A program made the translations under genes and the position numbers. DNA of 64,000 nt from positions 1 to 64,000 of the forward strand of contig NZ_SMCQ01000008.1 in assembly GCF_004343035.1 (NCBI RefSeq), written 5' to 3'. The notes beneath the pieces were generated by a model. It worked only from the letters and a program-made list of their open reading frames with translations. It was not told the origin of the DNA and ran no database searches. This DNA comes from Longibaculum muris. Lineage in GTDB: Bacteria > Bacillota_I > Bacilli_A > Erysipelotrichales > Coprobacillaceae. Positions 1 through 64,000 of this stretch are shown here, piece after piece; positions within the stretch are counted from its first letter, which is position 1, and every line of letters starts with the position of its first letter.

Positions 1-114
1 TCAAAGGAACTGATTATGAAGATAGAAGAAAGTTCAGATGATAAGATAGATGCTTTAACAATCAAGATTATTGATGCAAGAAGTGAAGAAGAACTTATAG
101 AAATTTTATCTTAA
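1..114 (+). CDS. C-terminal end of an unidentified protein (5' partial)
   Basis: The window opens inside a reading frame (frame 1) that runs to TAA at 112-114 and gives 37 residues, very acidic and ending EELIEILS. A strong terminator follows directly, so this is the real 3' end of a gene. The tail is too short to identify. The acidic ending resembles the C-termini of several phage or nuclease families, but that is not evidence enough for a call. Confidence 0.55.
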   Translation, partial: SKELIMKIEESSDDKIDALTIKIIDARSEEELIEILS

Positions 115-121
115 TACATAT

Positions 122-168
122 AAAAAGAGTAAGTATAGTCTCAAAAATTGACTAACTTACTCTTTTTT
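122..168 (+). terminator. Rho-independent terminator
   Basis: Arms AAAGAGTAAGT and ACTTACTCTTT flank a 20-nt loop and run into a T-tract. It ends the partial gene at the window start. Confidence 0.8.
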
Positions 169-201
169 ATGATTCTATCCTATCATCAATCAATTAATAT
201 T

Positions 202-229
202 TTGAATAAATAATGAAATATGATACAAT
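202..229 (+). promoter_or_regulatory. Sigma-A-type promoter of the ABC-F gene
   Basis: TTGAAT (202-207), 16-bp spacer, TACAAT (224-229). The ATG at 247 follows, with GGTGA as a short ribosome binding site. Confidence 0.55.
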
Positions 230-246
230 AGTTGCGGTGATAAAAT

Positions 247-2106
247 ATGATATTAGCATGCTCATCTTTAAAAAAATCATTTCAAGGAAATGATTTACTT
301 AAAGATATTACATTTAAAATTGAAGATCATGATAAAATAGCAATTATTGGAGTCAATGGTGCTGGAAAAACAACTTTACTAAGAATACTTTGTGAAGAAG
401 AAAGTTATGATAGTGGAGATATTTTTAAATCTAAAGATGTTGTGATTGGTTACTTATCTCAACATAATACTTTAGATCCAACACTGTCTATTTATGATGC
501 TCTCTTAGATGTCTTTAAACCTTTAATTCAAAAAGAAAAAAGAATTAGAGAATTAGAAGCCCTGATGGCATCTTCTTCACAACTAGAAAACATTATGAAA
601 GAATACGATCAATTAACTTATGAATTTGAACGTGATGGTGGTTATAGTTATGAAAGTCAGCTCAAAGGTGTTCTCAAAGGATTAGGCTTTAGTGAAGAAA
701 CATGGTCAATGAATATTGGAATCCTTTCAGGTGGACAAAAAACACGTATTGCTTTAGGTAGACTCTTATTACTAAAACCTGATTTATTATTGCTTGATGA
801 ACCAACTAACCATCTTGATGTAGAATCTATTGAATGGCTAGAAAACTATTTAAAAAACTATCCACATGCAATCATTATGGTTTCTCATGATAGATACTTT
901 ATTGATCAAGTAACAAATCAAATCATTGAAATAGAAAATGGAAAATCAACACTATATAAATGTTCTTATGATCAATATGCTTTATTAAAGAAACATAATC
1001 GTGAAGTAGAATTAAAGCATTATATAGATAATCAAAAAGAAATAAAAAGAATGCAGGAAAGTATTGATTTATTAAAATCATTTAATCGTGAAAAACAAGT
1101 CAAACGTGCAGAAAGTAAAGAAAAAGCATTAGAGAAAATGGAAAAAGTTGAAAAACCTGATGCTATGCCACAAGCAATTCGTATACAATTTCAACCACTT
1201 GTAGAATCTGGTTATGATGTTTTAAAAGTCAAAGATTTAGCTATGAGCTTTGATAAACCATTATTTGAAAATGTTCAATTTGAAGTCAACAAACAAGAAA
1301 GGGTTGCATTAATTGGTCCTAATGGAATTGGAAAAACAACATTATTCCATATGATTTTAGGTGATTATATTCCTCAACATGGAAAAATCAAATTAGGAAG
1401 TAAAGTCATGATTGGTTACTACGACCAAGAACACACATCTTTATCTTTCCAAAAAACAATCTTTCAAGAAATTAGTGATACTTATCCACAAATGAATAAT
1501 ACTGAAATTAGAAATGCCTGTGCTTCTTTTCAATTTAAAGGTGAAGATGTTTTTAAAACAATGGATATGTTATCGGGTGGAGAAAGAGGTCGTGTTGTTT
1601 TAATGAAATTATTATTATCAAGATGTAATTTCTTAATTCTTGATGAACCGACTAACCATTTAGATATTGAATCAAAAGAAGTTTTAGAAGATGCATTAAT
1701 GAACTTTGAAGGAACCATTCTTTTTATTAGTCATGATAGATATTTCATTAATAAATTAGCAACAAAAGTTGTTGAAATGAGTTCTCATGGTAGTCATACT
1801 TATAGTGGTAACTATAGTCAATACATAGAAAATAAACAAGTTAATAAAGTAGAGAAAGAAAAAAATGTTTCTTATTTAGAAAGTAAAAAAATACAATCTG
1901 AATTAAGAAAACAACAAAATCAAATCAAAAAGATAGAAAAAGAGATATCTGATTTAGAATTACAAATCAAACAATACAATGAAATGCTACATCAAGAAGA
2001 AATTTTAAATGATTATCAAAAATACAATGAAATTGTAAAAAACATTGATGAAGCCAATCAAAAATTAGAAACATTAATGGAATCCTGGGAAGAATTACAG
2101 ATTTAA
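247..2106 (+). CDS. ABC-F family ATPase (duplicated ATP-binding cassette, no membrane domain)
   Basis: Soluble protein of 619 residues with two nucleotide-binding domains. The first has Walker A GVNGAGKTT (residues 35-43), signature LSGGQ and Walker B LLLLDEPTNHLD. The second has Walker A GPNGIGKTT, LSGGE and LILDEPTNHLDIE. A Lys/Glu-rich helical linker separates them (about 240-315), and a charged coiled coil makes up the last 80 residues. This is the ABC-F layout; members act on the ribosome as translation factors or antibiotic-protection proteins and do not transport. Length and C-terminal coil resemble the YdiF/Uup branch. No resistance-type extension is obvious, so a housekeeping role is more likely. 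It has its own promoter and terminator. Confidence 0.93.
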   Translation: MILACSSLKKSFQGNDLLKDITFKIEDHDKIAIIGVNGAGKTTLLRILCEEESYDSGDIFKSKDVVIGYLSQHNTLDPTLSIYDALLDVFKPLIQKEKRIRELEALMASSSQLENIMKEYDQLTYEFERDGGYSYESQLKGVLKGLGFSEETWSMNIGILSGGQKTRIALGRLLLLKPDLLLLDEPTNHLDVESIEWLENYLKNYPHAIIMVSHDRYFIDQVTNQIIEIENGKSTLYKCSYDQYALLKKHNREVELKHYIDNQKEIKRMQESIDLLKSFNREKQVKRAESKEKALEKMEKVEKPDAMPQAIRIQFQPLVESGYDVLKVKDLAMSFDKPLFENVQFEVNKQERVALIGPNGIGKTTLFHMILGDYIPQHGKIKLGSKVMIGYYDQEHTSLSFQKTIFQEISDTYPQMNNTEIRNACASFQFKGEDVFKTMDMLSGGERGRVVLMKLLLSRCNFLILDEPTNHLDIESKEVLEDALMNFEGTILFISHDRYFINKLATKVVEMSSHGSHTYSGNYSQYIENKQVNKVEKEKNVSYLESKKIQSELRKQQNQIKKIEKEISDLELQIKQYNEMLHQEEILNDYQKYNEIVKNIDEANQKLETLMESWEELQI

Positions 2107-2109
2107 TGA

Positions 2110-2140
2110 AAAGAAATAGACAAGCGCTATTTCTTTTTTT
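2110..2140 (+). terminator. Terminator of the ABC-F gene
   Basis: A 10-bp stem (AAAGAAATAG / CTATTTCTTT, 7-nt loop) starts 3 nt after the stop codon and ends in a T-tract. Confidence 0.85.
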
Positions 2141-2166
2141 ATCAAAAAAGAATAATCCATAATGAA

Positions 2167-2694
2167 TTATTCCCTTTCTTCTCTTGTAATTTTAATTGTA
2201 TTTTCTAAATAGCTGTTTAATATTTCGGCTTTCATTTTCATTCGATTAACAGCCAATGTTTCATAAACAGCACAATATTTATCAGCTAACATCACAATAT
2301 AGCTTTCTTTAAATCTTGGTGGCTTAACCGTTAAAGGAAACATATGTTTTAAAATAATATCCCGTTCTTTTTCATTAAGATTAAAATCCACTCTTGCATT
2401 CTCATAAGCATAATGTGGGTGTTTAAATGCATGATTACGATTTGATGATGAAGGAACATGCCAGTCATATAAAAAATAATCATGTAATAAAGCCCCTCTA
2501 ATTAAACTTCTTACATCAACATTTAACCGCATTTTTTTAGCAATAACTAAACTCATATAAGCAACAAACAACGAATGATCATAACAACTTAATCCACCAT
2601 GTTGAATAAAACTCTTTTCTCTTAACATGTTTTGTGAACTTAAAATATCAATTCCATGTTCAAGTAATAATCCCATTGGTAAATCATAGTACAC
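2167..2694 (-). CDS. HD-domain hydrolase-like protein
   Basis: About 175 residues. The visible HD metal pair is in GALLHDYFLYDWH, preceded by a conserved-looking CYDHSLFVAY segment whose His fits the first metal ligand. HD proteins of this size are predicted metal-dependent phosphohydrolases, often annotated as phosphohydrolase or HDIG-like; the substrate is unknown. I chose the GTG at 2694 because AGAGGG lies 8 nt upstream. A longer frame to 2751 exists but its N-terminus (KKNITLYTMILEQ) has no ribosome binding site. The gene is divergent from the 6-phospho-glycosidase. Confidence 0.8.
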   Translation of the reverse strand: MYYDLPMGLLLEHGIDILSSQNMLREKSFIQHGGLSCYDHSLFVAYMSLVIAKKMRLNVDVRSLIRGALLHDYFLYDWHVPSSSNRNHAFKHPHYAYENARVDFNLNEKERDIILKHMFPLTVKPPRFKESYIVMLADKYCAVYETLAVNRMKMKAEILNSYLENTIKITREERE

Positions 2695-2812
2695 AATTAT
2701 CACCCTCTCTTGTTCCAATATCATTGTATATAAAGTTATGTTTTTTTTCAATAAATATAACTTTTATTTTTTCAACTTTTGTAAAAATAATCACAAACAA
2801 CTCATTATTTAT

Positions 2813-2818
2813 TATAAT
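2813..2818 (+). promoter_or_regulatory. -10 element (TATAAT) upstream of the 6-phospho-glycosidase
   Basis: A perfect TATAAT sits 33 nt before the start codon, and AAAGGAGAG precedes the ATG. No good -35 is visible at 16-18 bp, so an activator may be needed. Confidence 0.4.
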
Positions 2819-2832
2819 GATAATAATCATAA

Positions 2833-4269
<1,437 letters not shown>

Positions 4270-4274
4270 AAAGT

Positions 4275-4304
4275 AGAACTTGTCATTTTCGACAAGTTCT
4301 TTTA
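4275..4304 (+). terminator. Terminator of the GH1 gene
   Basis: A 10-bp perfect stem AGAACTTGTC / GACAAGTTCT is followed by a short T-run. Confidence 0.7.
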
Positions 4305-4327
4305 TAATACCACAAAGAGGTGGTTCT

Positions 4328-4747
4328 ATGAAAAAAATAAAATATTTTATTCCAGCTATTATTTTAATGATAATTATCTTTTCCTTTTCTCAACAAACAG
4401 GTGAAGAATCTTCTGGATTAAGTAGTCAAATTGTTGTATGGATACAAACTCATTTACATATAACAATTTCTGAATTTCTTATTAGAAAAGCAGCTCATAT
4501 GAGTGAATATGCTTTGCTTACTAGTACTTTTATTTATGGTTTCTATCACTGTGATTACTCACTTAAACAAATTCTTTTATTCTCTTTATGTGCAACTTTC
4601 TTATATGCATGTAGTGATGAAGCGCATCAATTATTTATTGGTGGACGTGCTGGTCAATGGAGAGATGTTTTGATAGATACAAGTGGTGGCGTGATTGCTT
4701 CAATCATTTATTATTTTATTCATCCATATATAAAGAAAACTCACTAA
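4328..4747 (+). CDS. VanZ-like family membrane protein
   Basis: 139 residues with about four hydrophobic segments. The family signature is clear: FSQQTGEESSGLS after the first helix, RKAAHMSEYALL in the second, and SDEAHQLFIGGRAGQWRDVLID before the last. VanZ-like proteins are small integral membrane proteins; some give low-level teicoplanin resistance, but most have unknown function. I start at the ATG at 4328, which has GAGGTGG upstream. An upstream in-frame extension overlaps the previous terminator and is unlikely. The stop codon lies inside a bidirectional terminator shared with the converging YczE-like gene. Confidence 0.88.
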   Translation: MKKIKYFIPAIILMIIIFSFSQQTGEESSGLSSQIVVWIQTHLHITISEFLIRKAAHMSEYALLTSTFIYGFYHCDYSLKQILLFSLCATFLYACSDEAHQLFIGGRAGQWRDVLIDTSGGVIASIIYYFIHPYIKKTH

Positions 4748-4766
4748 TTGAAAGTGAGTTTTTTAT
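4736..4766. terminator. Bidirectional terminator between converging genes
   Basis: A 10-bp stem AAAACTCACT / AGTGAGTTTT (loop AATTGAA) with T-tracts possible on both strands. It overlaps the VanZ stop codon. Confidence 0.8.
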
Positions 4767-5410
4767 TCGTAATTTAATAAGTTATGTTTTTTCAAAATAG
4801 GTTTAAATATTTTCATAAATATTCCTAAAGTTGGTCCAAAAGTTAACATACCAATAATTGTTCCTACCCCAATTGACCATGATATCTTAAAAATAAGCGT
4901 TAAAATGACAACTGCAATAACACTTAAAATATCAGCACCTTGTCTTACAACATGAAATTTAGCAGAAATAACATTCGTCAAAGCCATACAAAAACCTTCT
5001 AATGCAAAAGTCACTTCATCTAGTAGCATAACAATAGATACTCCAAATGCACAGACTGTACTTCCTGCAATATACATCAAAATTCCACCAACAAATGAAT
5101 TGAATTCAAATGTAAGTACCTCATACAATACAAAATTAATCACTACTCCAAGTAAAACACTTAATGGAACTTGTAATAATTGAATTGGTTTAAACTTCTT
5201 TCTTAAAATAATTATTTGTCCAACAACACATGAACAATTAAAAACAATTCCCATTGTTCCTACTTCAATCCCAAAAATATCAGAAGATGATTTAGCTAGT
5301 GCATCCCAAGCTCCTACTCCAATATTTGCCTTTAAAGTAAATGCACAAGCAATTCCTACAGTCATAAACCCTAAAACTATCAATATATATCTTTTAATAC
5401 TTTTATTCAT
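4763..5410 (-). CDS. YczE/YitT-like integral membrane protein
   Basis: 215 residues with five to six hydrophobic segments. The N-terminal helix is followed by LKANIGVGAWDAL, a typical loop of the YczE/YyaS/YitT group of small multi-pass proteins. Function is unknown; some relatives are tied to lipopeptide production, and no such genes are nearby. The ATG at 5410 is chosen because GGAGGG lies 6 nt upstream; a longer frame to 5473 would place a polar, unconserved-looking tail ahead of the first helix. It converges on the VanZ-like gene. Confidence 0.78.
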   Translation of the reverse strand: MNKSIKRYILIVLGFMTVGIACAFTLKANIGVGAWDALAKSSSDIFGIEVGTMGIVFNCSCVVGQIIILRKKFKPIQLLQVPLSVLLGVVINFVLYEVLTFEFNSFVGGILMYIAGSTVCAFGVSIVMLLDEVTFALEGFCMALTNVISAKFHVVRQGADILSVIAVVILTLIFKISWSIGVGTIIGMLTFGPTLGIFMKIFKPILKKHNLLNYE

Positions 5411-5479
5411 CTCTTTCCCTCCATAGTGAGGTCTATTATATCGGAAAATTTTAATTTGAAAATTAAATTTCATAAATTG

Positions 5480-5511
5480 AAAAAAATGATAAGTCTTTTT
5501 TGACTTACCAT
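5480..5511 (-). terminator. Terminator of the GNAT gene
   Basis: An imperfect stem around GTAAGTC / GACTTAT on the minus strand is followed by a T-run, immediately after the stop codon. Confidence 0.6.
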
Positions 5512-5975
5512 TAATTTATCTTTTTCTCCATTAAATAACGTCTTAAACGAATGCCCCTTCTTTCCACTGTTTGTTCTTCCAAAACAAGATATCCTTGTCT
5601 TTCAAAGAAAGGTCTTGATGTAATAGAAGCAGCTGTATTCATATAAACAATTCCCTTTGCTTTCGCATATTTTTCTAATTGTTTAGTGATGAGAGTGGCT
5701 ATTCCTTGGTGTAAGTAATCTTTATGAACATACAATCTATCCAAATATCCTGTCTCACCAACATTGCCAAAGCCAACAATCTTTCCATCTTTTTCAACAA
5801 CAAGGGTATGATTCTTATTTAAAGAAGCTTCCCAACGATAAATATCAGGATCACTTGGTGCCCAGGCATCTAATTGTTCAAGCGTATAATCATTAACACA
5901 TACATTATGGATGTTTTCATAAAATAACTGTAAAACTTCTTGTAAATCTGTCGGTTTATATAGTCTTGTTTTCAT
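5511..5975 (-). CDS. GNAT family N-acetyltransferase
   Basis: 154 residues with the GNAT fold order: N-terminal strand MKTRLYKPTDLQEVLQLF, central strand HTLVVEKDGKIVGFGNV, then the acetyl-CoA loop LYVHKDYLHQGIATLI (Q/RxxGxA-type) and a C-terminal GRAMRALL-like strand region ending FFERQGYLVLEEQTVERRG. The acceptor substrate cannot be read from the sequence. The ATG at 5975 has AGGAG 8 nt upstream, whereas a GTG 9 nt earlier would sit on top of that site. Monocistronic, with its own terminator. Confidence 0.88.
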   Translation of the reverse strand: MKTRLYKPTDLQEVLQLFYENIHNVCVNDYTLEQLDAWAPSDPDIYRWEASLNKNHTLVVEKDGKIVGFGNVGETGYLDRLYVHKDYLHQGIATLITKQLEKYAKAKGIVYMNTAASITSRPFFERQGYLVLEEQTVERRGIRLRRYLMEKKIN

Positions 5976-6013
5976 AAATATCACTCCTCTGTATAAAATA
6001 TTATAGCATAATC

Positions 6014-6048
6014 AAAAAAAATAAGAAAGGAAGTCTATTCCTTTCTTA
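6014..6048 (-). terminator. Terminator of glnN
   Basis: Minus-strand stem TAAGAAAGGAA / TTCCTTTCTTA followed by a run of T directly downstream of the stop codon. Confidence 0.88.
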
Positions 6049-8127
6049 CTAGATTCCAAATAATAAGTCTAAATATGTTGGAATTGGCCAGTATTTAGCA
6101 TCTACTCTTGTTTCAATAACGTCAACAGTTTCACGTAATGAATTCATTGCGGCAAAGACATGATCACGCCATAAAATAGATTGTTGTAAGATATCCTGAT
6201 GACAATCTTGAGCTTCTTTAATAAAGCTATCTAATTCATCCATTTTTTTCTTCATTTCTGCCAATAATTCAGATAAATATTGAACATCTTCCATCAAAAA
6301 TTCATTATTAACGCCAGCTTGTTTGACTTCTAATGCGGTTTTTGTAATATCACTTAAATATTGAATAGCCGCTGGATAAATTTCATTTCTTGCCATCTTT
6401 GAAGCTGTTAAAGCTTCAACTTGAATTGTTTTATTATAATTATCAAGTAAGATTTCATAACGTGAATCAAGTTCAACTTCACTATAAATTCCTAAACGAG
6501 ATAACATTTCAATATTCTTTTCATCTTTTAAACATAGCATAGCATCGACAGTATTCTTACGATTTGGTAAGCCCCTTCTTTGTGCCTCTGCTTCCCATTC
6601 AGCTGAATATCCATCACCATTGAAAATAATACGTTTATGCTCAGCCATAAAGTCTTTAATAACTTCCATTGGTGTCTTTCCACTCTCAATTAAATCAGCC
6701 ATTTCTTCCATTTCAGCTGCTAAAATCGCATTTAAAATCGTATTAGGTCCAGCAATAGATTGTGAAGAACCAACCCCTCTAAATTCAAATTTATTCCCTG
6801 TAAAAGCAAAAGGAGATGTACGATTACGATCAGTATTATCCTTAGAAAAATCAGGAATAACTGATACCCCAGTTTGGAATCTCTCTGAACTTGTATCTTC
6901 CAATTCTTTACGATCAGTAATAGATTCAATAATATGATCTAATTCTTCACCTAAAAACATTGAAATAATAGCTGGTGGTGCTTCATTAGCTCCTAAACGA
7001 TGATCATTACCAGCTGTTGCAATTGTCATACGTAATAAATCAGCATACTCATCAACCGCTTTAATTGTACAAGCCAAAGTTGCTAAGAATGGTAAATTAT
7101 CCACAGGATTATCACCAGGATCAAATAAATTCACACCCGTATTTGTAACAACTGACCAGTTATTATGTTTCCCTGAACCATTCACTCCAGCAAATGGCTT
7201 TTCATGTAACAAACATCTTAATCCATGCTTTTTAGCAATATCTTGCATCAATTGCATAAGCAAATGATTATTATCTGTCGTAATATTTACTTTACGATAA
7301 ACACATGCAACTTCATGTTGAGCAGGAGCAGCTTCATTATGCTTTGTCTTTGAAGGAATACCATAACGCCATAACTCCTTATCCAAATCTTTCATAAAAG
7401 CTGATACTTTCCGTTTTAAGCTACCAAAATAATGATCTTCTAACTCTTGACCTTTTGGAGCCATTGCCCCAAATAAAGTACGCCCAGTTAATTTTAAATC
7501 CATTCGTTTTTGATAAAACTCATCAGCAACTAAGAAATATTCTTGTTCACTTCCTACTGATGCTGATACACGTGTAATACCTTCCATTCCTAACAATGGT
7601 AACAAATGACATGATGCCTTTGTCAAAGCATCAACAGATTTTAAAAGTGGTGTTTTCTTATCTAATGCTTCACCTGTATATGAACAAAATAATGTTGGAA
7701 TATATAAACTTTCATCTTTTACAAAGGCTGGAGATGTGCAATCCCATGCTGTATATCCTCTTGCTTCAAAAGTCGCACGTAAACCCCCAGAAGGAAAAGA
7801 AGATGCATCAGGTTCCCCTTTTCTTAAAGTCTTTCCACTGAATTCTAAAACGGCTTTATTACCATCAGGTTCTAAGAACGCATCATGCTTTTCAGCAGTT
7901 AACCCTGTCATTGGTGTAAACCAATGTGTAAAATGTGTTGCCCCATTTTCAACAGCCCAAATCTTCATTGCATTGGCAATAACAGTTGCTGTTTCTTTTG
8001 CTAAAGGTTCTCCTTTTGCTAAGGCTTCATGAAAAGCTTTATATGTAGATTTAGGAATACGTTCACGCATAACATCATCACTAAATGTTAAACAACCATA
8101 TTCTTCTAGTAATTTATTCATTTCCAT
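6049..8127 (-). CDS. glnN: Glutamine synthetase type III
   Basis: Cytosolic ATP-dependent ligase making glutamine from glutamate and ammonia. At 692 residues it has the length of GSIII, much longer than GSI. Hallmarks are SVGSEQEYFLVA, HNEAAPAQHE, GVNGSGKHNNWS, AGNDHRLGANEAPPAI and the N-terminal GSIII region (RIPKSTYKAFHEALAKG). Start choice: a TTG at 8136 lies only 2 nt from the AGGGGG ribosome binding site, while the ATG at 8127 lies 11 nt away and is preferred. It is divergent from an atypical response regulator; a perfect 10-bp palindrome lies between them. Confidence 0.96.
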   Translation of the reverse strand: MEMNKLLEEYGCLTFSDDVMRERIPKSTYKAFHEALAKGEPLAKETATVIANAMKIWAVENGATHFTHWFTPMTGLTAEKHDAFLEPDGNKAVLEFSGKTLRKGEPDASSFPSGGLRATFEARGYTAWDCTSPAFVKDESLYIPTLFCSYTGEALDKKTPLLKSVDALTKASCHLLPLLGMEGITRVSASVGSEQEYFLVADEFYQKRMDLKLTGRTLFGAMAPKGQELEDHYFGSLKRKVSAFMKDLDKELWRYGIPSKTKHNEAAPAQHEVACVYRKVNITTDNNHLLMQLMQDIAKKHGLRCLLHEKPFAGVNGSGKHNNWSVVTNTGVNLFDPGDNPVDNLPFLATLACTIKAVDEYADLLRMTIATAGNDHRLGANEAPPAIISMFLGEELDHIIESITDRKELEDTSSERFQTGVSVIPDFSKDNTDRNRTSPFAFTGNKFEFRGVGSSQSIAGPNTILNAILAAEMEEMADLIESGKTPMEVIKDFMAEHKRIIFNGDGYSAEWEAEAQRRGLPNRKNTVDAMLCLKDEKNIEMLSRLGIYSEVELDSRYEILLDNYNKTIQVEALTASKMARNEIYPAAIQYLSDITKTALEVKQAGVNNEFLMEDVQYLSELLAEMKKKMDELDSFIKEAQDCHQDILQQSILWRDHVFAAMNSLRETVDVIETRVDAKYWPIPTYLDLLFGI

Positions 8128-8201
8128 TGAATTCAAATCCCCCTTATCTTTGCACCCATTGTATCAATTTCTGTTAGTCATGTCTATAAAAAATCTTATT
8201 T

Positions 8202-8224
8202 AATTTTATCATAATGATAAAATT
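8202..8224. promoter_or_regulatory. Perfect inverted repeat in the glnN/regulator intergenic region
   Basis: AATTTTATCA-TAA-TGATAAAATT, 10-bp perfect arms with a 3-nt spacer, between two divergent genes. It has the form of a dimer-binding operator. The AT-rich setting makes chance palindromes more likely, so this is a lead only. Confidence 0.4.
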
Positions 8225-8249
8225 CTTAACAAAGAAATGATCGAAAAGA

Positions 8250-8277
8250 TTGTATTTTTTTAACAAAGGTCTATACT
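8250..8277 (+). promoter_or_regulatory. Promoter of the atypical response regulator
   Basis: TTGTAT (8250-8255), 16-bp spacer, TATACT (8272-8277). AGAGGGGTGA precedes the ATG at 8295. Confidence 0.6.
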
Positions 8278-8294
8278 TATAGAGGGGTGAAAAA

Positions 8295-8975
8295 ATGTTT
8301 AGTCAATTTAATACATTAATTATTCATAGCAATTCTCAATTTAACAATCAAATAAAGACTTACCTAGAAGATAAAGAATATCTTTGTAATCAAATTAGTC
8401 AATTTAAAGAATTTGCTGATTATTATGAAAATCATACTTATGATTGCATTATTATCGAAGATGAATTTCCACGTATTAAAACCAAAGAATTCATTGTTCA
8501 AGCTAAATTAAAAGGACAACCAATAATTATTGTTTTAACAGATACTCTTTCACCAGATTATCTTGAATCATTATTAAATGCAGGAGCTGATGATTATCTA
8601 GTTGAACCATATGATTTAAAAGATTTAGATACCAAAATACAATCAGTCTATAAAAATGGAATCTTAAGACCTAGACGTATTTATCGTTTTAAAGATATTG
8701 TTGTAGATACAACATCAAGAACTTGTTCTTGTAATGGGAAACCTCTCAACCTTACCAAAAACGAATTTAAACTTTTAACAATACTCATATCACATCCATA
8801 CCAACCATTTAGTATTTCTTATTTATTTGAACAAGTTTGGGGATCTTCTATCTATGAAGATGGAACATCTATTCCTGCACTTGTCAGCAATCTCATTATG
8901 AAATTAAGATTAGCAAATAATGAAGAAGAATATATTAAACGTTTTGGTAGAGATAACTATAAAATGGCATTTTAA
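8295..8975 (+). CDS. OmpR/PhoB-type DNA-binding protein with degenerate receiver domain
   Basis: 226 residues: a receiver-like fold (about 5-120) and a winged-helix domain (about 128-226; FKDIVVD and LTKNEFKLLTILISHP are typical of OmpR/PhoB). The receiver has lost its chemistry. The N-terminal acidic pair is replaced by HSNS (11-14), the phosphoacceptor position is Glu55 (IIIEDEFP), and the invariant Lys is Glu104 (VEPYD). Phosphorylation is therefore improbable and a constitutive or ligand-controlled regulator is inferred. No kinase gene is adjacent. It is divergent from glnN, which makes glnN a possible target. Confidence 0.87.
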   Translation: MFSQFNTLIIHSNSQFNNQIKTYLEDKEYLCNQISQFKEFADYYENHTYDCIIIEDEFPRIKTKEFIVQAKLKGQPIIIVLTDTLSPDYLESLLNAGADDYLVEPYDLKDLDTKIQSVYKNGILRPRRIYRFKDIVVDTTSRTCSCNGKPLNLTKNEFKLLTILISHPYQPFSISYLFEQVWGSSIYEDGTSIPALVSNLIMKLRLANNEEEYIKRFGRDNYKMAF

Positions 8976-9011
8976 AAGGAATCAGAAATTAATCATTTTC
9001 TGATTCCTTTT
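8974..9011. terminator. Bidirectional terminator
   Basis: A 15-bp perfect stem AAAAGGAATCAGAAA / TTTCTGATTCCTTTT with an 8-nt loop between converging genes. It covers the stop codons of both. Confidence 0.88.
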
Positions 9012-9516
9012 GCATTTTCTCTTTTGCTTCTCTTTTCTCAGCTTTTCTTTTTTCTTTACGTGCTTTCTTTTCTAATTTTCTATGAACATCTGTGTATTCC
9101 TTAACTGTACAGTGAATTCTTTTATTTGCTTTGACTACAGCATCAACAAATTCAACTCTACCAACAGGAAAACAACAATAACGTTTTTTAGTATTTGTAT
9201 AAATTTCAATTGCATGTGGACGAGTCACTAAATCTGCCATTCTTGGAACAGGATCACAGATTGTTTCACATTCCATTAAATCAACATGACTATTCTTCCA
9301 TAAACGATAATGGATTGTTAAAGTTCTTTTCTCAATTGAATATTTATATGGTCTACACCCTAAGAAAAAAGCATAACAAATAACACCAAAAACAATAATT
9401 GTAATAATTGTAGAAGTGTCTTGTGTAAAGATTGTAAAAAGTGTATACAATGCATACGCGATTAAAAAGATAAGAGTCGCCGTATTCATTCTTACTTTGA
9501 ATTCTTTGATTTCCAT
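8989..9516 (-). CDS. Small membrane protein with two transmembrane segments and a PH-like region
   Basis: 175 residues. Two adjacent hydrophobic helices (about 15-60) are followed by a beta-rich stretch (PYKYSIEKRTLTIHYRLW ... YCCFPVGRVEFVDAV) that resembles bacterial PH-domain membrane proteins, and by a very basic Lys/Glu-rich tail (about 135-175). The PH assignment is my inference. The ATG at 9516 follows GTGAGG by 6 nt; a GTG 12 nt upstream would overlap that site. Function unknown. Confidence 0.7.
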   Translation of the reverse strand: MEIKEFKVRMNTATLIFLIAYALYTLFTIFTQDTSTIITIIVFGVICYAFFLGCRPYKYSIEKRTLTIHYRLWKNSHVDLMECETICDPVPRMADLVTRPHAIEIYTNTKKRYCCFPVGRVEFVDAVVKANKRIHCTVKEYTDVHRKLEKKARKEKRKAEKREAKEKMQKESEND

Positions 9517-9600
9517 AAAATGCCTCACTTTCTTCTCTATTATACATGAATTTCATTTCTTTGACAATCTCACAATGATAATAGATGAAGATTAATTCTT

Positions 9601-9632
9601 TAAAAAAAGGACGGTTAATAACCGCCCTTTAA
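9601..9632 (-). terminator. Terminator of the PTS EIIC gene
   Basis: Minus-strand stem AAAGGGCGGTT / AACCGTCCTTT with one internal mismatch and a 7-T tail. Confidence 0.8.
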
Positions 9633-9655
9633 CATTCATATTGTACTTAAATATC

Positions 9656-11089
9656 TTATTCAGCAGCAGCTGCTTGTTTGTTTTGATATTTTTCGTATGC
9701 AATTAAGAATGGAATGTAAATTACTGTTGATAAAGCAATTACAATAATTTGTGATACAGCACCCATGATGCTTCCACCTGTTGCTAAGAATCCTAACAAT
9801 AATGGTGGCATTGTCCAAGGTACTTCGATTACGATTGGTGGACAGAATCCGATAGTTACTAATAACCAACCTACGAAGATACATGCTACTGGAGCTAAGA
9901 TAAATGGAATACCTAAGATTGGGTTTAATACTAATGGGATACCGAATGTTACAGTTTCATTGATATTGAATAATCCTGGAACGATAGATAATGTAGCGAT
10001 TGCACGGTTATCTTCACGTTTAGAGAAGATGAAGATTGCAATAACTAAACCTAAAGTTACCCCTGAACCTCCCCATTCAGCAAACATTTGCATCATAGTT
10101 AAGTTCATTGTGTAATATCCATGAGCTTTGATATCTGGAGTTAAAGCGATTGTTTTTCCTTCTGTGAATATTGCAGTATTTGCATATAACATTGGACGGA
10201 AGATTGGTTCTTTAACTGCAGATAACATGTTGTTACCATGAATACCAACTAACCAGAATAATGAAATTAATACATACATGAACATTACTGCAACGATGTT
10301 GTCACCAATAATGTCAACTAATGGTTGTTGAATAACTGTTTTAATTAAGTCATTGAAGTATTGACCAGTAGTCATGTGTACTAACCAACCAATTGTTCCA
10401 ACTACAACTAATGTTAAGAATGTTGGAATTAAAACTTCGAATGCACGAGATACACCTGGAGGTACTTGTTCAGGCATCTTGATTTTTAAAGCGTCCATTT
10501 TACGGAACATACCATAAATTTCAAGAGCTAAGATACCTACGATTAATGCAGTGAATAACCCAGTTGCTCCTAAGTAATCACCATTAAATCCAGTGAATGT
10601 TCCAACTTTAGTTAAGTCAGCTACGCCACCTTTAGTTAAAACATCTCCGATTGAGATAGCATCTCCAGCGGCATTAGTTAAGCTACTTGCTAAACCTGTT
10701 ACAGAATGAGCTGTAGGAGTAACAACTGCCCAAGCCATGAAACCTAAAACTGCAGGGAAAGCACCTGTTTCACCATTAGCTTCTCCGATTTCTTGAGCTA
10801 CTAGCATTACGATACCGATAGAAATACATGAGATAGTACAAAATTGAATTGCAGCAAACACATCGTTAATTGGAGCTAAAGCCATGATTGGTTTAAAGAT
10901 ACCACCAAGACCTTGAGCGTTCCCGTTGACAACGTTATCATTAACTAAAACGTTAGTCCAAAGAACACCAATAGCACCTGCGATAGTTGCTGGCATGAAG
11001 TTTTGGAATGCGTTCTTGATTGATCCTAAATATTTGTTTTGACCACACCAAGCACCAACGCGTCCAAGCTTATCAGCAAAAGCGTCCAT
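9656..11089 (-). CDS. PTS lactose/cellobiose-family EIIC permease
   Basis: 477 residues with about ten membrane helices. The N-terminus MDAFADKLGRVGAWCGQNKYLGSIKNAF is typical of the Lac-family EIIC; central segments FWLVGIHGNNM and later FNINETVTFGIPLVLNPI carry the conserved His and the NEx(V/I)xFG sugar-binding signature. It transports and phosphorylates a beta-linked disaccharide together with EIIA and EIIB, which are not in this window, so the transporter is an orphan here. It has a near-ideal promoter and GGGAGG before the ATG. A truncated GntR/HutC gene lies upstream, and a 13-mer is shared by both promoter regions. Confidence 0.93.
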   Translation of the reverse strand: MDAFADKLGRVGAWCGQNKYLGSIKNAFQNFMPATIAGAIGVLWTNVLVNDNVVNGNAQGLGGIFKPIMALAPINDVFAAIQFCTISCISIGIVMLVAQEIGEANGETGAFPAVLGFMAWAVVTPTAHSVTGLASSLTNAAGDAISIGDVLTKGGVADLTKVGTFTGFNGDYLGATGLFTALIVGILALEIYGMFRKMDALKIKMPEQVPPGVSRAFEVLIPTFLTLVVVGTIGWLVHMTTGQYFNDLIKTVIQQPLVDIIGDNIVAVMFMYVLISLFWLVGIHGNNMLSAVKEPIFRPMLYANTAIFTEGKTIALTPDIKAHGYYTMNLTMMQMFAEWGGSGVTLGLVIAIFIFSKREDNRAIATLSIVPGLFNINETVTFGIPLVLNPILGIPFILAPVACIFVGWLLVTIGFCPPIVIEVPWTMPPLLLGFLATGGSIMGAVSQIIVIALSTVIYIPFLIAYEKYQNKQAAAAE

Positions 11090-11124
11090 ATTTTTTCCTC
11101 CCTTAAAATATTTTTGACACTAAT

Positions 11125-11153
11125 AGTATAAGATTTATTTAACAAAAAGTCAA
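11125..11153 (-). promoter_or_regulatory. Promoter of the PTS EIIC gene
   Basis: Minus-strand TTGACT (11148-11153), 17-bp spacer, TATACT (11125-11130). This is the strongest sigma-A match I noticed in the window. Confidence 0.8.
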
Positions 11154-11164
11154 TGCTTTTAATT

Positions 11165-11197
11165 TAAAAGTATGGTACTTTTTCAAAAAAGTACCAT
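11165..11197. promoter_or_regulatory. Candidate GntR operator and palindrome upstream of the PTS promoter
   Basis: TAAAAGTATGGTA (11165-11177) occurs again, inverted, at 12010-12022 upstream of the GntR gene. It overlaps a 12-bp inverted repeat (ATGGTACTTTTT / AAAAAGTACCAT, 11172-11183 and 11186-11197). The block lies just upstream of the -35 element. Confidence 0.5.
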
Positions 11198-11248
11198 TTT
11201 AGGGCATTTTTTTTATTCATTTTTTTCGACATTTTTTTAAAATATGAA

Positions 11249-11275
11249 AAAAATCATGAAATTTTCATGATTTTT
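11249..11275 (-). terminator. Terminator of the GntR gene
   Basis: AAAATCATGAA-type stem with a small loop and a long T-tail. It starts right at the second stop codon (11274-11276), not at the premature stop at 11370, which supports 11274 as the ancestral gene end. Confidence 0.75.
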
Positions 11276-11369
11276 ACTGTTGTACAACGATTGTTTGAAA
11301 CTCAAATTCAGCATAATGATGTCTTGCTAATGTGTATTCAAAGATCGAACCATTGCTTAAATATGAAAT
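11274..11369 (-). pseudogene. Detached C-terminal end of the GntR/HutC regulator
   Basis: Directly after the TAA at 11370-11372 the same frame continues for 31 codons (ISYLSNGSIFEYTLARHH... ending FQTIVVQQ) to TAA. This is the expected last strand pair of a UTRA domain (compare xEYxxxRxxxxxFxF in HutC-family proteins). It shows that the upstream gene lost its end by a single nonsense change. Confidence 0.75.
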
Positions 11370-11984
11370 TTATTCTTCTTGAATATAGGGTTCATTTTCT
11401 TTTAAACCAAGATATTGTTGTTCTAAAGGAGTAGATAAAGCAGCATTAATTGTTAAATGACAACTTTGAATCTTTAACTTTAAAACTTTTTCTATATATT
11501 CATAAATAGAACCCTTTAAATGTTCTAATTTTAAATTAGGAATTAACCCAATAGGCATATAACTAATATCCAAAAGATGTGGTTTACGATCTAAAAAACG
11601 CAAACGAATGATATGATAAACAAAATCTCCTACTTCAATCTGTAGTTTCTTAGAAAGATGTTCATCAGCTGGAATGACTTCAAACTCTAAAACTTCACTT
11701 GTTACTTCTTTAATTCCTGCATACTTTGCCGTTAATCCTCTAGCAAATTTATTTGTTGAGCTTTCCAAAGATGGATCATAATCTTTAACAAACGTTCCTG
11801 CCCCACGACGACGAATAATCAATCCTTCTTTGACAAGAATATCCAAAGCCTTCTTCATTGTTTCTTTATTACAGTGATAGCTCATACATAAAACATATTC
11901 ATATGGCAATTTTTGTCCAAAAGTATATTCACCACTTTTAATCTTTTGCCGTATGTCATCAGCTATATCTTTGTACTTAGCCAT
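11370..11984 (-). CDS. GntR/HutC-family regulator, truncated by an in-frame stop
   Basis: Winged-helix GntR domain (residues about 1-68: DIADDIRQKIKSGEYTFGQKLP ... GLIIRRRGAGTFV) followed by most of a UTRA effector domain. The family is usually about 240 residues; this frame gives about 205 because a TAA interrupts it, and the missing 31 residues follow in frame. Regulators of this type beside PTS genes usually sense a sugar phosphate and repress transport genes. Here the effector domain may be unstable, so the PTS gene could be constitutively expressed. The ATG at 11984 has GAGGTG 6 nt upstream. The HTH is intact, so a DNA-binding but non-inducible protein is also possible. Confidence 0.85.
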   Translation of the reverse strand: MAKYKDIADDIRQKIKSGEYTFGQKLPYEYVLCMSYHCNKETMKKALDILVKEGLIIRRRGAGTFVKDYDPSLESSTNKFARGLTAKYAGIKEVTSEVLEFEVIPADEHLSKKLQIEVGDFVYHIIRLRFLDRKPHLLDISYMPIGLIPNLKLEHLKGSIYEYIEKVLKLKIQSCHLTINAALSTPLEQQYLGLKENEPYIQEE

Positions 11985-12009
11985 GAATATCACCTCACCA
12001 TAATAAAAA

Positions 12010-12022
12010 TACCATACTTTTA
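12010..12022. promoter_or_regulatory. Candidate GntR operator upstream of its own gene
   Basis: TACCATACTTTTA is the exact reverse complement of the 13-mer at 11165-11177 near the PTS promoter. Autoregulation is inferred. Confidence 0.5.
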
Positions 12023-12060
12023 CTTTAATTTCACGGTTTTTTTATATTTTTTTAATTATT

Positions 12061-12600
12061 TTATAATTTTATACTTTGTAACAATGTTTTTTCTAATGAA
12101 AAAATCTTTAATTCATGATTTTCATAAACTCCAAAACTCTTTCCTCCCACTTTTGGTAAAGAGATAGAAGATGGATTAAAAATAACAATTCCATCTTTTT
12201 TCTTAGCTATTGGTTTATGATAATGTCCATACATCAAGATATCCCCTGATTGAAGTAAAGGCATATGATCTTCATCATACAAATGACCATGTGTCATAAA
12301 GAAATGATGCCCATCAATATAAAGTTCACTATAATCTGCTCGCATTGGAAAATCTAAGACCATTTGATCAACTTCTGCATCGCAATTTCCCCTTACCGCT
12401 ATAATTTTATCTTTATATTGGTTTAATAATATTGCAACTTCTTTAGGTTGATACCCCTTTGGTAAAGGATTTCTTGGACCATGATACAACAAATCTCCTA
12501 GCAATATCATACGATCCATCTTTTCTTCTCCGAAGATATCAATCACTTTCTTTAAATCATCTAAAGACCCGTGAATATCAGAAATAATCATCCATTTCAT
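12061..12600 (-). CDS. yfcE: YfcE-family metallophosphoesterase
   Basis: 179 residues with the calcineurin-like phosphoesterase motifs in order: ISDIHGS (residues 5-11), LLGDLLYHGPR, RGNCDAE, THGHLYD and YGHYHKP. YfcE-type enzymes are Mn-dependent phosphodiesterases with broad activity in vitro and unknown physiological substrate. The start ATG at 12600 overlaps the xth stop codon (TAATG), so the two genes are translationally coupled. Confidence 0.92.
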   Translation of the reverse strand: MKWMIISDIHGSLDDLKKVIDIFGEEKMDRMILLGDLLYHGPRNPLPKGYQPKEVAILLNQYKDKIIAVRGNCDAEVDQMVLDFPMRADYSELYIDGHHFFMTHGHLYDEDHMPLLQSGDILMYGHYHKPIAKKKDGIVIFNPSSISLPKVGGKSFGVYENHELKIFSLEKTLLQSIKL

Positions 12601-13358
12601 TATTCCAACCCCTCCAATTGCACTCCTACCGGGCAATGATCAGAACCCATAATATCAGTATAAATATAGGCATCCTCAATATTATCTTTTAAATCCTGAG
12701 AAACAACAAAATAATCAATACGCCATCCAGCATTCTTCTCTCTTGCCTTAAACATATAAGACCACCAAGAATAAACTTCCTTATCAGGATACTTATATCT
12801 AAAAGTATCAATAAATCCAGAATCTAGTAATTCTGTAAATTTTGCTCTTTCTTCATCAGTAAAACCAGCATTCTTATGATTTGTTTTATCGTTCTTTAAG
12901 TCAATTTCCTGATGAGCAACATTTAAGTCACCACAAATCACAACTGGTTTATTCTTTTTCAAATCATTAACATATGTTCTAAAAGCATCTTCCCAGACTT
13001 GACGATAGTCTAATCTTTCTAACTCTCTTTTAGAATTAGGGGTATAAACAGTGATAAAATAGAACTTCTCAAATTCTAAAGTAATCACACGACCTTCTTG
13101 ATCATGTTCTTCAATACCTAAGCCATAAGTGACATGCAATGGTTGTTTCTTTGTATAAATAGCAACCCCACTATAACCCTTCTTTATAGCATCATTAAAA
13201 TAAGATGTATACCCATCAAATTCTAAATCAATCTGTCCCTTTTGTAACTTTGTCTCCTGTATAGCAAAAATATCAGCATTCACTTCTTTAAAAAAATCAC
13301 TAAAACCTTTATTCACACAAGCTCTTAATCCATTTACGTTCCAAGATACACATAACAT
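12600..13358 (-). CDS. xth: Exodeoxyribonuclease III / AP endonuclease
   Basis: 252-residue member of the Xth/ExoA family of base-excision repair enzymes, which cut the DNA backbone at abasic sites and remove 3' blocks. Visible motifs: [10 protein letters not shown] (4-13), IQETK with catalytic Glu35, [17 protein letters not shown] and the C-terminal SDHCPVG catalytic His. The ATG at 13358 lies 8 nt from GGAGG; a GTG one codon earlier is also possible. First gene of a two-gene unit with yfcE. Confidence 0.95.
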
Positions 13359-13378
13359 CACTTATTCCTCCTTTAGAC

Positions 13379-13399
13379 AAGAAAAGGGGTTAAACCCCC
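13379..13399 (-). terminator. Terminator of the GyrI-like gene
   Basis: Minus-strand GGGGTTTAACCCC hairpin followed by TTTTC, overlapping the stop codon. Confidence 0.65.
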
Positions 13400-14001
13400 T
13401 CCTCTATTGCATATCTGACAATTGTCTTTAATTTCTCTGTTGCAACCTTTTCTGGATCATTTAAATAAATCTCATGATGCAAACCAATCAGTTTCATTCC
13501 TTGAACTGTGATATATTCCATAATTTGTTTTGTTGTATCAATCTCTGTATTATAAGCACCTTTATGCATCATCTGTACACAACGGCCTTCTTCCATTTTC
13601 TTAAGATAAGCATCAACAATATATGGATTATCTCTTTTAGCAGCAACATACTCTTTAATCATTTCAAATGTTTTTTCATCTAAAATCTTAGGTTGGGCAA
13701 TCATCAATGTAAACTTAATCATCTTTTTTCTTGTAACATCAAACTGACTATTATCATAAGTATCCCATAATCCTTCTAATGGTGAAATTAAATATAAAAG
13801 ATCCATCTCTTGTTTAAAATAATCTTTTATAGCTTTTGATAATATATGTAAAGCATCAGACTTCAATTTAAATTCTTCTACATTCGGATTCCCAATTCCG
13901 TCAATCATAACAAAATTGAATTCCGGCACATCAACAACATCAATTCTTTTTGTTGAAGCATCGTATTGTTTCTTATATTCTTTCCTAATGCCTTCTTTCA
14001 C
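13390..14001 (-). CDS. GyrI-like small-molecule-binding domain protein
   Basis: 203 residues, single domain. FNFVMIDGIGNPN, YLISPLEGLWDT and GLHHEIYLNDP fit the stand-alone GyrI-like/SOUL-like effector-binding family found in many Bacillota. Such proteins lack a DNA-binding domain and are of unknown role; related domains bind drugs or hydrolyse small toxins. GTG start, 9 nt after GGAGG. It lies directly upstream of xth but is separated from it by a terminator. Confidence 0.82.
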   Translation of the reverse strand: MKEGIRKEYKKQYDASTKRIDVVDVPEFNFVMIDGIGNPNVEEFKLKSDALHILSKAIKDYFKQEMDLLYLISPLEGLWDTYDNSQFDVTRKKMIKFTLMIAQPKILDEKTFEMIKEYVAAKRDNPYIVDAYLKKMEEGRCVQMMHKGAYNTEIDTTKQIMEYITVQGMKLIGLHHEIYLNDPEKVATEKLKTIVRYAIEEGV

Positions 14002-14133
14002 TAAGGAATTCCTCCTTTCACTTGCCCTACCATTATATATAATTTAAAGAGAAATTTCCAGCTAAATTTAGGATTTTTTTATTTTTTATCACAATAATTT
14101 TCATTTTTAACACAAATTAATTATCGTTTTTCA

Positions 14134-14165
14134 CAAAAAAATCTTTTAGATTTCTCTAAAAGATT
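14134..14165 (-). terminator. Terminator of nrdDG
   Basis: Minus-strand stem AATCTTTTAGA / TCTAAAAGATT with loop GAAA and a T-tail. Confidence 0.85.
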
Positions 14166-14685
14166 AGCTTTCATCCCATAAAACAAGACTTTTTTCACTT
14201 TTTGATTTTTTCATATCAATAATTCTTTGATTCTCTGAACCCCTAAATTTCAAACGAATATTTTTCTTATCTAAAATAAAAGGTCCATCGACTAAATAAT
14301 CAATATAACTCAAAAGCTCATCAGTAACATCACAATGAACACGTCCACCAGCCAATAAATCTTCTAAGACATAGCCAGTATAACACCAAACATCCTTATC
14401 TGGATAAGTTTGATGAAACTGTCTTAATAAAGGCAATAATCCTTCTTGATTAGTTGGCTCCATTGGTTCCCCACCAAGTAAAGATAACCCTTTAATATGG
14501 ACTGGTTTCAATGCTTCCATAATTTCATCAATTGTCTCTTGTGTAAACGGTTGTCCATAATGAAAATCCCAAGCCACTTCATTAAAACATTCTTTGCAGC
14601 GGTGGGTACAGCCTGAAACAAAGAGTGAGACCCTCACTCCTGTTCCATTTGCTATATCAACCTTTTTTATCGTTGCGTAGTACAT
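14164..14685 (-). CDS. nrdG: Anaerobic ribonucleotide reductase activating protein
   Basis: Radical-SAM activase of 173 residues that installs the glycyl radical in NrdD. The [4Fe-4S] ligands are Cys26, Cys30 and Cys33 (CTHRCKEC). SLLGGEPM is the SAM-binding GGE motif. It starts 2 nt after the nrdD stop codon, so the pair forms an operon. This implies oxygen-sensitive dNTP synthesis; no aerobic reductase is in the window. Confidence 0.96.
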   Translation of the reverse strand: MYYATIKKVDIANGTGVRVSLFVSGCTHRCKECFNEVAWDFHYGQPFTQETIDEIMEALKPVHIKGLSLLGGEPMEPTNQEGLLPLLRQFHQTYPDKDVWCYTGYVLEDLLAGGRVHCDVTDELLSYIDYLVDGPFILDKKNIRLKFRGSENQRIIDMKKSKSEKSLVLWDES

Positions 14686-14687
14686 TT

Positions 14688-16868
14688 TTATAAGTGGAGA
14701 ACACGTTCTTTAATTTCTTGTGTTCTTCCTTGATTCCAGAATTGTGTTCCAATATAACCACAAGTACGTCTGGCAACACTCATCTTATCTTGGTCTGTAT
14801 TTCCACAGTTAGGACATATCCAAATTAACTTACCATCATCATCTTCTTTAATTTGAATTTCACCATCATATCCGCATTCCATGCAATAATCACATTTTGT
14901 ATTTAATTCTGCATACATAATATTTTCATAAATATGTTGCATAACTGCTAGTACGGCATCTAAGTTATCTTGCATATTAGGAACTTCTACATAACTAATG
15001 GCTCCACCTGGAGATAATTGTTGGAATTGAGATTCAAATGTTAATTTTGTAAAAGCATCAATTTCTTCAGTAACATTCACATGATAACTATTTGTAATAT
15101 AGTTTTTGTCAGTAACACCTGGAATCTTACCAAAACGTTTTTGTAAACATTTAGCAAATTTATAAGTTGTTGATTCAATTGGTGTTCCATATAAACTAAA
15201 GTCCATATTTTCTTCAGCTTTCCATTGTGCACATTTATCATTTAAATGCTGCATAATTTCTAAAGCAAAAGGTGTAATTTCTGGATCTGTATGAGACTTT
15301 CCTGTCATATATTTGACGCATTCACAAAGTCCAGCATATCCTAAAGAAATTGTAGAATATCCACCATATAATAATTTATCTAAAGTTTCACCTTTTTTAA
15401 GTCTTGCTAGAGCACCATATTGCCATAAAATTGGAGCCACATCACTAGGAGTCCCTTTTAAACGATTATGACGGCACATTAAAGCTTCTTTACATAAATC
15501 CAATCTTTCATCCATAATACGCCAGAACTCTTTTAAATCACCCTTAGATGAACAAGCCACATCAACCAAGTTAATCGTTACAACCCCTTGGTTAAAACGT
15601 CCATAATATTTAGCACGTTGTGTATCAGGATCAACATATGGAGTCAAGAAACTACGACATCCCATACATGTATAACAATGTCCCTCACCATTTTTATCAA
15701 TCTTTAACTCTAACATTTTCTTTTCAGAAATATAATCAGGAACCATACGTTTAGCAGTACATTTAGCAGCTAATTTTGTTAATTCCCAATATTTACTATC
15801 TTCATGAATATTGTCTTCTTCAAGAACATAGATTAATTTAGGGAATGCAGGTGTCACATAAATACCTTGTTCATTTTTAACCCCTAAGATTCTTTGATTC
15901 AATGTTTCTTCAATAATTAAAGCCAAATCTTCTTTTGTTTGTCCTTCAGGAACTTCATTTAAATACATGAAAACTGTCACAAATGGAGCTTGTCCATTTG
16001 TTGTCATTAAAGTAATGACTTGATATTGAATCATTTGAACACCACGATTCACCTCTTTACGAACCCGATATTCTGCTAATTCATTAATTTGTTGCTCAGT
16101 TACTTCAATACCTTCCTGTTCAAATTCTTCACGTACTTCTTTTCTTAATTTTTGACGACTTACATCAACAAAAGGAGCTAAATGAGCTAAACTAATACTT
16201 TGTCCACCATATTGAGAACTTGCCACTTGCGCAATAATTTGTGTAGCAATATTACAAGCTGTTGAAAAACTCTTTGGTCTTTCAATCATTGTTTCACTAA
16301 TAACTGTTCCATTTTGTAACATATCTTCTAAGTTAACTAAACAACAATTGTGCATATGTTGAGCAAAATAATCAGAATCATGAAAATGAATAATTCCTTC
16401 TTCATGAGCCTTCACAATATGTTCAGGTAACAATAAACGTTTCGTAATATCTTTACTTACTTCTCCAGCCATATAATCTCTTTGAACACTATTAACAGTT
16501 GGATTCTTGTTAGAATTTTCTTGTTTCACTTCTTCGTTATCACATTCAATTAAACTTAAGATTTGTTCATCCGTTGTATTAGCTTTACGCACAAGTGCTC
16601 TTTTATAACGATATGTAATATACTTTCTCGCAACTGAAAAAGCATTTAATTTCATAATTTCATCTTCTACTAAGTTTTGAATTTCTTCAACACTCAATGC
16701 ACGATTCATCTTTTGACATTGATACTTTACATTATTAGTAATGTTATCAATATCTTCTTCAGATAATCTCTCTGTCTCAACAACTTCTTTGTTGGCTTTT
16801 TCAATGGCAGCAGTAATCTTTAATTCATCAAACTGTACTTCTGTCCCATTACGCTTAATAATTTTCAT
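14688..16868 (-). CDS. nrdD: Anaerobic ribonucleoside-triphosphate reductase (class III)
   Basis: About 726 residues. N-terminal ATP-cone (MKIIKRNGTEVQFDELKITAAIEKAN) followed by the catalytic barrel. The C-terminal zinc site is CDYCMECG ... CPNCG, and the glycyl radical motif is RTCGYIG about 20 residues from the end. It reduces ribonucleoside triphosphates to dNTPs under anaerobiosis once activated by NrdG. The ATG at 16868 is chosen; an upstream frame extension to 16928 is hydrophobic and unlike the family. Expressed from the promoter at 16976-17004. Confidence 0.96.
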   Translation of the reverse strand: MKIIKRNGTEVQFDELKITAAIEKANKEVVETERLSEEDIDNITNNVKYQCQKMNRALSVEEIQNLVEDEIMKLNAFSVARKYITYRYKRALVRKANTTDEQILSLIECDNEEVKQENSNKNPTVNSVQRDYMAGEVSKDITKRLLLPEHIVKAHEEGIIHFHDSDYFAQHMHNCCLVNLEDMLQNGTVISETMIERPKSFSTACNIATQIIAQVASSQYGGQSISLAHLAPFVDVSRQKLRKEVREEFEQEGIEVTEQQINELAEYRVRKEVNRGVQMIQYQVITLMTTNGQAPFVTVFMYLNEVPEGQTKEDLALIIEETLNQRILGVKNEQGIYVTPAFPKLIYVLEEDNIHEDSKYWELTKLAAKCTAKRMVPDYISEKKMLELKIDKNGEGHCYTCMGCRSFLTPYVDPDTQRAKYYGRFNQGVVTINLVDVACSSKGDLKEFWRIMDERLDLCKEALMCRHNRLKGTPSDVAPILWQYGALARLKKGETLDKLLYGGYSTISLGYAGLCECVKYMTGKSHTDPEITPFALEIMQHLNDKCAQWKAEENMDFSLYGTPIESTTYKFAKCLQKRFGKIPGVTDKNYITNSYHVNVTEEIDAFTKLTFESQFQQLSPGGAISYVEVPNMQDNLDAVLAVMQHIYENIMYAELNTKCDYCMECGYDGEIQIKEDDDGKLIWICPNCGNTDQDKMSVARRTCGYIGTQFWNQGRTQEIKERVLHL

Positions 16869-16975
16869 GTACCTTTTTTCCTCCCTTAACATTAAAACTA
16901 AAATAATAAAACTTAATGAAATAAACAACTATCTCTCTTAAGGATTGTGATTTCATTCTAACACACGGTTATTCT

Positions 16976-17004
16976 ATTATAAAGCAATATGATTCATTGG
17001 TCAT
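16976..17004 (-). promoter_or_regulatory. Promoter of nrdDG
   Basis: Minus-strand ATGACC (16999-17004), 17-bp spacer, TATAAT (16976-16981). I found no convincing NrdR box nearby. Confidence 0.55.
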
Positions 17005-17086
17005 GTTTTATTTTTTAACATTTGGCAAACAAAACAAAAAGCATTGATTAATTCAACACTTTTTGAATTATATTTTTTATTGAATG

Positions 17087-17356
17087 TTAATTCTTCATTT
17101 CAAATGAACTTTCACTTGGTAAAACTTCCAATTCCTCTACGTCCATTGATTCAATTCTAATAAAATGTCCACTCTGCATTGCTTTTAATAAGCGATTAAT
17201 GCTTTGCTCATCACCTTGAATACACGCCTCAACATCTCCATCATATAGGTTTTTGACCCATCCTGTCAAGTTCAAACGTGTTGCTTCACGATACATTGTA
17301 AAACGAAAGCCAACACCTTGGACACGTCCTTTAAAAATATAATATTTTCTTACCAT
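17087..17356 (-). CDS. acyP: Acylphosphatase
   Basis: 89 residues, the usual size. Signature GRVQGVGFR (10-18) contains the catalytic Arg18, and GWVKN carries the catalytic Asn36. It hydrolyses acyl phosphates such as carbamoyl or acetyl phosphate. Single gene between nrdDG and the galE operon. Confidence 0.94.
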   Translation of the reverse strand: MVRKYYIFKGRVQGVGFRFTMYREATRLNLTGWVKNLYDGDVEACIQGDEQSINRLLKAMQSGHFIRIESMDVEELEVLPSESSFEMKN

Positions 17357-17388
17357 ATCGCTTCACATCCTTTGTTCTTATTATAGCA

Positions 17389-17412
17389 CAAAAAAAGAGC
17401 AAATGCTCTTTT
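17389..17412 (-). terminator. Terminator of the galE operon
   Basis: Minus-strand AAAAGAGC-ATTT-GCTCTTTT with a T-tail, overlapping the galE stop codon. Confidence 0.85.
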
Positions 17413-18406
17413 AATGTTTCTTCGCAAAATTCCAAGTATCACGACACATATCTTCTAAAGTCTTTTGAGCAACCCATCCAAGTTCCTCTTTAGCACGAGT
17501 TGGATCTGCATAACAAGTTGCAATATCACCAGGTCTTCTTTCTTTGATTTCATATTTTACTTTCACGCCATTGACTTTTTCAAAAGCATGGACAATTTCT
17601 AAAACACTATATCCTTGACCAGTTCCTAAATTACAAATATGCACACCTGGTTTATTATATTTTTCAATAGCTGCCACATGCCCTTTAGCCAAATCCACAA
17701 CATGAATATAATCACGAACACCAGTTCCATCAGGTGTATCATAATCATCACCAAAAACGCCTAAACATGGTAACTCACCAGTAGCAACCTTCATAATATA
17801 AGGCATTAAATTGTTTGGAATCCCTTTTGGATTTTCCCCAATTAATCCTGATTCGTGAGCTCCAATTGGATTGAAGTAACGAAGTAATGTGACTGACATT
17901 TGTGGATAAGCATGTTGTACATCAGTTAAAACTCTTTCCATCATTGCTTTACTTGTTCCATATGGATTTGTTGTTTCTCCAAGTGGACAATCTTCTGTTA
18001 AAGGTACAACTTTAGGATCACCATAAACTGTTGCTGATGAACTAAAAACAATGTTATTGACATGATAATCACGCATCATCTTCGTAACAACTAATGTTGT
18101 CATTAAATTGTTTGTGTAATATTCAATTGGTTTTGAAACAGATTCACCAACTGCTTTAAAAGCAGCACAATGAATAATTGCATCTAATTCATTGTCTTTA
18201 AAAACTTCTTCAGTCTTAGCTTCATTTAAGATGTTAAATTCATAAAATTTAACACTCTTACCTGTAATTTCTTTAATGTGATCTAAAACTTCTGGCTGTG
18301 AATTAGAAAAATCATCAATCACAACAACATCGTGTCCAGCTTGAATAAGTTCAACACAAATATGGCTTCCAATATAGCCAGCACCACCAGTTACTAATAT
18401 TTTCAT
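17411..18406 (-). CDS. galE: UDP-glucose 4-epimerase
   Basis: 331-residue extended-SDR enzyme interconverting UDP-glucose and UDP-galactose with bound NAD. Rossmann motif TGGAGYIGSH (6-15), catalytic Ser in SSSATVYGD, YGTSK with catalytic Tyr/Lys, and the GalE signature RYFNPIGAH. It supplies galactose units for surface glycans or takes part in galactose use. Last gene of a four-gene chain in which every junction overlaps; its ATG overlaps the upstream stop codon by 4 nt. Confidence 0.96.
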   Translation of the reverse strand: MKILVTGGAGYIGSHICVELIQAGHDVVVIDDFSNSQPEVLDHIKEITGKSVKFYEFNILNEAKTEEVFKDNELDAIIHCAAFKAVGESVSKPIEYYTNNLMTTLVVTKMMRDYHVNNIVFSSSATVYGDPKVVPLTEDCPLGETTNPYGTSKAMMERVLTDVQHAYPQMSVTLLRYFNPIGAHESGLIGENPKGIPNNLMPYIMKVATGELPCLGVFGDDYDTPDGTGVRDYIHVVDLAKGHVAAIEKYNKPGVHICNLGTGQGYSVLEIVHAFEKVNGVKVKYEIKERRPGDIATCYADPTRAKEELGWVAQKTLEDMCRDTWNFAKKH

Positions 18407-18666
18407 TTTCCCGTCCTCCTTAAATAATCATCGAAAATATTTTGTATAATCTCCTTGCTTGCAACACCTTCATGTAATTTTTGATTACCATCAAAAAAAC
18501 AAGGGACATAGTAATAATCATAAGTATCAGCAAGCGCGGCTTGTTGACTTTCCTCAATCAACTCAAGAGGGATATCCTTATATTCAGGATTTTCTTGATA
18601 CAACTGTTCAATCCACATTCTAGCACGTCGACAATGTGGACAATTTTCTAAATAAAAGAGCTTCAT
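18403..18666 (-). CDS. Glutaredoxin-like thiol protein
   Basis: 87 residues with an N-terminal CPHC active site (Cys9, Cys12) after a short strand (MKLFYLEN) and the cis-Pro strand YVPCFFDG. This is the thioredoxin fold at glutaredoxin size. It probably reduces disulfides or mixed disulfides in the cytoplasm; its partner is unknown. It overlaps galE (ATGA) and the upstream cyclophilin gene (TAATG). Confidence 0.82.
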   Translation of the reverse strand: MKLFYLENCPHCRRARMWIEQLYQENPEYKDIPLELIEESQQAALADTYDYYYVPCFFDGNQKLHEGVASKEIIQNIFDDYLRRTGK

Positions 18667-19148
18667 TATAATAATCTCATTGTCTTAATAACAACTGGTG
18701 TTAATGGACAATCTTGGAAATTAGTTGGTGTATTTGCAATTTCATCAACGACTTCTAAGCCTTCAGTTATTTTTCCAAATGCTGCATATTCACCATCTAA
18801 ATGAGGTGCATCTTCATGCATGATAAAGAATTGTGAACTTGCTGAATCTTTAATCATTGTACGTGCCATTGATAAAACACCTCTTGTGTGTAAAAGTTCA
18901 TTATTAAATCCATTACTTTTAAATTCACCTTGAATAGCTGGACACTCTTTACCTTTCATAGTCGCATCCATACCTCCACCTTGAATCATAAATCCAGGAA
19001 TCACTCTATGAAAAATTAAACCATCATAAAAATGATCTTGAATTAATCCCACAAAATTTTTTACTGTTATAGGTGCAACTTCAGGATAAAGTTCACCTTT
19101 CATTATTTTTCCATCTTGCATTTCAATTTCAAATTTAATTGTTTCCAT
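18666..19148 (-). CDS. ppiB: Cyclophilin-type peptidyl-prolyl cis-trans isomerase
   Basis: 160 residues, no signal peptide, so cytosolic. Active-site segments FHRVIPGFMIQGG, SMART-like LSMARTMIKDSASSQFFI (the SQFFI block is typical) and HLDGEYAAFGKI are all present. It accelerates proline isomerisation during protein folding. Coupled by overlapping start/stop codons to both neighbours. Confidence 0.94.
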   Translation of the reverse strand: METIKFEIEMQDGKIMKGELYPEVAPITVKNFVGLIQDHFYDGLIFHRVIPGFMIQGGGMDATMKGKECPAIQGEFKSNGFNNELLHTRGVLSMARTMIKDSASSQFFIMHEDAPHLDGEYAAFGKITEGLEVVDEIANTPTNFQDCPLTPVVIKTMRLL

Positions 19149-19438
19149 TATTTCTCCTCTTTCTCCTCAATAATACGATCTGCATCTTCGATAATAATTG
19201 GTGCTTCTTTTTTCTTCTTGATATAGAATCTTACACCAAAAAACAAGACAATAACACCAATTAGCCCTAATAATATATAAACGATTTTCTCCATTTGCTT
19301 AAATTGATAAGCTAAAGCAACTGTCAAACATAAATTTAAAATCAATAAAGCTCCAGTTGTTTTAATTCGATGATTATAAAGGCAATCTAATGCTAAAGCA
19401 TTCGATACAAATAATAAAATAATTAATCCTACTTCCAT
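19148..19438 (-). CDS. Small membrane protein, function unknown
   Basis: 96 residues with three hydrophobic segments (about 3-17, 30-46, 50-72) and a charged cytoplasmic tail (KKKKEAPIIIEDADRIIEEKEEK). First gene of the overlapping operon to ppiB, glutaredoxin-like and galE. A strong AGGAGG precedes the start codon. I do not recognise a family. Confidence 0.75.
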   Translation of the reverse strand: MEVGLIILLFVSNALALDCLYNHRIKTTGALLILNLCLTVALAYQFKQMEKIVYILLGLIGVIVLFFGVRFYIKKKKEAPIIIEDADRIIEEKEEK

Positions 19439-19507
19439 ATTTTGCCCTCCTGTAAAAACATCATATCATTTTTTTCAATAAATTTCACTATAATTATGCT
19501 GTAACCG

Positions 19508-19536
19508 TTTTCATTAAAATCAAGATGTGATAAAAT
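19508..19536 (+). promoter_or_regulatory. Promoter of the EF-G paralogue
   Basis: TTTTCA (19508-19513), 17-bp spacer, TAAAAT (19531-19536). AAAAGGAG follows before the ATG. Confidence 0.5.
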
Positions 19537-19570
19537 ATAAGAAAGAAATCTTAAAAAGGAGCGTGATATT

Positions 19571-21631
19571 ATGAGAACTTATCACTCAAACGAAATCGGA
19601 AACGTTGTCGTGTTAGGTCACTCTGGGAGTGGCAAAACCAGCGTCATAGAAGCTATGGCCTATCGTGCTGGTATCACAAAAAGAATTGGAACAGTTCAGG
19701 ATGGAAATACGCTTAGCGATTATTCCCCTGAAGAAATTAAGAGACAGACATCAATTGGTTTATCAGTTATTCCATTAGAATGGAATGAATGTAAAATCAA
19801 TATATTAGACACACCTGGCTCTTTTGATTTTATTGGTGAAGTTGAGGCGGCTTTAAAAGTTGCCGAAAGTGCTTTAATTGTTGTTCCAGCTACTGAAGGT
19901 ATTAGTGTTGGAACAAAACAAGCCATGCATAAAGCCCATGATAAAGCAAAAATGATTTATATTAGTGGTTTAGATTATCCAAATGCAGCTTATAAACAAA
20001 AGTTAGAAGAACTAAAAATGACATACGGAAAAGCTATTGCCCCTATCCAAGTCCCTATCATGGAAGGCAATAAAATGGTTGGATATGTCAATGTAGCTAA
20101 AATGGAAGGACGTTATTTTGAAGGTGAACAAACTCATCCTTGCCCTATTCCTGATAATATGTGGGATGAAATTACCCCTATTAAAAATATGATTGATGAA
20201 GCTGTTGCCAATACAAATGATGATTTATTAGAAAAATATATTAATGAAGAACCTTTTACTAAGGAAGAAATTTCTTGGGCCTTACGTCAAGGAGTTATGA
20301 ATCATACTTTAATTCCTGTTTTATGTGGAACAAATCAGATTGGTATTCAAATTGTCTTAAATTCAATGGTAGCTTTCTTTAGTGCAGCTGGAGATATGGT
20401 AAATTCTATGGTTGTTAAAAATGAAGAAACTGGTGAAGATGATTTGATTGGTTTTGATGAATCATTACCAACATCATTATTTATTTTTAAAACAATTGCT
20501 GATCCATTTGTTGGAAGAATTTCTTTATTTAAAGTTTGTACAGGCGCTGTTCATACAGGTATGTCTTTATATAATGTGAATAAAAAAGAAGTTGAAAAAG
20601 TCAATAAGCTTTATATCATGAAAGGAAAAGAACTGATTGAAACTGATACTTTAAATGCAGGAGATATTGGAGCTTTATCTAAATTAACATATACACAAAC
20701 AAATGATACTTTATGTACTTTAGATTATCGTGTTGTTTATGAGCCAATTACTTTCTCTCATCCTTATTTTGGTAAAGCGATTAAACCAGTTGGTAAGGCT
20801 AATGAAGAAAAGATTGCAAATGCTTTAACAAAATTATTAGAAGAAGATCCAACGTTAATCTTTGAGAATAATCCTGAAACAAAACAACAATGTCTCTATG
20901 GTATTGGTGATATTCATATTGAAACTGTTGTTGCTAAGTTGAAAGAAAGATTTAAAATTGATGTTGCTTTAGATGATATTATTATTCCTTATCGTGAAAC
21001 AATTCGTGGAAGTGTAACACATCGTTATAAATATAAGAAACAATCTGGTGGGCATGGTCAATATGGTGATGTTGAAATCACTTTTGAACCACTTAATGAT
21101 TATAGTGTTCCTTTTGTTTTTGAAGAAAAAGTGTTTGGTGGAGCAGTTCCTAGAGCTTATTTCCCTGCTGTTGAAAAAGGCTTAGTCGAAGCAACAAAGA
21201 CAGGTGTATTAGCTGGATATCCAACATTAGGAATCAAAGCTACATTAATGGATGGATCTTATCATAGTGTTGATTCATCAGAAATGGCATTTAAAACTGC
21301 AACTATCATGTGTTTTAAAGAAGCAATTCCTAAAGCTAAACCAGTACTATTAGAACCATTTGTAACCCTTCATGTTTATGTTGATGAAGAATATACTGGT
21401 GATATCATGGGACATTTTAATAAGAAACGTGCTCGTGTTATGGGTAGTGATATCTTAGAGGATGGTATGTTAAAGATTACTGCTGAAGCACCTCAAGCTG
21501 AAGTTATGAACTATGCAGTTGATTTAAGATCAATGACTCAAGGTCAAGGATTCTTTGAAATGGAATTTTTAGGATATGAATTTGCCCCTGAGATAGTTAC
21601 TAATAGAATCATTGAAGAACATAAAAATTAA
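19571..21631 (+). CDS. EF-G-like translational GTPase (paralogue, degenerate G4 motif)
   Basis: 686 residues in EF-G domain order: GTPase domain, beta-barrel, and domains III-V (GGHGQYGDVEI, AGYPTLGIKATLMDGSYH, then a ferredoxin-like end). G1 is GHSGSGKT (16-23) and G3 is DTPG (80-83). The switch I segment is RQTSIGLS instead of RGITI, which marks the EF-G2-like branch and not canonical FusA. The G4 motif, NKxD in working EF-G, reads SGLD (132-135), losing the Asn and Lys that define guanine specificity. A ribosome-associated role is likely, but nucleotide use may differ. No rpsL/rpsG/tuf neighbours, as expected for a paralogue. Confidence 0.88.
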   Translation: MRTYHSNEIGNVVVLGHSGSGKTSVIEAMAYRAGITKRIGTVQDGNTLSDYSPEEIKRQTSIGLSVIPLEWNECKINILDTPGSFDFIGEVEAALKVAESALIVVPATEGISVGTKQAMHKAHDKAKMIYISGLDYPNAAYKQKLEELKMTYGKAIAPIQVPIMEGNKMVGYVNVAKMEGRYFEGEQTHPCPIPDNMWDEITPIKNMIDEAVANTNDDLLEKYINEEPFTKEEISWALRQGVMNHTLIPVLCGTNQIGIQIVLNSMVAFFSAAGDMVNSMVVKNEETGEDDLIGFDESLPTSLFIFKTIADPFVGRISLFKVCTGAVHTGMSLYNVNKKEVEKVNKLYIMKGKELIETDTLNAGDIGALSKLTYTQTNDTLCTLDYRVVYEPITFSHPYFGKAIKPVGKANEEKIANALTKLLEEDPTLIFENNPETKQQCLYGIGDIHIETVVAKLKERFKIDVALDDIIIPYRETIRGSVTHRYKYKKQSGGHGQYGDVEITFEPLNDYSVPFVFEEKVFGGAVPRAYFPAVEKGLVEATKTGVLAGYPTLGIKATLMDGSYHSVDSSEMAFKTATIMCFKEAIPKAKPVLLEPFVTLHVYVDEEYTGDIMGHFNKKRARVMGSDILEDGMLKITAEAPQAEVMNYAVDLRSMTQGQGFFEMEFLGYEFAPEIVTNRIIEEHKN

Positions 21632-21646
21632 AATCACTTATTTTAT

Positions 21647-21687
21647 AGAGTCAATTTAAGCAATCGCTTCTTGTTGACTCTTTTTTT
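21647..21687 (+). terminator. Terminator of the EF-G paralogue
   Basis: AGAGTCAA / TTGACTCT stem with a 19-nt loop and a 7-T tail. Confidence 0.75.
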
Positions 21688-21783
21688 ACAAGTATTCAAT
21701 TTTAACACACAACAACACAGCCTGATTAACTATTTTAGAAGATAAATATTCTATGCTTTTACGCTTTTTTCTTTATATTTTAT

Positions 21784-21811
21784 TTGACTCTTATTAAAAA
21801 GCGTTTAGAAT
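21784..21811 (+). promoter_or_regulatory. Promoter of the NlpC/P60 gene
   Basis: TTGACT (21784-21789), 16-bp spacer, TAGAAT (21806-21811). Confidence 0.6.
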
Positions 21812-21848
21812 AGATGGTAGAAGATGAATTGTAAAGGAGGAAAGAATA

Positions 21849-23150
21849 TTGTCACATAAAAGAATATGTATGTCTCTTTTATCTTTATGTTTAATCGCAA
21901 CACTTACTTATCAGCCTATTCATGCTGAGGATTTTGCTGGTCAAGAAAGTCACTATATTAAGCTTTGTTCTTCATCTAAATTAACAAGTAAGCAACAAAA
22001 AACTTGTAAACAGTTTAATACATACTTAAATGATAAAAATAAAAAACTTGCCAAAGAAGCTAAAGATACAAAAAAAGATGTTCAAGAAACAAAAAAATCA
22101 ATCGATGACATTGCTCAAGAAATTTCAAAGATTGATACAAAAATACAATCAGCGAAAAGTGAACTGAATTATGTTCAAAAAAATATAACTGCTTTACAAA
22201 AGAAAGTTACAAATCAAAATCAACAATTACAAGAACGTTTGTATACAATGCAAACAACTATGAATTCTAATTTATTTGTAACGTATATCTTTGGAGCAGA
22301 AAGCTTTACTGATTTTATTAGTCGTGTTGTTAATTTTAAAGAAATTACAAGTTACGAACATGATTTAGTTAAACAACTAAATGAAAATCTTGATGAAATC
22401 AAAAAACAAGAATCAACATTAAAACAATTAAAGAATTCTTTAGAAACCGATAAAACCAAACAAGCAAGTTTACAAAAAACATTCCAAGCTAAACTACTTG
22501 AACAAAACAAAACAATTGCAAGTAATTCATCTCAGGTTTCTAAAAACCAAGAATCAATGGAAAAGATTCAAGCTAATTTAGCTGCTTTACAAAAAGCTGC
22601 TAATGAATCAAAGGTTTCTAATGTAACTCATGCCACACCTAATAAGAAACCTAGCAAACCATCTACCAAACCTGATACAAATCAACAAAAACCTGATACT
22701 ACCCCTCAAGGAACTCCTTCTAACGACGATTTAACGTCAAATGAAGAACTAGGACTAAAGATAGCTAACAAAGCATTAAGTCGCTTAGGCTACATGTATG
22801 TGTGGGCTGGAGGTCACTCTATGAGTAGTATTACCAATCCAAACTGGACACAATTTGATTGTTCTGGTCTTGTCAATTGGGCACATTATCAAGCGGGTGT
22901 TAATATTGGTGTTCAATATACTGGTTCACTTGTTGGCTTAGGAAAGAGTGTTTCTAGAAATAATTTACAAGCGGGAGATATTATTCTCTTTAGTAGTAAT
23001 GGTACTTCTGGTGGTGTTCATCATGTTGGTATTTATATTGGAAATAATCAAATGGTTCATGCTCCAACAACTGGTTCACCAATTTCAGTTGCTAATCTAA
23101 GCTATAACTATTGGCAAAAAGAATGGTATACTTGCCGAAGATTATATTAA
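21849..23150 (+). CDS. Secreted NlpC/P60 peptidoglycan hydrolase with coiled-coil domain
   Basis: 433 residues. Signal peptide 1-26 (cleavage after PIHA), long coiled coil (about 60-255) like PcsB/CwlO N-domains, a Pro/Thr/Lys-rich linker (260-295), and a C-terminal NlpC/P60 domain. Catalytic Cys338 lies in FDCSGLVNWA, His391/His392 in VHHVGIYIG, and His404 in MVHAP. Such enzymes cut stem peptides in the cell wall, and the coiled coil is the part that FtsEX-type regulators hold inactive in PcsB/CwlO (family knowledge). The start is TTG, supported by GGAGG 8 nt upstream. Confidence 0.92.
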   Translation: MSHKRICMSLLSLCLIATLTYQPIHAEDFAGQESHYIKLCSSSKLTSKQQKTCKQFNTYLNDKNKKLAKEAKDTKKDVQETKKSIDDIAQEISKIDTKIQSAKSELNYVQKNITALQKKVTNQNQQLQERLYTMQTTMNSNLFVTYIFGAESFTDFISRVVNFKEITSYEHDLVKQLNENLDEIKKQESTLKQLKNSLETDKTKQASLQKTFQAKLLEQNKTIASNSSQVSKNQESMEKIQANLAALQKAANESKVSNVTHATPNKKPSKPSTKPDTNQQKPDTTPQGTPSNDDLTSNEELGLKIANKALSRLGYMYVWAGGHSMSSITNPNWTQFDCSGLVNWAHYQAGVNIGVQYTGSLVGLGKSVSRNNLQAGDIILFSSNGTSGGVHHVGIYIGNNQMVHAPTTGSPISVANLSYNYWQKEWYTCRRLY

Positions 23151-23181
23151 AAGAAGTTTCAAATCGAAACTTCTTTTTTTT
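23151..23181. terminator. Terminator between converging genes
   Basis: AAGAAGTTTC / GAAACTTCTT, 10-bp stem, T-run on the plus strand and a shorter one on the minus strand. Confidence 0.85.
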
Positions 23182-23182
23182 G

Positions 23183-24439
23183 CTATTTAATAGCTTCTGC
23201 CTGAATGGCATCAAAAGCATCTAATTGTTGTTGAACAGTCTTTCCTGCCAATAATCCATCACATAAATCATCTAGATTAGCCCACTGTTCAAATTTTAAA
23301 TTATAATCTTGAAGCAACATTGTATTTCCTTTTGAAATCACATCCTGTAAATCACTCATTTCTTTATCCAATGTCACATTAATATTATTATATGCTGGTA
23401 ATTTCCCAAAAGTTTCTAATGTCTTTTTTTGAACATCTTTATTAGAAAAATAATCAACAAATTTCTTACATTCTTCTACATGCTGACTCTTAGTAAAAAC
23501 TGACATTCTACGATCAGATGCAATCAATAATACATTTCCTTTCTTCATCGGAATACCCGTGAATTCAAAAGAAAAATCAATTCTATCAGGAGATATCATA
23601 GATGAATAAGTAAAGGCAAAACAACTCTTTTTTTGATTATAGATTTTCACTATATCTTTAGGCTTATATTTTAAAGCTTCTTTAGCATCCAAATATCCTT
23701 TATCTATCAAAGTCTTTAACATCTCAAATCCTGGTCTTGCAAATTCACTAATTTTCATTTCTCCAGAATTTAATTTTTTAATATATTCCTCACTACGATC
23801 ATTAAAATAAATCTGTGATAACCCACCTGCATAAATAATCAACTTCATAAACTTTTGTGTTCCTACAATTGGTTGATATCCTTTTTTCTTAAGAACTTCA
23901 CAACAATGCAAGAACTCACTCCAATTCGTTGGCTTTGTTAACCCACATGTCTTTAACATATCCATATTTACAGTCATACAATATGCAACCAATGCAGCCG
24001 GTACTGAATAAATTTTACCATTAACTGTTGAATCTTTTTTCGCAATATCAATTAATTTATCAGTAAATGGAACATCACTTAAATCTACAAGCTTATCTTG
24101 ATTAACAAAATCAAAAATATTCTTAACATCCATACAAGCAACATCCGTTGCTTCATTGTTCTTTAAACGCTCACCAATCAAATCAGCTAATGTTTTATTC
24201 GTATTTTCAAGTTGTTGATACCCTTCATAAGCAACATCAATAGTCGGATTTTCTTCATGAAATGATTTCATAATTTCCTCAAAATAATCAATAACATCTT
24301 TCTGCAATGAACCTGTTAAAAAATTAATAGAAATAGCATCATTGTTTTGTTTCTTTTGGACAATCTCTGGTTTAGATGATTGACATCCTGCAATCAATAA
24401 AGAACAAGCCATTAACTTTAATAAATTTTTACCTCTCAT
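23183..24439 (-). CDS. Extracellular solute-binding lipoprotein
   Basis: 418 residues with a lipobox LLIAGC (Cys19), then a family 1 solute-binding fold (INFLTGSLQKDVIDYFEEIMKSF; VNGKIYSVPAA; W-rich C-terminus). It looks like the substrate receptor of a carbohydrate ABC transporter, yet no permease or ATPase gene is nearby. It is the last gene of the phosphorelay operon, 5 nt after the hybrid kinase. A role as an extracytoplasmic ligand receptor for that kinase is inferred. Confidence 0.87.
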   Translation of the reverse strand: MRGKNLLKLMACSLLIAGCQSSKPEIVQKKQNNDAISINFLTGSLQKDVIDYFEEIMKSFHEENPTIDVAYEGYQQLENTNKTLADLIGERLKNNEATDVACMDVKNIFDFVNQDKLVDLSDVPFTDKLIDIAKKDSTVNGKIYSVPAALVAYCMTVNMDMLKTCGLTKPTNWSEFLHCCEVLKKKGYQPIVGTQKFMKLIIYAGGLSQIYFNDRSEEYIKKLNSGEMKISEFARPGFEMLKTLIDKGYLDAKEALKYKPKDIVKIYNQKKSCFAFTYSSMISPDRIDFSFEFTGIPMKKGNVLLIASDRRMSVFTKSQHVEECKKFVDYFSNKDVQKKTLETFGKLPAYNNINVTLDKEMSDLQDVISKGNTMLLQDYNLKFEQWANLDDLCDGLLAGKTVQQQLDAFDAIQAEAIK

Positions 24440-24444
24440 CTTTC

Positions 24445-27330
24445 TTACCTCCCTTTTTCTAAAACTTCAATAATTGTCTGTGTTATACTTGTCAAGCTAA
24501 TAGGTTTTGCAATATGTCCATTCATTCCAACATCTAAACATCTTTGAACATCATCACTAAAAGCATTTGCACTCATTGCAATAATTGGTATACGTAAAGC
24601 ATCATCTCTTTCTAATAGACGAATTGCTTGTGTTGCCTCATAGCCATTCATAATTGGCATCTGAATATCCATTAAAATAACCTGATATTCATCTAATTGA
24701 GAACCTTTAAAGATTTCAACCGCTTCTTTTCCATTACGAGCACATACAACAGTAACACCTTTCATTTCTAATAATTCCTTAGCAATCTCCAAATTCAATT
24801 CATTATCTTCAACTAATAAAATCTTTTGATTACTTAAAGATGAATCATTATAACTTTCTTCATGAGTTTCATTCTTCAAAGAAACTAAGGCATGGTACAA
24901 CCTTGATTTAAACAATGGTTTCTCAATAAAATCATTAACTCCAACAGCATAAGCTTCTTCCTCAATTTCACTAAAATCATAAGCAGAAATAAAGACTATT
25001 GGAATCTCTCTACCAATTTTTTCTCTAATCATCTGGGTTAAATGAACACCATCAATATCCGGTAATTTCCAATCAATAATAACAACATCATAATCATTTT
25101 GTTGTTTAAAACCATCCTCAATCTGATGAAAAGCTTCTAAGCCTGTTAAAGCAGTATCAACATGAATCATAAATTCTTCTAAAATAGCACCAACATCCTG
25201 TAAAACCATAGGATCATCATCAACCAAGAAAACTCGCATATCTTTAAGCTTATCCTTATCTTTATAATCATCCTGTTCGCCCTCTTTAAAAGATAACTGA
25301 ATACGAACCATCGTTCCTTTCTTTAACTGACTCTTAATATCCATTGTTCCACCCATAATTGAAACAATATTCTTCACAATAGACAAACCTAATCCCGTTC
25401 CATTTTCTTGACCATAGAATTGATTTTTCTCTTGTTCAAAAGGCTGTCCAATGCGGTCTAAAAACTCTTGACTCATCCCAATTCCATTATCCTTAATTAA
25501 AAACTCAAAATTAACAAGTTTTTTATTAACAGATTTTATTTCATGAATAACCAATTGAATACGACCACCCACTGGTGTATATTTCACTGCATTATTCAAT
25601 AAATTAATAAGTATCTGTTTAAGCTTCATCATATCTCCATAAAGAATATCATGAACAACTTCTTCACTTAAAATCTGTAATTGTTGATTTTTAGACTTAG
25701 CTTGCATATCAATAATTCCAAAAACATCACTAATACAATCTGATAAAACAAACTTTTCCTCATACAATGCCATCTTTCCACTTTCAATCTTTGATAAATC
25801 TAAGATATCATTAATTAAACTTAACAAATGTGAAGATGACTGTGATATTTTTTTCAAATAATCTTTTAATCTTTCTGGATTATCCAAATAATGGCTAGCA
25901 ATTTCACTCATTCCCATAATTGCATTCATTGGTGTTCTAATTTCATGACTCATCTTTGATAAGAAATCAGATTTTGCTTGATTTGCTTGTTTTGCATCCA
26001 AAGCAGCCATCTTTAATGAATCTTGAATCAAAACATCATTCGTAATATTCGCAATAAAGAATATATATTTTTCTTTACCCACCACATTAATATTCTTAAT
26101 AATCAAACGAAGATATTGTTTTTCTTGTGTTAATGGATGCACCCTTTGTGCTTCATATGTACATGTTTGATCAATTTCATTATTTTTAATTTGCTCAGAC
26201 AACCCTACAAAAAAGCTATCTAATAAATGCATGAAAATATCTTCATTTTCTACCAAAGTTTCATTTTCTAATCCAAGTATATCTTCACTATTACAAAATG
26301 CTCTTTCTAATTTTTGACTTGTCTTATCATACAAACAAATAAACAAATCACTTGCCTCTGCCGTCGCATCATAAATGGCATTTTCTAACTGTGTCTTTTC
26401 ATAACGACGTTTTTCTTTTTTCATATTCTGATATATCTCATATAATACCAATGCAATTACTAAAGCTAAACTTAGAATCATCAAAACAAAAGCTACAAAC
26501 AACATCCCTAATACTAAATTTGATTCTTGTTGAATAGCACTTACAGGAATCACACCACATAAATACCAGTCACAATCTTCTTGAACAGAACGTAATGATA
26601 AATAAACAGTTTCTCCTTGGACTGATCCTTTCACAACAACTGATTCATTACTTTCAATAGAATTATAAATATTTTCTTTAATTTCTTTTTCATTAAATCC
26701 AACTTCTTTTAATAATTCATCAGCATCTTGCATATAATTCCAAATCACATTTGGGGTTTTAGAAGTCAAAACAATCTTCTTAGAACCTGAATCAATTAAA
26801 CAAGCAAAACCAGTTTTATTATAAAACGTTAAATCTGTTCCTTGAGAATATTTAGAAAAAGGAATTTCTACATATAACATACCACCATTTTCTACAGGCA
26901 TTTGTAAAACTGTTTCCCAAACCCCATAAGCTCCATTAATCGCTGGTGAAAAAGTGGAATCTTTATTCTTAAAATCTTGATAAGGTAAATCAGCATGTGT
27001 TACCTTATTTCCATGACTGTCAATTCCTTCATTATTCAAGAAATAAATAGCATTTAAATAACCATAATGTTCAACTAAAACATTTAATTGTTGTTGAATT
27101 TGTTGAGTATTTAAATTCTTAAAATTTGAACTATATTTTTTTACAAAAGCTTCATCCTGATCATTATAATTAGCTATCTGATGCGCTATATTATCCAATA
27201 GATTTTGGGTTAAATCAATAGCACTACTATCCATTTTCTCTCTAATATTAATAATCGTAAAACCTAACATTCCAATAATAAAAATAAAAGTAATACTAAT
27301 GGCGATAATTATTTTCTTATTCTTTTTCAT
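24445..27330 (-). CDS. Membrane hybrid histidine kinase with two receiver domains
   Basis: 961 residues. TM helix (7-28), a large extracytoplasmic Cache-like sensor (30-270), second TM (273-297), PAS-like segment (about 315-435), HisKA with His462 in KMSHEIRTPMNA, HATPase (N box NLLNNAVKYTP, G boxes DNGIGM and GTGLGL), then two receivers with Asp753 (VIIDWKLPD) and Asp888 (VILMDIQMP). No HPt domain of its own; a separate Hpt gene sits two genes upstream. Its start overlaps the HD-GYP gene by 14 nt. Confidence 0.95.
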   Translation of the reverse strand: MKKNKKIIIAISITFIFIIGMLGFTIINIREKMDSSAIDLTQNLLDNIAHQIANYNDQDEAFVKKYSSNFKNLNTQQIQQQLNVLVEHYGYLNAIYFLNNEGIDSHGNKVTHADLPYQDFKNKDSTFSPAINGAYGVWETVLQMPVENGGMLYVEIPFSKYSQGTDLTFYNKTGFACLIDSGSKKIVLTSKTPNVIWNYMQDADELLKEVGFNEKEIKENIYNSIESNESVVVKGSVQGETVYLSLRSVQEDCDWYLCGVIPVSAIQQESNLVLGMLFVAFVLMILSLALVIALVLYEIYQNMKKEKRRYEKTQLENAIYDATAEASDLFICLYDKTSQKLERAFCNSEDILGLENETLVENEDIFMHLLDSFFVGLSEQIKNNEIDQTCTYEAQRVHPLTQEKQYLRLIIKNINVVGKEKYIFFIANITNDVLIQDSLKMAALDAKQANQAKSDFLSKMSHEIRTPMNAIMGMSEIASHYLDNPERLKDYLKKISQSSSHLLSLINDILDLSKIESGKMALYEEKFVLSDCISDVFGIIDMQAKSKNQQLQILSEEVVHDILYGDMMKLKQILINLLNNAVKYTPVGGRIQLVIHEIKSVNKKLVNFEFLIKDNGIGMSQEFLDRIGQPFEQEKNQFYGQENGTGLGLSIVKNIVSIMGGTMDIKSQLKKGTMVRIQLSFKEGEQDDYKDKDKLKDMRVFLVDDDPMVLQDVGAILEEFMIHVDTALTGLEAFHQIEDGFKQQNDYDVVIIDWKLPDIDGVHLTQMIREKIGREIPIVFISAYDFSEIEEEAYAVGVNDFIEKPLFKSRLYHALVSLKNETHEESYNDSSLSNQKILLVEDNELNLEIAKELLEMKGVTVVCARNGKEAVEIFKGSQLDEYQVILMDIQMPIMNGYEATQAIRLLERDDALRIPIIAMSANAFSDDVQRCLDVGMNGHIAKPISLTSITQTIIEVLEKGR

Positions 27331-28405
27331 TTTTAGTTCCTATATTCTGATAATAGTTTTGATAAAGATCATAAGCAACTTGATTAAAATATTTCAATAA
27401 TAATGGATTAAATACGCCACATTCTCCATCATTAATCATTTTCATAGCTTCTTCATATTGGAAAGCAGGTTTATAAATACGGATACTAATCAAAGCATCA
27501 TAAACATCGGCAATCGAAACAATCTGTGCCCAAATTGAAATTTCATCACCTTTAAGCCCATCAGGATATCCATTTCCATCATAACGCTCATGATGATGTC
27601 GACAGATATCATAACAATATTCATAAAGATCACTCTTTTTTAATTGTTCAATATTTTCTAATAATTCACATCCTCGAATCGTGTGGGTTTTCATAATTTC
27701 AAATTCTTCCTTTGTTAAACGTCCTGGTTTATTAAGAATTTGATCTGAAATAGCAATTTTTCCGACATCATGCATAACTGCTGCATCACCAATTAATTCA
27801 ATTTGTCTAGGCGTAAATTGATATTCATTGTTTCTCACAAGTTCATTTAATAAGGCTCGCGTAATCTTACGAATACGATTAACATGATCACCGGATTCAC
27901 AATCTCTAAATTCAATTGCGGTGGATAGAGTATCAATGATGGAACGTGTTGCATCATAAAGTTCACGTTCTTGGTATTGAATACGTTGAATCTGTTGATT
28001 AACAATTTGTTGTAAAGAATATCTATGTTTATATAGTTCTATAATATTTTCTATGCGACGTTTAATAAAAGAAATCGCAAATGGTTTTGTAATGACATCA
28101 ACGGCCCCTAAATCAAAACCTTTTTGTAAATAGCTTGGATCTGTTTCTGAAGTAATTAAAAAGACAGGTATGTATTTCATCAATTGACGTTTATTCATTT
28201 CCTTCATCACTTCAAAACCATCCATTTCTGGCATTACAATATCTAATAAAACAGCTAACAACCTATCTTTATATGCTTCAATAATTTCTATAGCTTCCAC
28301 GCCATTAGACGCTTCTTTAATTTCATATTTATCTTCAAAAGAGTTACAAAGAATATCACGATTTAATTCTATATCATCAACAACTAAAATGATATTCTTA
28401 TTCAT
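27317..28405 (-). CDS. Response regulator with HD-GYP output domain
   Basis: 362 residues. Receiver with Asp55 (LLDIVMPEMDG) and TKPF, short helical linker, then HD-GYP: HD pair His212/Asp213 in HDVGKIAIS, GRLT, and GNGYPDGLKGDE (about 277-288). HD-GYP proteins with the GYP triad usually hydrolyse c-di-GMP (established for several); activity here is predicted. Output is thus a second-messenger change and not direct DNA binding. It overlaps the Hpt gene (ATGA) upstream and the kinase downstream. Confidence 0.94.
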   Translation of the reverse strand: MNKNIILVVDDIELNRDILCNSFEDKYEIKEASNGVEAIEIIEAYKDRLLAVLLDIVMPEMDGFEVMKEMNKRQLMKYIPVFLITSETDPSYLQKGFDLGAVDVITKPFAISFIKRRIENIIELYKHRYSLQQIVNQQIQRIQYQERELYDATRSIIDTLSTAIEFRDCESGDHVNRIRKITRALLNELVRNNEYQFTPRQIELIGDAAVMHDVGKIAISDQILNKPGRLTKEEFEIMKTHTIRGCELLENIEQLKKSDLYEYCYDICRHHHERYDGNGYPDGLKGDEISIWAQIVSIADVYDALISIRIYKPAFQYEEAMKMINDGECGVFNPLLLKYFNQVAYDLYQNYYQNIGTKNEKE

Positions 28406-28761
28406 TGTGATCCCTCATCAAAAATTGTCTTTAGACCATTATAAATAAAATCATATTCTTTGAGACATTGTTGATAAAATTCATCTGTTGTAGCATGATT
28501 TTCTTTACGTAAATCATCAACCCAATTCTTTGTGATACAAAATAAAGATTTCATTGCTAAATTACCAGAAACTCCTTTAAGCGTGTGAACAGATTTTAAT
28601 AATAAATCGTAATCCTGGTTTAAATAAGCTTGTTTAATTGTATTTATTGTTTCATCATTTAAAAATTTTTTTAATAATTTTAAAGCCAACTGTTCATGAT
28701 TGGCTAATCTCGACAATAAATCATCATAATCTATTCCTATTTTTAACATTTCCTCTCGCAT
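28402..28761 (-). CDS. Stand-alone histidine phosphotransfer (Hpt) protein
   Basis: 119 residues, all-helical Hpt domain with phospho-accepting His59 in VHTLKGVSGN. It shuttles phosphate between receivers in a multistep relay. Here it can connect the receivers of the hybrid kinase with the REC-HD-GYP protein encoded next door. First gene of the operon, with AAAGGTGGG before the ATG. A second ATG 12 nt downstream is possible. Confidence 0.9.
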   Translation of the reverse strand: MREEMLKIGIDYDDLLSRLANHEQLALKLLKKFLNDETINTIKQAYLNQDYDLLLKSVHTLKGVSGNLAMKSLFCITKNWVDDLRKENHATTDEFYQQCLKEYDFIYNGLKTIFDEGSQ

Positions 28762-28841
28762 GTTTATCCCACCTTTTATTCACCTCCTATTATAAACTAT
28801 TTTTAAATAATTCATAGTTTTACTTGTCATAAAATAAAAAC

Positions 28842-28869
28842 TTGTGACATTTTCATGATTCGTTATAAT
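28842..28869 (+). promoter_or_regulatory. Promoter of the LURP-like gene
   Basis: TTGTGA (28842-28847), 16-bp spacer, TATAAT (28864-28869), then AAGGAGG. Confidence 0.65.
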
Positions 28870-28886
28870 AAAGTTAAGGAGGATTT

Positions 28887-29360
28887 ATGAAATTATTATT
28901 TAAACAAAGACTATTTTCATGGTTTGATAGCTATGATATTTATGATGAAAACAATCTACCAGTTTATCATGTACAAGGAAAATTAAGTTGGGGACATTGT
29001 TTACAGATTTATGATCAAACACAAAATCACATTGGTACAATTAAGGAAGAAGTGCTTACTTTTCTACCTAAATTTAATATGTATTTAGGGGAACAATATA
29101 TTGGTAAAATCTATAAAGAATTTTCTTTTTTTAAACCCGTCTTTCATCTTGATTGTAATGACTGGAAAATTCAAGGGGATTGGTTGGAATGGGATTATCA
29201 AATCGTTACATCTCAAGGTCAACTTATTGCGACTGTATCTAAAGAAGTTTTCCATTTAACGGATACTTATGTTTTAGATATTATTCTTCCTCAAAACGCT
29301 ATTTATGTTTTAATGATTGTTTTGGCTATTGATGCAGAAAAATGCTCAAGACAAAACTAA
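28887..29360 (+). CDS. LURP-one-related / tubby-like barrel protein
   Basis: 157 residues, beta-rich. The order KQRLFSWFDSYDIYDENN ... VYHVQGKLSWGHCLQIYD ... GTIKEE ... WLEWDYQI is that of the LURP-one-related/YxjI family, which shares the tubby/scramblase fold. The C-terminus has a hydrophobic segment (YVLMIVLAIDAEKCSR) that fits the central helix of that fold, so it need not be a membrane anchor. Function in bacteria is unknown. Monocistronic. Confidence 0.8.
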   Translation: MKLLFKQRLFSWFDSYDIYDENNLPVYHVQGKLSWGHCLQIYDQTQNHIGTIKEEVLTFLPKFNMYLGEQYIGKIYKEFSFFKPVFHLDCNDWKIQGDWLEWDYQIVTSQGQLIATVSKEVFHLTDTYVLDIILPQNAIYVLMIVLAIDAEKCSRQN

Positions 29361-29385
29361 AGGACAAGATTTCTCTTGTCCTTTT
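29359..29385. terminator. Bidirectional terminator
   Basis: AAAGGACAAGA / TCTTGTCCTTT, 11-bp stem, between the converging LURP-like and rlmH genes. Confidence 0.85.
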
Positions 29386-29387
29386 GC

Positions 29388-29867
29388 TTATTTATGATAA
29401 GTTTCATGCTTGATAATCTTAAATGCACGATAAACTTGTTCAACTAAAATTAAACGCATTAATTGATGAGGAAATGTCATTTTAGAAAAACTAATACGTT
29501 GATTAGCACGAGTTAGTACTTCTTCCCCATGTCCTAATGAACCTCCAATAACAAAATCAATGGTACTCTTGCCATTAATCATACAATTCTCTATTTTCTC
29601 AGCAAATTGAATAGAATCAACAGCTTGTCCACTCACATCTAATAAAATCATATAATCATCTTGTTTGACTTTATCTAAGATTCTTCTTCCTTCTTTAGCT
29701 TTCACCATCATTTCTTGAGCTAATGATGCTTTTTCTGGAATACGTTCATCAGCAACTTCAATGACTTCTACATCTCCATATGCTGATAATCTCTTTAAAT
29801 ACTCATTGATTCCATCTTCTAAATACTTTTCTTTCAATTTTCCAACACAAATAATTTTAATCTTCAT
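29388..29867 (-). CDS. rlmH: 23S rRNA (pseudouridine-1915 N3)-methyltransferase
   Basis: 159 residues, exactly the usual RlmH length. MKIKIICVGKLKEKYL at the N-terminus, the SPOUT knot segment VIGGSLGHGEEV and the C-terminal MTFPHQLMRLILVEQVYRA are diagnostic. It methylates helix 69 of 23S rRNA using SAM. The ATG at 29867 has GGAGG upstream and lies 11 nt inside the end of walJ, the standard walJ-rlmH arrangement. Confidence 0.97.
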   Translation of the reverse strand: MKIKIICVGKLKEKYLEDGINEYLKRLSAYGDVEVIEVADERIPEKASLAQEMMVKAKEGRRILDKVKQDDYMILLDVSGQAVDSIQFAEKIENCMINGKSTIDFVIGGSLGHGEEVLTRANQRISFSKMTFPHQLMRLILVEQVYRAFKIIKHETYHK

Positions 29868-30603
29868 ATTTTCCTCCTGATATGACATCAACTTGACTCG
29901 CGACTTTAATTTGATCAAATTGAATATTATGTTCCTTGAAAACTTGTTTGTATGTTTCTATTGCTTTTTCTTTAGTATTAGCTTCTTGAGATAAATGTGC
30001 AAGAATAATCTCTTTTGTATTCTCACCTATCATTTCACTCATCAGCTGAGCACTATACTCGTTGTTAAGATGTCCAACATCATTAAGAATTCTATTCTTT
30101 AAAAACATTGGTCGTTTTGTTGCCATTAACATTTCAATATCATGATTACTTTCAATAATATAATAATCTAAGTTTTTCATATATTGACGATTTTTTTGTG
30201 AAACATAACCTGTATCAGTCATATATAATAATTGTTCATCTGTTGAAATAACAAAACCAATTGGATCACTTGCATCATGACTTGTTTTAAGTGTTAAGAC
30301 ATCAAAAACACCAAATTGGCGATGAGTATAAGGAATTAATGTATGATATTCATCTAAATTCTCAATATTCTTTTTGGCACTGAAGATTTTATCAGTATCA
30401 AAAATATGAATATTTTTATTATGATCATAGTGATCATGAGTTAAAAATACATAAGTAATATCAGAATCATTAAAACCTAATTGTTCTAATTTGTATAAAA
30501 GCTGTTTTCTTGTGATTCCACAATCAATTAAAATACCACAGCCATCTTCATATACAAATGTTGCATTGCCTTTTGATCCACTTGCTAAAACATGAAATTC
30601 CAT
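29857..30603 (-). CDS. walJ: WalJ (YycJ)-family metallo-beta-lactamase-fold hydrolase
   Basis: 248 residues with the MBL motif THDHYDHN and downstream ligands in MTDTGYVS and ESNHD. LASGSKGNATFV is the typical N-terminus of the WalJ/YycJ group. The family is linked to the WalKR cell-wall system and DNA metabolism; here the walRK genes are absent and only rlmH follows. Confidence 0.92.
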   Translation of the reverse strand: MEFHVLASGSKGNATFVYEDGCGILIDCGITRKQLLYKLEQLGFNDSDITYVFLTHDHYDHNKNIHIFDTDKIFSAKKNIENLDEYHTLIPYTHRQFGVFDVLTLKTSHDASDPIGFVISTDEQLLYMTDTGYVSQKNRQYMKNLDYYIIESNHDIEMLMATKRPMFLKNRILNDVGHLNNEYSAQLMSEMIGENTKEIILAHLSQEANTKEKAIETYKQVFKEHNIQFDQIKVASQVDVISGGKYED

Positions 30604-30730
30604 AATTCGACTCCTTTATGACTCTATTATACAAATTTAAAAGATGAAAAACAACATAATTTAATTTTGAAAAACATATCATCATCTTTTCAAATATGTT
30701 AGAATAAGATTGTAAAGGAGGGGTTATATT

Positions 30731-31315
30731 ATGCCTAGAATTATTACAATTGCCAGAGAATATGGTTCAGGCGGGAGAATCATTGCCCAAAAAGTTGCTG
30801 AAAAGCTCGGTATTGTTTATTATGATAATGAAATTATCGATCTTGCAGCAAAAGAACTAGGAATTGATGTTGATACAATTCGTAAAGCATCAGAAGAAAA
30901 AACATCTAGTTTCATGTATACCATGTCATCATCTGCATTTACACTTCCTTTAAATGATCAAGTGTTTGCGATGCAATCAAAAATTATTCGTCATATAGCT
31001 AAACATGATACATGTATTATTGTTAATGGGTGTGCTGATTATATTTTAGAAGATTATGATGATGTTTTAACAGTTTTTATTCATGCACCGTTTGATTCAA
31101 GAGTTAAACGTGTAAAAGAAGATTATCAAGAAGAACATGATGATTATGAAAAATTTGTAGCAAGAAAAGATAAAGCAAGAAGTCATTATTATAACTACTA
31201 TACAACTAAAAAATGGGGTCAACTTACAAATTTTGATTTAACAATAAACAGTGATGTAGGACTTGATGAAGTCGCTGATATCATTGTTCAATTGTATCAA
31301 TTGAAAGAGAAGTAA
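30731..31315 (+). CDS. Cytidylate kinase-like protein
   Basis: 194 residues. IITIAREYGSGGRIIAQKVAEKLG is the start of the cytidylate-kinase-like family, with a modified P-loop (GSGGR in place of GSGKS/T), and the LID-like segment DKARSHYYNYYTTKKWG is typical. Canonical Cmk genes are different; substrates of this group are not defined. The stop codon overlaps the MATE start (TAATG), so the two are coupled. GGAGG lies before the ATG. Confidence 0.88.
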   Translation: MPRIITIAREYGSGGRIIAQKVAEKLGIVYYDNEIIDLAAKELGIDVDTIRKASEEKTSSFMYTMSSSAFTLPLNDQVFAMQSKIIRHIAKHDTCIIVNGCADYILEDYDDVLTVFIHAPFDSRVKRVKEDYQEEHDDYEKFVARKDKARSHYYNYYTTKKWGQLTNFDLTINSDVGLDEVADIIVQLYQLKEK

Positions 31316-32655
31316 TGGAAGAAAATAAAATGGGCGTTATGCCCGTCAACAAACTATTAATCTCTATGTCCTTACCAATGATTATCTCAATGCTTGTACA
31401 AGCCATGTACAACATTGTAGATAGTATCTTCGTTGCTCAAATCAGCGAAAATGCTTTAACTGCTGTCTCATTAGCTTTCCCTTTGCAAAATCTGATGATT
31501 GCTTTTGCAGGGGGAACAGCTGTTGGGGTGAATGCATTATTATCACGTAGTTTAGGTGAAAAGAATCAACACCATGTTAATCAAACTGCAGTCAATTCGA
31601 TTTTTATTTTCTTAATAACTGCACTTATATTCATGGTTGGTGGTTTAACACTATCAAATGTATTCTTTAATGTTCAAACTAATAATGCTGAAATTGTTAC
31701 AGCGGGAACACAATACTCTATGATTGTTGTAGGAGGTTCAATTGGTTTATTCTGCCAATTTTTATTTGAAAGACTCTTACAAGCAACCGGAAGAACATTA
31801 CATACAATGGTTACACAAGGACTAGGAGCCATTATTAATATTATTTTAGACCCTATTTTTATTTTTGGCTTATTTGGTATGCCAAAAATGGGTGTTGCAG
31901 GAGCAGCTCTTGCAACCATTACAGGTCAAATTATTGCCTGTCTACTTGCTATAATTTTCAATCTTAAATTTAATCATGATATTCATTTTAATTTTAAGGG
32001 CTTTAAACCTAATTTTCAAATTATTAAACAAATCTATTCTGTGGGGATTCCATCAATTATTATGCAATCTATTGGAAGTATCATGACATTTGGAATGAAT
32101 ACTATCTTAATTACTTTCTCAACAACAGCGACTGCTGTTTTTGGTGTTTACTTTAAACTTCAAAGTTTTGTTTTCATGCCAGTGTTTGGATTAAACAATG
32201 GAATGATTCCAATTATTGCTTATAATTTAGGAGCTAAACAAAAAGAAAGAATGTTTGATACAATTAAACTCGCAATGATTTATGCGACTGGAATGATGGT
32301 TATAGGGGTTATTGCTTTTGAAAGTATTCCTCAAGTCTTATTAAGCTTCTTTAATGCTTCTGAAGCAATGATTAAAATTGGAACACCCGCTTTAAGAATC
32401 ATTGCGATTCACTTTTTGATGGCTGGTTATTCAATTGTTTGTAGTGCTGTTTTCCAAGCAGTTGGAAAAGGAACATACAGTTTATTGACATCATTAATTC
32501 GTCAATTATTTGTCTTATTACCTTGTGCTTATCTTTTATCATTACTTGGTAATATAGACCTTATCTGGTTATGTTTCCCAATTGCTGAATTAGCTTCTGC
32601 AACAACATCAACAATCTTATTTCAAAAAATCAAAAAACATATTAACGCAATATAA
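31315..32655 (+). CDS. MATE-family multidrug/cation efflux transporter
   Basis: 446 residues with twelve membrane helices in two homologous halves. VDSIFVAQISENALTAVSLAFPLQ is the conserved MATE helix 1-2 region, and the second half repeats it (GMNTILITFSTTATAVFGVYFKLQ). It exports cationic drugs or metabolites in exchange for Na+ or H+. Coupled by TAATG to the cytidylate kinase-like gene; no regulator is adjacent. Confidence 0.93.
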   Translation: MEENKMGVMPVNKLLISMSLPMIISMLVQAMYNIVDSIFVAQISENALTAVSLAFPLQNLMIAFAGGTAVGVNALLSRSLGEKNQHHVNQTAVNSIFIFLITALIFMVGGLTLSNVFFNVQTNNAEIVTAGTQYSMIVVGGSIGLFCQFLFERLLQATGRTLHTMVTQGLGAIINIILDPIFIFGLFGMPKMGVAGAALATITGQIIACLLAIIFNLKFNHDIHFNFKGFKPNFQIIKQIYSVGIPSIIMQSIGSIMTFGMNTILITFSTTATAVFGVYFKLQSFVFMPVFGLNNGMIPIIAYNLGAKQKERMFDTIKLAMIYATGMMVIGVIAFESIPQVLLSFFNASEAMIKIGTPALRIIAIHFLMAGYSIVCSAVFQAVGKGTYSLLTSLIRQLFVLLPCAYLLSLLGNIDLIWLCFPIAELASATTSTILFQKIKKHINAI

Positions 32656-32683
32656 AAGGTCAAACTCAACGTTTGACCTTTTT
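32654..32683. terminator. Bidirectional terminator
   Basis: AAAAGGTCAAAC / GTTTGACCTTTT, 12-bp stem, between the MATE gene and the end of the sulfotransferase cluster. Confidence 0.88.
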
Positions 32684-32685
32684 CT

Positions 32686-33390
32686 TTATAACATTTGATA
32701 TCCGTAAGAATTAACAACTGCATCCAATGGAATACCTGCTTCACAATCTTCACAATGATGTGGATCAGATAATTTAAAGTTAGGTAAATCTTCATGTGTG
32801 AATACCCCATATACTGGATATTCATCAACTCTATCCACATTCGCAAAGATAACTGACAATCCAGTAACTTTTCCTCCATGTGCAAGAATTGTACCTATTG
32901 CTTTAGAAATTGTATGACCACTCATAGCTGTTGCTAAAACAACTAAAACATTCTTTCCTTTAATCATTGGTTGAATATTGTTTCTAACAACCATTTGACC
33001 AGTGTTATCAAATTCAGGTGTAATAACATAGAATGATTTATGTTTGTTATTTGAAGGGAATCCACCAGCAGTTAATTCTTCTGCTAAATAAGCCCCAATA
33101 ACCTCACATCCATCCATACAAATAATTGTATCAACAGGTGTACGATTTGCTCCTGTTTCAATAAGATTTTCAAAATTATAGCCTTTAAGATGCGCATTAA
33201 TTTTTACTTTTCTAACATATTTTTCAGCCATTACCTTAGCTACCAATTTTGCTTCAGATTGTCTCATTTTTAATGATGACATATCAATATAGTAATTAAC
33301 ATGGAAACGGTCACTTGAAAAATGTCCAGGTGTTACTTTTAATACCAATTTATCATTTTCCTTAGAAGGAATTCTGATTTGTTCTTTCAT
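32686..33390 (-). CDS. Phosphoribosyltransferase-like protein in the sulfotransferase cluster
   Basis: 234 residues. The C-terminal two thirds look like a type I PRTase Rossmann fold (orotate PRTase-like): VDTIICMDGCEVIGAYLAEEL, then the PRPP-loop position VLVVLATAMSGHTISKAIGTI. The two acidic residues normal for that loop (usually DDV/ITTGG) are replaced by Ala and Thr, so transferase activity is doubtful. The C-terminus has a possible metal site (DPHHCEDCEAG). Last gene of the run trxB-trxA-assT2-assT1, 31 nt after assT1. It may bind a nucleotide or sugar phosphate; true function unknown. Confidence 0.75.
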   Translation of the reverse strand: MKEQIRIPSKENDKLVLKVTPGHFSSDRFHVNYYIDMSSLKMRQSEAKLVAKVMAEKYVRKVKINAHLKGYNFENLIETGANRTPVDTIICMDGCEVIGAYLAEELTAGGFPSNNKHKSFYVITPEFDNTGQMVVRNNIQPMIKGKNVLVVLATAMSGHTISKAIGTILAHGGKVTGLSVIFANVDRVDEYPVYGVFTHEDLPNFKLSDPHHCEDCEAGIPLDAVVNSYGYQML

Positions 33391-33421
33391 ATTCTACTCC
33401 TTTCTTTATGTGAGAGAAATG

Positions 33422-35284
33422 TTAACAAGTGATTTCAATACCTGTTTCATATTTCTTATCATCAACAATGACACGTACTTTATAAGTTCCACTTAATCCA
33501 GCTTTATTGACTGAACATGTAACTTTTCTTGCATCTTTTTCAATAAATGTACCACAACATAATGCAGCAAATGGTGTTTTTGCAGTTGAAATGAAGTAAC
33601 CATGTTGTTCTTCACCTTGTTCTAACATCAACATAACCAATTGTCCTGATTCAAATGTTGCTTTGAAATTGAAACGATCATCTTCTTCTTCAATAGAAGC
33701 TTCATAGATATGAGAAAGTTCTTCACCACAACAATCCATAGGAATTAATGTATCAGATTCTTTTGTTACTCCCATATGTCCTAAGCGTTTTCCTTCACCT
33801 AATGGTAAATTATCTTGATTATGATACAAGCTTAATTTTTCAGCACGATAGAAATTACCTTTTACTTCTAATTCTAGCATCACTTCATCATCTAAAACTT
33901 CAACCGTAATAGAACGTGTTCTAACCATTGGATCATCTTGCATTAAAGCTGCAAATTGTTCAGATGCATCATCACCATAATATTGAATACCACCAGAGTG
34001 AACCATATAATGTCCTTCTTTATAATATTCAACATTACAAATATATTGAGAATAGAATTCTTGTCCTCTTTCTTTACCATATTGCCATACTTGTTTAATA
34101 GTCATATCATCAGTATTGATTTTATAACGAACTCCTCTTGAGAAGTTATCTTTATTTAAAATACGTTTTTCAGGATTTTTAGAACGGAAATGTCCGTTAT
34201 CAAAACACATAACATCACCATTAGGTGTAATTAAGTTAGCATGTTGTTCATATTGCCAATCAAAATCATTACCAACTGGTTTAAAGAAATATGGTGTATA
34301 TTCTTCAGGCCACATTTCAGGGTCACCAATGATCCAATTGAGTTTACCAGTATCGAAATCAATATTACACATACTATCAATATGACGACCAGAGAAAGTC
34401 AGAGAATTTGTATTTTCATCATACCAAACAGCATTGTTATGGAACCAGTCTTCTTCAGTCCAGCTACCACTTCTTGCAACTTTAGCTGGATCTAAGAAAT
34501 CTTTATAATCCCATGTTTTTATGATTTCACCAGTGTTACGATCAACCATCACGCACATATCTTCAACAGTTTCACTTGTTAAATCTTCTGTTAAGATAAG
34601 TAGGTTTCCATTTTCTAATTCGAATTGGTCATGATGGTAACCCCCTGGAATTGTGAATTCTTTAATAACTTTACCTACCATTGTCATTTCATAAATTCCT
34701 GACATATAGTAAGGAAGTCTCAATAAACGATGTGTACCAATTAAAATATTCCCATTTCTTGCACGTTTAATATCAAATACTGTAGGAATATTTAAATGCC
34801 ATCTAACATCACCAGCAAAGTCAAAACCTGTTGCTAAATCAGTTAAGGCTGGTGAAACAATAATTAACTCATCTCTTAAATAATGATAAGTTGTATTCAT
34901 ATGAACTAATTCAGGAACATCATTAGATAAAGGTTCAGTTTGAATCTTAACTGTATTTTTAGCTCCACGATATAATTCAATTTCAACAGTGTTTTCATAT
35001 CCACCATACAAACCTAAAACAGGTAAAATATGAGTTGTTGCTTTAGGGAATGTATGTTCCATTGTTGCTTCAGGAGTTTTTCCTAAAACTCTAACTGTTA
35101 CTGCTACTTCTTTTTCTGTTTTAAATAAGATAACTGCAGCTAATGGATTAATAAAGTAAGGATTTAATTTTACTAGTGGATTTTCCAATGTATAATTTCC
35201 ATTTTCTAATTCATCTAACATTGCTTTTTCAGCTTCAGTTTGACGATCAACCAAGCTTTTTGTGAAAGTATATTCAATAGCCAT
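33422..35284 (-). CDS. assT: Aryl-sulfate sulfotransferase, paralogue 1
   Basis: 620 residues: an Arylsulfotran_N-like N-domain (about 1-140) and a beta-propeller catalytic domain. Motifs include PGGYHHDQFE, EDWFHNNAVWYD, TFSGRHIDSM, QHANLITPNGD, CFDNGHFR and MVHSGG. In E. coli AssT the catalytic set is His252, His356, Arg374 and His436; here Arg of GHFR and His of MVHSGG are 62 residues apart, matching 374-436. It should move sulfate from one phenol sulfate to another phenol without PAPS. No signal peptide is present, unlike periplasmic AssT, so it is cytosolic. Lies 15 nt after assT2. Confidence 0.9.
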   Translation of the reverse strand: MAIEYTFTKSLVDRQTEAEKAMLDELENGNYTLENPLVKLNPYFINPLAAVILFKTEKEVAVTVRVLGKTPEATMEHTFPKATTHILPVLGLYGGYENTVEIELYRGAKNTVKIQTEPLSNDVPELVHMNTTYHYLRDELIIVSPALTDLATGFDFAGDVRWHLNIPTVFDIKRARNGNILIGTHRLLRLPYYMSGIYEMTMVGKVIKEFTIPGGYHHDQFELENGNLLILTEDLTSETVEDMCVMVDRNTGEIIKTWDYKDFLDPAKVARSGSWTEEDWFHNNAVWYDENTNSLTFSGRHIDSMCNIDFDTGKLNWIIGDPEMWPEEYTPYFFKPVGNDFDWQYEQHANLITPNGDVMCFDNGHFRSKNPEKRILNKDNFSRGVRYKINTDDMTIKQVWQYGKERGQEFYSQYICNVEYYKEGHYMVHSGGIQYYGDDASEQFAALMQDDPMVRTRSITVEVLDDEVMLELEVKGNFYRAEKLSLYHNQDNLPLGEGKRLGHMGVTKESDTLIPMDCCGEELSHIYEASIEEEDDRFNFKATFESGQLVMLMLEQGEEQHGYFISTAKTPFAALCCGTFIEKDARKVTCSVNKAGLSGTYKVRVIVDDKKYETGIEITC

Positions 35285-35299
35285 TTTGTACCTCTTTTC

Positions 35300-37156
35300 C
35301 TAGCATTCGATTTGAATGCCTGTTTCATATTTTTTATCATTAATAATAACTCTTACATCATAAGTTCCTTTTAAACCAGATTTATTAACACCAGTTCTTG
35401 TATTACGATCATCTGTATCTAAGAATGAACCACAGCACATAGCTGTTGCTGGTTTTGCAGTTGTAGGAATATAGTAACGATGAACTTCATCACCTTGTTC
35501 TAATAACATCATTGCTAAATCACCCTTCATGAAACGACAGAAGAATGTAAATTTATCCATTTCATCTTCAATTCGAGCATTGCAATCTTCTGGTAACATT
35601 TCACCACATGCTTCAGCTGGAATTTCTGTATCAAATTCTTTTGTAACACCCATAGAACCTAAAATTTTTCCTTCACCTAATTCTAAGTTTGTTCCTTCAA
35701 CATATAATTTCATTTTTTCAGCACGATAGAAATTACTATTTGTCTTTAATTCGTACATTTTTGTATTATTCACAACTTCAACAGTAATGGCTTGTTGATA
35801 TCCACCTGTTTGAATTGCAAATGGTCCTAATGCTTCAGAAGGAATACCATCTTTATCATAAGCAATACCACCAGAGTGAACTAAATAATGACCTTCATTA
35901 TAATATTCAACATTACAAATATATGGTGAGAAGAATTCAGCTCCACGATCCTTACCATATTGCCATACTTGTTCAATTGTCATATCTTTTGTATTAATTT
36001 TATAACGAACTCCTCTTGAGAAGTTATTATAAGCAGGTACTTTCTTTTCTTCTACCTTTGTTGAGTTATGATGGTTATCAAAACACATAACATCACCATT
36101 AGGAGTAATTAAGTTAGCATGTTGTTCATATTGCCATTCAAAATTATTTCCAACTGGTTTAAAGAAATACTTTTGCATATGTTCTGGCCAAGTTTCAGGA
36201 TCACCAATAATCCAGTTTAACTCTCCACTATCAAAGTCAATATTAACCATTGAATCAATATGACGACCAGAGAAAGTTAAAGAATTTGTATTAGCATCAT
36301 ACCAAACAGCATTGTTATGGAACCAATCCTCATCAGTATAAGATAAACCTTTTCCTTCACCAGGAGTCAAGAATTTCTTATAATCCCAAGTCTTTAAGAT
36401 TTCACCAGTATTACGATCTAATAAGATACACATATCTTCAACTGTATCACTTGTTAAATCTTCAGTTAAACATAATAAATTTCCATCAGGCATTTCAAAT
36501 TGATCATGATGATATCCACCTGGAACACGGAATTCTTTATAAATCTTTCCAACTGGACTCATTTCATATAACCCAGACATATAGTAAGGTAATTTAATTA
36601 AACGGTCAGTTCCAATTAATAAATTTCCATTTCTTAAACGTTTAACATCAAATACACATAATGCTGTTAAATGCCAACGAATATCTCCAGCAAAGTCAAC
36701 TCCAATAGATTTTTCACTACCAGCTGGTGTCAAGAACATAATATTATCTTCAAAATATTCTGGTGTTGTTTGAATATATTCAACAACACTATGATCACAT
36801 ACATCACCAATTTCAATGTGAATTGTTGTTGTATTTCCACGATATGGAGTGATTTCTACAGTATTATTATAATTAGCATATAAACCTAAAACTGGTAAAA
36901 CATGTGTTTTTGCTTTAGGAAAAGTGTGCACAATGTCAGCAGCCTTTGTTTTTCCTCTTACTCTAATTGTTACAGCAGTTTCTTCTTCTGTTTTAAAACA
37001 TACAACTGCAGATAATGGATTAATTAAATACACATTTGTTTTAACTAATGGATTTTCAACAGTATAATTTCCACTTTCAAATTCAGCTAACATTTTTTCT
37101 TCAGATTCTTTTTGTAATGGAATCCAATGTTCTATTTTTTTATATTCAACACTCAT
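35300..37156 (-). CDS. assT: Aryl-sulfate sulfotransferase, paralogue 2 (conserved Arg replaced)
   Basis: 618 residues, collinear with paralogue 1 throughout and without signal peptide. It keeps PGGYHHDQFE, DEDWFHNNAVWYD, FSGRHIDSM, QHANLITPNGD and YLVHSGG. At the position of CFDNGHFR it reads CFDNHHNS, so the Arg aligned with catalytic Arg374 of E. coli AssT is Ser, with no length change. Substrate contacts or activity must differ; a heteromeric partner or altered specificity is possible. Strong AAGGAGG before the ATG. A hairpin at 37183-37207 separates it from trxA. Confidence 0.88.
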   Translation of the reverse strand: MSVEYKKIEHWIPLQKESEEKMLAEFESGNYTVENPLVKTNVYLINPLSAVVCFKTEEETAVTIRVRGKTKAADIVHTFPKAKTHVLPVLGLYANYNNTVEITPYRGNTTTIHIEIGDVCDHSVVEYIQTTPEYFEDNIMFLTPAGSEKSIGVDFAGDIRWHLTALCVFDVKRLRNGNLLIGTDRLIKLPYYMSGLYEMSPVGKIYKEFRVPGGYHHDQFEMPDGNLLCLTEDLTSDTVEDMCILLDRNTGEILKTWDYKKFLTPGEGKGLSYTDEDWFHNNAVWYDANTNSLTFSGRHIDSMVNIDFDSGELNWIIGDPETWPEHMQKYFFKPVGNNFEWQYEQHANLITPNGDVMCFDNHHNSTKVEEKKVPAYNNFSRGVRYKINTKDMTIEQVWQYGKDRGAEFFSPYICNVEYYNEGHYLVHSGGIAYDKDGIPSEALGPFAIQTGGYQQAITVEVVNNTKMYELKTNSNFYRAEKMKLYVEGTNLELGEGKILGSMGVTKEFDTEIPAEACGEMLPEDCNARIEDEMDKFTFFCRFMKGDLAMMLLEQGDEVHRYYIPTTAKPATAMCCGSFLDTDDRNTRTGVNKSGLKGTYDVRVIINDKKYETGIQIEC

Positions 37157-37182
37157 TTTTCTTCCTCCTTTTATTTATATAA

Positions 37183-37207
37183 ATAATTGCGCAAAATGCG
37201 CAATTAT
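37183..37207 (-). other. Strong hairpin between trxA and assT2
   Basis: ATAATTGCGCA-AAA-TGCGCAATTAT, 11-bp perfect stem with a 3-nt loop, directly after the trxA stop codon. On the transcript it is followed by UUAUAUAAAU, not a clean U-tract, so it may be a leaky terminator, a processing site or a 3' stabiliser that tunes assT levels. Confidence 0.65.
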
Positions 37208-37208
37208 C

Positions 37209-37520
37209 TTATAAGTTTTCTTCAATCATTTTAATAATAGCAGGTTTTTGTTGTAATCCTTGCATACGTTTTACTTCTTGACCATCTTTTAATAAAATTA
37301 AAGTTGGATAACCTTTAACTTCATATTGATCAACTAATTCTTTATTTTTATCAAAATCTAATTTTAAAATAGTTACTTTGTCCCCTAATGCTTTTTCTAC
37401 ATCATTTAATACAAAAGCTAACATTTTACATGGTCCACAAGTTGTTGAGAAAAAATCAACCAACACTAAACCATTCCCTACTAATTCATTAAATTCTGTA
37501 CTCTCTACTTCTTTTAACAT
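37209..37520 (-). CDS. trxA: Thioredoxin
   Basis: 103 residues with active site CGPC (Cys28, Cys31) after VLVDFFSTT, and the cis-Pro loop GYPTLILLKDG. No signal peptide. It sits between trxB (14 nt gap) and assT2. Periplasmic AssT in E. coli depends on the DsbL/DsbI oxidants; here a cytosolic reducing pair is the redox partner next door (inference from context). Confidence 0.95.
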   Translation of the reverse strand: MLKEVESTEFNELVGNGLVLVDFFSTTCGPCKMLAFVLNDVEKALGDKVTILKLDFDKNKELVDQYEVKGYPTLILLKDGQEVKRMQGLQQKPAIIKMIEENL

Positions 37521-37534
37521 GATAGATCCTCCTT

Positions 37535-38452
37535 TTATTTTGTATATCTTGAAACTTCTTGAGCCGCAATAGCTCCATCAGCACAAGCAGTAATAACTTG
37601 TCTTAAATTCTTTGTAATACAATCCCCAGCACCATAGATACCTGGAATCTTTGTTTCCATTTTTTCATTAACTTCAATATAACCATATTGATTTAAAACA
37701 CCTAAATCTTTTAAGAAATCAGTCACTGGTGATAATCCAATATATTCAAAGACTCCATCACAATTGACTGTGTTTTCTTCACCAGTTTTTGTTGATTTAA
37801 AATGTACTCCGGTAAGTGAACTATCACCAACAAATTCTAAGATATCTTGATATGGATAAACTGTAACATTATCAAGTGCTCTTAACTTATCACAAGCAAT
37901 TGGATCAGCAGTTAAATCAAACATCGTTACAATTGTTAATGATTTAACAATTCCAGCTAAATAAATTGATTCTTCAACAGCAGAATTTCCTCCACCAATA
38001 ACAACAACATCCTTATCACGATAAGATGCACCATCACAAATTGCACAGAAACTAATTCCATTACCAATGAATTTATCTTCATTAGGAATATTCAATCTTC
38101 TAGGTGTTGTTCCTGTAGCTAAAATGATTGCTTTAGCAGTAATCACTTTATCTGCATCTTCTTCAATATAGATTTTCTTTGTGTCTCCATTATCTTCAAT
38201 TTTATTAACTGTTCCATAATCGAAGGCAACATTTAACTCTTGTGTATGGTTAAACATCTGCATTGCAAGTTCAGCCCCATTGATTGTTCCCATACCTGTA
38301 TAGTTTTGAATTTCATTTGTATTAATAATTTGTCCCCCTGGAGCAAGCTTATCTAACATTAAGACCTTTAAATCAGCACGTGCTCCATAGATAGCAGCTG
38401 TCATCCCAGCAGGACCAGCACCAATAATCACTAAATCATAATATGTATCCAT
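37535..38452 (-). CDS. trxB: Thioredoxin reductase
   Basis: 305 residues. FAD motif GAGPAG (N-terminal), redox-active CAICDG (variant of CATCDG), NADPH motif GGGNSAVEE and C-terminal GAGDC with the FAD-binding helix. It reduces thioredoxin with NADPH. The ATG at 38452 is preferred because GGAGG lies 7 nt upstream; the ATG at 38458 almost touches it. It forms a pair with trxA inside the sulfotransferase cluster. A 98-nt gap separates it from the transporter gene. Confidence 0.95.
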   Translation of the reverse strand: MDTYYDLVIIGAGPAGMTAAIYGARADLKVLMLDKLAPGGQIINTNEIQNYTGMGTINGAELAMQMFNHTQELNVAFDYGTVNKIEDNGDTKKIYIEEDADKVITAKAIILATGTTPRRLNIPNEDKFIGNGISFCAICDGASYRDKDVVVIGGGNSAVEESIYLAGIVKSLTIVTMFDLTADPIACDKLRALDNVTVYPYQDILEFVGDSSLTGVHFKSTKTGEENTVNCDGVFEYIGLSPVTDFLKDLGVLNQYGYIEVNEKMETKIPGIYGAGDCITKNLRQVITACADGAIAAQEVSRYTK

Positions 38453-38550
38453 ATACATACCTCCTTTACTATCATTTTACTCCTTATGAGCATAATTAGT
38501 AATAGATATTTTTAAGTTTTTTATCTTTTTTTATATCTAATATTTAGCCA

Positions 38551-40026
38551 CTAAACTAATAGATTAATAAATGGAATACCCACAATAATAATAACAATAA
38601 ATTCAATCACAACAAAGACAGTTGAATATTTATAAACATCACCAGAAGTTAAGTATTCTTTGTTACCAAACATCATTGCTGCAAATGGTGAAGCCGCTGG
38701 TGTACAAGCCGCAGTTAATAAAACTGTGAAGATTAACAATGTGATAATTGGGGCAGGATTAACGCCTGTATTAACACAATAAGTTAAAACAACTGGTTGT
38801 AAAATCATACCAATAACAAGTGAATTGCAAATATTTGTTAAGACAATTGCAAATAACAATAAAACAATTGTAAACATACCACCTGAAATACCAGCAAAGA
38901 CTGGTGATAAAACAGTATTTAAGAAAGCTGTAATACCTGTTGCTTCATTTGTTAAAACACTTCCAAGTAAGATTGCTGAAGTACAAAGTAAATAAGTTGG
39001 CCAAGCAAAGTCTTTCCCCATAACTTCATTTAACTTTAAGACTGGTCCATCTTCAAAGCTTAATAATACCAAAATAGTTACTAATACCATTGGCATAATC
39101 AATGAATTAGCATTTAAGAAGTTTAAAATTGGTAAATTTGGTAATAAACTTGGTACTAACATCACAAAGATGAAAATGCATAAGAAAATACCATATGTTT
39201 TTTGAGACATTGTCATTGGTGGCAATGGATTCTTTTCTAACATTTCAATACTAATTTTCTTTAAAGGTTCTACATCAGGTCTAAAGATAAATTTCATAAT
39301 TAATACAGTTACTGCAATTAATAATAACCCAATAACAAAACATCCAATAAAGTATGATGCATTAGAAATCATCACACCATCCATAGAAGCCAAAGCTGGG
39401 AAGTTAGCTAATAACCCACGATAGTTTCCAAGTAACGCTAATCCATTAGCCATATATGGTGGAACAGGGAAACCAATTAAAGCTGCAATAACAATTCCAA
39501 CAATCATAACTTTAGGATATGCATCTGTTTTCTTGAATCCTACTTCATCAAAAATACCATAAAGAACTGGCCAGAATAAGAAGATTGGAGCGAAAGCACC
39601 AATGAAAACTGACATAACATATGTTCCAAGTAACATAACCAAAGTAAATATCCAAGGTCTTCCTTCAATCATTTTTCTTGTCATAATCCAACGTGCAATA
39701 TAAACCGTTAAACGTCTATTTGTTAAACCACCCATGAAAATCATTAAGAAGAACATTTGTACAACTGTTGGATTCCCAAAAGCTGACATCATAATATTTC
39801 CTGCAGGTGCAAAATCAGTAAACGCCAACATAACAATACTTGTTAAACTCGCTACTGAAGGATCAATTGTAGACCACAAATAAATAGTTCCAATAAATAC
39901 CCCCATAACTTGTAATCCGATTTTTGTAACATTTGGCAAGACACCCATTGGAACGAATCTAAATCCAAGCATGATAATCATTCCTATGATAAAATGGATG
40001 TACGAGCTGTTGATTTTCTTTTTCAT
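38551..40026 (-). CDS. SLC13/DASS-family anion transporter
   Basis: 491 residues with about eleven to twelve helices. FPVPPYMANGLALLG and the C-terminal TAACTPAASPFAAMMFG and ICNSLVIGMIL segments fit the divalent anion:Na+ symporter superfamily (dicarboxylate, sulfate or citrate carriers). The position at the head of the sulfotransferase run, behind its own promoter with a cre site, suggests uptake of an organic sulfate or carboxylate substrate (inference). The conserved repeated hairpins of DASS are visible as two related halves. Confidence 0.85.
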   Translation of the reverse strand: MKKKINSSYIHFIIGMIIMLGFRFVPMGVLPNVTKIGLQVMGVFIGTIYLWSTIDPSVASLTSIVMLAFTDFAPAGNIMMSAFGNPTVVQMFFLMIFMGGLTNRRLTVYIARWIMTRKMIEGRPWIFTLVMLLGTYVMSVFIGAFAPIFLFWPVLYGIFDEVGFKKTDAYPKVMIVGIVIAALIGFPVPPYMANGLALLGNYRGLLANFPALASMDGVMISNASYFIGCFVIGLLLIAVTVLIMKFIFRPDVEPLKKISIEMLEKNPLPPMTMSQKTYGIFLCIFIFVMLVPSLLPNLPILNFLNANSLIMPMVLVTILVLLSFEDGPVLKLNEVMGKDFAWPTYLLCTSAILLGSVLTNEATGITAFLNTVLSPVFAGISGGMFTIVLLLFAIVLTNICNSLVIGMILQPVVLTYCVNTGVNPAPIITLLIFTVLLTAACTPAASPFAAMMFGNKEYLTSGDVYKYSTVFVVIEFIVIIIVGIPFINLLV

Positions 40027-40090
40027 AAATCTTACCTCTCCTATTTTATTATCCGTATTCTTGTTAATATTTTCTCATACCGACACTTCT

Positions 40091-40119
40091 ATTATACAAA
40101 ATATGTAAGCGCTTGTTAA
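40091..40119 (-). promoter_or_regulatory. Promoter of the transporter/sulfotransferase cluster
   Basis: Minus-strand TTAACA (40114-40119), 17-bp spacer, TATAAT (40091-40096). A cre-like site fills the spacer next to the -35. Confidence 0.75.
40104..40117. promoter_or_regulatory. Catabolite-responsive element (cre), CcpA site
   Basis: TGTAAGCGCTTGTT matches TGWAARCGYTWNCW at 13 of 14 positions. Position over the -35/spacer predicts repression when preferred sugars are present. Confidence 0.7.
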
Positions 40120-40165
40120 TGGCAATAACTTAGATTTACAATTCAACAAAGACAAAGAAAAAGAA

Positions 40166-40191
40166 ACAAAAAAAGGTGGGATTACCCACCT
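40166..40191 (-). terminator. Terminator of the AraC gene
   Basis: Minus-strand AGGTGGG-TAAT-CCCACCT followed by seven T. It separates the regulator transcript from the cluster downstream. Confidence 0.9.
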
Positions 40192-41474
40192 AATGCATCT
40201 AAAGCAATTTGTATATTTAACGCTCCTAAGCGTTGTTCCAACTCCTCTTTTAACTTAAAAGCTGGCTTTAAATCAGATAATTTTTCAATACAGAAACAAA
40301 TCTTCCACTTCTTTATTTCATTGATTCCATATTGAAGAATTTGTAAACGAATCGCATCATATAAAAGTTGTTTTTGATTACTATCTTTTAAATAACGAAA
40401 AGGAAAAACAAGCTTAAAATGTGCATTAGACAATTTTATTTGTTCAACCAGTACATCTAAAAATTTATAAACCTGATAATCTTCATCAATATCTTCACCC
40501 ATATCTAAATAAGGATTTAAGACAATATCAACATTTTCCATATCAATTCTATTTGCCTTAACAACAACTAAATATTTATATAACTTATAAATAGTATTAT
40601 CACGATGTTTATCAACACGATATTTTTTAATGAAAGCCTGTAAGATTTTTTGATTATCAATAATCTGATAATGATCTGATGTCTCTTTCATTCTTTCTTT
40701 CCACTTCATAGGAGATTCAGCAAAATACTTATTAAACAAAGCATAAAAAGATTTCATATTCAAAATTCCAACAGCATTGGCTATTTCACTCATTGATAAT
40801 TCATCATCTAATAAATAATCCATAATTCTAATCAATTTTCGATAAGAAGCAAAAGATTTAAATCCTTCTCCATTAATTTTCTTCATAAATTGAGAGAAAT
40901 ATGCCGGATTCATATAAAAACGTTTTAAAATATCATCGACCCCAATCTTTTGATTCATATTCACCATAATATATTCCACAATACTATAATAACGTTGTTG
41001 AAGATCTAAAGTTAAATATTCTTCCTGCGTCTTAGTATGTGAAATCAACTGATATGACGTAAATAACATATGCATTAAATTATGTTCATCAAATCTTCTT
41101 TCTTCACTATCTTCTTCATGATAAAGCTTTATCAGTAAATCAACAACAATAGCATTCAATCTTTCCTTAAGCGGTCTTTCTAACGGTCTTAATTCATCAT
41201 TATTCAAAAATTCAACATATTCAATCTTATCAAAAATATCCTTAAACTCAGACAACTTTATTTTAACTGATAAAATATACGCTCCTTGGCTTTCAATACG
41301 ATGTGCAATAAAACGATTAATAAAAGTCAATTCATTTTCATGAATTGTCACACTGCGTTGAATTTTATGGATTGTTATACTTCCTTTTAAGACTAAAATA
41401 ATCTCTAATTCTTCTTCATGATAATGAGCCTTTTGTGAATAAATCTGCATCATTTCTGCTATTATTCTTTTCAT
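40182..41474 (-). CDS. AraC-family regulator with an extra C-terminal domain
   Basis: 430 residues: cupin-like N-domain (HYHEEELEIILVLKGS; about 15-90), helical linker, AraC HTH pair (about 170-275; YFSQFMKKINGEGFKSFASYRK and MKSFYALFNKYFAESPMKWKE). A C-terminal extension of about 150 residues follows, which AraC proteins normally lack. The extension (YKYLVVVKANRI ... FKLVFPFRYL ... KKWKICFCIEKL) has alternating strands and helices and may be a partial barrel-type sensor domain. Located directly upstream of the sulfotransferase cluster in the same direction; probable activator of it (inference). Confidence 0.85.
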   Translation of the reverse strand: MKRIIAEMMQIYSQKAHYHEEELEIILVLKGSITIHKIQRSVTIHENELTFINRFIAHRIESQGAYILSVKIKLSEFKDIFDKIEYVEFLNNDELRPLERPLKERLNAIVVDLLIKLYHEEDSEERRFDEHNLMHMLFTSYQLISHTKTQEEYLTLDLQQRYYSIVEYIMVNMNQKIGVDDILKRFYMNPAYFSQFMKKINGEGFKSFASYRKLIRIMDYLLDDELSMSEIANAVGILNMKSFYALFNKYFAESPMKWKERMKETSDHYQIIDNQKILQAFIKKYRVDKHRDNTIYKLYKYLVVVKANRIDMENVDIVLNPYLDMGEDIDEDYQVYKFLDVLVEQIKLSNAHFKLVFPFRYLKDSNQKQLLYDAIRLQILQYGINEIKKWKICFCIEKLSDLKPAFKLKEELEQRLGALNIQIALDALGG

Positions 41475-41540
41475 TTATAAACCACCCTATTTCTGTAGTC
41501 ATTATCTCATATGTTGCACTATTTTTAAAGAATAAAATCC

Positions 41541-41567
41541 AAAAAGAAAAGAGCATTTCTGCTCTTT
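41541..41567 (-). terminator. Terminator of rpmE
   Basis: Minus-strand AAAGAGC / GCTCTTT stem and a TTTTCTTTTT tail. Confidence 0.75.
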
Positions 41568-41574
41568 CGTCTTT

Positions 41575-41778
41575 TTATTTAAGTCCGTATTTTTTGTTGA
41601 ATTTATCTACACGACCATCTGCACTAGCAAATCTTTGTTTTCCAGTATAGAATGGATGGCAATTTGAACAAGTATCAACACGAATTTCGTCTAATACTGA
41701 TCCAGTTTCAAATTCAGCTCCACAAGAAGTACAAATGACTTTTACCTTTTTATAATCTGGATGAATTCCTTTTTTCAT
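41575..41778 (-). CDS. rpmE: 50S ribosomal protein L31
   Basis: 67 residues, zinc-binding form with CTSCG and [31 protein letters not shown] is the classical L31 start. Housekeeping gene upstream (in transcription) of nothing in the cluster; it has its own terminator. Confidence 0.97.
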
Positions 41779-41882
41779 TTTTCTTTTCTCCTTCCGCCTT
41801 GAAATATTTGCTACTTCAAAGTAAGTTGCTCAATTATAATATCATTTCTTTACCATAAATACAATACTTTTTTTATTTTTAT

Positions 41883-43148
41883 TTAATCTTCTATTTCATA
41901 ACGAGTAATGTGTGCACCTAAAGTAATTAATTTGTTATCAATATTATCATAACCACGATCAATATGATAAACATTTGTAATTTCTGTCTTACCACTTGCT
42001 ATTAATCCAGCAACAACTAAAGCTGCTCCACATCTTAAATCAGTTGCTTCAACACGTGCTCCATGCAATGGGGTTGCTCCAGAAATCATACTAGAAGCCT
42101 CTCCTACCTCAATATTTGCTCCCATCTTATTAAGCTGTCCACAATGTTTAAAACGTTCAACATAGATTGTCTCTTTAACATGAGAAACTCCCTGTGCTTG
42201 AGTCAATAACGTTGTAAGTGGTTGTTGTAAATCAGTCGCAAACCCTGGATAAATTTGAGTCTTGATATCAACTGGTTTTAAACCTTCTTTTGCTCCATAA
42301 ACCACAATACTATCACCAACAACATCCATTTTAACACCCATTTCCTTAAGCTTTGAAATCAAGGCTTCTAAATGTTGAGGAATGATATTTTGAATAATCA
42401 CTCTTTCGCCAGCCGCTGCGGCAATAATTAAGAATGTTCCTGCTTCAATACGATCTGGAATGATTTCATGGAAAGTTCCACCTAAATAATCAACCCCTTC
42501 AATCGTAATTGTATCAGTTCCAACCCCTCTAATCTTTGCTCCCATCTTTGTTAAAAGATTGGCCACATCAATAATTTCAGGTTCTTTTGCTGCATTCTCA
42601 ATAATTGTTTTTCCTTTTGCTCTTACAGCTGCCAACATAATATTAATAGTTGCCCCAACAGAGGCAAAATCTAAATAAATAGAAGTTCCTACAAGTTCCT
42701 CAGCCTCTAATAAATACGTATCATTTTCATAAGTAATTTTTGCTCCTAATGCTTCAAATCCTTTTAAATGAAGATCAATTGGACGAGGGCCTAAATAACA
42801 CCCTCCTGGCATTTTAATCTTTACTCTTTTATATTTACCAAGCAATGCCCCCATAAAATAATAGGAAGCTCTTAATTTATTAACTGCATCACTCACAAGT
42901 GGAATATCTTCCATATGTGTAGGATCAATTCTAATCCGTTCTCCATCAACCTCTACCTTACATTTCAATTCTTCCAACAAAATTGCTAATGCTTCAACAT
43001 CAGAAATTTCTGGAACACCCAATATTTCAACGGGACCATCAGATAAAACAGCAGCTGGTATCAATGCGACTGTTGCATTTTTAGCCCCACTAATTCTTAC
43101 TGTTCCATTTAATTTATAACCACCTTCAATTGCAATTACTTCTGCCAT
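41883..43148 (-). CDS. murA: UDP-N-acetylglucosamine 1-carboxyvinyltransferase
   Basis: 421 residues. First committed enzyme of peptidoglycan synthesis, transferring enolpyruvate from PEP to UDP-GlcNAc. Conserved KN in ISGAKNA (Lys23/Asn24), catalytic loop [11 protein letters not shown] with Cys117 (the fosfomycin target; Cys is present, not the resistant Asp form), and C-terminal GADLR-like [11 protein letters not shown]. The ATG at 43148 gives the standard length; an extended frame to 43208 has an unusual N-terminus and is rejected. Confidence 0.97.
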
Positions 43149-43208
43149 CAGTTTCTTTCCTTTCTCAATATTAATATATAAAAATGTATCAAAAATATAC
43201 ACTGTCAT

Positions 43209-43705
43209 TTCATTTCATAATGATTATACACGGGAATCTTATAAATATCAAAAGAATTTCAAAAAACTTCTTCATGTCTTTCATTATTCTTTTAAAGATA
43301 ACATAAATCATCCGATATATTCATTATTTTTACATCTTTATTATATCAATATAACTCACCAGCAGCAAGTCACTTCAATCCTGATACATTTGTTGATGTG
43401 CGATAAAGAAGTAATAGAAATGTAAAAAATTTTGCCGTTCCTATCCGGCGTTTCGCGATTACGTCGGATAGGTCGGGCGGTTATTCCGGCAAGTCAATCT
43501 TGCCGACAAAGCTGTAATAAATCTCTATGTCCTGTCTGCGGGTGCCGTTCTTCCAAAAATGGGCGCAAAAAAAAGCAGCAAATCTTTTCAGACTTACTGC
43601 TTGTGTGCCGCTGTGGTGGGCGATGGGTATTTAATTTTTCAATGGGAGATTAAAGTGAAAACTGGAATTTACATCTTCCCAAAAATCTCTCAAAGTTATT
43701 TCATA
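43209..43705. other. Intergenic stretch with GC-rich hairpin DNA, edge of an acquired segment
   Basis: About 500 nt without a credible gene. The first 220 nt are AT-rich like the rest of the genome. From about 43430 the base composition rises sharply. Two consecutive hairpins stand out: CCTATCCGGCG / CGTCGGATAGG (43440-43450 and 43462-43472, one mismatch) and CGGCAAG-TCAAT-CTTGCCG (43487-43505). A third, looser one includes AGCAG / CTGCT near 43578-43605. A 73-codon frame with CPVCG and CRCGG pairs runs through (43432-43653) but lacks a ribosome binding site. This probably is a remnant of a mobile element or a transferred gene's flank. Confidence 0.5.
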
Positions 43706-44591
43706 TCAGTTGAATACAAATATATTTGAATCTTCGACATGTTCAAGAAATTTTCTTGCCGCCAGAGATAGTGTTTTTCTGTCTTTCCAACAGATTGCAA
43801 CATTACGCTTCGGTCTTTCTTTTATCGGACGTATAATTAAACCGTCATCAAAGCCTCTCAGGATGCGCTCATATAGCATAGACACCCCCAAGTCCTGACG
43901 AACCATTTCCATAACTGCATAATCGTCATAAACTGTCAGTTTCAAATTCCGAGGTTGCACACCTGCATCTTTGAATGCCGCCAGTGGATATGAATACCCC
44001 AACTCATCCATAAGGATAAAAGGTTCCTTAGCAAGGTCTTTCACAGAAACAATATCTTTTTCTGCCAAAGGATGATTAGATGGCAATACCGCAAGCAATT
44101 CATCCTCATACAAAATATCATATTCCAAATCCTCTGCGGTATCTGTACTGATAAATCCCAAATCAGCTTCTCTTGCTCTGACTGCCGCTGCATTTACCTC
44201 ATATCCACCCTGTAGCAGTTTGAACTCTACAGAAGGGTATTTCTCTTGAAAAGTTTTCATCAAGATGGGTAGATATAACCTGCTTACACTCGACCAAGCT
44301 GCAATGGATACAACACTACTTTCAAGACCTTCGATTTCTTTTTTCTTCCCGGAAAGGTTTTTTTCCGCCGCATAAATGGCTTGAATAAAGGGATAGAGAT
44401 TTTCGCCATCTGACGTCAATTCCAGACGGTTTTTTCTGTCGCAGGAGCAATGTTACCCCTAATTCCTCCTCAAGAGATAAAACTTTTTGGCTAACTGAAC
44501 TTTGCGTATATCCTAATTCCTCCGCCGCTAAACTGAAACTGCCTAATTCAACAACACGACAAAACACCGTGTATTTTGATGTTTGGATCAT
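43706..44591 (-). pseudogene. LysR-family regulator, frameshifted
   Basis: An HTH half (MIQTSKYTVFCRVVELGSFSLAAEELGYTQ, from the ATG at 44591) and an effector half (from LTSDGENLYPFIQAIYAAEK to the end at 43706) are in different frames. The shift falls in a run of six A on the coding strand (plus-strand T at 44430-44435): with five A the frame reads RQKNRLELTSDG, the usual LysR sequence. Hence a +1 slip in a homopolymer, by mutation or sequencing error. G+C is clearly above the surrounding genes. It is divergent from an EamA exporter, a standard LysR-target arrangement. Confidence 0.85.
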
Positions 44592-44705
44592 TGTTGCAAC
44601 CGCCCTCCTTGTATCGTGTTTTCTAATACACACATTATATCTATTAATTTTACAAATAGCAAGGGCGCAGCTATAATAAAAGAAAAACAAACAAGGAGTC
44701 TAACG

Positions 44706-45560
44706 ATGAATAAACAAAAAGCAACATTTTTAGCGTTCACTGTACCGCTTGCATGGGGTACTTCCTATATTTTTATGGCTTATCTAATGGATGGGATTCC
44801 GCCGGTTACCATTGTTGCCCTCCGCACAGGAATCGCCTTTCTGGTCATGTTTGCTCTCTTTTTCCGCAGAGTGTGCCGCCCGGATCGTCAAACCTTAAAA
44901 GCAAGTGCAATATGCGGAGGATTACTGGCAACGGTTTTCCTGTGTCTTTTGTTGGGTGTACAATATACATCTGCCTCAGAAACAGGTTTTCTGCAAAGCA
45001 CGACAGTCATTATTGTGCCTATTATCATGGCCGTTCTCCGCAAGCGTATGCCGGAAACTAAAATCGTGATTGGTGTTATTGCTGTTACAGCTGGTCTCCT
45101 CCTGCTCAGTGGCGGTGTTGGACAGTTTTCTATCGGAAGCGGTATCATGCTGTTTTCTGCTTTTGTGTATGCTGTTCATATTGTGGTCAGCAAATCCTTT
45201 GTGGAACGAGTAGACAGCATTTCCTTGGGCATCTGGCAAATGCTTTTTGCTTGTATCTATGCCACCATAGCAACCTTCATTTTTGAAACGCCAGTTCTTC
45301 CTCAAACGGGAATCCAGTGGGCGAGTTTACTTGGTTTAACCTTGATTTGCTCTGCTTACGGTTTTGTCATGCAGGCTTATGTGCAGAAATTTGTCAGCGC
45401 TGAAACAACGGGATTTATGTTTTCTTTAGAACCTGTCTTTACTGCGGTATTTGCATTTGCTTTTCTGGGTGAGCGACTGAATCTGATGGGCAACATTGGT
45501 GCATTACTGATTCTACTCGGTGTCATGTGTGCAAATATTTGTTATAAACCTCAGAAATAA
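44706..45560 (+). CDS. EamA (DMT superfamily) metabolite exporter
   Basis: 284 residues, ten helices in two EamA repeats: PLAWGTSYIFMAYLMDGIPP ... VALRTGIAFLVMF, and the second half FSAFVYAVHIVVSKSFV ... GFMFSLEPVFTAVFAFAFLGERL, which carries the conserved E/G motif. It probably exports amino acids or other metabolites. The ATG at 44706 has AAGGAG 8 nt upstream. Codon choice and G+C content are unlike the neighbours (many GC-ending codons), supporting transfer together with the LysR gene. Confidence 0.92.
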   Translation: MNKQKATFLAFTVPLAWGTSYIFMAYLMDGIPPVTIVALRTGIAFLVMFALFFRRVCRPDRQTLKASAICGGLLATVFLCLLLGVQYTSASETGFLQSTTVIIVPIIMAVLRKRMPETKIVIGVIAVTAGLLLLSGGVGQFSIGSGIMLFSAFVYAVHIVVSKSFVERVDSISLGIWQMLFACIYATIATFIFETPVLPQTGIQWASLLGLTLICSAYGFVMQAYVQKFVSAETTGFMFSLEPVFTAVFAFAFLGERLNLMGNIGALLILLGVMCANICYKPQK

Positions 45561-45562
45561 CG

Positions 45563-45632
45563 AAATGGGTATTATATATAAGGACAATCTTTGACAGCAA
45601 ATCCATATACTAATGCCCATTTTCTCTTTGTA
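45563..45632 (+). terminator. Terminator-like long hairpin after the EamA gene
   Basis: AAATGGGTATTA (45563-45574) pairs with TAATGCCCATTT (45611-45622) with one G-U pair and a 36-nt loop, followed by TTCTCTTT. Loop length makes this weaker than the other terminators. Confidence 0.4.
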
Positions 45633-45688
45633 AACCCGCAATTTGTCTTTTTGTTAGCACTAAATATCATTTATTTCAGCTAAAAAAT

Positions 45689-46855
45689 TTAACTTACTGT
45701 TAAAAACGGAATAGTGGGGCGGTCTGTTCTTGACTTATTTATCTCTGCTTCTTTATGTAACATTAGCATTTCATTAGGTAATATAATACTACTAAAGCTA
45801 CCATACATAATTTGTTTTTCAAATTCTGTTTCATAATAAGTTTTTTCCCCAATAACAACTTTACTCTTGATTGTAACGACTTCTTTATTTTCCAATCTTC
45901 TCTTTAATGGAATATATGATGCTTTATTTAATGGTATATTGGTATTGGCTAATTGTTCATTTCCTGAAACGACTTGTACATAAAGCTTTCCTGGCAATTC
46001 TCCTTTCGCTTTTTCCATTTCTGAAGAGTTATTTTCCTGTGGATAATAACGTAATCTTTTTACTCCTATATGATTATCATCAAGATTTTCAAAGCATAAA
46101 TAAATCTTATATTGCAAAACTTGATTTAATAGTTTTTGATTACTTTCAATATATTCAACTCTTTTTTCTTGATTTTCTTCTTCAATAGTTATCTTGGTTT
46201 CTAAATAATTCAATAGTGGAATTGTTCCTTGATAAACATATTTTTCATTTTGAAATATCATTGGATAAATATAATTCTGATGATTTTCATCAACAAAAAC
46301 CAATTCAACTTTTTGGTTATGATAAACTTTTAATGCACATTGATAATCAACCGTCACATTTAAATTTTCCAAATCATAACTTTTCGTTTCAAAAGATGAA
46401 TGCGATAAATCTATATAACGTTCCTCCTCACTTGATGAATTATTAATTACATATTCATGAACTGTTGTTTTACTTGAAACTGTACGGGGTTTTATTAAAT
46501 TTAAAAAGTATAAAGAGCTAACCAAAACCATACAAGCAACACATACTCCAATAATAATATAATCACGGGTTTTTCTTCTTTGATTCTCTTTCTGTAAATT
46601 ATCTAATACAATTTTAGTTTGATCATATATTTGCTCAATTGAATGATTATGATTATCTTCCTCTATTCCTAATAATTCTGTGATAGAAATTTGAAAAAAA
46701 TCACTAATATCTAACATTGTTTTCATATCTGGTAAACTTAGATCTGATTCCCATTTAGAAATCGTTTGTCTTGATACATGTAACTGATTAGCCAGTTCTT
46801 CTTGTGACATGCCTTTTTGTTGACGTAATGATAAGAGCCTTTTCCCAATACTCAT
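45689..46855 (-). CDS. Membrane-tethered XRE-family regulator
   Basis: 388 residues. Classical XRE HTH at 1-60 (GKRLLSLRQQKGMSQEELANQLHVSRQTISKWE), a helical linker, one TM helix (about 99-120) and an extracytoplasmic, beta-rich domain of about 265 residues with no recognised family. The topology (DNA-binding inside, sensor outside) is that of a one-component membrane regulator. No obvious target gene; an A/T-rich gap and the tRNA-Glu gene lie upstream. GGAGGG before the ATG. Confidence 0.85.
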   Translation of the reverse strand: MSIGKRLLSLRQQKGMSQEELANQLHVSRQTISKWESDLSLPDMKTMLDISDFFQISITELLGIEEDNHNHSIEQIYDQTKIVLDNLQKENQRRKTRDYIIIGVCVACMVLVSSLYFLNLIKPRTVSSKTTVHEYVINNSSSEEERYIDLSHSSFETKSYDLENLNVTVDYQCALKVYHNQKVELVFVDENHQNYIYPMIFQNEKYVYQGTIPLLNYLETKITIEEENQEKRVEYIESNQKLLNQVLQYKIYLCFENLDDNHIGVKRLRYYPQENNSSEMEKAKGELPGKLYVQVVSGNEQLANTNIPLNKASYIPLKRRLENKEVVTIKSKVVIGEKTYYETEFEKQIMYGSFSSIILPNEMLMLHKEAEINKSRTDRPTIPFLTVS

Positions 46856-46976
46856 AAGTCTTCCCTCCTCAGTTTTATTTTACATCTTTTAAAAAAAATG
46901 ACTATCAATTTTAGTTAACATTTTGCTATTAAGTTTAACAATTTTTATTTTTTATATAAAAATTCAAAAAACACTC

Positions 46977-47004
46977 TTTACACTTTTGCAAGGAGTGTTA
47001 TACT
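46977..47004 (+). promoter_or_regulatory. Promoter of tRNA-Glu
   Basis: TTTACA (46977-46982), 16-bp spacer, TATACT (46999-47004), 14 nt before the mature 5' end. The hexamers ACACTC and GAGTGT flank it as an inverted repeat. Confidence 0.7.
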
Positions 47005-47018
47005 TATATATACAATAT

Positions 47019-47094
47019 GGTCCGTTGGTGAAGTGGTCAACACACTAGGTTCTCATCCTAGCATTCACGGGTTCGAACCCCGTACGGACTACCA
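47019..47094 (+). tRNA. tRNA-Glu (anticodon CTC)
   Basis: 76 nt including encoded CCA. Acceptor GGTCCGT pairs with ACGGACT, anticodon stem CTAGG / CCTAG with loop TTCTCAT gives CTC at 34-36, and the T-arm is ACGGG-TTCGAAC-CCCGT. It reads GAG codons. Single tRNA with own promoter and terminator. Confidence 0.95.
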
Positions 47095-47106
47095 ATATGT
47101 CAAAAC

Positions 47107-47130
47107 GCCTTATAAAATAAGGCTTTTTTT
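47107..47130 (+). terminator. Terminator of tRNA-Glu
   Basis: GCCTTAT-AAA-ATAAGGC stem with a 7-T tail. Confidence 0.88.
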
Positions 47131-47387
47131 ATTTGTTGAGAAGATTTTGAGAAGATTATTCTCAATAATACTAAATGAAAGTATATAAAAGCCTATACTA
47201 CTATATGAAAACACTAGGTAATATGGACTTCTAAATATGAGTTCTTTGATACGCTCCCTTATTAAGTGTCCAAACTACACTATTGTAGCTTCTATAAAAT
47301 ATAAAAGCCAAGACATATATTAATTATATATATCTTAGCTTTCTTTACGTCATTGTTAACTTAATGACATTGAACTAAAATGGTCTT
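47131..47387. other. Non-coding gap after tRNA-Glu, with tandem 11-mer
   Basis: No gene seen. Two head-to-tail copies of TTGAGAAGATT (47136-47146, 47147-47157) are followed by ATTCTCAA, a partial inverted copy. Near the far end an imperfect long hairpin (about 47304-47342, AAAGCCAAGA ... TCTTAGCTTT) probably terminates the aldo/keto reductase transcript coming from the right. No integrase or repeat of the tRNA 3' end was found here. Confidence 0.5.
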
Positions 47388-48368
47388 TTAATGTCCACCA
47401 AATACTTTAAATTCCATGGAAGATAATTTAGTATCCAGTTTATTTATTTCTTCTTTAGTTAATTCAATATTACCAGCATCGAAGTTAGATTGAATTCTTT
47501 CAATCTTACGAGATCCTGGAATAGGAATAATAAAATCATATTTACAAATCATCCAAGCAAGAGATATTTGAGCTGGGGTAGCATTGTGCTTATCAGCAAT
47601 TTCATTTACTACTTCTAATAATTCATTTGTTTTTCTAATACCTTCATCACTATATTGAGGCATATTAACTCTAAAATCAGAACCATCATTTTTAAACTCT
47701 TTATTAGATTTATAAACACCAGTTAAAGCCCCATTAGCCATTGGCGAAAATGCCACATAAGTAACTCCTAATTCTTTACAAGTATCAAAAATAGATTCAT
47801 GCCATCTAGCCATCATCGAATATCTATTTTCAATACATGTTACAGGACATACTGCATGAGCTCTTCTTAAGTATTCCTCAGTTGTTTCAGATATACCCCA
47901 TGCTTTTATTTTTCCTTCTTCAATTAGTTCTTTCATAACACTAGCCACTACTTCTGGTTCTACATTAGGGTCGATACGATGTTGATAATATATATCTATA
48001 TAATCTGTTTGTAGTTTTTTTAGTGATCCTTCAATCGATTCTCTGATCTTTTTAGGAGAACTATCAAATTCTAAGTGATCTCCTTTATGAGTAACTCCAA
48101 ATTTAGTACATAAAATAACTTTGTCTCTAAATGGTTTAATTGCTTCACCAACAAGTTCCTCATTATAATTAATACTTCCATCACTATTTACACCTGTATA
48201 ACACTCAGCAGTGTCATAAAAGTTATAGCCTATTTTATAAGCTTCACGTAATGCTTGTATAGCTTCTTCTTTAGGTGTTGGTGCCCCACTAGCATGAGAA
48301 AATCCCATACATCCAAACCCCACACGATTTACATACATATTTGTTTTTCCTAGTCTTATTTGTTTCAT
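47388..48368 (-). CDS. Aldo/keto reductase
   Basis: 326 residues. Catalytic tetrad visible as Asp and Tyr in FYDTAECY, Lys in ILCTKFG and His in YYQHRID; the NADPH-binding end is IPGSRKIERIQSN. It belongs to the YajO/AKR13-like group and reduces carbonyls with NADPH; the substrate is unknown. 9 nt after the preceding SDR gene, so co-transcribed with it. Confidence 0.93.
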   Translation of the reverse strand: MKQIRLGKTNMYVNRVGFGCMGFSHASGAPTPKEEAIQALREAYKIGYNFYDTAECYTGVNSDGSINYNEELVGEAIKPFRDKVILCTKFGVTHKGDHLEFDSSPKKIRESIEGSLKKLQTDYIDIYYQHRIDPNVEPEVVASVMKELIEEGKIKAWGISETTEEYLRRAHAVCPVTCIENRYSMMARWHESIFDTCKELGVTYVAFSPMANGALTGVYKSNKEFKNDGSDFRVNMPQYSDEGIRKTNELLEVVNEIADKHNATPAQISLAWMICKYDFIIPIPGSRKIERIQSNFDAGNIELTKEEINKLDTKLSSMEFKVFGGH

Positions 48369-48377
48369 TTTTTTCTC

Positions 48378-49208
48378 CTATTCAAAGTCACATTTATTTG
48401 AGACTTCTCTCCATTTCTCTAATTCATTTATTTTTCCTTGTAATGTATCAATGACTGCATCTACTGCAGCTGCACCTAATGTAAGGATTTCTGGTAAATC
48501 ATCACCATTTACTACGTCGACAATAACTTCACCAGCTTTATCAGGATCTCCTGCTTGTTGATGTTTATTTTCAAAATTACCAGGTCTAGATTTACCTACT
48601 GTTGTTTCATAATCAGAGATTCTCACCTTTGTACCTTGTAAAGATTCACTGTCATAGAATCTTGTTCTAAAAGCACCTGGTTGTACAACCATTGCTTTAA
48701 TACCTAAAGGAGCAACTTCTTTCATTAAACCATTTGTTAATAATTCAAATGCAGCTTTTGAAGAAGCATAATATCCCGAACCTACTGCGGATCTTGCAGC
48801 AGCAATAGATGTAACATTTAAAATATATCCTGATTTTTGTTCTCTCATCTTAGGTAAAACTGCTTTTATTAATTCTACTGGACCAAAGACATTTGTTTGG
48901 AAAAGCTTTTGAACTTCTTCTACTTCTCCTTCTTCAATTGCTGAACGGTAACCATATCCAGCATTATTTACTAATACATCAATTGTTCCAAATTTTTCGT
49001 TTGCAGCTTTCACTGCTTCTTTAATACTATTTTTATCACAAACATCTAATGAAACTGCTAACGCATTATCTGGATAATCTTTTACTAAATCATCTAATTT
49101 ACCAGCATTTCTTGCAGTAACTACTGCATTGTCACCACTCTTTAATACTGCTTTTGCAATACCTGCACCAATACCACTACTACATCCTGTAATTAACCAA
49201 GTTTTCAT
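48378..49208 (-). CDS. SDR-family oxidoreductase
   Basis: 276 residues. Rossmann motif TGCSSGIG (about 7-14), NNAGYGYRS, catalytic Ser in VTSIAA and YYASSK. Classical SDR of the type often annotated short-chain dehydrogenase/reductase (retinol-type). First gene of a two-gene unit with the aldo/keto reductase. Promoter architecture copies that of the SDR at 51029. Confidence 0.92.
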   Translation of the reverse strand: MKTWLITGCSSGIGAGIAKAVLKSGDNAVVTARNAGKLDDLVKDYPDNALAVSLDVCDKNSIKEAVKAANEKFGTIDVLVNNAGYGYRSAIEEGEVEEVQKLFQTNVFGPVELIKAVLPKMREQKSGYILNVTSIAAARSAVGSGYYASSKAAFELLTNGLMKEVAPLGIKAMVVQPGAFRTRFYDSESLQGTKVRISDYETTVGKSRPGNFENKHQQAGDPDKAGEVIVDVVNGDDLPEILTLGAAAVDAVIDTLQGKINELEKWREVSNKCDFE

Positions 49209-49243
49209 TTTCGCTTTCCTTCTTTCTTTTATTTTACAATCTT

Positions 49244-49286
49244 ATTGTAGTTTCTTTATTCATAAATGTACAATACCATAATTGTA
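49244..49286 (-). promoter_or_regulatory. Promoter plus candidate LysR operator (SDR/AKR unit)
   Basis: Minus-strand TTGTAC (49268-49273), 18-bp spacer, TACAAT (49244-49249). GTACAATACCA (49268-49278) with ATTGT downstream forms a TACAAT...ATTGTA dyad and recurs at 51846-51856. Confidence 0.6.
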
Positions 49287-49309
49287 TTCATCTATAACTT
49301 TCATGCATA

Positions 49310-49726
49310 CTAATTAGTAATCATTCCTTTATAATTCATACCATATAAACTAGCAAATCTTTTCATTGTATATTCACCAGCTGCTAGTTGTTCAATAGTT
49401 GGTGCATATCCCTGAAATACAAAATACATATCTTTACCTTTTAATAATGATTCATCTACATTATTATAAAAACGATCAATAAGATTACGAATCATTCCAG
49501 ACATGCTATGCCAGTAAAGAGGGGAACCAATAATTATTTCATCTGCTTCACTCATTTTCTTTACGACTTCTTCAAACTGATCATCGTTAAACTTTTGACC
49601 ATAATCATAAATCTTATAATCTACTAGATTTATAGTTTCATAGTTTTTGTTTATTAAAAACTGTTTTGTTAGTTTTACTGTGTTTCCGTCTTTATTTGGA
49701 CTTCCGTTGATAAATAATGTTTTCAT
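49310..49726 (-). CDS. Flavodoxin-fold NAD(P)H oxidoreductase (short)
   Basis: 138 residues. FMN loop GSPNKDGNT (6-14) and the second loop SPLYWHSMSGMIRNLIDRF identify the flavodoxin/NAD(P)H-quinone reductase family. It is shorter than the usual 170-200 residues and ends soon after the third strand region, so it may be C-terminally trimmed. The ATG at 49726 has GAGG 6 nt upstream. Last gene of the SDR-MmgE/PrpD operon (16-nt gap). Confidence 0.85.
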   Translation of the reverse strand: MKTLFINGSPNKDGNTVKLTKQFLINKNYETINLVDYKIYDYGQKFNDDQFEEVVKKMSEADEIIIGSPLYWHSMSGMIRNLIDRFYNNVDESLLKGKDMYFVFQGYAPTIEQLAAGEYTMKRFASLYGMNYKGMITN

Positions 49727-49742
49727 AATCTTCCTCTTTTCA

Positions 49743-51032
49743 TTATGACATATATTCTTTAATAAAAGCATATATGTCATTTATATCTTCATTATATATT
49801 TTATAAATTATTTGATTGGATATTTGAATGTTTGTTATGACTTTGAATTTATTCAATATATCGTTATGACTCATAGGATTATTAATAGAGCCTGGAGCAT
49901 CTTTTAAATGATGTCTTTTCTTATTGATTGTCATATAAACTTCATCATCATTTAATGTTTGATTTTCAATAATACTAATCTTTTCCATCATCTTTGTAAT
50001 TTCTTCACTTACAATATCATCTGTTATAGGACAGTAGGCATTATCAGGAACAACAATGACACGTGATAGTATATAAGGTAATGATACAATTGCATCATAT
50101 TTATTATTAAGTTCCTTTTTACATCCTAATTCATAAACACATGAGAATACTTCTACTTCTATAGAATCAAACATTTCACTAATTGATAACTGTTTTAATA
50201 AAGCAATCGATGCAAAAGATATAAAGCCGTAAGGATAAGGTTTACATGATGTATTCATAGATATATATATTTCTCCTAAACCTTGCCTAGCTTCATTCAC
50301 ATTTGGTTTAGTAGTAATTTGATTAACTAAACCATTAGTTCCTATCAATGCATTGATAGAACAAGTCATCCCATGTTTAACAAGATTACATACATCTAAT
50401 CCATTTTTACAAGCAATAGCTGGAATAAAACTTCCTGCCATCGATCCATGACTACCTCTATTCCCGCTGGCATAACAACTTACTAAGCCAAGAGCATTAG
50501 AAATTTGTTCTTTATTAAATTCTAATACATAGCTTAATGCTGCAACGACACCAAATCCACCAATAATTCCTGTTGTATAATAACCTTTATAAGTGTTGTT
50601 ATTTGAAAATAATAATACTCCCATTCTACATTCAACTTCCATTCCAATACATAAGGCTGTTAATATTTTTTTTAAAGAAATACTTTGTGTTCTTGCAATT
50701 GCTAGAAGTGCACTCATAACTGGTCCGGTTGGGTGAGAAGTTGTTTCAAAATGAATATCATCATATGCATAAATAGCTGATGCATAACAATCTATCAAGG
50801 CAACATCACTTAAAGACATCTTTTCCTTTCTACCTATTGGACTGTAAATACCACTATGATCGTCTAATAAACTATTAATCACTACATCAATATCTGAATT
50901 CTTTGACCCTAAGTAAGTTACTCCCAAATAATTTAGAAAGACATCATAATAATATTCAGGAATACTTTCTACATGATTTAATAAAATGAATTCTATGAGT
51001 TCATTAATAACTAATTCTAAATCTTTCATCAT
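49743..51032 (-). CDS. MmgE/PrpD-family protein
   Basis: 429 residues, two-domain MmgE/PrpD fold: helical N-domain with YDVFLNYLGVTYLGSKNSD, HPTGPVMSALLAIA and GIIGGFGVVAALSYVL, then the smaller C-domain after the SCKPYPYGF segment. The family includes 2-methylcitrate dehydratase and cis-aconitate decarboxylase. No other methylcitrate gene is nearby, so the substrate here is unknown. The start overlaps the SDR stop codon (ATGA) and lacks its own ribosome binding site, hence translational coupling. Confidence 0.88.
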   Translation of the reverse strand: MMKDLELVINELIEFILLNHVESIPEYYYDVFLNYLGVTYLGSKNSDIDVVINSLLDDHSGIYSPIGRKEKMSLSDVALIDCYASAIYAYDDIHFETTSHPTGPVMSALLAIARTQSISLKKILTALCIGMEVECRMGVLLFSNNNTYKGYYTTGIIGGFGVVAALSYVLEFNKEQISNALGLVSCYASGNRGSHGSMAGSFIPAIACKNGLDVCNLVKHGMTCSINALIGTNGLVNQITTKPNVNEARQGLGEIYISMNTSCKPYPYGFISFASIALLKQLSISEMFDSIEVEVFSCVYELGCKKELNNKYDAIVSLPYILSRVIVVPDNAYCPITDDIVSEEITKMMEKISIIENQTLNDDEVYMTINKKRHHLKDAPGSINNPMSHNDILNKFKVITNIQISNQIIYKIYNEDINDIYAFIKEYMS

Positions 51033-51793
51033 AATTTAACCGGATAAATAGCAGCCAATCCACCATCAACTAGTAATTCTACCCCATTAACATAACTCGA
51101 TTCATCAGATCCTAGAAATACAGCTGCGTTTGATGTATCTTTGACATTCCCAACCCTTCCAGCAGGAATTAATGTGGAGCGATACTGTTGAACATTTTGT
51201 TCTTCTTTAGGATCTCTCCCTAATTCTTGTCCAGCTGCATCAGTAGGAATAATACCAGGAGCTAAAGCATTAACTCTTATTTTTCTATCTCTTAATTCAT
51301 TTGTCCATGTATGGATGAATGATTTCATTGCTGATTTAGCAGCGATATATAAACTAAATTTAGGTAAACCTAATGAAGTTGTCACAGATGTATTTAAGAT
51401 AAATGTTGACCCTTCTTCCATAATTGGTAGACATGCTTGTGCTAAGTAATATGTTCCTAATACGTTTGTATACATAACACGATTAAATTCTTCTTCTGTT
51501 ACATCTTCAATTGCTATATAATTGCCTACACCAGCATTTGCAATCGCAATGTCTAGATGCCCTTTATCTGCTTTTATTCTGTCAGCTACTTTTTGGTTAT
51601 CTTCCTTCTTCGTAACATCTGCAACTATATAGACAATGTTCTTACCAACTAAATCTACTGCTTCTTGCAATTTCTTTTCTCTTCTTCCTGTGATGTAAAC
51701 ATAGGCACCTTCTTCTACATATCTCTTAGCGATATCTAATCCGATACCTGTTCCTCCACCAGTAATTAAAGCAATCTTTCCATCTAATCTCAT
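51029..51793 (-). CDS. SDR-family oxidoreductase
   Basis: 254 residues. TGGGTGIG cofactor loop, IANAGVGNY, catalytic Ser in NTSVTTS and YIAAK, and the C-terminal ELLVDGGLAA typical of FabG/classical SDRs. The ATG at 51793 has GAGGAGG 7 nt upstream, so the longer frame to 51820 is not used. First gene of SDR-MmgE/PrpD-flavodoxin, divergent from the LysR regulator at 51902. Confidence 0.93.
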   Translation of the reverse strand: MRLDGKIALITGGGTGIGLDIAKRYVEEGAYVYITGRREKKLQEAVDLVGKNIVYIVADVTKKEDNQKVADRIKADKGHLDIAIANAGVGNYIAIEDVTEEEFNRVMYTNVLGTYYLAQACLPIMEEGSTFILNTSVTTSLGLPKFSLYIAAKSAMKSFIHTWTNELRDRKIRVNALAPGIIPTDAAGQELGRDPKEEQNVQQYRSTLIPAGRVGNVKDTSNAAVFLGSDESSYVNGVELLVDGGLAAIYPVKL

Positions 51794-51821
51794 AATGTTT
51801 CCTCCTCTAATATACACCACA

Positions 51822-51868
51822 ATTATAGAAACTTATTTGATAAAAGTACAATACCAATATAGAATTGT
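51822..51868 (-). promoter_or_regulatory. Divergent promoter region with candidate LysR operator
   Basis: Minus-strand TTGTAC (51846-51851), 18-bp spacer, TATAAT (51822-51827). GTACAATACCA (51846-51856) and ATTGT at 51864-51868 repeat the dyad at 49268-49286. A plus-strand TATAAT at 51871-51876 serves the LysR gene. Confidence 0.6.
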
Positions 51869-51901
51869 GCTATAATATAAACACATAGTGGAGGTATCAA
51901 T

Positions 51902-52759
51902 ATGATTGAATTATATCAATTAGAACAATTAGTATGTATTGCTGAAAAAAAGACTATTTCTAATGCAGCACAAGAACTATTAATCTCTCAGCCTGCGTTA
52001 AGTCGTTCAATGCAAAGGTTAGAAGAAGACTTTAATGTTCAACTATTTGATCACTACAAGAATAAAGTTGTACTCAATAAAAATGGTGAATTGGCTGTTA
52101 AACGTGCAAAAGATATCCTTAATAGAGTTGAAAAGATGAAAAAAGATGTTCAAGATCATGATTTATCATTTAAATCAGTTACTATTGCTTCTTGCACTCC
52201 AGCTCCTATTTGGGATATAGAACCCATCATGAAATCTTTATATGGTGAGTTGAGCTTTATCTCTTTAATACAAGATAAACAAGAATTAGTAAAAGCATTA
52301 AAGAATAAAAATGCAAATCTAATTATCACTCCTTTTGAAGTTAATGATTCTGATATTATATGTACACATTATTTAGATGAAGAAATATATTTATCGGTTC
52401 CTAAAAATCACCCACTTCATAATAAAGATATGATATCTTTTGAAGATTTAGAAAATGAAACTATGCTTCTTTATTCTAATATTGGTTTTTGGGCAGAGCT
52501 ACATAAACGCACTATGCCCAAGACTAAGTTCTTAGTACAAGAAGATCGTCAAGCATTTACAGAAATAGTAAAATCATCTTCACTTCCTTCATTTACATCT
52601 AATCTTTCTATCAAGCGAGAAGGAGAAATAAAAGATAAAGTTACTATTCCTTTCTCTAACGATGAAGCAAGAGTATCATTCTATCTATCAATACTAAAAA
52701 GCGATAAAAATAAATATGCAAAACTCATCAATAAAATAGAGAATTATTATGATTACTAA
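51902..52759 (+). CDS. LysR-family regulator of the redox cluster
   Basis: 285 residues. N-terminal winged HTH (LYQLEQLVCIAEKKTISNAAQELLISQPALSRSMQRLEE), then the two-lobe effector domain (LVKALKNKNANLIITPF, LSVPKNHPL). Divergent from the SDR operon with 108 nt between start codons; the usual arrangement for LysR control. The effector is probably a small carbonyl or carboxylic metabolite (inference). GTGGAGG before the ATG. Confidence 0.93.
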   Translation: MIELYQLEQLVCIAEKKTISNAAQELLISQPALSRSMQRLEEDFNVQLFDHYKNKVVLNKNGELAVKRAKDILNRVEKMKKDVQDHDLSFKSVTIASCTPAPIWDIEPIMKSLYGELSFISLIQDKQELVKALKNKNANLIITPFEVNDSDIICTHYLDEEIYLSVPKNHPLHNKDMISFEDLENETMLLYSNIGFWAELHKRTMPKTKFLVQEDRQAFTEIVKSSSLPSFTSNLSIKREGEIKDKVTIPFSNDEARVSFYLSILKSDKNKYAKLINKIENYYDY

Positions 52760-52763
52760 TAAA

Positions 52764-52805
52764 AACCTCATAGCTATAATTATATAGTTATGGGGCTTTA
52801 TTATT
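52764..52805 (+). terminator. Terminator of the LysR gene
   Basis: Imperfect stem CCTCATA...CTAT / ATAG...TATGGGG with a T-rich tail. Confidence 0.6.
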
Positions 52806-52854
52806 AAATAACATAATTCTATTTTCCTATATTCTATAAACTAAAAGGATCTCC

Positions 52855-53580
52855 TTAACATTTCACAAGATATGAATAACTTCCTCTTGAACCAGCAATA
52901 ATTGCATATTGATTTATCAATGTTGAAATACTTCCCTTATGATGATAATAATAATTATCTATTATTTCTAAGGTATTGTGTACACAATCGATAATAAGAT
53001 GATTATAATATTTCATTTGTAATAAGTTCATAAAGATATTGGCAAGCTGCTTTCTATTTGTATAAGCAAACTCAACAGCATGTTGATGACCCAATAAATA
53101 ATCATCAAATTTTTTTGTACCTACTTGTAAATTTTGATAACCCCTATATTTTTGATAAATAGCTTCACCGATTTGTCTTGAACCAGAATGAATCAATAAA
53201 TACAAATGATTCTTGTCTAATTCAATATCTTGATAAAGCTTATCAATTTGCGTCATCTCAACAAAATGATTTCCTTGACCAATAGAATTTTCACCACAAA
53301 TACAACTTCCCTCAAGTTTCTTTTTAACCTTTTCAATATGAATTTTCTTTAACTTCACATCAGTATCTTATAAAGCAATCCCACAACCAATATCATTTCC
53401 TATCAAACTTGGATAAATGACATTCTTAGTAACAATGGTTGTTCCTACTGGTGTTTTAGCTGGATGTAAATCTGGTAAACCAACACAATCAACAACGCCT
53501 AGATATTTTTCAATATTTTCAAGTTGTCTTATTGCCTCTGTTTCCATCCATAATTGCTTTTTCAAAGAGATAAAAAACAT
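52855..53580 (-). pseudogene. RtcB-family RNA ligase remnant, interrupted and truncated
   Basis: One frame holds an RtcB-like sequence split by TAA at 53368-53370. The first part has GLPDLHPAKTPVG and GNDIGCGIAL (metal Cys of the family); after the stop the frame continues DTDVKLKKI, then GQGNHFVEM, LIHSGSRQIGE, LGHQHAVEFA and the C-terminal GSRGSYSYLVK. It ends there, with GDPFSL still readable past a further stop, so the SLAHGAGR-type His motif that forms the guanylate intermediate is missing. The N-terminus abuts a LysR fragment. Non-functional remnant; the family is the RtcB2/PrfH-linked type by its short insertions (inference). Confidence 0.85.
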
Positions 53581-54246
53581 GTTTCATTAACTCAAGCAGG
53601 TCAACTCTTTTATTATGGGGCTCAAAATATATTAAAACAAGTTGAACTTTCTTATCAACATCTAGAAGCTTTTCAAAGAGGAGAAAGAGGAACATTAAAA
53701 ATTGGTTTTTTAAAAGATTTTGATTTTGAATTATTAAGAGAGTTTATAACTGAATTTCATCAAAAGTATCCTCATATTCAATTAGAATTAGGTGGATATA
53801 CATGAAAAACTTTAGAATCATTATTATTGTCTGGTGAATTAGATATCATTTTAAGTATAGATGCTTTAGATACTCCTGACTTTACAAAAGTCTTTATGAG
53901 AAAATTCCCATTAGTTGCTGTGGTCTATAAAGAACATCCACTAGCTTCTAAACAAAGCATCTGTGCTGATGATTTAAAAAATCTGATTTATGATATCAGA
54001 CAAGAAAAAGATAATCAGCCAAATATTGAATTAGAAGGGGCACTTCTACAAGTTTCTTGTAATCTAGGAGAAGCAATTGTCCATGAATTTGTCATTCAAC
54101 AAAATATCCGTTCTTATGTTTCTATCATTCCATTAAAACCAACTCAAGGTCGCGATATTTATATGATGTATCATAAGAATCGTTATAATCAACTGATTTC
54201 ACACTTTGAATCCATTTTAAAAAATAGAAAAGCTATATCAAAATAG
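53554..54246 (+). pseudogene. LysR-family regulator remnant without HTH, with in-frame stop
   Basis: Frame begins at LFQRDKKHVSLTQAGQLFYYGAQ, the end of a LysR HTH/linker, so about 50 N-terminal residues are gone. It is then interrupted by TGA at 53803-53805 (GGYT*KTLESLLLSGELD; TGG Trp expected) and continues to a normal C-terminus. It overlaps the start of the RtcB remnant, marking a deletion junction near 53553. Both flanking pseudogenes show that this locus has decayed. Confidence 0.8.
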
Positions 54247-54287
54247 ATTATGCAAAAATAGTTTATGCATTTGATATAGCCTTTTTT
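54232..54287. terminator. Terminator-like long hairpin
   Basis: GCTATATCAAA (54232-54242) pairs with TTTGATATAGC (54270-54280); an inner ATGCA/TGCAT pair adds to the stem. T-run on the plus strand. Serves the LysR remnant and perhaps the surface protein gene from the other side. Confidence 0.6.
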
Positions 54288-54289
54288 AT

Positions 54290-57200
54290 TTATTCATTTT
54301 CTTTTCTTTTTTTATAGACTACAACACCTACGACGAAAGCCATTAATGCTGTTAAAGCAAATCCAGCTAATAAGCTTTGATCTTCTGTTTTTACAACTGT
54401 TGTTTGTTGATTATCAACAATTGGTTTCTTATCATTATTATTTGGAGTTTGGTTATCATTGTTATTAGGTGTTTGATTATCATTGCTATCTGGTACTTGA
54501 TTGTCATCAGAATCTTCTTTATGATCAAGATCATTGATGAAATTAATTGATGCAATATTTAATTCATCTCTATCTGATAATCCTTTAGCAAAAATTTCAC
54601 CCATTCTTGTTGAATCAACAATTTTACCATTTTCAACAATGACCAAACCACCTTTCCAAGCTGGATCACTAGCTAATTGTTCTTTACCATATTGAATAGC
54701 TTTAGCAACCCAAGATGCAAATTGTGGATTATTCAAATATGGTGTATGTCCACCAATATTATAACGAATATCATTTTCTTCAATATATTTTGCAGACTTT
54801 AAAGCACCATTTAACCAACTATCAATCTTTGACATCATGACAGTTCCACCACCTAAATGCACTTGTGCTCCCAATGTATCACCACTATAAAGAACTTTAT
54901 TTGTTAAATCAGCCAATTGCCCTCCTCCTGGTGTATGTTCATCAGGAATTTCAATAAATTGGAAAGTATTATCCGCAACAATTATTGTTTGCATATCTTT
55001 GATTGTTGTATAATCAAATAACTCTACTAAATCAACTCCATTTAATTTTGTATGTGGCTCATTTTCTGGCCAAACAAGTGTTGTTATTTCTTTTAACCTT
55101 TCATCCTTAGCAATCTGAGCTAAATTGTTCACATGATCACCATGATTATGTGTTAAGAAAATCTTTAATGATTCACATTTATCACCAATCACACTCTTAA
55201 TCACTTGATTAATCACATTTTCACCATAGAAATCAACATCAATCATAAATGCTTCTTTTCCATCGCTACTTACATAGATAATTGGATTCTCCAAATCAGT
55301 ACCATTTAACATGTACCATTTTCCTTTACCAGCATTCTCCATTTCAATCACAAAGAAGTTTCCATATTGTTTTGTAATTGGACTTTCACGTTCTGCTCTA
55401 TCTGCATCAATAGCCTTTTGATCAAATCCCATGACTAATGATGTAATAGAATCATCAGCCCCTAAATCATATCCCCACCATCCATGAGAATCAATATGGA
55501 ATTTCAATGATACATTTCCTTCTTGACTTGTTGCAATAACATCTGTTCCACCACGAGTCGTTTCTTGATTAAATACTTTTGAATCATAAACAGAATCCAT
55601 ATCATATTTTAAATTTGTTTTTGGATCCATATCATTAATTTGATCTAATAATCCTAATAACTCATCAATATATACTTTATCAAGTTTATTCTTTTGACTA
55701 TCAATCACACTATATCCAGGATTAGCATCTAATAATTGTTTCACTTGTTTTACATTTGTATAGAAGTTAAGCATATTATAATAACTCATACCTGCTTCTG
55801 ATTTTCCATTTAGATATTCTGAATTTAAATAAACATCTTTTAATTGAATATCAACTGTTAATGCTTTTTCTTTACTATCTTTAGTTGCCATTAAATCCTT
55901 TGTATTTAAATGAGCTTTTAATAATTCAGAGACTTTTTGGTTTGTTTTTGTTCCATCTTTTTCATATCTAGGAATAATAACTTCATTAATAGCTTTATCA
56001 TAACTTGCTGTTAATTGAACACTATCATCTTTTGTTTGTTTATAAACCCAATCAATAGCATCTTTATTTAAACACATTAATCCTGTTGCACCATGATAAT
56101 AAGTAGATCCTACTGTTTTAAAATCATCATCAGAATATTTGGTTTGTTTTACTTTTTTATTAATATCTAATTGACTATATCCTTTATCTTTATACATTTT
56201 AACAAGTACATCATAAGGAATTGTCACTTCTGTATAAGGACCAGTAAAATCATTTTCACCTCTATGGAACCAAATAGAAATATCATTATCAACATATGTT
56301 TGACAGTATTCCACCATTGTTTTGTACGCTTCTTTATCTTCACTTGATTTATCACCAGATACAATTGATGTATTACATGGTAGATAAGCAGTAAATAGTT
56401 GAGGTGCTTGATAAACAGCTGATGACATAAATACTCCACCTTGTGAGTTACCTACTGCATAAACTCTATTTGTATCAACTGCATAATGATCAATAAAATA
56501 TTGAACAGTTTGATCAATGTCTTTGCCAGGATTATATTTATTTGGTTGGTTTTCACCTAAACATTGAATCGTCACCATAATCGTATCTTCAGGTGCGTTA
56601 GTAGAAAACGTTTTTGGTGTTAAATCAATATCTAATTCCACCCCAAAATTATCTTTTCCATATAATCTCTCGTCAGGTGTATTTGTTCGATATTGTTGTC
56701 CTCCTCCTGTACAATGAACAACCATAGGATATTTTTTATTTTTCGAATAATTTTCTGGTAAATAATATTTTACATAAATTTTATTATCTGATGTTTGACT
56801 ATCTAATTTCAAATCTTTAAACTCATCAGAAGCAATATTACGAATGTTATCCTGATTAAAAGTTTTTTCTGTATCCTTTGAACTCAAGATATTACCATTT
56901 GTAGCAACAATATCTACCATTTGTTTCACTTTAAACTCACTAACATATCTTCTAAAATTTCCACCTGGAGCCGTTAAGACTCCTGCAGCAGAATGTGTAT
57001 CAACATCTAAAACGATTTTATTACCATTCACGTCGATATCTTCAACTTCTATTTTTTCATTTGGATATAAGATATCTTGTATAACAAAGTCCTCTTTCTT
57101 CAAATTTTTACCATTAACATCTTCGTCATACTCTAAAGTAATTGAAGATAATGCTCTTTGTGGATAAGTTCCAAAACCTGGAATTTCTCCACACCAACTT

Positions 57201-57331
57201 ACATCACTTACTGCGCTAATTTTAATGTTTGATGTCTCGATAGCATGAACACTGTTCATAGGTATGTAAGACAATGTTAGTGCAGTTGCAACAAAAGCTT
57301 TTGCGATTGTTTTAACAAAATCTTTTTTCAT
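54290..57331 (-). CDS. Surface protein fusing an alpha/beta-hydrolase esterase to a metallo-beta-lactamase domain
   Basis: 1013 residues. Signal peptide 1-30; an Ig-like/N-domain (about 38-140); alpha/beta-hydrolase (about 180-435) with probable triad Ser296 (GNSQGG), Asp361 (ENDFTG) and His413 (YYHGA); helical linker (440-590); MBL domain (about 650-905) with ligands His728, His730, Asp732, His733 (HNHGDH), His799, Asp818 and His862 (GGHTPY); Asn/Pro repeat DNQTPNNN; TM helix 985-1006; basic tail KKRKENE. So both catalytic domains face outside. Substrate unknown: esterase plus MBL hydrolase suggests two-step cleavage of an ester or acylated polymer. No LPXTG. Cre site upstream. Confidence 0.88.
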   Translation of the reverse strand: MKKDFVKTIAKAFVATALTLSYIPMNSVHAIETSNIKISAVSDVSWCGEIPGFGTYPQRALSSITLEYDEDVNGKNLKKEDFVIQDILYPNEKIEVEDIDVNGNKIVLDVDTHSAAGVLTAPGGNFRRYVSEFKVKQMVDIVATNGNILSSKDTEKTFNQDNIRNIASDEFKDLKLDSQTSDNKIYVKYYLPENYSKNKKYPMVVHCTGGGQQYRTNTPDERLYGKDNFGVELDIDLTPKTFSTNAPEDTIMVTIQCLGENQPNKYNPGKDIDQTVQYFIDHYAVDTNRVYAVGNSQGGVFMSSAVYQAPQLFTAYLPCNTSIVSGDKSSEDKEAYKTMVEYCQTYVDNDISIWFHRGENDFTGPYTEVTIPYDVLVKMYKDKGYSQLDINKKVKQTKYSDDDFKTVGSTYYHGATGLMCLNKDAIDWVYKQTKDDSVQLTASYDKAINEVIIPRYEKDGTKTNQKVSELLKAHLNTKDLMATKDSKEKALTVDIQLKDVYLNSEYLNGKSEAGMSYYNMLNFYTNVKQVKQLLDANPGYSVIDSQKNKLDKVYIDELLGLLDQINDMDPKTNLKYDMDSVYDSKVFNQETTRGGTDVIATSQEGNVSLKFHIDSHGWWGYDLGADDSITSLVMGFDQKAIDADRAERESPITKQYGNFFVIEMENAGKGKWYMLNGTDLENPIIYVSSDGKEAFMIDVDFYGENVINQVIKSVIGDKCESLKIFLTHNHGDHVNNLAQIAKDERLKEITTLVWPENEPHTKLNGVDLVELFDYTTIKDMQTIIVADNTFQFIEIPDEHTPGGGQLADLTNKVLYSGDTLGAQVHLGGGTVMMSKIDSWLNGALKSAKYIEENDIRYNIGGHTPYLNNPQFASWVAKAIQYGKEQLASDPAWKGGLVIVENGKIVDSTRMGEIFAKGLSDRDELNIASINFINDLDHKEDSDDNQVPDSNDNQTPNNNDNQTPNNNDKKPIVDNQQTTVVKTEDQSLLAGFALTALMAFVVGVVVYKKRKENE

Positions 57332-57374
57332 ATTTTTTCCTCCCTTACTGTAACTACACTTATTTTACCATTAT

Positions 57375-57388
57375 TGTAAGCGCTTTGA
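57375..57388. promoter_or_regulatory. Catabolite-responsive element (cre) upstream of the esterase-MBL gene
   Basis: TGTAAGCGCTTTGA matches the cre core TGWAARCGYTWNCW except near its 3' end. It lies just ahead of a TAAAAT -10 on the minus strand, so CcpA repression by preferred sugars is predicted. Confidence 0.6.
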
Positions 57389-57539
57389 TATTTTGTAAAA
57401 ATAAATGAACAACGTCTTTTGAAACAAATATCAGATAAAAAAATATGTCTCATTTTTTGAGACATTAGTATATTTTTATTAAGAAGAAAAATATGTTTGT
57501 TGAAATATTCAATAAATATGATAGAATCAATAAATAAAA

Positions 57540-57561
57540 TAAAAAAACCACTTTCGTGGTT
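57540..57561 (-). terminator. Terminator of tRNA-Gln
   Basis: Minus-strand AACCAC-GAAA-GTGGTT with a long T-tail. Confidence 0.85.
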
Positions 57562-57572
57562 AGGTTTCTATC

Positions 57573-57648
57573 TGGCTGGGGTACTTGGATTCGAACCGAG
57601 GAAATGTCAGATTCAGAGTCTGATGCCTTACCGCTTGGCTATACCCCA
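57573..57648 (-). tRNA. tRNA-Gln (anticodon CTG)
   Basis: 76 nt with encoded CCA. Acceptor TGGGGTA pairs with TACCCCA, anticodon stem TCAGA / TCTGA with loop CTCTGAA gives CTG (reads CAG), T-loop TTCGAAT. It is divergent from gltX; in Bacillota a non-discriminating GltX charges tRNA-Gln with Glu before GatCAB amidation (established). Confidence 0.95.
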
Positions 57649-57660
57649 ATCATCTACTAT

Positions 57661-57689
57661 ATTATAGAACCTTTTTTTCAAGAAGTAAA
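57661..57689 (-). promoter_or_regulatory. Promoter of tRNA-Gln
   Basis: Minus-strand TTTACT (57684-57689), 17-bp spacer, TATAAT (57661-57666), 12 nt before the mature 5' end. Confidence 0.65.
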
Positions 57690-57699
57690 GGAGAAGTAT

Positions 57700-59097
57700 A
57701 TGAAAATCAGAACACGTTTTGCACCTAGTCCAACTGGCTATATGCATATTGGAAATTTAAGAACTGCTTTGTATTGTTATTTGATTGCTAAACATGATGG
57801 TGGTGACTTCATTTTAAGAATTGAAGATACTGACCAACAAAGAGAAGTTGAGGGAGCTATTGACTTAATCTATCAAGTGATGGAAGAAACTGGTCTCTAT
57901 TATGATGAAGGTCCTGATAAAGATGGTGGTGTAGGACCATACATTCAATCTCAAAGATTACCTATTTATCATGAATATGCTCAAAAATTAATAGAATTAG
58001 GTGGTGCTCACTATTGTTTTTGTGAAGGTGAATTAGAAGGCGAAGATCCATGTATTCATTTATCACAAGAAGAAATTCAAGAAAAGTTAAACGAAGGTAT
58101 TCTGCATGTTATTAGACAAACAATTCCAACAACTGGAACAACTTCTTTTGATGATGAAGTTTATGGACATATTGAAGTAGAAAATCAAACATTAAATGAA
58201 GGTATCTTAATTAAAAGTGATGGTTATCCTACATATAACTTTGCAAATGTTATTGATGATCATTTGATGAATATTACTCATGTTGTAAGAGGAAATGAAT
58301 ATTTATCAAGTACCCCTAAATATAATTTAATTTATAATGCTTTTGATTGGCAAATTCCTACTTATATTCATTTACCACCTGTTAATAAAGATGAAACCCA
58401 TAAGTTAAGTAAACGTAATGGAGATGCTTCTTATCAGGATTTAAAGAAACAAGGTTATTTAAAAGAAGCTATTTTAAATTATATTGCTTTACTTGGTTGG
58501 TCTCCAGAAGATGAAGAAATTTTATCTTTAGATGATTTAATTCAACAGTTTAATATTGCTCATATATCTAAATCACCTGCTATTTTTGATATTGATAAGT
58601 TAAAATGGATGAATGGTGTTTATTTAAGAAATATGTCTTTAGAACAATTCCATGAATTGTTGTTACCTTATTATCAATCTATTACTAGAGATGTTGATTT
58701 ATTAGAATTATCAAGAGTTTTACAACCAAGATTAGAAAAGTTATCTGATGTTGAAGAAAGTATTGATTTTATTAATGAACCACATCCATTTGATGCTAGT
58801 ATTTATACACATAAAAAAATGAAAACAAATCCAGAAAATTCTTTAGAAGCATTATTACTTGTTAGAGAAAGAATTGAAAACTTTAATGAATTTGATAATG
58901 ATGAAGCAATGAGTGATTTCTTTGTTAATCTTGCTAAGGAAAAAGAATTAAAGAATGGTCGTATTATGTGGCCAGTTCGTGTTGCTTTAACAAATAAGTC
59001 ATTTACTCCTGGGGGAGCAGTTGAAATTGCTCATATCTTAGGTAAAGAAGAAACATTGAGAAGAATTGATCAAGCAATTATTGATTTACAACAATAA
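57700..59097 (+). CDS. gltX: Glutamyl-tRNA synthetase
   Basis: 465 residues, class I synthetase. HIGH-type motif PSPTGYMHIG near the N-terminus, KMSKS-type motif KLSKRNG, IEDTDQQREV and YNFANVIDDH all present. It loads Glu on tRNA-Glu and, as no GlnRS is typical of these bacteria, probably also on tRNA-Gln. The ATG at 57700 follows AAAGGAG; an upstream in-frame extension would run through the tRNA gene on the other strand and is an artefact. Confidence 0.96.
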   Translation: MKIRTRFAPSPTGYMHIGNLRTALYCYLIAKHDGGDFILRIEDTDQQREVEGAIDLIYQVMEETGLYYDEGPDKDGGVGPYIQSQRLPIYHEYAQKLIELGGAHYCFCEGELEGEDPCIHLSQEEIQEKLNEGILHVIRQTIPTTGTTSFDDEVYGHIEVENQTLNEGILIKSDGYPTYNFANVIDDHLMNITHVVRGNEYLSSTPKYNLIYNAFDWQIPTYIHLPPVNKDETHKLSKRNGDASYQDLKKQGYLKEAILNYIALLGWSPEDEEILSLDDLIQQFNIAHISKSPAIFDIDKLKWMNGVYLRNMSLEQFHELLLPYYQSITRDVDLLELSRVLQPRLEKLSDVEESIDFINEPHPFDASIYTHKKMKTNPENSLEALLLVRERIENFNEFDNDEAMSDFFVNLAKEKELKNGRIMWPVRVALTNKSFTPGGAVEIAHILGKEETLRRIDQAIIDLQQ

Positions 59098-59101
59098 CAA
59101 A

Positions 59102-59141
59102 AGGAATGGAAGTATAATTTATACGACCATTCCTCTTTTTG
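59102..59141. terminator. Bidirectional terminator
   Basis: AGGAATGG / CCATTCCT outer stem with an inner GTATA/TATAC pair, between gltX and the PL8 gene. Confidence 0.75.
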
Positions 59142-62100
59142 TTATTTCACTTGATTTTTCTTTTTCTTGTTGATAAGTAATGCCATAGCACACATTGATA
59201 TACCTAATAATCCTATATACATTTGATATTGTGTATTGTCTGATGTTTCTACTTTTTCTTCTGTTGTTGGTTGATTGTTGTTTTGTTCAGGTTCTCCAGG
59301 TTTATTTTCATCTGGTTTGTTTTCGTCTGGTTTATCTGGTGTTACAACAATATCCACTTCTTTTTCTTCTAATTTTTCTACTGCTTCTTGTAATTTCTTT
59401 ACAATTGCATCTACTGTTTCTTGTGTTGCAGTTTCATCTTTATAGATTTCTTCTGCTTCTTTTAATACTGCAGTCAATACTTCTACTGTTTCATCTGTAT
59501 ATAATTTTGTATCAATCGCTTTTGCTTCTTGAATAGCTTTTTCTAAAGCTTTCTTATCAGCTTTCTTGACTAATGCTTTGATGGCTGCATTTAAGTCTTC
59601 TACAGCTTTATCAACTTGTTTTTGTGTTGCATTTTCATCTACATAGATTGCTTTTACATCTTCTAATACTTTTTCTAATTCCTTAACTGTATCTTGGATG
59701 TATAATTCTTTATCTACTTCTTGTGCTTTATTGATAGCTTCTTCTAAAGCTTTCTTATCAGCTTTCTTAACTAATGCTTTGATAGCTGCATTTAAGTCTT
59801 CTACAGCTTTATCAACTTGTTTTTGTGTTGCAGTTTCATCTTCATAGATTGCTTTTACATCTTCTAATACTTTTTCTAATTCTTTTACTGTATCTTGGAT
59901 GTATAATTCTTTATCTACTTCTTGTGCTTTATTGATAGCTTCTTCTAAAGCTTTCTTGTCTGCTTTTTTAACTAAACTTTCAATTGCATTTTTCAATTGT
60001 TTCTTAGCATCAAGAATTTCTTCTGGAGTTGCTTTTTTATTTTTATAAACTGCAATTACATTTTCTAATGCTTCTTGATATTTAGAAACACTTGCTGATG
60101 TATAAAGACTTGTATCGATATTTTTATTTTCATCATAGTATGCTTTTAAGTCACCTTTTAAAGACACACCATAAACTTCGAATTCCCATAAAGAATATCC
60201 AAATTCTCCTACTGGTTGAATTCCTAACATTCTTACATATCTACCAATAGTGTCAGCTTCATACTTAAATTCTTTAATACCTGCTGATCCATTTGTTACA
60301 TGTGTGATATCAGTCCAGTTTTCCCCATCATTAGAAACTTGAAGCTTATATTCCTTACCACATGCTCCTTCCCAATTTAACACAATCTTTGAAATATAGT
60401 AATTATCTTGTAAATCAACATAAATCCACTCGTCATTTGATTTACGATTAGATACCCATCTTGATTGTTGATCATTAATTTTATCAGTATTTCCATCAAA
60501 GGCTAATGATGAATAATATTGTTTATTTCCATCTTTTGGATCAATAAATTCAGAGCTTGCTTTTGAAGGTTTGTTTAAAGCAATATTTGTTGTATTAGGT
60601 TTTTCTGTTAATTCACCATAGACTTCAAATTCCCATAAAGAATATCCATACTTAGCGCCAACTTTAACACCTTGCATCTTAACATATCTTCCAGTGATTA
60701 ATTCATCTAGCTTAATTTCTTGAATACCTATTCCATCTGTTCGATGGATAACTTCTTGCCATGTTTCTTGATCATCAGAAACAAGAATCTTATACTCGTG
60801 TTTACTGTCTCCTTCCCAATTTAAGACAATCTTTGAAATATCATAAGTATCTTCCAAATCCACATAAATCCATTCATCATTTGAATAATCACGATTAGAT
60901 ACCCATCTTGATTGTTTTCCATTAATTGTTGCTGATGATCCATCAAAAGCTAATGATGAATAATATTGTTTACCTCCATCAATATATTCTGAACTTGCTT
61001 TTGAAGGTTTATTTAAAGCAATATTAATTTCTTCTGGTTCTGGTTCACTTTGTTCTCCTACAAGTGCTCCATAAACTTCAAATTCCCATATTGAATATCC
61101 AAATTTATTTACTGGTTCTACTCCCAACATTCTTACATATCTACCAGTAGTTGGTTCTTCATAATTAAATTCAGTAATTCCAGCTTTACCTTCAGTCACA
61201 TGTGTGATATCTGTCCAGTTTTCTCCATCTTCTGATACTTGGAGTTTATATTCTTTAGCATATGCATCTTCCCAGTTCAAGACAATATTACTAATTTCAT
61301 AAGATGCTTGTAAATCAACATAAATCCAATCATCATTATGTTTACGATCTGATGCCCATCTTGATTGGAAACTGTTCGTTTTTTCTACACTTCCATCAAA
61401 GGCATTTTTTGCTGATAGGGAACTGCTATATTCGCTGCGTGCTTTTGCAGGTTTATTTAAAGCAATATTAGATGCTGTACCGTAAACCTTGATTTCAAAG
61501 ATATTAATTCCATAGTTCTTTCCACTAACAATTCTTGATTTAAGTGAATGGACTTTAATATAGCGTCCTGTCACTGCTTCATCAAAATTAATTTCATCAG
61601 TTAGAGTTTGATCAGTTTTTAATGAAGATTTGACTGTTTTCCAATTTTTATTATCAGATGAAACTTCAATCTGATAATTATCTGAACATGCAGCTTCCCA
61701 ATTAATGACAACTGCATTCATATTTGATTCTTTTCCTAAATCAATACTAATCCATTCATCATTTGAATCACGTTTTGATGCCCATCTTGTAGAAGTATCA
61801 CCATCTACTGCTAAACTTCCAACAAGTGATGAATCAACATTAGAAATAGAACTTGTCGTAGTTGGTTGATTTAATGAAAGAAGTTTTCCTTCATTAAATG
61901 TTAATTCTTTAATTTGATAATGTTTGTCCTTAGCAGATTTCATGACAATCTTTACATAATGACAAATCTTACCAATATTAATTGTTTCTTCTTTTCCTTT
62001 TCCATCTTTAACAGATGAGATTAATTGATAATCTTCTCCATCTTGAGAAATATAAACATCATACTCAGTTGCATATTGATCACCCCATAAGATGTTCATG

Positions 62101-64000
62101 TCTTTGATATATTGATCTGTACCTGTAAATACAGAAACCCATTCATCTTTGTTTCCTTGACTTTCCCAATATGTTGATGTATTTTCATCTACAACATATT
62201 TAGGTGAGTGTCCTTCTGTGTAGCTGCTTGCTACATATCTTGCATCTTCACCTTCAGATAGAGTGATAGATTGACCCGCATATGGTAATGCGCGTGTTGT
62301 AAATACAGTTGATGTATTTACTTCATCATAAGATAAATCAACATGAACTGTTCTATGAGCAACATAATCATTGGCAGCTACTGTGATTTCTCTTTGTTGT
62401 TTTGATTCATCAATCATTACACTACAAGGTTGATCTACTGTAATTGTATAACCTGGTTTGTATTCCAAAGTACCTGCTTTATAGAAATTGATTTGTGTTT
62501 GTTTCAATCCATCATGACGAACTGCTTGAATTTCTTTAGTATTGCTTACAATTGTCACTGGGATATCATTAGCATATTCACTTACATTTTCAGCTGTTGT
62601 ATTAGGTACAACAATATATGCATAACTTGCATCTACTGGTTTCACACCATGATCTAACCACGCAGTGAAAGTTGCAGGTGTTGATTTCTTTTTATCCTCT
62701 GGCCATAATGATGGGTTATCTGCTTGTAATGCATTACTTACAACAACTTTTTCTTCTTTAGGGAAAACATAACCAACTTTATCATTATATAACCACTTTG
62801 TTGTATATTCTTTTTTCTTTGTTCCTTCTGCCACTTTTTGATTGTTTACAATGACATTATCTGCTTCACTTTGATTTAATGTTGTATTAATCGCAACACT
62901 TTCTTTAGAAGTAATTCCTGCACCTAATGCAACAAATTCATCATCAAAGAAGAAATATCCTTTCGATGCTTGGGTATTTTTCTTATTCATTGCATAAGAA
63001 GTAGCACCGTATTTCCCATTTGTTACACCAATCATATGATCAGTTCCGTTTGTAAAACGTCCTGAGTTTGCATAATCCTTAACAATACGAGCTGCTGTTG
63101 TTGTTCCAGGACAATGTGCCCAATCGTAAGTTGGGAAAACATTTGTATATTCATCACCATCAACTGTAATTGTTGAAGCAGCTGATGATGTCCAGTAAAT
63201 AAGTTGTCCTTCATCTTTTCCAGCTGGCCAACTTCCACGCCATTCTCCACCAATGACACTCTTAGAATCCATCTTGATATTGACACCATAGCCATCTCTC
63301 ATATGAGATGCATAACCAGATCTCCACATGTAATAGTTTCCATCTTTGCCATTTGATGTTGTTTTTCCTTCAATGTTATCTAATACTTTCTGATATTCAT
63401 TGGCTCTTAATGGGTCTGAATCAATCATTCTCTTTAATGGTTCAATATATTCAGCCGCATAATTCTTATATCCAACTTCATATTTATATGGACGATATCC
63501 AAGATATAATTCCATGATATCTCCTCTGATTGTCCAGCTTGTTCCATTGAGCATATAGTTACCCATTCTTGTCACAACTTCTTGATTGATTGCAAACTCT
63601 GTTCCACGTAACATATAAATCCAGAAACTCATATCTCTAAACATAGACATTCCATATCCGTTTGAATAGAATTGACGTCCATGCATATAATAACTGTTAT
63701 CTACTTGTACTGCTTCAGCTGTTACATCATCTTCTTGAGTTAATAAACAATAATCTAAATAGTCAGTAACCATTTCTTTTAACTTTTTAGCATCATTAGT
63801 CAACAATGCATGATATACCCAGTTTTGATCACGCCATAATTCATTTTGACCAGTACCATATTTTACAGGTTCTCTCTCTAAAAGTTTAGTAAGCATTATA
63901 TCTTGTGCTTCTTGACTAATAATTCCATCCATGAATAAAGCAATACGAGAAAAACGTAATTGCACTCCAACTTCATTTTCCCACCAGTTTTTAGAATATG
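59142..64000 (-). CDS. Polysaccharide lyase family 8 surface enzyme with five discoidin and four FIVAR modules (5' partial)
   Basis: At least 1618 residues; the 5' end lies beyond the window, as the frame is open to 64000 with the PL8 hallmark NWWENEVG just before the first possible internal start. PL8 catalytic segment DNSYYMHGRQFYSNGYG provides the probable His/Tyr pair; the lid/beta-sandwich domains follow. Then come five F5/8 type C (discoidin) domains, four with the repeated motif SRW(A/V)S and EFEVYG or similar ends, four helical FIVAR modules, a Pro/Glu-rich spacer with DENKPDENKPGEPEQ, a TM helix and a basic tail KKKKNQVK. It should cut hyaluronan- or chondroitin-like glycans at the cell surface (family inference). 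Confidence 0.9.
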   Translation of the reverse strand, partial: YSKNWWENEVGVQLRFSRIALFMDGIISQEAQDIMLTKLLEREPVKYGTGQNELWRDQNWVYHALLTNDAKKLKEMVTDYLDYCLLTQEDDVTAEAVQVDNSYYMHGRQFYSNGYGMSMFRDMSFWIYMLRGTEFAINQEVVTRMGNYMLNGTSWTIRGDIMELYLGYRPYKYEVGYKNYAAEYIEPLKRMIDSDPLRANEYQKVLDNIEGKTTSNGKDGNYYMWRSGYASHMRDGYGVNIKMDSKSVIGGEWRGSWPAGKDEGQLIYWTSSAASTITVDGDEYTNVFPTYDWAHCPGTTTAARIVKDYANSGRFTNGTDHMIGVTNGKYGATSYAMNKKNTQASKGYFFFDDEFVALGAGITSKESVAINTTLNQSEADNVIVNNQKVAEGTKKKEYTTKWLYNDKVGYVFPKEEKVVVSNALQADNPSLWPEDKKKSTPATFTAWLDHGVKPVDASYAYIVVPNTTAENVSEYANDIPVTIVSNTKEIQAVRHDGLKQTQINFYKAGTLEYKPGYTITVDQPCSVMIDESKQQREITVAANDYVAHRTVHVDLSYDEVNTSTVFTTRALPYAGQSITLSEGEDARYVASSYTEGHSPKYVVDENTSTYWESQGNKDEWVSVFTGTDQYIKDMNILWGDQYATEYDVYISQDGEDYQLISSVKDGKGKEETINIGKICHYVKIVMKSAKDKHYQIKELTFNEGKLLSLNQPTTTSSISNVDSSLVGSLAVDGDTSTRWASKRDSNDEWISIDLGKESNMNAVVINWEAACSDNYQIEVSSDNKNWKTVKSSLKTDQTLTDEINFDEAVTGRYIKVHSLKSRIVSGKNYGINIFEIKVYGTASNIALNKPAKARSEYSSSLSAKNAFDGSVEKTNSFQSRWASDRKHNDDWIYVDLQASYEISNIVLNWEDAYAKEYKLQVSEDGENWTDITHVTEGKAGITEFNYEEPTTGRYVRMLGVEPVNKFGYSIWEFEVYGALVGEQSEPEPEEINIALNKPSKASSEYIDGGKQYYSSLAFDGSSATINGKQSRWVSNRDYSNDEWIYVDLEDTYDISKIVLNWEGDSKHEYKILVSDDQETWQEVIHRTDGIGIQEIKLDELITGRYVKMQGVKVGAKYGYSLWEFEVYGELTEKPNTTNIALNKPSKASSEFIDPKDGNKQYYSSLAFDGNTDKINDQQSRWVSNRKSNDEWIYVDLQDNYYISKIVLNWEGACGKEYKLQVSNDGENWTDITHVTNGSAGIKEFKYEADTIGRYVRMLGIQPVGEFGYSLWEFEVYGVSLKGDLKAYYDENKNIDTSLYTSASVSKYQEALENVIAVYKNKKATPEEILDAKKQLKNAIESLVKKADKKALEEAINKAQEVDKELYIQDTVKELEKVLEDVKAIYEDETATQKQVDKAVEDLNAAIKALVKKADKKALEEAINKAQEVDKELYIQDTVKELEKVLEDVKAIYVDENATQKQVDKAVEDLNAAIKALVKKADKKALEKAIQEAKAIDTKLYTDETVEVLTAVLKEAEEIYKDETATQETVDAIVKKLQEAVEKLEEKEVDIVVTPDKPDENKPDENKPGEPEQNNNQPTTEEKVETSDNTQYQMYIGLLGISMCAMALLINKKKKNQVK
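59540..59975 (-). repeat. Near-identical tandem FIVAR-coding repeats
   Basis: Two 201-bp units (67 codons starting KKADKKALEEAINKAQEVDK) lie head to tail near 59768-59968 and 59567-59767 with only a few base differences, followed by a diverged third unit. The near identity at DNA level indicates recent duplication or gene conversion, and repeat-number variation is likely. Confidence 0.8.

Follow-up and report, generated by a model that had tools for sequence, protein, structure and literature searches.

Receptors that are activated by a binding protein are already known, and include NspS-MbaA, CuaD-CuaS, LuxP-LuxQ and TorT-TorS. In the last two, a binding protein drives a hybrid kinase, and the outputs are transcriptional cascades. 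The locus described here is likewise proposed to have a hybrid kinase driven by a binding protein, but its output would be an HD-GYP protein.

In NspS-MbaA, found in Vibrio cholerae and with homologues in Sinorhizobium, a periplasmic solute-binding protein (SBP) binds the ectodomain of the receptor and sets the turnover of c-di-GMP. The two genes overlap (PMC8967002). An SBP and a membrane receptor that together govern c-di-GMP are also what we propose here, from sequence. MbaA itself bears GGDEF-EAL domains, however, whereas the receptor in our locus is a HisKA-HATPase-REC-REC protein that would act via Hpt and a separate REC-HD-GYP protein. In addition, the SBP is of the polyamine type there, and a sugar-type lipoprotein here.

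CuaD-CuaS-CuaR from Ruminiclostridium cellulolyticum also has a Gram-positive lipoprotein SBP whose gene adjoins the two-component genes, that of the kinase among them. CuaD binds this kinase, reportedly when loaded with cellobiose, and the CuaS ectodomain by itself is reported to have no affinity for the sugars tested, which included cellobiose (PMC10384115). In contrast to our locus, CuaS is a classical HAMP kinase and CuaR a YesN/AraC-type transcriptional regulator, without hybrid receivers, Hpt or a c-di-GMP enzyme.

Hk1-Rrp1 from Borrelia burgdorferi resembles what we propose for our locus: a hybrid kinase phosphorelay senses through SBP-type modules, and its regulator is a c-di-GMP enzyme (PMC4013479). 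As that source outlines the system, the kinase contains the SBP-like domains and a fused Hpt, and a GGDEF cyclase takes the place of the HD-GYP protein as output.

The signals sensed by c-di-GMP enzymes are mostly unknown. Within the periplasmic-binding-protein clan, a review of c-di-GMP sensing names only SBP_bac_3 as having been studied in c-di-GMP networks (PMC8846402). A search of an open library of papers found no binding-protein-activated receptor that feeds a separate-Hpt phosphorelay to HD-GYP.

The four-gene unit

The unit is located on the minus strand, running from 28761 to 23183 of the window, which is the whole 64-kb stretch of DNA that was analysed. The first open reading frame encodes an Hpt phosphotransfer protein of 119 aa (28402..28761). 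It is followed by those for a REC-HD-GYP response regulator of 362 aa (27317..28405), a hybrid sensor histidine kinase of 961 aa (24445..27330) and an extracellular solute-binding lipoprotein of 418 aa (23183..24439). The Hpt and HD-GYP genes overlap by 4 nt and the HD-GYP and kinase genes by 14 nt, and a gap of 5 nt separates kinase and lipoprotein. An earlier, sequence-only reading had described four genes that overlap or are 5 nt apart, and its coordinates (23183-28761) are exact. A terminator-like hairpin of 12 pairs, with a T run on either side, separates the unit's end from a convergent NlpC/P60 gene (23149..23177; no strand assigned, listed on the plus strand). A consensus promoter scan of the sequence found sites no commoner than in shuffles.

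For the kinase, Pfam finds HisKA, HATPase_c and two Response_reg stretches, and no Hpt domain, just as that reading had it. Transmembrane stretches are predicted at residues 4-31 and 268-303, flanking the ectodomain. The order is transmembrane stretch, dCache-like ectodomain, second transmembrane stretch, linker region, HisKA, HATPase, REC1 and REC2. The motifs are SHEIRTP with His462 in HisKA, IIDWKLP in REC1 and LMDIQMP in REC2. The claimed Cache-like sensing gets no Pfam Cache match from this kinase on its own, yet the profile built from 13 related ectodomains hits Cache sensors of known structure (9hvj, 2.4e-6; PctC 5ltv, 1.1e-5; KinD 4jgo, 3e-5). The TorS and LuxQ families match the kinase in its core region. 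Membership of these families proper is ruled out by NCBIfam scores of 337.5 against a cut-off of 676.5 for TorS and 308.4 against 1200 for LuxQ, and that of the BarA family by a score far under its cut-off.

The Hpt protein scores 23.4 bits (7.2e-05) in Pfam, slightly under the cut-off of 24.6, which by itself would make for a weak assignment. The assignment also rests on an HTLKG motif with His59, on gene position and on conserved homologues.

Pfam recognises Response_reg and HD_5 (2.5e-27) in the REC-HD-GYP protein, and its structure matches are PmGH 4mcw (1.2e-36) and 4r8z (1.5e-33). The phospho-acceptor motif LLDIVMP occupies residues 53-59, with Asp55, and the HD and HHExxDGxGYP motifs are present. 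Residues E170, H174, H212, D213, H241, H271, H272 and D300 align with what we take to be the eight metal ligands of PmGH (8/8, at a constant chain offset of 6), which rules out a degenerate HD-GYP. Having both the metal-binding residues and the phospho-acceptor Asp of an HD-GYP response regulator, the protein is predicted to be a c-di-GMP phosphodiesterase.

Every signalling residue checked in the unit is present. Judged by domains and motifs, the parts of a separate-Hpt phosphorelay are all there: a hybrid kinase with a receiver, a lone Hpt with its His, and a receiver-bearing output. In the source genome, GGDEF, the domain of the enzymes that make c-di-GMP, is matched 33 times, and c-di-GMP-I riboswitches number three; a search of the genome for PilZ found none. 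The sequence-only reading would have failed with an inactive HD-GYP in a genome lacking diguanylate cyclases; the intact metal-ligand positions and the GGDEF matches point the other way.

The lipoprotein matches SBP_bac_8 (1.2e-20) and SBP_bac_1 (4.7e-20) in Pfam, and hits of the SBP profile include the sugar-binding proteins 2hfb and 4rk9, in agreement with the sugar type that had been assigned to it. Its lipobox, LIAGC, contains Cys19, which is invariant across the 12-row alignment A4. Export, and anchoring on the side of the kinase ectodomain, are predicted from this. Single-sequence structure predictions had a mean pLDDT of 37.3 for the SBP and 41.0 for the kinase ectodomain.

Inheritance of the lipoprotein and the ectodomain

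The clade to which the lipoprotein belongs has sharp bounds, with at least 13 members in at least 9 of 315 order-level genomes, as found by scoring up to 5 SBP candidates per genome (up to 7 for the ectodomain). More than half of the members (7/13) were found by a profile, A3, whose rows do not include them. For all 13 clade SBPs, a membrane sensor bearing a related ectodomain is encoded no more than 16 nt away; the SBP of L104, which overlaps other frames, is placed by its match coordinates. Seven of these 13 sensors are kinases.

The same five groups appear in the SBP tree and in the ectodomain tree. The distances correlate at 0.94 (mirror-tree permutation), although co-inheritance of neighbours also gives matching trees. 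The outputs behind the conserved pair differ: there are hybrid kinases, GGDEF-EAL proteins and a chemosensory operon, the last in a genome that gave no match to flagellin. In both trees the kinase-type L100 and L102 group with the GGDEF-EAL-type L054-L057. Together with L052 and L099, which carry GGDEF-EAL too, the latter are closer analogues of NspS-MbaA than the window kinase is. Adjacency, matching trees and exchangeable outputs thus lend comparative support to the earlier suggestion that the binding protein acts as a co-sensor.

The proposed route and its alternatives

It is likely, in our assessment, that the unit is a co-sensor phosphorelay, in which the lipoprotein is the antenna of the hybrid kinase, which signals via Hpt to REC-HD-GYP. 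The lipoprotein would capture an extracellular solute, probably an oligosaccharide given its SBP class. Either loaded or empty, it would then dock on the dCache-like ectodomain, and this would alter autophosphorylation of the kinase at His462. One of the kinase's own receivers, most likely REC2 (Asp888), would accept the phosphate; from there it would travel to His59 of the separate Hpt, and on to Asp55 of REC-HD-GYP, tuning the predicted phosphodiesterase activity of that protein. Effectors, including the c-di-GMP-I riboswitches, would read the resulting shift in c-di-GMP. Docking, ligand class, phosphate route and enzyme activity are what we infer from the arrangement, as is the "closed circuit" from extracellular ligand to second messenger that the sequence-only reading saw; as a whole, its interpretation is largely supported.

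The kinase may also sense its ligand directly, with a lipoprotein that buffers, scavenges or has a role in the wall, and never contacts the kinase. Cache domains of the PctA/B/C type bind ligands directly, and the ectodomain profile matches PctC-type domains. Furthermore, no SBP adjoins 13 of the 20 ectodomain relatives from outside the clade, which means that the fold alone does not demand one; an SBP neighbour is present for 5/5 kinases and 2/15 GGDEF-type sensors. Direct sensing is nevertheless unlikely in view of the strict adjacency and joint descent of SBP and ectodomain within the clade. L158, a more distant kinase with a related ectodomain, also has an SBP in the same position, this one from another Pfam family, Peripla_BP_4. 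Gene proximity does call for caution: in one account, an sbp gene is genome-associated for 10 of 11 characterised SBP-activated kinases, but AgtS and AruS are not activated by the SBPs encoded nearby (PMC11113362).

The system could also be branched, with the kinase-Hpt pair mainly driving other response regulators and the HD-GYP protein serving as a minor branch or feedback arm. The genome has many further receiver proteins. Next to the clade hybrid kinases L100-L104, domain seeds recognise no separate response regulator, which makes cross-talk plausible in this group. We think such branching quite unlikely, since the Hpt and REC-HD-GYP genes overlap not only here but also, by 8 nt, in L098, and in the divergent L060 the Hpt still has a REC-HD-GYP-GGDEF protein as its neighbour.

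Finally, the lipoprotein could be an ordinary transport SBP that feeds a permease whose gene is elsewhere, in which case its position in the operon would couple expression only. It is of a sugar-transport class, and at least one sugar ABC locus in the genome is complete (L063, contig C40). This system has its own SBP, however. An SBP of an ABC importer would be expected beside permease and/or ATPase genes, and this one instead adjoins a sensor kinase gene, outside a transporter operon. As the sequence-only reading had noted, transporter genes are absent nearby: a seed-protein search of the window found no MalF/MalG-type permease, and gave a single ABC match, to an ATPase-type protein (247-2106). 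That reading would have been undermined by ABC permeases co-occurring with the lipoprotein in other genomes. Using phmmer and four MalF/MalG-type seeds from two loci, which other permease types would escape, no clade member (0/13) has a permease match within 5 kb, versus 9 of 20 homologues fetched from below the score gap (20 of 31 SBP matches, plus L060). The SBP also follows the sensor ectodomain through changes in gene order and output. All this makes a transport role very unlikely, and service to a nearby importer is rejected, since these seeds match no permease in the vicinity.

Recurrence and exchange of the unit

The synteny search proposed earlier turned up the corresponding four genes, in matching order, in another family (locus L098, genome G217). 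Together with the 13 clade members beside sensors, this rules out a one-genome accident. Identity to L098 is 70% for the SBP, 65% for the kinase, 78% for REC-HD-GYP and 50% for Hpt. These values exceed the 47% identity to G217 of the single marker used, an EF-G-like protein, and the unit has therefore probably been exchanged between the families as a block. An alternative marker, the anaerobic ribonucleotide reductase, is at 31% in G217 and probably not orthologous. The exact unit is rare, being seen in only 2 of the 315 order-level genomes among the matches listed.

On balance, we lean towards a wider reading, in which a transferable input head is made up of the SBP and the dCache ectodomain matched to it. 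The pair would have been moved together onto various outputs, from hybrid kinase, Hpt and HD-GYP to GGDEF-EAL and the chemosensory operon of the genome without flagellin match. This would give this order of Gram-positive-type bacteria a family of extracellular-nutrient c-di-GMP receptors, and horizontal exchange would have moved the four-gene version as a block.

Lipoprotein and receptor pairs with differing outputs are natural swaps, and could reveal how docking controls a kinase, cyclase or phosphodiesterase. At four genes, the unit is small enough for tests in laboratory hosts. Four of the seven SBP_bac_8 matches in the source genome sit with signalling genes, so much of this organism's solute sensing would be misread if lipoproteins of this kind were labelled transporters.

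The divergent version, L060 in genome G032, consists of Hpt, REC-HD-GYP-PAS-PAS-GGDEF, kinase-REC and an SBP, the last of which is fused to a 5'-nucleotidase C-terminal domain.

The four-gene unit and its history

The unit runs from 28761 to 23183 on the minus strand. It encodes, in order, an Hpt protein of 119 aa, a REC-HD-GYP regulator of 362 aa, a hybrid kinase of 961 aa and a solute-binding lipoprotein (SBP) of 418 aa. By their coordinates the first two genes overlap by 4 nt, the second and third by 14 nt, and the lipoprotein gene follows the kinase gene after 5 nt. At the end of the unit lies a terminator-like hairpin (23149-23177) that a convergent NlpC/P60 gene shares. By Pfam, HisKA, HATPase_c, two receivers, HD_5 and SBP_bac_8/SBP_bac_1 score above cut-off, and Hpt just under it. 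In ORFs and Pfam domains the layout is exactly that of the sequence-only reading. A LURP-one-related (LOR) protein is encoded divergently from the operon start (28887-29360, plus strand).

The kinase carries SHEIRTP (461), the N, G1 and G2 boxes, and IIDWKLP (751) and LMDIQMP (886) in its receivers. LLDIVMP (53) is found in the REC-HD-GYP regulator and HTLKG (59) in the Hpt protein. These are the characteristic kinase, receiver and Hpt motifs. Compared with PmGH (4mcw, 1.2e-36), the regulator is identical at all eight metal-ligand positions; a single constant offset relates the PmGH residue numbers to the chain. In the kinase, residues 4-31 and 268-303 are transmembrane stretches. A 13-row profile of its ectodomain family finds solved Cache sensors, with 9hvj the best match (2.4e-6). 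The SBP profile matches sugar-binding proteins (9xor 1.5e-33, 2hfb 4.3e-31, 4rk9 3.7e-25).

The proposed synteny search recovered the whole unit, order kept, in G217, a genome from another family of the same order (locus L098; overlaps 8, 14 and 4 nt). Identity is 50% for Hpt, 78% for REC-HD-GYP, 65% for the kinase and 70% for the SBP. The window's EF-G-like protein shares 93% identity with its counterpart in G032 and 70% with that in G036, both of the same family, and 47% with that in G217. That last value lies below all four operon proteins, narrowly for Hpt, and on this one marker tentatively points to horizontal exchange of the whole unit. The exchange would be old, because the SBP genes match at only 0.487 of third codon positions and the G+C of either copy fits its surroundings (0.293 here, window mean 0.310, sd 0.014; 0.348 beside 0.326 in L098). 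Second positions match at 0.883 versus that 0.487 at third positions, which shows purifying selection on the SBP gene. A distant version in G032 (L060) has Hpt, REC-HD-GYP-PAS-PAS-GGDEF and kinase-REC, followed by an SBP that is joined to a 5'-nucleotidase C-terminal domain.

The lipoprotein and its probable sensor partners

The family is more interesting than the single unit: in it, lipoprotein and ectodomain make up a conserved pair whose c-di-GMP-related outputs are exchangeable. The SBP profile A3, run against 315 order-level genomes (E <= 1e-20), gave 44 matches in 38 genomes. There is a sharp score gap: 13 matches (9 genomes) reach at least 287 bits, and the next has 105. Seven of these 13 clade members were absent from the profile that found them. 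Of 395 genomes sampled at class level, none but the window's own reached the clade range, and one further genome matched (5.2e-32).

Each of the 13 clade SBPs has, no more than 16 nt away (overlap at most 4 nt), a membrane sensor whose ectodomain is related. The SBP is upstream of the sensor in seven loci and downstream of it in six. At L052, a second operon of the window's genome, the nearest gene encodes a 453-aa protein with this ectodomain and no Pfam match, followed by a GGDEF-EAL sensor. A co-occurring ABC permease would count against a co-sensor role; with MalF/MalG-type seeds, no permease match was found within 5 kb of any clade SBP (0/13).

In the window, L098 and L100-L104 the neighbouring sensor is a hybrid kinase, and in L054-L057, L052 and L099 it is Cache-GGDEF-EAL. 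Trees of the SBPs and of the ectodomains, both with long-branch warnings, recover five identical groups and differ in the attachment of L052/L099. In both, the kinase loci L100/L102 join the GGDEF-EAL loci L054-L057 (support 100/99 for SBPs, 97/99 for ectodomains). Distances among SBPs and those among ectodomains are correlated (0.94 for all 13 pairs, 0.91 for 8 representatives). Together, these results indicate that recombination within the sensor gene split ectodomain from output, and that SBP and ectodomain, on either side of a gene boundary, were kept as a pair. The best support for a partnership of SBP and ectodomain lies here, though joint inheritance does not amount to contact. Clade adjacency, matching trees and exchanged outputs give comparative support to the co-sensor role first proposed from the sequence.

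Two sensor-only proteins of the same ectodomain family (L099 6027-7466, L052 13532-14893), with two transmembrane stretches and no recognised output, adjoin an SBP plus GGDEF-EAL sensor. They are possible parts of heteromeric receptors.

An ectodomain profile built from the 13 paired sensors was run against the 315 genomes. Its own rows came out on top by construction (at least 312 bits), followed by matches of at most 152. Among 20 relatives fetched from the latter group, seven have an SBP neighbour (L158, L163, L164, L169, L170, L175, L177): 5/5 kinases and 2/15 GGDEF-type sensors. L158 is telling: the partner place beside its hybrid kinase (related ectodomain, 6e-35) is taken by a lipoprotein that Pfam assigns to a different family, Peripla_BP_4. 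A separate Hpt recurs in L170, next to its SBP and kinase. The other 13 of the 20 lack an SBP neighbour, which argues against a strict need of the ectodomain for an SBP.

In L060 (8103-9917), L163 (1875-3755) and L170 (2898-4763) the SBP carries a fused 5'-nucleotidase C-terminal domain (PF02872), and each of these SBPs adjoins a hybrid kinase or Cache-GGDEF-EAL sensor. We know of no signalling role for such a fusion.

Loci were retrieved for 20 of the 31 matches that fall below the gap. Nine of these have a MalF/MalG-type permease match, one of them (L118) with a kinase-like match in its stretch as well, and 11 have a hybrid kinase and no permease. By gene content, these 11 indicate that orphan SBP-kinase pairs are present in a second group too. 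Their SBPs are directly beside the kinases (L106, L109, L112, L113, L114, L116, L117, L119, L120, L122, L123). The kinases are HisKA-HATPase-REC-REC proteins of about 845-870 aa, with ectodomains that do not match the window's.

Known systems and a possible circuit

ScrB-ScrC is among the known systems. Kinases, chemoreceptors and c-di-GMP enzymes are all known to be activated by SBPs, and 10 of 11 characterised SBP-activated kinases have a genomically associated sbp gene; SBPs encoded near AgtS and AruS, however, did not activate them (PMC11113362). Among Gram-positive kinases, CuaD-CuaSR (PMC10384115) comes closest. Among phosphorelays that combine SBP-type sensing with a c-di-GMP enzyme, Hk1-Rrp1 of Borrelia (PMC4013479) does. 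In the open-access literature, with subscription papers mostly outside, neither a binding-protein-driven phosphorelay to HD-GYP nor such systems in this bacterial group were recognised.

Family knowledge suggests how the unit would most likely work. The lipoprotein would bind a solute and dock onto the dCache-like ectodomain, and His462 of the kinase would become phosphorylated. The phosphate would pass from a receiver to Hpt His59 and on to Asp55 of REC-HD-GYP, changing phosphodiesterase activity and hence c-di-GMP. By analogy with NspS-MbaA (PMC8967002), either ligand state of the SBP may be the active one.

Cyclic di-GMP and other binding proteins in the genome

The window makes up the first 64 kb of contig C8 in a genome of 3.17 Mb and 56 contigs. 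This genome has 33 GGDEF matches, 32 of them over cut-off, so diguanylate cyclase candidates, whose absence would have spoken against the circuit, are present. It also has three c-di-GMP-I riboswitches; a PilZ search gave no match. With these GGDEF matches and riboswitches, the genome is equipped both to make c-di-GMP and to read it. The regulator's HD-GYP region aligns to four other places in the genome (E <= 1e-18).

One riboswitch (G000:C4:92300-92382, L189 8300-8382, minus strand) has an unusual target, a tRNA/rRNA uracil-5-methyltransferase-like gene that lies about 100 nt downstream. The two others (L190, L191) precede GGDEF genes.

SBP_bac_8 has seven matches in this genome. Judged by ORF order and seed matches, three have transporter genes beside them (L063, L066, L067). 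Four are beside signalling genes: the window's, L052 (C23), L061 (C3) and L062 (C18).

The L052 operon, whose SBP is paralogous to the window's (G000:C23, 3576-16183, minus strand), encodes SBP, 453-aa sensor, Cache-GGDEF-EAL, a 121-aa protein, CheR, REC-MCP, CheC, CheD, REC-GGDEF, CheA and a 149-aa protein. The 121-aa and 149-aa proteins may be CheW. A flagellin search of the genome gave no match, so this chemosensory operon may well act on c-di-GMP.

In L061 (G000:C3, 6250-10603) the SBP_bac_8 lipoprotein gene overlaps that of a GGDEF-EAL protein (986 aa). The N-terminal part of the latter shows no match to the ectodomain of the window's kinase. The two are likely another SBP/c-di-GMP receptor pair. 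In L062 the SBP overlaps a receiver protein and a probable kinase.

Elsewhere in the window, both on the minus strand, are a 1607-aa polysaccharide lyase family 8 protein with F5/8-type C and FIVAR stretches (59142-63965), and a 1013-aa protein in which an esterase-like domain is joined to a metallo-beta-lactamase-like one (54290-57331).

Follow-up and report, generated by a model that had tools for sequence, protein, structure and literature searches.

An exported protein of Longibaculum muris joining an EstA-type esterase to a metallo-beta-lactamase-fold domain, and its modular relatives in Erysipelotrichales

The gene located at positions 54290..57331 (minus strand) of the 64-kb stretch of Longibaculum muris DNA analysed in this work (referred to below as the window) encodes a surface protein of 1013 aa, in which an esterase, a middle domain and a metallo-beta-lactamase (MBL)-fold hydrolase are joined in this order. 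Our proposal, in which we place as much confidence as doubt, is that this protein is a secreted, probably sortase-attached and catabolite-controlled surface hydrolase with two active sites, whose substrates would be acylated compounds of glycoside or phenolic type. An earlier note on this DNA knew of no characterised enzyme with such an arrangement, and in the literature searched none was found: the search for the esterase/MBL architecture gave nothing relevant, and there was likewise no description of the modular family to which the protein belongs. However, the uniqueness of the architecture which that note implied did not hold, as Erysipelotrichales have further surface proteins in which an MBL and an esterase are fused, the order of the parts being the same in some and permuted in others. 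The architecture is uncommon and uncharacterised, yet not unique.

The open reading frame of the fusion gene is unbroken over 3 kb and has an ATG start with an AGGGAGG ribosome site. Together with the signal peptide read from the sequence of residues 1-30 (MKKDFVKTIAKAFVATALTLSYIPMNSVHA; 57242..57331, minus strand, as for all parts of the protein given below), and with the Pfam matches to Esterase and Lactamase_B, both above cut-off, this confirms that an esterase and an MBL are carried by a single exported polypeptide; the ten catalytic and ligand residues named previously are all located at the numbers given for them. Following the catalytic domains is a spacer rich in D, N and P (residues 940-979; 54395..54514) and then a sortase-like tail (54293..54394), consisting of VKTEDQ (not LPXTG), a hydrophobic stretch and KKRK, a kind of tail that is also seen in relatives; the Pfam Gram_pos_anchor model gave 12.4 bits here against a cut-off of 20. 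The VKTEDQ motif occurs twice in the genome, once in the fusion protein and once at the C-terminal end of a second long protein of surface type, and four sortase genes are present. Of the earlier description of the protein as exported and membrane-held, the export signal and a surface tail are borne out, but the tail is better read as one of sortase type, and from its sequence the protein is probably sortase-attached. Searches of plasmid and viral collections revealed no relatives of the fusion protein or of the module formed by its second half. A large surface polysaccharide lyase of family 8, which contains F5/8 type C and FIVAR repeats and ends in a VETSD-type tail, is encoded nearby (59142-63998, minus strand) and extends past the end of the window.

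In the first half of the protein, the Pfam models Esterase and Peptidase_S9 both match above cut-off, and an EstA-type alpha/beta hydrolase with the nucleophile motif G-N-S296-Q-G-G (residues 178-440; 56012..56800) is indicated by Pfam, phmmer, a profile and the alignment of homologues. The candidate nucleophile Ser296 (56444..56446), triad acid Asp361 (56249..56251) and triad base His413 (56093..56095) are invariant in the fusion protein and the five esterase homologues aligned with it, and the complete triad postulated earlier is thereby upheld. The best solved relative of this half is 3doh (E = 1.7e-11 by phmmer, with the match beginning at residue 102, and 1.6e-32 by profile), EstA of Thermotoga maritima, and the two have in common the alpha/beta hydrolase core and the GxSxGG nucleophile motif, and possibly an Ig-like region ahead of the core. 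However, 3doh is a chain of 380 aa without an MBL domain, whereas in the fusion protein additional residues separate Asp361 from His413 and the EstA_Ig_like-type region (residues 60-149; 56885..57154) is weakly matched, the Pfam model PF18435 giving E = 0.0011 and 19.6 bits, below its cut-off of 26.7. With the neighbouring esterase of T. saccharogumia the L. muris esterase shares a common fold class, the relationship not being close. The L. muris genome also contains, on contig C27 (L152, 4698-7843), a stand-alone EstA-type surface esterase that is directly followed by an RpiR-type pair.

The MBL-fold hydrolase domain (residues ~656-935; 54527..55366) is identified by Pfam, a structural model, fold comparison and alignment, with Lactamase_B matching residues 724-823 at 31.8 bits (cut-off 22.7). 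Its seven ligands, H728, H730, D732, H733, H799, D818 and H862, are invariant in all 17 copies of the module (14 from Coprobacillaceae and three divergent ones from the sister family), in agreement with the claim that the ligand set is complete. The AlphaFold model of the second half of the protein, for which nine sequences were used, had a pLDDT of 83 and a pTM of 0.85, and its MBL part matched ODP, SPM-1, IMP-1, SdsA1 and other MBL-fold structures in Foldseek. Matches to the lectin PLL2 that arose in other searches were short and lacked the MBL motif, and were discarded. The ligands follow the pattern HxHxDH + H + D + H, in which Asp818 occupies the position of Cys221 of B1 enzymes and the His that closes the motif (His733) is kept. 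A bridging Asp at the place of Cys221 is typical of the glyoxalase II/lactonase/phosphodiesterase branch, and by established knowledge the predicted ligand set is the one used by glyoxalase II, by lactonases and phosphodiesterases, and by hydrolases like them. However, the domain differs from the glyoxalase II/MBL lactonase branch, with which it shares this pattern, in scoring far below the family cut-offs, in being extracellular, in having a new domain ahead of it and in being fused to an esterase. Its best weak NCBIfam match was to hydroxyacylglutathione hydrolase (GloB), at 26.8 bits against a cut-off of 200.8, and a profile search matched PDB 2xf4. The secreted MBL alkylsulfatase SdsA1 is similarly a multi-domain MBL hydrolase, besides being a fold match, but its accessory domains are different ones, placed after the MBL, and the identity is ~11%.

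Between the two hydrolases lies a middle domain of ~215 aa (residues ~440-655; 55367..56014), in which a G-x-W-G-Y motif (G617, W619, G620, Y621) is invariant in the 17 module copies. The L. muris copy of this domain has no Pfam match and gave nothing significant in PDB sequence searches; its residues ~436-612 were modelled confidently and consistently in both runs (viz. the second-half model and a separate model of the domain), and the separate model had no significant PDB fold match. As judged from these models, it is a new domain to be defined, without a Pfam family or a known fold match. Comparison of the copies shows the middle domain and the MBL (residues ~440-935) as what is, at the sequence level, a single evolutionary module, here called MBL-B. 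Strong MBL-B matches were present in 11 of 43 Coprobacillaceae genomes, and a 392-genome sample of the phylum contained no further strong match, the genome samples being confined to the same class as L. muris, with Clostridia apparently outside. Divergent modules (34% identity) were found within the order Erysipelotrichales in a neighbouring family, in three of its genomes (G538, G485 and G551). Within the 11 Coprobacillaceae genomes the module occurs singly, in tandem or behind an MBL of a second subtype, MBL-A (G030 and G027), and an esterase precedes it, among the 43 genomes, in L. muris only. In one 1010-aa protein (L004, G030), Gln replaces the third His of the first MBL (PGQTEGS) and the second MBL is complete, which suggests that the first is a decayed site; another genome, which belongs to the neighbouring family, has a frameshifted MBL-B remnant (L012, G093).

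The idea that the fusion is unique was dropped after the proteins of G538, G485 and G551 and a family of MBL-A-esterase proteins had been found. The G538 protein has the same order as that of L. muris (esterase - middle - MBL-B), whereas in G485 and G551 the order is middle - MBL-B - esterase. However, the G538 esterase is not of EstA type but belongs to the esterase family of the MBL-A proteins (profile E = 4e-88), and therefore, judging from sequence relationships, the G538 and L. muris fusions look independent in origin. In several genera (e.g. L106, L107 and L137-L139) an MBL-A followed by an alpha/beta hydrolase forms one long surface protein. These proteins resemble the L. muris protein in uniting an MBL and an alpha/beta hydrolase in a single surface protein and, for three of the genes, in being preceded by a cre-like site. 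They differ from it in that the MBL comes first and is of the other subtype (31% over 137 columns against MBL-B), in that their esterases have no similarity to the L. muris esterase detectable by BLAST, and in that the neighbours in several of the loci inspected are of AraC type, not RpiR. Further, a 1400-aa protein of G070 combines MBL-A, an alpha/beta hydrolase, an Ig-like domain and an EstA-type esterase, and in G011 (L139) a gene for an EstA-type surface esterase lies directly before the MBL-A-esterase gene. The pairings seen are esterase with MBL-B, MBL-A with MBL-B, MBL-A with esterase and MBL-B with MBL-B, the recurrent partners of the MBLs being esterases and GDSL hydrolases. That the same parts are repeatedly joined or adjoining suggests that they act on a common material.

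The surroundings of the fusion gene can be compared with those of the module gene in G005. There gltX is followed by an RpiR pair, the module gene and RtcB, with murA at some distance, whereas in L. muris gltX is followed by the fusion gene, a frameshifted LysR remnant (53554..54246, plus strand; recognised by Pfam LysR_substrate matches that are split over two ORFs, and by tblastn), a truncated RtcB gene (52855..53556, minus strand; Pfam RtcB, matching residues 10-247 of 338, and longer in G005) and, further on, murA; the gltX genes are 94% identical over the part compared. Based on these gene orders, the fusion is placed at a syntenic, recombined locus without the regulator pair, and the locus shows what read as signs of recombination. 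In the module tree, despite this synteny, the L. muris copy does not stand beside that of G005. The fusion most likely originated by the joining of an EstA-type domain to an ancestral surface MBL-B module. The fusion may be recent and its benefit a putative one, since none of the other Coprobacillaceae genomes searched has the L. muris esterase half joined to MBL-B. Elsewhere in the window, two adjoining arylsulfotransferase (ASST) genes are present on the minus strand (33422-35284, with a Pfam match of 1e-103, and 35300-37156, recognised by its similar sequence).

In the mechanism that we propose, the export signal and the surface tail would place the protein at the cell surface, where the esterase would remove acyl or aryl-ester groups from a compound of glycoside or phenolic type and the putative zinc hydrolase would cut a second ester-like bond (such as an ester or a lactone), either in that compound or in the product of the first step; the sugar released would then be taken up. 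Preferred sugars would probably lower expression through the cre-like site, and a dedicated RpiR-type pair would probably control it, in L. muris from another place in the genome. Deglycosylation of the flax lignan SDG has been reported for T. saccharogumia and its relatives (PMC7731202), and acylated plant phenolic glycosides are therefore a reasonable first substrate panel, and no more than that. If both sites act on one compound, gut Erysipelotrichales would be able to open esterified compounds at the cell surface by a route that could not be predicted from present enzyme catalogues.

Other functions of the MBL half need to be weighed against this proposal. The half could be a surface phosphodiesterase resembling the pneumococcal phosphorylcholine esterase (Pce/CbpE) and acting on the glycans of the cell or the host, with the esterase half deacylating the same polymer. 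Pce is an MBL-fold hydrolase displayed on a Gram-positive surface by choline-binding repeats and without a serine esterase domain, and an exported surface MBL that has a tail of its own and a bridging Asp, which by established knowledge is part of the usual phosphodiesterase set, would suit such a role. However, Pfam detects no choline-binding repeats, none of the 50 PDB fold matches listed is Pce, and these MBLs are recurrently partnered by esterases and GDSL hydrolases, not by enzymes of wall polymers; we regard this reading as unlikely. A drug conjugate, suggested earlier as one possible target, or a beta-lactam leads to a second reading, a beta-lactamase or AHL-lactonase serving as a protective surface enzyme against antibiotics or signal lactones, and in its favour are the MBL fold, the presence of IMP-1 and SPM-1 among the fold matches and the known promiscuity of MBL superfamily activities (PMC10318434, PMC10340364). 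However, B1 enzymes use Cys221 as a zinc ligand within an HHH/DCH set (PMC10318434), and here Asp818 takes the place of that Cys and His733 is extra. The NCBIfam beta-lactamase models also fall far short of their cut-offs, the B3 models giving 16-17 bits against cut-offs of 580-625. B3 enzymes have a His121-type Zn2 set without an Asp221 ligand, and Asp818 is no feature of that class. Because the residue set differs from those of B1 and B3, a drug role is unlikely; the beta-lactamase reading was dropped on the ligands and these scores, and the RpiR regulators and sugar-uptake genes beside the relatives do not suggest drug defence. Taken together with the lactonase variant, we consider a protective role quite improbable, though the MBL half could easily be mistaken for a drug-resistance gene, against which its ligand set argues. 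The least probable reading, to which we give hardly any credence, takes the MBL not for a hydrolase but for an ODP-like di-iron domain of the type that senses oxygen or NO. ODP chemotaxis-sensor structures are indeed the best fold matches, and there is a Pfam ODP match below cut-off. However, ODP and flavodiiron proteins have the motif HxExDH, which is absent here, all 17 copies having HxHxDH; this makes an ODP-type di-iron function unlikely, and the domain is moreover extracellular and fused to a hydrolase.

It should also be asked whether the fusion as such has a function, or whether it is a one-off product of recombination with a single working half, kept by drift, in which the MBL module alone is functional. 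That L. muris alone has this fusion among the 43 genomes of its family, that gene remnants adjoin it and that the RpiR pair lies apart from it would all be accounted for in this way. However, the frame has stayed intact with both catalytic sets complete, the promoter operator is conserved, and the esterase - middle - MBL order recurs in G538 and is permuted in G485 and G551, so that we think this explanation, too, improbable rather than probable. Returning to the two-site surface hydrolase, we also offer a broader reading tentatively, as being rather less probable than not: Erysipelotrichales would possess an undescribed modular system of surface proteins, assembled in varying pairs and orders from two MBL subtypes, the GxWGY domain and several esterase families, with MBL-B having its own RpiR pair and cre-like operator, and with the paired sites acting sequentially on one acylated dietary or host compound. 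The L. muris protein would be an esterase-first member of this system.

With regard to the regulators, eight loci of Coprobacillaceae (L031-L034 and L058-L061) have a pair of small RpiR-type (HTH_6) genes immediately upstream of the module gene. In T. saccharogumia (L036) the pair is two genes away, the genes in between being a LysR gene and one for a surface protein that resembles feruloyl esterases, and in L. muris it is found alone on another contig (C1); the contigs of G042 do not allow adjacency to be called. A profile of the second RpiR regulator, built without three of the 11 positive genomes (L. muris and two others), detected a close copy, scoring at least 307 bits, in exactly the 11 module genomes, and scores in genomes without the MBL-B module were at most 207 bits. 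The genes of G485, G538 and G551 likewise have RpiR-type pairs beside them, as established by reading and not by a scan. The fusion gene is probably controlled by this dedicated pair, to the extent that co-occurrence and the position in relatives indicate it. The strict co-occurrence provides a direct genetic handle, as the sugar phosphate that acts as inducer would give a lead to the substrate. Genes reading as PTS, GH1 or GH4-type occur near several MBL-B copies, but not in every locus. On L. muris contig C28 (L153, 1384-5878), a 914-aa surface protein which by reading resembles a GH3 glycosidase is found next to another RpiR-type pair.

The cre site which had been proposed to lie over the fusion gene is present in its promoter as a cre-like palindrome with one mismatch (57374..57389), and just downstream of it is an extended -10-like box, TGGTAAAAT (57362..57370, minus strand), of the conserved form TGnTAnnAT. 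By counting, this site is at the level of chance, as the window contains 28 cre-like matches against 30 expected, and it was at first accepted as such. However, comparison of orthologous promoters reversed this interpretation: in the aligned promoters of 9 of 10 family genes a cre-like site is kept at -59 to -47, just ahead of the TGnTAnnAT box, and the flanks vary. Further, a cre-like site lies at -65 to -40 in 13 of 171 gene starts, all but one of these 13 belonging to genes for surface MBLs or esterases (12 of 13), although the 171 starts are a small set from 18 loci, several of them chosen for those genes, and the figure is one of association and not of genome-wide enrichment. The best CcpA-like protein in the genome scored 266.7 bits against a curated cut-off of 442. 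From the placement of the site, expression of the fusion gene is probably lowered by preferred sugars. The core pattern TGTAAGCGCTT has three copies in the genome, two of which are within the window, and a second cre-like site with this core (40103-40117) lies 77 bases before a transporter gene (38551-40026).
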